From: Bordetella parapertussis
Lineage (GTDB): Bacteria > Pseudomonadota > Gammaproteobacteria > Burkholderiales > Burkholderiaceae_C
NCBI GenBank assembly: GCA_945900695.1
Contig: CAMDJU010000034.1
Coordinates: 1 to 14,692 of the forward strand
DNA length: 14,692 nucleotides
Reading direction: 5' to 3'
Part shown: positions 1 to 14,692 of the stretch, one piece after another
How the letters are laid out: every line of letters begins with the position of its first letter
Numbering within the stretch: position 1 is the first letter of the stretch
The notes under the pieces: generated by a model
Databases searched by the model: none
Told to the model about the DNA's origin: nothing
The model's input: only the letters and a program-made list of their open reading frames with translations
Translations under genes and position numbers: made by a program

Positions 1-540
1 TGCCCAGTAGCGGCGGCAATCGGTGCAGGCACCCACGCGCGTGCCCCGGTGCGAGCCGGTCAGCATGGAGCCGGTGATGAGTTGGATGGCGGGCAATCCC
101 GCGGAGGCAGCACCCATCAACTGCGCAGGTACGGTTTTGTCGCAACCACCAATCAGCACCACCGCGTCCATGGGCTGGGCGCGGATCAGTTCTTCGGTCT
201 CCATGGCCATCATGTTGCGCAAATACATGCTGGTGGGTGCAGCAAAACTTTCATGGATGGACATGGTCGGGAAGTCCATTGGCAAACCACCGGCGAGCAT
301 CACCCCGCGTTTCACCGCTTCGATCAATTGGGGCGCATTGCCATGGCAAGGGTTGTAGGCGCTGCCGGTGTTGGCAATGCCAATCACCGGTCGGTCCAAG
401 GCGCTGTCGGTGTATCCCGCCCCCTTGATGAAGGCTTTGCGCAAGAACAATGAAAAGCCTTTGTCGCCATAGGCGGTCAGGCCTTTGTGCAGGCCGGATT
501 CGCCTGGTTGGAGGGGCTTTAATGGCTTGGAAGTGGTCAT
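1..540 (-). CDS. IlvD/Edd-family dehydratase (sugar-acid dehydratase type), N-terminal part
   Basis: This is the first 180 codons of a gene whose 3' part lies beyond the left edge. IlvD/Edd enzymes are cytoplasmic iron-sulfur dehydratases that turn dihydroxy acids or sugar acids into 2-keto acids. Visible residues fit: Cys65 in the NPCHGN stretch, Cys133 in GGCDKTVPAQLMGA, and Cys172 in GACTDCRRYW, the three places where the family puts cluster ligands. The CTDCRR form of the third motif resembles sugar-acid dehydratases such as L-arabinonate dehydratase more than biosynthetic IlvD, so a role in sugar-acid catabolism is more likely than branched-chain amino acid synthesis. The substrate cannot be fixed from this part. 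The start at 540 gives the expected N-terminus; no strong ribosome binding site is visible. The gene diverges from the lipid operon and has an inverted repeat in its leader. Confidence 0.9.
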   Translation of the reverse strand, partial: MTTSKPLKPLQPGESGLHKGLTAYGDKGFSLFLRKAFIKGAGYTDSALDRPVIGIANTGSAYNPCHGNAPQLIEAVKRGVMLAGGLPMDFPTMSIHESFAAPTSMYLRNMMAMETEELIRAQPMDAVVLIGGCDKTVPAQLMGAASAGLPAIQLITGSMLTGSHRGTRVGACTDCRRYWA

Positions 541-561
541 GGCTTGGCTTTGGTGGATGTC

Positions 562-586
562 ATGGGTGAGCAATGGTCTCACCCAT
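562..586 (-). promoter_or_regulatory. Operator-like inverted repeat in the dehydratase promoter
   Basis: A perfect 9-bp inverted repeat, ATGGGTGAG (562-570) and CTCACCCAT (578-586), flanks a 7-nt centre and lies 22 nt upstream of the dehydratase start. On the minus strand a -10-like hexamer TATTAT (590-585) touches its upstream edge, so the repeat would cover the transcription start. That is a usual place for a repressor operator of a sugar-acid catabolic gene, possibly GntR or LacI type. The regulator is not in the window. It could instead be a leader hairpin. Confidence 0.45.
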
Positions 587-644
587 AATAATCAGTCCAT
601 GGGCTGGCGGATTTGCTTGGCTGTACAGCAGCAGGCAGATCTGG

Positions 645-684
645 ACGTCAAAAAAGTTTCACATCGCAGACACAAGCTTGTCAT
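645..684 (+). promoter_or_regulatory. Tandem PhoB-box-like half sites upstream of the OlsB-like operon
   Basis: Four 7-nt units begin exactly 11 bp apart at 645 (ACGTCAA), 656 (GTTTCAC), 667 (CAGACAC) and 678 (TTGTCAT). PhoB half sites have the form CTGTCAY with an 11-bp period. Units 1+2 match the E. coli 18-bp consensus CTGTCATAWAWCTGTCAY at 13 positions and units 3+4 at 12. Ten nt after the last unit is GACACT (695-700), a weak -10 candidate that shares the NACANT pattern of the better sites near 8414-8520. A transcript starting near 707 would leave about 20 nt of leader before the start codon at 728. Individual matches are modest; the phasing and lipid context are the support. Confidence 0.5.
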
Positions 685-727
685 GCGGCAATTAGACACT
701 GCGCTGCATACAACAAATGGAGCGTTC

Positions 728-1570
728 ATGTCTGTCGGGTCTGTAGAGCTCACACACACCATTACACCCGCTTGGGGGCCAGGAGATCCTGTCACCCATC
801 GGGGTCAACAACCCGCCGCCCCAACCCCCGCCGCCCCCGCTCATGCCAAGGTCACCATTCAATGGGCCCGGCATTTGGATGAGGTGCGCGAAGCACAACG
901 ACTTCGCTTTCAGGTGTTTGCCAACGAGTGGGGAGCCCACATCGACAGCGCCTTGCCCGGGTACGACATCGACGTCTTTGATGACTATTGCGAACACCTG
1001 CTGGTGCGCGCTGGCGTTGACGGGCCGGTGGTGGGCACCTACCGGGTGCTGGTGCCCACACAAGCCGCGCGCATGGGCGGCACCTATACCGACACCGAGT
1101 TTGACTTGGTGCGATTGCGCAGTTTGCGCCCAGGCATGGTGGAGTTTGGTCGCAGCTGTGTTCATCCAGAGCATCGCCAAGGCCCTGTGATCATGGCCTT
1201 GTGGGGCGCGTTGATCGCGTTCATGCAGCAAAACCATTTTGAAACCATGCTGGGCTGCGCCAGCATCCCCATGTTGCACAGCGGCGTGGTCAACACCCAG
1301 GTGGCGGCCAGTTTGTGGGCGCAATTAAAGGCCTCGCATCTGGCCCCGATTGAATACCGCGTCAGCCCACGCTTTGCCTTGCCCTTGCAAGAAGCCCAGG
1401 CCGATTTGGCGGTCGAACCCCCCCCATTGATTCGCGGATACCTCCGTTTGGGGGCGAAATTATTGGGCCCACCGGCCTGGGATCAGGACTTCAACAGTGC
1501 TGATTTGCCCATGATGTTGTGGCTCAAAGACATCCCCGAAAAATACCGTCGCCACTTTTTGAGAACCTGA
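728..1570 (+). CDS. olsB: OlsB-like GNAT-family N-acyltransferase
   Basis: The 280-residue protein resembles the OlsB/COG3176 family. OlsB transfers a 3-hydroxyacyl chain from acyl carrier protein to the alpha-amino group of ornithine, the first step of ornithine lipid synthesis at the inner membrane face. After a Pro/Ala-rich N-terminus (about 1-40) comes the acyltransferase fold: RLRFQVFANEW near 58-68, VGTYRVL near 102-108, EFGRSCVHPEHR at 139-150, and the C-terminal block RGYLRLGAKLLGPPAWDQDF with DLPMMLWLKDI at about 236-269, typical of OlsB. ATG at 728 is preferred over upstream in-frame starts because GGAG (719-722) sits 5 nt before it and ATG 683 would fall within the Pho-like sites. 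It overlaps the next gene by one base (TGATG). No OlsA-type second acyltransferase is in the window, so the acyl acceptor is inferred. Confidence 0.85.
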   Translation: MSVGSVELTHTITPAWGPGDPVTHRGQQPAAPTPAAPAHAKVTIQWARHLDEVREAQRLRFQVFANEWGAHIDSALPGYDIDVFDDYCEHLLVRAGVDGPVVGTYRVLVPTQAARMGGTYTDTEFDLVRLRSLRPGMVEFGRSCVHPEHRQGPVIMALWGALIAFMQQNHFETMLGCASIPMLHSGVVNTQVAASLWAQLKASHLAPIEYRVSPRFALPLQEAQADLAVEPPPLIRGYLRLGAKLLGPPAWDQDFNSADLPMMLWLKDIPEKYRRHFLRT

Positions 1571-2343
1571 TGCATTACCGCGCCGTATTCATCTCTGACA
1601 TCCACTTGGGAACGGCAGGTTGCCAAGCACATGCCCTGTTGGACTTTTTGAAGTCGCATGAAAGCGACTACCTCTACCTGATCGGCGACATCGTCGACGG
1701 CTGGCAACTCAGGCGCAATTGGTACTGGCCACAGGCCCACAACGACGTGGTTCAAAAGCTATTGCGCCGGGTGCGCAAAGGCTGCCATGTGCTGTACATA
1801 CCGGGCAACCATGACGAGTTTGCGCGTGAGTTCACCGACCAGCACTTTGGCGGCATCGAGGTGATGGAAGAGGGCTCGCACACCTTGCTCGATGGCAGAA
1901 AACTGTGGCTCACCCATGGGGACTATTTCGATGCGGTGGTGCAATATGCCAAATGGCTGGCCTATGTGGGCGATTATTTGTACGAGTTCACATTGCGCAT
2001 GAATCGGCACTTCAACCGAGTGCGGGCCAAGTTGGGCATGCGGTACTGGTCGTTGTCGGCATTTTTAAAGCACAAGGTCAAAAAGGCTTTGAGCTATGTC
2101 TCAGATTTTGAAAAAGCCGTTGCCCACGAAGCCGCTCGGCGTGGCTACCAGGGCGTGGTTTGCGGCCACATCCATAAAGCGGAAATGCGCGTCATCGACG
2201 GCATTTTGTATTGCAACGATGGCGACTGGGTCGAGAGCCGCACGGCCCTGGTGGAGCACATGGACGGGCGTTTGGAATTGATCTACTGGGATCAGTTGAT
2301 GGACAAAACCTTCGTCCACGCCTCTGCCCTGCAGACGGCGTGA
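1570..2343 (+). CDS. plcP: Metallophosphoesterase, PlcP-like phospholipase C (LpxH superfamily)
   Basis: The 257-residue COG2908 metallophosphoesterase carries all five metal-site blocks: SDIHLG (D10, H12), GDIVDGW (D40), GNHDE (N80, H81), THGD (H116) and CGHIHKAEM (H200, H202). Automatic annotation would probably say UDP-2,3-diacylglucosamine hydrolase. However, the WYWPQAHNDVVQKLLRR block, the HGDYFDAVVQYAKWLAYVGD block, and the GDWVES and EHMDGR patterns are what I recall of the PlcP group (for example Sinorhizobium SMc00171). PlcP cleaves phosphatidylcholine or phosphatidylethanolamine to diacylglycerol during phosphate starvation. Its neighbours (OlsB-like, LplT-like, a glycolipid-type glycosyltransferase) favour PlcP over lipid A synthesis. 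The start ATG overlaps the stop of the upstream gene, indicating translational coupling. The family is certain; the PlcP choice is an inference. Confidence 0.82.
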   Translation: MHYRAVFISDIHLGTAGCQAHALLDFLKSHESDYLYLIGDIVDGWQLRRNWYWPQAHNDVVQKLLRRVRKGCHVLYIPGNHDEFAREFTDQHFGGIEVMEEGSHTLLDGRKLWLTHGDYFDAVVQYAKWLAYVGDYLYEFTLRMNRHFNRVRAKLGMRYWSLSAFLKHKVKKALSYVSDFEKAVAHEAARRGYQGVVCGHIHKAEMRVIDGILYCNDGDWVESRTALVEHMDGRLELIYWDQLMDKTFVHASALQTA

Positions 2344-2359
2344 GGCCATTGCGCAACCC

Positions 2360-3592
2360 ATGAGCCCGGGCTTTCATCGCTTGATGGGGGCCCAAGGTCT
2401 GGCCGGTTTGGCCGACAACGCCTTGCTGCTGGTGGTGATTGCCATGCTCATTGAGCAGTCCAAAGCAGCCCACTGGATCCCTTTGTTGAAGCTGGGTTTT
2501 ACCCTGTCGTATGTGGTGCTGGGGCCATGGGTCGGGCGTTTGGCCGATGCCTGGCACAAACCCCGGGTCATGCAGTGGGCCAACGCCCTCAAGTTGATGG
2601 CGGTCTTGTCTATCTTGCTGGGGCTGGATGTGATGCTGGCCTATGTGTGGGTGGGCTTGGGTGCGGCCTTTTACTCACCCGCCAAATATGGCTGGATCAC
2701 CGAGGTCGAGCCGCCACACCGGCTGGTCAATGCCAACGCCTGGATTGAAGTCAGCACGGTGAGTGCGGCGGTTTTTGGTGTGGCTTTGGGCGGCCTGCTG
2801 ATCAGCGATACCTGGACCCATACGCAGCTGGCCCAAACCATCCACGCCTGGGCGTGGTGGGACAGCCGTTTTGGCGCTTCAGTGGTATTGATTTTTTGCT
2901 TGTATGTGGCGGTGGCCTGGATACAGCGCGGCATCCCGCACAGTGGCGTGCCTTGTCTGTCGCGGGGTTGGCACTTGGGTCAGGTGTGGCGCGACTTTTG
3001 GATCGATCAAAAAACCTTGTGGACCGACCCCCTGGGCCAAGTCAGTTTGGCCGTGACCACTTTGTTTTGGGGGGTGGGTGCGACCATGCAATTGCTGGTG
3101 CTGCTGTGGTGCCAGCAGGTCTTGGGTTTGGGTTTGGACCAGGGCGCTTATTTGCAAGCGTGTACCGCCGTGGGGGTGGTGCTGGGCGCTTGGCTGGCGG
3201 GGCGTTGGGTCCCTTTGCACCAGGCCACGCGTGTGCTGGGCTTGGGCGTGGTGTTGGGCCTGTTGTTGCCGATCATGAACGCAGTCCATTCTTGGCCTTT
3301 TGCGTTGGGTGTGATGCTGTTCGTCGGGGTCATCAGCGGTTTGTTTGTGGTGCCGATGAACGCTTTGTTGCAACACCGAGGCGTGCGCTTGCTCAGCGCA
3401 GGACGCTCCATCGCGGTGCAAAACGTGAATGAAAATGCCAGCACCGTGACGATGATGGGTGTTTACAGCGGCTTGTTGTACTTGCAATGCCCGTTTGAAA
3501 CCATCACCTGGATATTGGGTGGATTCATTGCCATCTGCATGGCCTTGGTTTGTGGGCTGCACGCACGCCGATCGCGTGCGTGCGCCCTTTGA
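2360..3592 (+). CDS. lplT: LplT-like lysophospholipid transporter (major facilitator superfamily)
   Basis: This 410-residue multi-pass membrane protein resembles LplT, which flips lysophospholipids across the inner membrane so they can be re-acylated. Shared blocks are GLADNALLLVVIAML at 16-30, GPWVGRLADAWHKPRVM at 55-71 and GLGAAFYSPAKYGWITE at 99-115, with alternating hydrophobic segments to about residue 400. E. coli LplT is about 397 residues, so length fits a lone transporter; the PlsC-like acyltransferase often paired or fused with LplT is absent. It starts 16 nt after the phosphoesterase stop, with no strong ribosome site, and is probably the last gene of the operon. In this context the cargo could be a lysolipid left by phospholipid breakdown or a lyso-ornithine lipid; both ideas are inference. 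Confidence 0.83.
   Translation: MSPGFHRLMGAQGLAGLADNALLLVVIAMLIEQSKAAHWIPLLKLGFTLSYVVLGPWVGRLADAWHKPRVMQWANALKLMAVLSILLGLDVMLAYVWVGLGAAFYSPAKYGWITEVEPPHRLVNANAWIEVSTVSAAVFGVALGGLLISDTWTHTQLAQTIHAWAWWDSRFGASVVLIFCLYVAVAWIQRGIPHSGVPCLSRGWHLGQVWRDFWIDQKTLWTDPLGQVSLAVTTLFWGVGATMQLLVLLWCQQVLGLGLDQGAYLQACTAVGVVLGAWLAGRWVPLHQATRVLGLGVVLGLLLPIMNAVHSWPFALGVMLFVGVISGLFVVPMNALLQHRGVRLLSAGRSIAVQNVNENASTVTMMGVYSGLLYLQCPFETITWILGGFIAICMALVCGLHARRSRACAL
3559..3583 (+). terminator. Strong hairpin at the 3' end of lplT, possible bidirectional terminator
   Basis: GCACGCACGC (3559-3568) and GCGTGCGTGC (3574-3583) form a perfect 10-bp stem with a 5-nt loop inside the last codons of lplT, just before the convergent ugd stop. 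Only 11 nt separate the two stop codons. No T-run follows on either strand, so if it ends transcription it is not a canonical intrinsic terminator. Confidence 0.4.
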
Positions 3593-3603
3593 ACTTCACG
3601 GCC

Positions 3604-5049
3604 TCAGCTGGCGGCCAAGCTGGGTGACGCGGGCTCGCTTGTCGGTTGTGGCTGAGACACGCGGCCAATGCCGTGGTAGGTGAAAGACTCTTGCTCCATG
3701 CGCTGCGGATCAAACAAATTGCGGCCATCAAAGATCAGCGCTTGCGCCAGTCGGCTGCGCAGTTGTTGGAAATTGGGGCTGCGATAGGCTTTCCATTCGG
3801 TCATGATGAGCAAGGCTTGCGCGCCATCGGCCACGTCCATGGGGTCGTCATGAAAGCTCAATTGGTCCCACAGTTCGGGCACATCCATCAAGTCCTCTTG
3901 CAAGGCCAACTGCCCGCTCTCCATGGCCACGGGGTCGTGCACCTGCACCCGCGCACCGGCGCGCAGCAAACCGCTGATCACGGTGCGGCTGGGGGCCTCG
4001 CGCATGTCGTCGGTTTCGGGTTTGAAGGCCAATCCCCAGACGCCAAAACTCATGCCGCTCAAATTGTCGCCAAAGTGGGCCAGCACCTTGTCCAAAATGC
4101 GGTGTTTTTGGCGCTGATTGACGTGCTCCACCGCGCTCAAAATTTGCATGGCAATGCCTTGTTCAATGCCGGTGCGGTGCAGTGCTTTCACATCTTTGGG
4201 AAAGCAAGAGCCACCGTAGCCCGTGCCCGCATACAAAAAGCTGTAGCCAATGCGGGGGTCAGAGCCCATGCCTTGGCGCACAGACTCAATGTCCACGTTC
4301 AAGCGTTCGCTCAAATTGGCCAACTCGTTCATGAAAGAGATGCGGGTGGCCAACATGGCGTTGGCGGCGTATTTGGTCAATTCAGCCGAGCGCTGGGTCA
4401 TCACCAAGGTGCGTTCGTGGTGGCGGTTGAAGGGCGCGTAGAGGTTGCGCATTTGGCCCAGCGCCCATTGGCCCGATTCATCGCTGGACACGCCGAGCAC
4501 GATGCGGTCAGGGCGCATGAAGTCTTCGACCGCCGCACCTTCTTTTAAAAACTCGGGGTTGGAGACCACGGCACAACGCAGGCGTGTATTGCCTTTTGAA
4601 GCGTCGCTGCCCGCCAAGTCAATGCCACGTTGCTGCAACTCGCTGGCAATGGCGGCTTGCACCCGCTCGGCTGTGCCCACGGGAACGGTGGATTTATTCA
4701 CCACCACTTTGTCGCTGCGCATCCATCGGCCAATGTCGCTGGCCGCTTTCAAGGCGTAGGACAGATCGGCGCTGCCGTCATCTTGGGGCGGTGTGCCCAC
4801 GGCAATGAAGATCACATCACCATGGCAAATCGCTAGGGCCGTGTCGGTGGTGAACTGCAAGCGGCCTTGTTTCAGGTTGCGCACCACCAAATCATCCAGG
4901 CCGGGTTCGTAAATCGGCACCACGCCGCTGTTGAGGCTGCGGATTTTGTCCGCCGCCAAGTCCAAGCACACCACATCGTTGCCCAACTCAGCCAGGCAAG
5001 TCCCGGTGACCAGACCCACATACCCACTGCCAATGATGGTGATTTGCAT
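3604..5049 (-). CDS. ugd: UDP-glucose 6-dehydrogenase
   Basis: The 481-residue cytoplasmic enzyme oxidises UDP-glucose to UDP-glucuronate with two NAD+. It shows the N-terminal Rossmann motif GSGYVG at 7-12, [15 protein letters not shown] at 84-98, NKSTVPVGT at 118-126, [15 protein letters not shown] at 163-177 with the catalytic Glu block, and [16 protein letters not shown] at 275-290 with catalytic Cys282. The C-terminal UDP-binding half is complete, followed by a short Pro/Ser tail. The start is supported by AGGAG (5060-5056) six nt upstream. It lies 113 nt downstream of psd on the same strand and converges on lplT. UDP-glucuronate can feed exopolysaccharide, lipid A sugars or glucuronosyl diacylglycerol; the nearby GT4 gene makes the last attractive but unproven. 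A weak PhoB-like region lies upstream. Confidence 0.95.
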
Positions 5050-5115
5050 TTACCACTCCTGTAAAACATCGATCAAAACGATGTCTTGAGTCTCGGGAAA
5101 ATGCGTTAAAAATAT

Positions 5116-5144
5116 GTGAAGCTTTTAAGAACTTATCGTGACGG
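5116..5144 (-). promoter_or_regulatory. Weak PhoB-box-like region upstream of ugd
   Basis: Reading the minus strand from 5144, units CCGTCAC, AGTTCTT and GCTTCAC follow each other with 11-bp spacing and AT-rich spacers (GATA, AAAA). The best 18-mer (5133-5116) matches the PhoB consensus at 11 positions, only moderately above chance. Ten nt further is CGCATT (5105-5100), one base different from the CACATT found in the same place at the two stronger sites. Confidence 0.28.
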
Positions 5145-5162
5145 TCGGGCGTTCGGAGTGGG

Positions 5163-6038
5163 TCAAGGGCTGGGTGGGTAGGTCATCAAGGGTTGGCCCA
5201 TTTTCAAAGGGCTGCCGGTGTCTAAGCCCGGGAAAAGCGCAAATCCTTTGGGCGCAAAGACCAAAATGGTCGAGCCGTGTTGAAACCAACCCATCTCTTG
5301 GCCTTTTTCAACGTCGTGAACTGAGTCAAAACGGTGCGGTCCCTTGTAACGGGTGTGCAATACAGTATCGATGGCGTGCAATCGGATGCTGGCCACCAAG
5401 ATGGCAGCCACCGGCACCAAGGCAATCGGGTGGTGGTCGGCGGTGGTCATGTGCAATACCGCGCGCTCGTTTTTGCAAAACAACTTCTCCACCCGCTGCA
5501 GCGCAATCGGATTGACGTTCCAGGTGTCGCCGTTCAGGTAGTCGACACGGTGCAATCGTCCGTCAAACGGGGCGTGAAAGCGGTGGTACATGGCCGAGGT
5601 GATGCGGATGGTCGCGTACACCCCATCGTGCCAGGGACTGGCCGCCGCTGCGTCGCCAAACAAGTCTTGCAGCGCGTAAGGGAAACCTTTGGCCTGAAAA
5701 ACCTGCCCGGCTTTGACCTCGCCACAACTGCCCAAGATGCCATCGCAGGGGCTGGTCAAGATGTTCTCGCGCATGTCCACGGGCCGGGCCCCGTCTTTGA
5801 GTTCGCGGATGAAAAACTCATGCAAGCTGCTGAATTGGCGTTCGCGTGCTTCGCTCAGATCGATGTCCGTGAACAAGCGCCATATGTATATGGATGCACG
5901 GCAAATCCATGGGTGTTTGATTTGGCTGAACCAGCCCATGAAATGGGTCAAGGCCAAGCGGGGAATTCGGTTGGTCAGTAAAAAGTTCAAATCTTCTTGG
6001 GCGCCCAAGCCCCGCAACCAGTGTCGAACCGTCATCAT
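5163..6038 (-). CDS. psd: Phosphatidylserine decarboxylase proenzyme
   Basis: The 291-residue inner membrane enzyme decarboxylates phosphatidylserine to phosphatidylethanolamine. The proenzyme cleaves itself before a Ser that becomes the pyruvoyl group. The site is HGST at 254-257 (Ser256), so the usual LGST has His at the first place; the cleaved Gly-Ser bond is intact. The other triad residues are present: Asp99 in SPCDGIL and His155 in MYHRFHAPFDG. Length is slightly below E. coli Psd (322) because both ends are shorter. Two ATGs stand in tandem (6038 and 6035); AGGA seven nt upstream supports 6038. Only 47 nt separate it from the divergent aminotransferase gene, and a PhoB-like site overlaps its start codon. 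Confidence 0.95.
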   Translation of the reverse strand: MMTVRHWLRGLGAQEDLNFLLTNRIPRLALTHFMGWFSQIKHPWICRASIYIWRLFTDIDLSEARERQFSSLHEFFIRELKDGARPVDMRENILTSPCDGILGSCGEVKAGQVFQAKGFPYALQDLFGDAAAASPWHDGVYATIRITSAMYHRFHAPFDGRLHRVDYLNGDTWNVNPIALQRVEKLFCKNERAVLHMTTADHHPIALVPVAAILVASIRLHAIDTVLHTRYKGPHRFDSVHDVEKGQEMGWFQHGSTILVFAPKGFALFPGLDTGSPLKMGQPLMTYPPSP

Positions 6039-6062
6039 TGTTTCATCCTAATGAAATACAAA
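6029..6062 (+). promoter_or_regulatory. PhoB-box-like promoter of the aminotransferase, overlapping the psd start
   Basis: CCGTCAT (6029-6035), CATT and GTTTCAT (6040-6046) form an 18-mer matching the PhoB consensus at 13 positions. Exactly 10 nt later is TACAAA (6057-6062), four of six matches to TATAAT. Transcription would start near 6069, leaving about 17 nt of leader with AAGGGA before ATG 6086. The box covers the psd start codon (6036-6038), so bound PhoB could act as a roadblock on psd. Confidence 0.5.
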
Positions 6063-6085
6063 AGAAGCTTCTGAAAGGGAAGCAC

Positions 6086-7756
6086 ATGTTTGAAGAAAAT
6101 GGTTTGTCGTCATGGGTCATCTTGGCCTGTGCCTTGGCTGCGTTGTACTGGGGCCCCATGCTGTGGCAGCGTTTGCAGCTGTCGTTGGCCAAGCATCCGT
6201 CGATGGCAGGTCACTTGCGTTGGGCCAAGCGTTTGGCCAACTGGGCACCGGCCTATGACTACCCGGGCGAGCAATGGTTTCGGGTGGATCACGCCCCTGA
6301 GGCTGTGGGTGTGCAGCGCCAGCAAGCTTTGCAGCGGCTTGGCAGTCTGTTGGTCAAGCGCAGCCCCAAAACTTTGGCGCTGACCCAAGCCACCAAGCCC
6401 ATGGTGTCGGACATGCAACTGATTTCGCGCTACCGGGTGCCCTTTCAGTTTCAAAAATTCCTGAGTGACAACCTGCAAATTGGCAGCTACTGGGCACAAA
6501 GCAAAGGGGTTTGGGTGGCCGATGCTGATGATCAGTGGCACATGGATGTCACGGGCAGTTATGGCGTGAACTTGTTCGGGGCTGACTTTTACAAAAGCTG
6601 CATGCAAGAGGGCATGGACTTGGTGCACGATCTCGGCCCCGTGTTGGGTGCTTATCACCCCTGTGTGCAAGAAAACGTCGCCATGTTGTGTCAAATTTCC
6701 CGCAAAGATGAGGTTTCGTTTCACATGTCGGGCACCGAGGCGGTGATGCAAGCGGTGCGTTTGGCGCGCTACCACACGGGCAAGCGCAAAGTGGTGCGCT
6801 TCACCGGTGCTTATCACGGTTGGTGGGACGATGTTCAGCCCGGTCCCGGCAACCCCATGCCCCCCTCCAATGACACGCTCACGCTCAATGAGATGCACCC
6901 CCAAACCCTCAAAGTGCTGCGCCAGCGCAAGGACATTGCCTGCGTCTTGGTCAACCCTTTGCAAGCCATGCACCCCAACAAGGCCGCGCCCAGCGACTCG
7001 ACCTTGATCGACGGCTCGCGCCAGGTGTCTTATGACAAAGCCGCCTATGCCAAATGGTTGGGCGAGTTGCGCCAAGTGTGTGACGAAAAAGGCATTGCAT
7101 TCATCATGGACGAAGTGTTCATGGGCTTTCGTTTGGGCTTGGGTGGGGCGCAAGCGTTTTTCGGTGTGGATGCCGACCTGGTCACCTACGGCAAGACACT
7201 GGGCGGCGGTTTCCCGGTGGGCGTGCTCTGCGGCAAGGCCCCATGGATGCGCCGCTTTAGCGAAGAAAAGCCGGGCAACATTTGTTTTGCACGTGGCACC
7301 TTCAATGCCCATCCGGGTGTGATGGGCGCGATGAATGTGTTTCTCAAGCGGGTGCAAAGCCCCGCGATTCAAGCGGTCTATCAAAAAATGGAAGGCTTGT
7401 GGATCGATCGCATGAAGCAGCTCAACGATCAACTGCTGGGCCAAGACTTGCCCGTGCGCGTGGTGGGCATGGCCACTGTCTGGACCGTGGTTTACGAGGT
7501 GCCCAGCCGCTACAACTGGATGCTGCAGTTTTACATGCGCGAACAAGGCATAGCCCTCAGTTGGGTGGGCACGGGGCGTTTGATCTTCAATTTTGCTTTT
7601 GAGGATGAGCACTTTGCCGATTTTTGCAAGCGGTTTATCCAAGCGGCTCAAGCCATGCAAAACGATGGCTGGTGGTGGACTGCCCAAGGTCAAAGCAATC
7701 GGACCATTCGGCGTGAAGTCATGCGCGAAATGGTCCGAATCAAGTGGGCTTTGTAA
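6086..7756 (+). CDS. Membrane-anchored class III PLP-dependent aminotransferase, HemL-like, substrate unknown
   Basis: The 556-residue protein belongs to fold-type I, class III aminotransferases, closest in style to glutamate-1-semialdehyde aminomutase. Visible landmarks: SGTEA at 215-219 (phosphate binding), FTGAYHGWWDD at 239-249, FIMDEVFMGFR at 339-349 with Asp342, TYGKTLGGGFPVG at 367-379 with the PLP lysine Lys370, and ARGTFNAHP at 402-410. It is not ordinary HemL: that enzyme is about 430 residues, while this one has about 110 extra N-terminal residues with a hydrophobic segment at about 10-23 that probably anchors it to the membrane, and a Trp-rich C-terminal region. ATG 6086 is chosen because AAGGGA ends 5 nt upstream. 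It diverges from psd and lies among lipid genes behind a PhoB-like promoter, suggesting amination of a membrane-linked or lipid-derived carbonyl. The substrate is unknown. Confidence 0.85.
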   Translation: MFEENGLSSWVILACALAALYWGPMLWQRLQLSLAKHPSMAGHLRWAKRLANWAPAYDYPGEQWFRVDHAPEAVGVQRQQALQRLGSLLVKRSPKTLALTQATKPMVSDMQLISRYRVPFQFQKFLSDNLQIGSYWAQSKGVWVADADDQWHMDVTGSYGVNLFGADFYKSCMQEGMDLVHDLGPVLGAYHPCVQENVAMLCQISRKDEVSFHMSGTEAVMQAVRLARYHTGKRKVVRFTGAYHGWWDDVQPGPGNPMPPSNDTLTLNEMHPQTLKVLRQRKDIACVLVNPLQAMHPNKAAPSDSTLIDGSRQVSYDKAAYAKWLGELRQVCDEKGIAFIMDEVFMGFRLGLGGAQAFFGVDADLVTYGKTLGGGFPVGVLCGKAPWMRRFSEEKPGNICFARGTFNAHPGVMGAMNVFLKRVQSPAIQAVYQKMEGLWIDRMKQLNDQLLGQDLPVRVVGMATVWTVVYEVPSRYNWMLQFYMREQGIALSWVGTGRLIFNFAFEDEHFADFCKRFIQAAQAMQNDGWWWTAQGQSNRTIRREVMREMVRIKWAL

Positions 7757-8365
7757 TCAGTGTGATTTGACGTGTTCCATGGGGTCTAAAAACTGACCCT
7801 TGGCCAAGTAAAAAGGTGCGCGATAGTACATTTTGACATCGTGGAATGGGTCGGTGATGATCTTCAGCGCCCAAGCCACGCCGGCCATCAAACCATCTTG
7901 TACCCACAGCTGCAGCACCCTGAAGATCAAGCCGGCGGCGCCCAAAAACAACCAAGCCATGGCAGTCATGCGAACCGGTGTGTCTTCGTAAGCTTCAGGA
8001 ACAGCCCAGGTGAGGTAGTTGGGCATCCAATAGGCGATCACAGGAATGGCGGCGCAAATGGTGAGCAAAACCACTTTGCGGCGCAGGTTGTAGCCGACCT
8101 TGATCTCTTCTTTGTGCTCATGGGTGGCGTTGTTCACGGCATCAAAGCCTTTGGGTTCAAAAAAGAAGTGACCGGCTTGGCGCGTGGTCATGGACACCAG
8201 CCAAGCGATCAGGGCTGACACCACGGGGTCGATGAACAAATAGGCATACGCCACCAAAAAGGACAGGGCGCTGACCAAATGCAAAGCTTGGTTGATGCGA
8301 CTGTGGTGGTAGTAACGGTGGTCATCCCAACGTTGGGTGCGCAAGGTTTGCAACAATTCTTTCAT
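7757..8365 (-). CDS. Small multi-pass membrane protein, possibly Mpo1/DUF962-like
   Basis: The 202-residue protein has about four hydrophobic segments (roughly 30-45, 47-60, 98-113, 134-152) and many histidines: DDHRYYHHSRINQALHLV at 14-31, QAGHFFFEP at 63-71, THEHKEE at 81-87 and DPFHD at 172-176. The N-terminal H-x-R-x-NQ-x-LH pattern and the later GHFFFEP recall the Mpo1/DUF962 family. Yeast Mpo1 is an iron-dependent dioxygenase that shortens 2-hydroxy fatty acids. The likeness is from memory of motifs and is only moderate; another membrane di-iron or histidine-box enzyme is possible. ATG at 8365 is supported by AGGAG six nt upstream. Its stop abuts the convergent aminotransferase stop with no gap. 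It shares a divergent promoter region with the glycosyltransferase and has its own PhoB-like box. Confidence 0.7.
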   Translation of the reverse strand: MKELLQTLRTQRWDDHRYYHHSRINQALHLVSALSFLVAYAYLFIDPVVSALIAWLVSMTTRQAGHFFFEPKGFDAVNNATHEHKEEIKVGYNLRRKVVLLTICAAIPVIAYWMPNYLTWAVPEAYEDTPVRMTAMAWLFLGAAGLIFRVLQLWVQDGLMAGVAWALKIITDPFHDVKMYYRAPFYLAKGQFLDPMEHVKSH

Positions 8366-8413
8366 GGGTTCTCCTGAGGTCGTTGGGTAATGAGGTGATA
8401 AACAATAAACTGA

Positions 8414-8447
8414 AATGTGGCGAATTTCAGTGAAATTTTGATGACAC
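8414..8447 (-). promoter_or_regulatory. PhoB-box promoter of the Mpo1-like gene
   Basis: On the minus strand GTGTCATCAAAATTTCAC (8447-8430) matches the PhoB consensus at 14 of 18 positions. Exactly 10 nt later is CACATT (8419-8414) as a -10 element. The predicted transcription start is near 8407, about 40 nt before the start codon at 8365, leaving room for the AGGAG ribosome site. It shares TGTCATCAAA and the same spacing and hexamer with the divergent site for the glycosyltransferase. Confidence 0.62.
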
Positions 8448-8460
8448 TGCAAAATTGCAG
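8447..8460. repeat. 14-bp perfect dyad between the two Pho-like boxes
   Basis: CTGCAA-AA-TTGCAG is a perfect inverted repeat that starts at the edge of the Mpo1-side PhoB box. It may be a site for a second regulator of the divergent pair, or chance. Confidence 0.3.
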
Positions 8461-8486
8461 CCTCGTCAGGTCCTGGGAGCATGCGC

Positions 8487-8520
8487 TTGTCATCAAACTG
8501 TGATGTGTGGGTGTCACATT
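8487..8520 (+). promoter_or_regulatory. PhoB-box promoter of the GT4 glycosyltransferase
   Basis: TTGTCATCAAACTGTGAT (8487-8504) matches CTGTCATAWAWCTGTCAY at 15 of 18 positions, the best Pho-like site in the window. Exactly 10 nt later is CACATT (8515-8520), the same hexamer at the same distance as on the divergent side. In PhoB promoters the box replaces the -35 and ends about 10 nt before the -10. The predicted start of transcription is near 8527. Confidence 0.68.
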
Positions 8521-8580
8521 AATGGCATGCAAGCAGATGCCTCGATCGATGTGGTTTGTTTCAACGGGTCTTCGTCACCG

Positions 8581-9729
8581 ATGCGCATCGCGGTCGTCAC
8601 CGAGACCTATCCACCGGACATCAACGGGGTGGCCCATACCCTGAGCAAAACCGTGGAGGGCCTCAAAGCCCGCGGCCATGCGCTGTGGTTGATACGTCCG
8701 CGTCAAAACAATGACACGGTGCAAGCGGGTCGATCATTGAACGATGAAACGCTGGTGCGTGGCATGCCAATCCCGTTTTACAAGCATTTGAAAATGGGCT
8801 TTCCCGCTAAACGGGCATTGACGCGTTTGTGGACTTTGCACCGCCCGGATGTGGTTCACATCGCCACCGAAGGGCCCCTGGGGTGGTCTGCCTTGCAGGC
8901 AGCCAAAAAACTCAAATTACCGGTGAGCAGTGACTTCAGAACGAATTTTCACGCCTACAGCGACCACTATGGCATTGGCTGGCTGCGCGGGGCCATCATG
9001 AATTACATGCGCAAATTCCACAATGCCGCACTGGCCACCATGGTGCCCACACCGGTGCTGGCCCATGAGTTGGCAGCCGTGGGGTTTGAGCGTTTGCATG
9101 TGGTGCCCCGCGGTGTGGATACCGATTTGTTCAACCCCATGCGCCGCTCCCCTGCCTTGCGCTCGGAGTGGGGTGCCAGCGATGAAACCCTGGTGCTGTT
9201 GTGCGTTGGCCGCTTGGCCGCAGAAAAAAACCTGAGCGTGGTGGTGTCCACCTTTGAGCGCTTGGCGACTGTGAATGCCAACGTCAAATTGGTTTTGGTG
9301 GGGGATGGCCCCCTCAAGCCCAGCTTGCAAAAAAACCATCCGCAGGTGTTGTTTGCTGGTTTCAGAACGGGTGAAGACTTGGCCCAACACTACGCCAGTG
9401 CGGACATGTTTTTGTTTCCCAGTTTGACCGAAACCTTTGGCAACGTGACCTTGGAGGCCATGTCCAGCGCCTTACCGGTGGTGGCCTACCGGCATGCAGC
9501 GGCGGCCGAGTTGATCCGCCCTGGCGAGAACGGTCAGCTCATAGAAGCGGGTGACCAAGAGGCATTTGAGCGAGCAGCCATCGAATTGGCTGATATGCAC
9601 ACCTTGCGCGCCCAAATGGGGCAAGAGGCCCGCATCACTGCACTGGGCCAGGCCTGGCCTTTGATTTTTCAAAAAACCGAGAAGATTTTTCGCCAGGTCA
9701 TCCAAGACCACGCCCTACAGCAGGCATGA
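8581..9729 (+). CDS. GT4-family glycosyltransferase, glycolipid or mannosyltransferase type
   Basis: The 382-residue retaining GT-B glycosyltransferase has the N-terminal ETYPPDINGVAHTL at 8-21, the hinge VPRGVDTDLF at 175-184, CVGRLAAEKN at 208-217 with the conserved Arg and Lys, GDGPLKPSL at 241-249 and the E-x7-E donor site TETFGNVTLEAMS at 283-295 (Glu284, Glu292). It resembles MgtA/SqdX/Agt-like enzymes, which put sugars on diacylglycerol or mannose on lipid carriers. Agt-type enzymes are known to be co-located with plcP and to use UDP-glucose or UDP-glucuronate; donor and acceptor here are inferred. ATG 8581 gives the normal family N-terminus (MRIAVV) although its ribosome site is weak; an in-frame ATG at 8527 lies right at the predicted transcription start. 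It stands alone behind a strong PhoB-like box. Confidence 0.88.
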   Translation: MRIAVVTETYPPDINGVAHTLSKTVEGLKARGHALWLIRPRQNNDTVQAGRSLNDETLVRGMPIPFYKHLKMGFPAKRALTRLWTLHRPDVVHIATEGPLGWSALQAAKKLKLPVSSDFRTNFHAYSDHYGIGWLRGAIMNYMRKFHNAALATMVPTPVLAHELAAVGFERLHVVPRGVDTDLFNPMRRSPALRSEWGASDETLVLLCVGRLAAEKNLSVVVSTFERLATVNANVKLVLVGDGPLKPSLQKNHPQVLFAGFRTGEDLAQHYASADMFLFPSLTETFGNVTLEAMSSALPVVAYRHAAAAELIRPGENGQLIEAGDQEAFERAAIELADMHTLRAQMGQEARITALGQAWPLIFQKTEKIFRQVIQDHALQQA

Positions 9730-9751
9730 CCGGTTGAGGCGCTGGCTGTTG

Positions 9752-9768
9752 GCGAGGGTCACCCCCGC
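9752..9768. terminator. Imperfect hairpin after the glycosyltransferase
   Basis: GCGAGGG (9752-9758), loop TCA, CCCCCGC (9762-9768) pair with one A-C mismatch in the 64-nt gap between two convergent genes. No T-run follows, so termination is doubtful. Confidence 0.2.
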
Positions 9769-9793
9769 AGCGGTTGGTTTGCCGAACCCGTGT

Positions 9794-10054
9794 TCAAGCA
9801 GCGGGGTGCTGCAAGTCGTGGGCTTGATAAGCCAGATCAAAGGCCTTGGCCTTGCCTTCGTAGAAGCGATCAAGGCGCCAGTCTTTGAGCAGTTGGATGG
9901 CCAAATCAAAATCGTCGGGTGAGAGCTGATACATGCCTTTGATGGGCGATGCAGCCTCCGACTCCAGCGCCAAAATCAAATCGGAAAAAGCTTGGGCCGT
10001 GGCAGAGGCGGGGTTATTTTTGATCAATCGGCGAACTTGCTTGATGGGGCGCAT
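9794..10054 (-). CDS. Short protein of unknown function, 86 residues
   Basis: I do not recognise this family. It is small, soluble-looking and mostly helical, with no signal peptide or membrane segment: a basic start (MRPIKQVRRLIKNNPAS), a central ALESEAASPIKGMYQLSPDDFDLA region at about 29-52 and an aromatic/charged end with RLDRFYEGKAKAFDLAY at about 60-76. An AAGG ribosome site stands 7 nt before ATG 10054. It lies between the convergent glycosyltransferase and the secreted DsrE-like gene, 123 nt downstream of the latter on the same strand. Coding is favoured by the clear start signal and normal amino acid composition. It resembles small conserved hypotheticals of Comamonadaceae; no function is claimed. 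Confidence 0.65.
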   Translation of the reverse strand: MRPIKQVRRLIKNNPASATAQAFSDLILALESEAASPIKGMYQLSPDDFDLAIQLLKDWRLDRFYEGKAKAFDLAYQAHDLQHPAA

Positions 10055-10136
10055 GGGGATACCTTGGAATACTCAAAAAGGGTCGAAACGTTAACACAGG
10101 CAAGTGTTGATGCGGGCGCCCAGTGTGTGAATTTTT

Positions 10137-10145
10137 TGTTACAAT
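10137..10145 (+). promoter_or_regulatory. Extended -10 motif in the gap between two minus-strand genes
   Basis: TGTTACAAT (TG-N-TACAAT) follows a run of six T and points rightward, predicting a start near 10152. No plus-strand gene follows; a transcript would run antisense to the DsrE-like gene. No -35 at normal spacing is visible, so this may be chance. Otherwise the 123-nt gap 10055-10177 shows nothing I can name. Confidence 0.2.
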
Positions 10146-10177
10146 CCTGGGTTTGCTGGCGCACACTTGGCCTGGAT

Positions 10178-10603
10178 TTAAGGCTTGATATAGGCAAAAC
10201 CCTCGCGGGCTTGCAAGCGGCCAATGCGCACCACGCCTGAAGGGGTGAAGTCCGCGTCCATGTTGAACTGGGATTTGTTGAGATTGCGGTTTTTCAAGGT
10301 AATTTCGCAAATTTCAAACCTCACGTGGCGTGCCTTCAAGGCCGATACCAAGGCGGCGTAATCAATATTGGGGTTTTGTTTGTCTTTGGCGCCATCCATC
10401 AAAAAATCCACTCCTTCGGCATGGGTGACCACCACAATTTGTGTGTCGGGGGCCACATCCAAATGGTTGCGAATATTGCGCAAGCCCTTGGTGGCTTGGC
10501 TGGCAGCATGGTCAATGTGATAAACCACTTTATCGCCGCTGGTTTGTGCGAAGGCAGCGAGGTGGGTCAAGGCGCAAAGCACCAAGGTAAAAAATGTTTT
10601 CAT
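10178..10603 (-). CDS. Secreted DsrE/DsrF-like protein
   Basis: The 141-residue protein begins with a clear Sec signal peptide (MKTFFTLVLCALTHLAAFA, predicted cleavage before Gln20), followed by a DsrE-like alpha/beta fold: KVVYHIDHAASQATKGLRNI at 25-44, a hydrophobic strand QIVVVTHAEGVDFLM at 55-69 and YAALVSALKARHVRFEIC at 82-99. DsrE/DsrF relatives take part in sulfur transfer, but single-domain periplasmic members of this kind have no settled role. After the signal only Cys99 remains as a possible thiol. Two starts compete: ATG 10603 with no close ribosome site, and TTG 10609 with AGGG seven nt upstream, which would add Met-Ala; the signal peptide is kept either way. It stands alone between unrelated genes. 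Confidence 0.8.
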   Translation of the reverse strand: MKTFFTLVLCALTHLAAFAQTSGDKVVYHIDHAASQATKGLRNIRNHLDVAPDTQIVVVTHAEGVDFLMDGAKDKQNPNIDYAALVSALKARHVRFEICEITLKNRNLNKSQFNMDADFTPSGVVRIGRLQAREGFAYIKP

Positions 10604-10702
10604 GGCCAAATCATAACCCTGTGTTGGCGTGCCTCAGTGGAAAACGCACTGTTCGTGCGACCACGTTGCCAAGGGAATGTGCAGTGGGTTAGCCGGCGTG
10701 TT

Positions 10703-11419
10703 TCAAGTCGGATCTTGGTGCGTGGGGTTAGAAGAAGGCGCTGAGCGATAGGGTTCTTCAAAGGGTAAAAAGTCACGTTCCAGCATCGCTCCAGCAACCC
10801 AGTCTTGCACCGCTGGCAGGTCCAGCACCCGGTTGACGTAGCCCTGCACCACGTCATTGACGGGCAAACCGTAGGTTCGGATGCGCGAGCACACCGGTGC
10901 ATAAAAGGCATCCACAATGCCAAACTCACCCATCAGCATATGGGGTTGGGATTGCGTGCTGAGCGTTTTGGTCAGCACCTGACACAGCCGCTGCACATCT
11001 TCTCGCAGGTCGGCTTTTTGCGACCACAGGCTTTTGCCGACATCGCGCAAATCGGCCTCGATGTTCATGCCGCAGTGTTGGCGCAACGCGGTGTAACCGC
11101 TGTGGATGTCAGCGCACAGGCTGCGCGCACGGGCGCGCCAAGGAGCCTGGCTGGGCCACAAATTCAGTTGGGGGAATTTTTCCGCCACATATTCGGCAAT
11201 CGCCAAAGAGTCCCACACCACCAAGCCTTGGTCGATCAGCACCGGCACCTTGCCATGCGGGTTGAGGGCCAACAAGGCATGCTTGAACTGAGACTGGGCT
11301 TCAAATGAATCAAAGCGTTCTTTGTGCTCGGCGAACTCAATGCCCGCTTGTCGCATCAACACCCAAGGCCGCATGGACCAACTGGAGTAATTTTTATTGC
11401 CGATGTAGAGGGTCAGCAT
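10703..11419 (-). CDS. Glutathione S-transferase family protein
   Basis: The 238-residue cytoplasmic protein has an N-terminal thioredoxin-like domain (about 1-80) and an all-helical C-terminal domain. The start LYIGNKNYSSWSMRPW at 4-19 is typical of one bacterial GST branch with Ser rather than Tyr as the likely glutathione-activating residue. The conserved cis-proline follows at KVPVL (Pro59), and WDSLAIAEY (Asp70, Ser71) binds the glutathione gamma-glutamyl part. Substrate is unknown; relatives act as thiol transferases, peroxidases or conjugating enzymes. Its ATG follows the stop of the upstream NDUFA9-like gene after a single base, and its own ribosome site is poor, so the two genes are almost certainly co-transcribed and translationally coupled. 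Confidence 0.88.
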   Translation of the reverse strand: MLTLYIGNKNYSSWSMRPWVLMRQAGIEFAEHKERFDSFEAQSQFKHALLALNPHGKVPVLIDQGLVVWDSLAIAEYVAEKFPQLNLWPSQAPWRARARSLCADIHSGYTALRQHCGMNIEADLRDVGKSLWSQKADLREDVQRLCQVLTKTLSTQSQPHMLMGEFGIVDAFYAPVCSRIRTYGLPVNDVVQGYVNRVLDLPAVQDWVAGAMLERDFLPFEEPYRSAPSSNPTHQDPT

Positions 11420-11420
11420 G

Positions 11421-12332
11421 TCAAGAATGGTGTGGTTGAGGAATGGGGAAAACGCTGCTCAAGCGTGAGGATTGCGCCACGCCCAGCTCGGTCAATCCAG
11501 GGCAAGTGCCGGTCGAAACATTGTCCACCCGCATGGAAGCCAGATTGTCGCGGCTCATCAAGGTGGGGCCTGGCAAATGCTCCATCAGCCAGGCTTGTGC
11601 TTGGGCCAAGCTGGCCGGTAACGGCCATACGGGGCGCGGGTGGCCGGCCCACTGACCGGCGTGCTGCACCAGTTGGGCCAGGGTGAACACCTCTGGCCCG
11701 ACCAATTCAAAGCGCTTGCCATGACTGTCCGGTGAAACCAGGGCATGAACCAAGGCCTGCGCCACATCTTGCACCCACACCGGTTGAAATTGGGCCTGGG
11801 CACAGGCCAGTGGCACCACCGGGGCCAGGGCTTGGAGTTGCGCAAACACGTTGATGAAGCGGTCGTCTGCCCCAAACACCACACTGGGTTGCAGCCAGGT
11901 CAATTCCAAACCATGGCGCGAGGCCATGTCTTGAAGCACCGCGTCACCCTGGGCTTTGCTGCGCAAATACATGGACGGGCCGTTCACATCCGAGCCCAAA
12001 GCGCTCATGTGCACCAAGCGGCGCACCCCTTGGTCCGCGCAGGCTTGGGCCAGCAAGCGGGGCAATTGCACATGCACATGGTCAAAGCTTTGGGCGGTGC
12101 CGTGCAAGATGGCCACCAGGTTGACCACTGCGTCATGGCCGCGCACCAGAGATGCCAGTTGGCCTGCGTCATGGACATCCGCTCGCACCACGCTCACCCG
12201 CGGCAGCATTTGCACGCTGCGTGCCGGCAAGCGCCGGGTGGGGACGGTGGCGTACAAGCCGGCGCGCTCCAGCGCCTCGCAGACATGGCGGCCAATGAAA
12301 CCGCTACCGCCCAAGATCAAAATGTTTTTCAT
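11421..12332 (-). CDS. NDUFA9-like NAD(P)-binding atypical short-chain dehydrogenase
   Basis: The 303-residue protein has an N-terminal Rossmann motif GGSGFIG at 8-14 and a long hydrophobic strand [11 protein letters not shown] near 66-76, then LVHMSALGS (Ser110) and a Y-x3-K pair (Tyr122, Lys126), followed by [17 protein letters not shown]. This is the pattern of the extended/atypical SDR group that includes the NDUFA9 (39 kDa) subunit of complex I and bacterial relatives. The proteobacterial members are usually separate from the nuo operon and of uncertain function, perhaps binding NADPH or quinone. It is the first gene of a two-gene operon with the GST-like protein and diverges from transaldolase with 81 nt between starts. 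ATG 12332 places the Rossmann motif properly; the ribosome site is weak. Confidence 0.85.
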
Positions 12333-12413
12333 GTCGGCACTGTAGCGAAATCACAGCGGGGATGGCTGCCAGGGGTTGAAAGCGCTTGCCCTGACACAGG
12401 GATAATAAGGGGC

Positions 12414-13358
12414 ATGAATCAATTACAAGCCCTGAAGCACTTCACCACGGTGGTGGCAGACACTGGCGATTTTTTACAACTCGCGCAGTACAAGCCACAA
12501 GACGCCACCACCAACCCTTCGCTGATCTTGAAGGCGGTGAAAAAGCCAGAGTACCTGCCCCTGCTGCGCCAGGTGGTTGCAGCGCATGGCACAGCGCCCA
12601 TGGACGAACAAATGGATCGCTTGATCGTGCGCTTTGGCTGCGAAATATTGGCCAACATCCCAGGCCGCGTGTCCACCGAAGTCGATGCCCGGTTGAGCTT
12701 TGATACCGCGGCCACTGTGGCACGGGCCCAGCGCATCATGGCCATGTACCACGCCCAAGGGGTGGTCCCAGAGCGGGTGCTGATCAAAATCGCAGCCACC
12801 TGGGAGGGCATCCAAGCCGCAGCCCAACTGCAGCAGCAAGGCATCGCGACCAACCTCACCTTGTTGTTCGCTTATGCCCAAGCCGTGGCTTGCGGGCAAG
12901 CCCGGGTGCAGTTGATTTCGCCGTTTGTGGGGCGTATTTATGACTGGCATAAAAAAGCCGCCGGTACAGGCTGGGATGAAGCGGCTCGCAGCGGTGCCAA
13001 CGATCCTGGCGTAGTGTCGGTCACCCATATATTCAACGCCTATAAGCAACATGGCGTTTCCACCGAGGTGATGGGCGCGAGCTTTCGCAATGTGGGGCAA
13101 ATCACCGCATTGGCTGGGTGTGACTTGCTCACCATCAGCCCCGATTTATTGGCCCAGTTGGCGGCGTGCAACGACCCTTTGCCAAAGGCCTTGGATGCCC
13201 AAGCCAGTTCCAGCTTGGACATGCCGTGGCCACCTCTGAACGAGGCTGATTTCAGGTTGGCCTTGAACCAAGACGCCATGGCCACTGAAAAATTGGCCGA
13301 GGGCATTCGGGCGTTTTGCGCCGATGCCTTGGAGCTGGAAACCTTGATGAAGGCTTGA
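12414..13358 (+). CDS. tal: Transaldolase
   Basis: The 314-residue cytoplasmic enzyme moves a dihydroxyacetone unit between sugar phosphates in the non-oxidative pentose phosphate pathway. It shows DTGDF (Asp17), [12 protein letters not shown] at 30-41, the Glu block [11 protein letters not shown] at 87-97 and the Schiff-base lysine Lys125 in [16 protein letters not shown], all as in E. coli TalB (317 residues). The reading frame stays open far upstream, but ATG 12414 gives the family N-terminus. AAGGGG lies almost against it, and GATAAT at 12401-12406 could serve as a -10, which would make the messenger nearly leaderless. The pgi gene follows after 3 nt, so the two sugar-phosphate enzymes are made together. 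Confidence 0.96.
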
Positions 13359-13361
13359 CCC

Positions 13362-14692
13362 GTGGGTTTTGTGCGCTGCGATCAAACCCCAGCCTGGGCC
13401 CAGTTAAAAGACCACCACGCGTCAGAAGATTGGGACATCCGGGCCGCGTTTGCGCGCGACCCCCAGAGGGCGGAGCGTTTCAGCCAATCGGCGGCGGGTG
13501 TGGGGGTGGATTTTTCCAAAATGCCCATTCACACCGACACCGAAAAGCTGTTGCACACATTGGCCCATCAGTGTGGCGTGGCTGAATGGCGCGACGCCAT
13601 GTTCGCGGGCGAAGCCATCAACACCACCGAACAGCGCCAGGTGATGCACTGGATGCTGCGCCAACCCGCGGGCAGTTTGGGCGGATCTTTGGCCCAGCCC
13701 TTGGCCCAAGTGCATGAAACCTTGGACGCCATGCTGGCCTATGCCGAGCAAGTCAGGGCTGACCCGCAAATCACCGATGTGGTTCACATGGGCATTGGCG
13801 GGTCGGATTTGGGGCCCCAGTTGGTGGTGGGTGCTTTGCACCAACCCGCTGTGACGGGCAAGCGTTTTCACTTTGTGTCCAATGTCGATGGCCATGAACT
13901 GGCGGCGGTGTTGCAGGGTTTGAAGCCACAGCAAACCTTGTTTTTGATCGCTTCCAAAACCTTCACCACGGCCGAGACCATGATGAATGCGCACAGCGCG
14001 CGTGAATGGTTTGTGCGCCAAGGCGGCGAAGATACCGCGCGCCACTTTGCGGCCTTGACCAGCAACCGCCCAGCGGCCGCAGGCTTTGGTATCACCACCA
14101 CCTTTGGTTTTTGGGATTGGGTGGGCGGGCGCTACTCACTGTGGTCGGCCATCGGCTTGCCCATTGCCATCGCATTGGGTGAGGCGGGGTTTCGCCAAAT
14201 GTTGGCGGGCGCCCATGCCATGGACCGCCATTTTTGCAGCCAACCCTTGCCCACCAATTTGCCCATGCGCATGGGTTTGCTGGATGTCTGGATGCGTAAT
14301 TTTCAAGGCCATGCCAGCCGTGGCATCGCGCCCTATCACAGTGGTTTGCGCCGCTTGCCGGCTTTTTTGCAGCAGCTCGAGATGGAAAGCAACGGCAAAA
14401 GCGTGGACCGCCAGGGCCAGCCCTTGCCCTATGACACCGCCCCGGTGTTGTGGGGCGAGCCAGGGACCAATGGCCAGCATGCCTTTTTTCAAATGGTCCA
14501 CCAAGGCACGACCGTGGTGCCCATGGAGTTCATTGCCGTGCGCCAAGCCAGCCACGACCTGCCAGGGCATCAGCGGGCATTGCTGGCCAATGCCGTGGCC
14601 CAAGCCCAGGCCCTGTTGGTCGGGCAGTCGGATGCGGGTGGGCATCGCCAGTTCAGTGGCAACCGACCCAGCACCTTTGTGACCATCGATGC
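13362..14692 (+). CDS. pgi: Glucose-6-phosphate isomerase, cut by the right edge
   Basis: The first 443 codons of the enzyme that interconverts glucose 6-phosphate and fructose 6-phosphate are present (full-length relatives are about 520-550). Family landmarks: HMGIGGSDLGP near 142-152 in the first sugar-isomerase domain, SKTFTTAETM near 204-213, GGRYSLWSAIGLP near 255-267, and the signature LWGEPGTNGQHAFFQ around the catalytic base Glu366. The start is GTG at 13362, three nt after the tal stop; no ATG is nearby, and an AAGG in the tal end stands about 9 nt upstream. A second GTG at 13371 is a possible alternative. Co-expression with tal links upper glycolysis and the pentose phosphate pathway. 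Confidence 0.95.
   Translation, partial: MGFVRCDQTPAWAQLKDHHASEDWDIRAAFARDPQRAERFSQSAAGVGVDFSKMPIHTDTEKLLHTLAHQCGVAEWRDAMFAGEAINTTEQRQVMHWMLRQPAGSLGGSLAQPLAQVHETLDAMLAYAEQVRADPQITDVVHMGIGGSDLGPQLVVGALHQPAVTGKRFHFVSNVDGHELAAVLQGLKPQQTLFLIASKTFTTAETMMNAHSAREWFVRQGGEDTARHFAALTSNRPAAAGFGITTTFGFWDWVGGRYSLWSAIGLPIAIALGEAGFRQMLAGAHAMDRHFCSQPLPTNLPMRMGLLDVWMRNFQGHASRGIAPYHSGLRRLPAFLQQLEMESNGKSVDRQGQPLPYDTAPVLWGEPGTNGQHAFFQMVHQGTTVVPMEFIAVRQASHDLPGHQRALLANAVAQAQALLVGQSDAGGHRQFSGNRPSTFVTID

Follow-up and report, generated by a model that had tools for sequence, protein, structure and literature searches.

The window, by which the whole analysed stretch of 14,692 nucleotides is meant, contained a block of eight adjacent genes at positions 728–9729, encoding OlsB-like, PlcP, LplT, Ugd, Psd2, AT3, Mpo and GT4 proteins. 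The block raises the question of whether these genes serve a common role in the remodelling of membrane lipids and which of them form the conserved unit. An earlier note on this DNA had placed the eight genes side by side, and all eight were confirmed by coordinates and domain matches. They were located on mixed strands and therefore do not form a single operon. The role proposed in that note, lipid remodelling during phosphate starvation, was supported by the assignment of the phosphoesterase to PlcP rather than LpxH, the grouping of the glycosyltransferase with Agt2, conserved Pho boxes and nearby Pho-regulon genes. It is very likely that the locus is a phosphate-starvation lipid-remodelling island, a gene cluster probably switched on by phosphate shortage, and likely that Psd2, AT3 and Mpo (hereafter the trio) are an integral, PhoB-controlled, lipid-modifying part of it.

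The PlcP-type phosphoesterase gene (1570–2343, forward strand), whose start overlapped the olsB stop by 1 base, encoded a protein 54% identical to a PA3219-type PlcP from P. aeruginosa. Whether this protein groups with lipid A LpxH, as the earlier note had asked, was answered by a tree of 31 PlcP and 19 LpxH rows, in which the two families were split with 100/100 support and the window protein fell among the PlcP rows, which include those of P. aeruginosa and S. meliloti. The LpxH rows came from the 19 of 30 fetched loci that passed a motif filter; three long LpxH rows were flagged, and identical pairs from overlapping loci remained in the tree. An LpxH identity was also rejected by the TIGR01854 score (40.2 bits against a cut-off of 190.35), and a separate LpxH above the cut-off was present in 30/33 genomes. 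In the Burkholderiales sample, PlcP was found in 31/34 genomes with AT3 compared with 117/266 without it (Fisher p 6e-8). Under phosphate starvation, PlcP is predicted to cut phospholipid to diacylglycerol.

The GT4 glycosyltransferase (8581–9729, forward strand) was 46% identical to the P. aeruginosa glycosyltransferase adjoining plcR; this reference gene (L260) we take to be PA0842, from its place next to plcR and the locus numbering. GT4 shared with Agt2 of P. aeruginosa a clade that excluded Agt1, with 95/88 support, in a tree for which the program cautioned that long branches meet and in which identical pairs from overlapping loci remained. According to the available text of PMC8528852, P. 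aeruginosa Agt2 makes glucuronosyl-diacylglycerol (GADG) from UDP-GlcA, and GT4 is a predicted synthase of the same lipid. Since GT4 groups with the UDP-glucuronate-using Agt2, the neighbouring Ugd (UDP-glucose 6-dehydrogenase; 3604–5049, reverse strand) makes sense as a supply of UDP-glucuronate. Ugd matched PF03721, PF00984 and PF03720 and scored 416 bits on TIGR03026 (NDP-sugar dehydrogenase), above the cut-off. As a sign that GT4 uses UDP-glucuronate and diacylglycerol, the adjoining Ugd is only suggestive; an Agt2-type GT4 would add glucuronic acid to diacylglycerol from the UDP-glucuronate made by Ugd. The N-acyltransferase gene (728–1570, forward strand) matched PF13444 with 107.4 bits (cut-off 22.4) and missed the NCBIfam OlsB equivalog cut-off (139 of 350 bits), hence the name OlsB-like only; its product would start ornithine lipid synthesis. 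The remaining gene of this part (2360–3592, forward strand) encoded an LplT-type lysophospholipid transporter of the MFS (NF008397, 433.8 bits; cut-off 297).

The eight genes as one block, as the earlier note had them, were not the conserved unit. All eight occurred jointly in 4/80 named related loci (L002, L038, L060 and L079), a count limited by the many contigs that end early. Conservation of gene order beyond this strain thus held in part: the core order was kept far beyond it, and the full eight-gene order recurred only in L002. The conserved unit is Psd2, AT3 and Mpo, usually with a glycolipid glycosyltransferase. The trio was complete in 93/94 distinct loci with a 3.5 kb flank on both sides, including distant loci that carry their own Pho boxes. 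In a further draw of 33 Burkholderiales genomes, one of which repeated a named locus, Psd and Mpo lay within 10 kb of AT3 in 32/32 non-repeat genomes and PlcP in 18/32, and OlsB, LplT and Ugd were linked to the module in 4, 3 and 2 of the 32, respectively; the draw includes the centre genome (G001), picked for having the gene. OlsB, PlcP, LplT and Ugd are lineage-dependent additions to the conserved module.

When regions around Pgi in the same genomes were used as a control, Psd, Mpo and PlcP were each found in 0/29 anchored regions (of 31 regions, 2 lacked an anchor at the 38% identity level), and the clustering is beyond chance: around AT3 it reached 32/32 for Psd and Mpo and 18/32 for PlcP, against 0/29 around Pgi. 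Pho-regulon genes were present within 10 kb in 11/32 trio regions and 0/29 Pgi regions, the latter readable as 1/31 because L179 holds PPK2. These genes were first labelled by eye and later scanned with Pfam, one example each. The scan bore out PhnD, PPK2, 5'-nucleotidase, PhoX, PhoU, PhnG, PhnH, PPK1, Ppx, PhoD, alkaline phosphatase and GDPD, and confirmed PhnE, PstS and PhnM to superfamily only; PhnI was labelled by eye. AT3 was sampled in 34/300 Burkholderiales genomes and in 21/299 of a phylum draw, in which PlcP was near the trio in 0/17 and Pho genes in 1/17 cases (10 kb). Related loci are not independent samples, and three pairs were repeats (L040/L083, L044/L048 and L063/L065). For the trees, every third, fourth or sixth relative was used, and open-ended or broken frames were left out.

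Three Pho-box-like sites were located on the forward strand. The site in the divergent spacer of Mpo and GT4 (8487–8504) matched 12 of 14 positions, and that in the divergent spacer of psd2 and AT3 (6029–6046), which overlapped the psd2 start by 10 bases, matched 11 of 14. A site upstream of olsB (667–684; 10 of 14) was too weak alone; the best match upstream of PlcP itself, whose start overlaps olsB, was 8/14. Taken by itself, the window gave two Pho-like sites where 1.0 was expected, which is not significant (51/200 shuffles reached two). When relatives were compared, at least 11/14 was reached in 60/92 GT4 upstreams with a 4-base spacer, against 2–13 with other spacers, and scrambled half-sites gave a mean of 3.8 and a maximum of 28 of the 92. 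With repeats removed, boxes of this strength were present in 45/63 and 14/26 GT4 upstreams and in 48/71 and 15/30 for Mpo, which shares the GT4 spacer, compared with 5/259 for control genes. The Psd/AT3 spacer showed a modest excess in Burkholderiales (AT3, 13/77 and 6/33). In distant loci, 8/21 Psd and 10/24 AT3 upstreams reached at least 11/14, the best being 13/14. Upstream of olsB the same threshold was reached in 8/19 named relatives and 0/4 in the further draw; there was little excess for PlcP (4/33 and 4/17) and none for LplT (2/45 and 0/3). A predicted Pho box is conserved in the GT4/Mpo spacer and in the Psd2/AT3 spacer, more strongly for the latter in distant loci, and it is this comparison, not the window alone, by which the predicted boxes mark two divergent promoters.

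The earlier note counted two members that fit no known step; three is the better number, because Psd2 is a distinct paralogue and another Psd was present in each of the 33 genomes tested. Psd2 (5163–6038, reverse strand) scored 188.5 bits on PF02666 (cut-off 22). The LGST self-cleavage motif, found in 11/11 housekeeping Psd of the long form, was absent and replaced by HGST in 118/119 copies (108/110 without identical ones). AT3 (6086–7756, forward strand) was composed of an N-terminal transmembrane helix and a class III PLP transaminase domain of the MycA-AMT/HemL group. HemL, glutamate-1-semialdehyde aminomutase, was rejected as its identity (TIGR00713, 151.7 of 527.3 bits). Mpo (7757–8365, reverse strand) was a helical membrane protein of 202 residues, distantly similar to Mpo1/DUF962, with invariant columns at H16, H20, H29, H66 and E70 and a structure model of pLDDT 88. 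It is possibly an iron oxygenase.

The partners of the trio varied and remained lipid genes, namely Agt2, Agt1-like, long GT4, PmtA-like methyltransferase and OlsF (L268). The PmtA-like N-methyltransferase, beside the trio in some lineages, scored 136 bits on NF045882, under the cut-off of 390. A Sphingomonas copy of the trio was located near serine palmitoyltransferase, with no Agt within 10 kb; an acyl carrier gene was present about 10 kb away.

The comparison supports the gene identities, the clustering, the Pho boxes and the PlcP and Agt2 groupings; the substrate, order of steps and product given here for the trio are putative. The favoured product is an amine-bearing, probably phosphorus-free lipid. 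We tentatively propose that AT3, anchored in the membrane with a cytoplasmic catalytic domain, would aminate a lipid at a keto or aldehyde group, that Psd2 would remove a carboxyl group from the same lipid family, and that Mpo would prepare the substrate. The output may be an amine-bearing surrogate for phosphatidylethanolamine, N-methylated in some lineages by the PmtA-like enzyme. A bolder and rather doubtful version makes the trio and this methyltransferase a phosphorus-free mirror of the head-group route from phosphatidylserine through ethanolamine to choline: an iron membrane oxygenase would give a keto acid lipid, AT3 an amino acid lipid and Psd2 an amine lipid, followed by N-methylation in some lineages. 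If so, Pseudomonadota would produce a hitherto undescribed membrane lipid once phosphate is exhausted.

The trio may instead serve phospholipids, a reading that is possible but has less than an even chance. Psd2 would then be a starvation isoform of phosphatidylserine decarboxylase that holds the level of phosphatidylethanolamine (PE), AT3 and Mpo would trim or mark PE acyl chains or head groups, and the PmtA-like gene would make phosphatidylcholine. Psd2, a phosphatidylserine decarboxylase by Pfam, kept two motifs of the catalytic type in 118/121 sequences, and it could be an ordinary enzyme of this kind; the best model for the methyltransferase, although below its cut-off, was phospholipid N-methyltransferase, and the gene was the sole match at E 1e-25 in 3/11 genomes. 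However, all 33 genomes had another Psd, the long housekeeping form (11 genomes) shared 30–35% identity with Psd2 and had another cleavage motif, and extra phospholipid would be an odd need under phosphate shortage.

It is rather unlikely that the trio modifies fatty chains, with AT3 forming beta-amino acyl groups and Mpo shortening 2-hydroxy fatty acids by alpha-oxidation, to give unusual acyl groups on the glycolipid or ornithine lipid. The best match of AT3 aminates a beta-ketothioester, the Mpo1 family (PF06127) is named for 2-hydroxypalmitate, and the Sphingomonas acyl carrier gene agrees with this reading, but no acyl carrier or ketosynthase was recognised by eye in the neighbour clusters that recur across the 80 named loci, HemL was the next-closest relative of AT3, and Psd2 and the PmtA-like gene would be left without a role. 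A recycling of phosphorus, in which AT3 would be a PLP lyase freeing phosphate from phosphoethanolamine released by PlcP, is very improbable. Phospho-lyases of the phosphoethanolamine type belong to the class III fold, and PlcP accompanied AT3 as given above; yet none was named among the best 60 of 81 PDB matches, a soluble substrate needs no membrane anchor, and the trio loci of the phylum draw had no PlcP within 10 kb. Accidental neighbourhood in a housekeeping stretch of envelope genes, to which the mixed strands and the lineage-dependent linkage of OlsB, LplT and Ugd might point, is hardly credible given that 0/29 Pgi regions contained any of these genes, and given the shared Pho boxes and the reshuffled modules that stay near each other in other lineages.

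Remodelling by PlcP and Agt is already known, and it is accompanied by the far-spread trio with its own Pho boxes. With members related to decarboxylase, transaminase and oxygenase enzymes and with such boxes, the trio points to an unassigned lipid. The trio was present in Polynucleobacter and Limnohabitans (L063, L066, L068, L074 and L078), which are abundant in lakes, and its product could be an overlooked non-phosphorus lipid there. Open-access literature searches found no paper linking the Psd2, AT3 and Mpo genes.

When compared with known systems, the locus resembled the PlcP–Agt1/Agt2 lipid renovation pathway of P. aeruginosa, with which it shares PlcP, an Agt2-clade GT4 and the form of the Pho box. 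In P. aeruginosa, as far as the available text of PMC8528852 describes it, Agt1 adjoins plcP and Agt2 adjoins plcR, whereas in the window plcP was followed by lplT, the Agt2-type gene sat with the trio and no Agt1 was present. Of the OlsBA and OlsF routes to ornithine lipid, the window had the OlsB-like gene, and no olsA was seen there; beside related loci, OlsF passed its cut-off in L268, and an OlsA-like gene in L072 stayed below its own. Burkholderia ornithine lipids are described, in the available text of PMC11631085, as not tightly phosphate-regulated. Psd2 shared the family and catalytic-type motifs of phosphatidylserine decarboxylase and passed its curated cut-off (TIGR00163, 159 bits against 111.75), but differed by the HGST motif, by forming its own clade (100/100) and by accompanying another Psd. 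The Mpo1/DUF962 2-hydroxy fatty acid dioxygenase has, by eye, an H...H...GHxxxE pattern in common with the N-terminal half of Mpo, which scored 21 bits on PF06127, under the Pfam gathering score of 24, and has a longer C-terminal part. The closest solved relative of AT3 by both sequence and fold, and its best PDB match, was the aminotransferase domain of the mycosubtilin synthase MycA (6kfm), which aminates a beta-keto fatty acyl chain; unlike this domain, AT3 is a free-standing, membrane-anchored protein and carries an additional region at its N-terminus.

The eight genes described in the earlier note were all found where it had placed them, in the order OlsB-like, PlcP, LplT, Ugd, Psd (here Psd2, a phosphatidylserine decarboxylase paralogue), AT3 (a membrane-anchored class III aminotransferase), Mpo (an Mpo1-like, histidine-rich membrane protein), and GT4. 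The OlsB and PlcP genes overlapped by 1 base, the Psd/AT3 and Mpo/GT4 pairs were divergent with spacers of 47 and 215 bp, respectively, and the 3′ ends of the AT3 and Mpo genes adjoined. The island was flanked by ordinary-looking genes for IlvD, a DsrE-like protein, GST, an SDR enzyme, transaldolase, and Pgi. The start of the DsrE-like protein beside the island (10178–10609, minus strand; PF02635) resembled a signal peptide.

The reading of these eight genes as one conserved block did not hold. Among 80 named loci, gathered with an alignment of AT3 relatives and many of them on contigs cut short, all eight families co-occurred in four (L002, L038, L060, and L079). Psd, AT3, and Mpo were almost always together, both in the named loci and in further draws of genomes. 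When counting was restricted to loci flanked by 3.5 kb or more on each side, this trio was complete in 54/54 named loci, 25/25 of the further Burkholderiales draw, 3/4 of a class draw, 12/12 of a phylum draw, and one Sphingomonas plasmid, which gave 95 of 96 overall, or 93 of 94 with near-identical loci counted once. In L120, the one locus without the full trio, Mpo was divergent (29%) and the region lacked Psd. In the further draw minus its one repeat, Psd and Mpo each lay within 10 kb of AT3 in all 32 loci, an Agt-type glycosyltransferase (GT) in 27, PlcP in 18, OlsB in four, LplT in three, and Ugd in two; each of these families was found in 0/29 regions around the control gene Pgi of the same genomes. 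AT3 was present in 34/300 Burkholderiales, 9/274 class-draw, and 21/299 phylum-draw genomes, the draws overlapping and each including the centre genome. Among the 300 Burkholderiales, PlcP was present in 31/34 genomes with AT3 versus 117/266 without it. The labels of L065 (‘Akkermansia muciniphila’, with an AT3 near-identical to that of Limnohabitans L063) and L020 (‘Bordetella parapertussis’) were misfits, probably from mislabelled metagenome bins.

Two Psd matches were found in each of 33 genomes. Psd2 shared 30–35% identity with the long housekeeping Psd, and the two formed separate clades (100/100) in a tree of Psd2 and long-form housekeeping copies. HGST was present in 118 of 119 Psd2 copies (108 of 110 distinct copies), and LGST in all 11 long housekeeping copies examined. 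AT3 gave a single match per genome at strict thresholds in the Burkholderiales, class, and phylum draws, and 9/10 genomes contained one or two further, distant class III matches (26–33%). The best solved match of AT3 was the MycA aminotransferase domain, by single sequence and by profile (2e-60; HemL, 1e-41), and the AlphaFold model of AT3 (pLDDT 87) was likewise best matched by this domain (E 3e-30, TM 0.84 on target). Amination of a β-ketothioester by MycA, with glutamine as the donor, is described in a section of PMC3870968. The charges around the single transmembrane helix of AT3 suggest a cytoplasmic catalytic domain. On the OlsB side, L087, L104, and L105 contained another class III aminotransferase match, distant from AT3 (23–24%), that perhaps supplies ornithine. 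Residues His16, His20, His29, His66, and Glu70 of Mpo were invariant. Since the basis is these residues, a sub-threshold Mpo1 match confined to the part containing them, and a helical model (pLDDT 88), Mpo is regarded only as a putative iron oxygenase.

The PlcP-like call for the phosphoesterase was borne out when its grouping with LpxH was tested; PlcP and LpxH were split with 100/100 support in a 50-row tree, and the window protein lay inside the PlcP clade, which also contained P. aeruginosa and S. meliloti proteins. The reading as LpxH was rejected at 40 bits against a cut-off of 190 (TIGR01854), and a separate LpxH above the cut-off was present in 30/33 AT3 genomes. The PA3219–PA3218 pair of P. 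aeruginosa makes a glycolipid under phosphate stress, as shown in a section of PMC8528852, and the assignment of the plcP–agt1 locus L258 to this pair rests on gene order and annotation. One gene past plcP–agt1 lay a gene annotated as Mpo1-like (L258:6420–6702), which faintly resembles the placement of Mpo next to GT4 in the window. On S. meliloti pSymB (L257:4956–7272), an MFS transporter followed the PlcP homologue as LplT follows PlcP in the window, a likeness by gene order.

GT4 of the window shared 46% identity with the P. aeruginosa GT adjoining plcR and 32% with the lipid glycosyltransferase Agt1. From gene order and locus numbering, the former is presumably PA0842, Agt2. A tree grouped 22 core GTs with Agt2, and 14 plcP-adjacent GTs and some distant ones with Agt1 (95/88), under the tool's caution that long branches meet at the Agt2/Agt1 split. 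No Agt1 was found within the window. GT4 is classed as Agt2-like by sequence, so Ugd would fit as the UDP-glucuronate supply, a role that the earlier note had soundly proposed, given such a GT4. Agt2 is shown in part of PMC8528852 to make glucuronosyl-diacylglycerol with UDP-glucuronate.

The Pho-box consensus CTGTCATNNNNCTGTCAT, published in a section of PMC8528852, was matched with at most three mismatches at 8487–8504, in the Mpo/GT4 spacer, and at 6029–6046, overlapping the psd2 start and reaching into the psd2/AT3 spacer. One site was expected by chance and two or more occurred in 51 of 200 shuffles, so the window alone proves nothing on Pho boxes. At the sequence level, the comparison with relatives does prove them. 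When sites scoring 11 or more of 14 were counted and repeats removed, a Pho box lay upstream of GT4 in 45/63 named and 14/26 further relatives, and upstream of Mpo, which has its spacer in common with GT4, in 48/71 and 15/30; these relatives are not independent, and significance is a guide only. The corresponding counts were 13/77 and 6/33 for AT3, 14/73 and 6/32 for Psd (spacer common with AT3), 8/19 and 0/4 for OlsB, 10/31 and 1/2 for Ugd, 4/33 and 4/17 for PlcP, and 2/45 and 0/3 for LplT, with 5/259 for control genes. The half-sites were separated by a spacer of 4 at 60 of 92 GT4 upstreams, and spacers of 0–3 and 5–9 gave 2 to 13; scrambled half-sites averaged 3.8 at the same upstreams, with a maximum of 28. 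In the distant loci, boxes of up to 13 of 14 were present upstream of psd2 (8/21) and AT3 (10/24).

Pho-regulon genes (PhoX, PstS-like, Phn, PhoU, PPK1, Ppx, and GDPD; example proteins for most labels were checked with Pfam) lay within 10 kb in 11/32 further-draw loci and in 0/29 control regions (1/31 with the unanchored L179). In the phylum draw, such genes were near the trio in 1/17 loci and PlcP in 0/17, and the phosphate link there is therefore borne by the Pho boxes alone. The partner genes of the trio varied by lineage yet remained lipid genes. The GTs among them were Agt2-like, Agt1-like (48–52% identity to P. aeruginosa Agt1), or GT4 proteins of ~890 aa extended by an additional N-terminal region; the others were OlsF (above the cut-off in L268, below it in L114) and a PmtA-like N-methyltransferase adjoining Mpo. 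The ~890-aa GT4 took the Agt place beside the trio in one group (L268:3674–6355, L278:2719–5385, and L119:10671–13379), and its N-terminal half received no Pfam name in a scan of the L268 copy. The methyltransferase-bearing loci are probably alphaproteobacterial. The Sphingomonas plasmid had the order Psd–AT3–Mpo–methyltransferase, with a serine palmitoyltransferase above the cut-off ~9 kb from Mpo. The trio there was near this gene and an ACP gene (L261:14478–25593), and a sphingolipid link is possible in that lineage.

Membrane-lipid remodelling by PlcP, Agt2/Ugd, and OlsB is highly probable, and the OlsB part is tempered because ornithine lipid in Burkholderia is not tightly regulated by phosphate, according to a section of a review (PMC11631085). 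The trio is probably an integral lipid-modifying module of the remodelling island. Its chemistry might tentatively lead to an amine head group, because this product most economically accounts for the combination of decarboxylase, transaminase, and oxygenase, to which an N-methyltransferase is optionally added. In rival readings, the trio would be a starvation isoform route to PE/PC or would yield a modified acyl chain, or the trio or AT3 would recycle phosphoethanolamine.

No mention of the Psd2–AT3–Mpo trio was found in open-access full text, the scope of the search being exclusive of subscription papers and supplements, nor in the sections covered of PMC9239053, PMC6445935, and PMC11631085. 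A section of PMC10888616 treats a Bradyrhizobium gene, at most a candidate AT3, with the tag next after that of an Mpo homologue. The PlcP–Agt kind is known, and the island belongs to it as a variant, with the trio as the new element.
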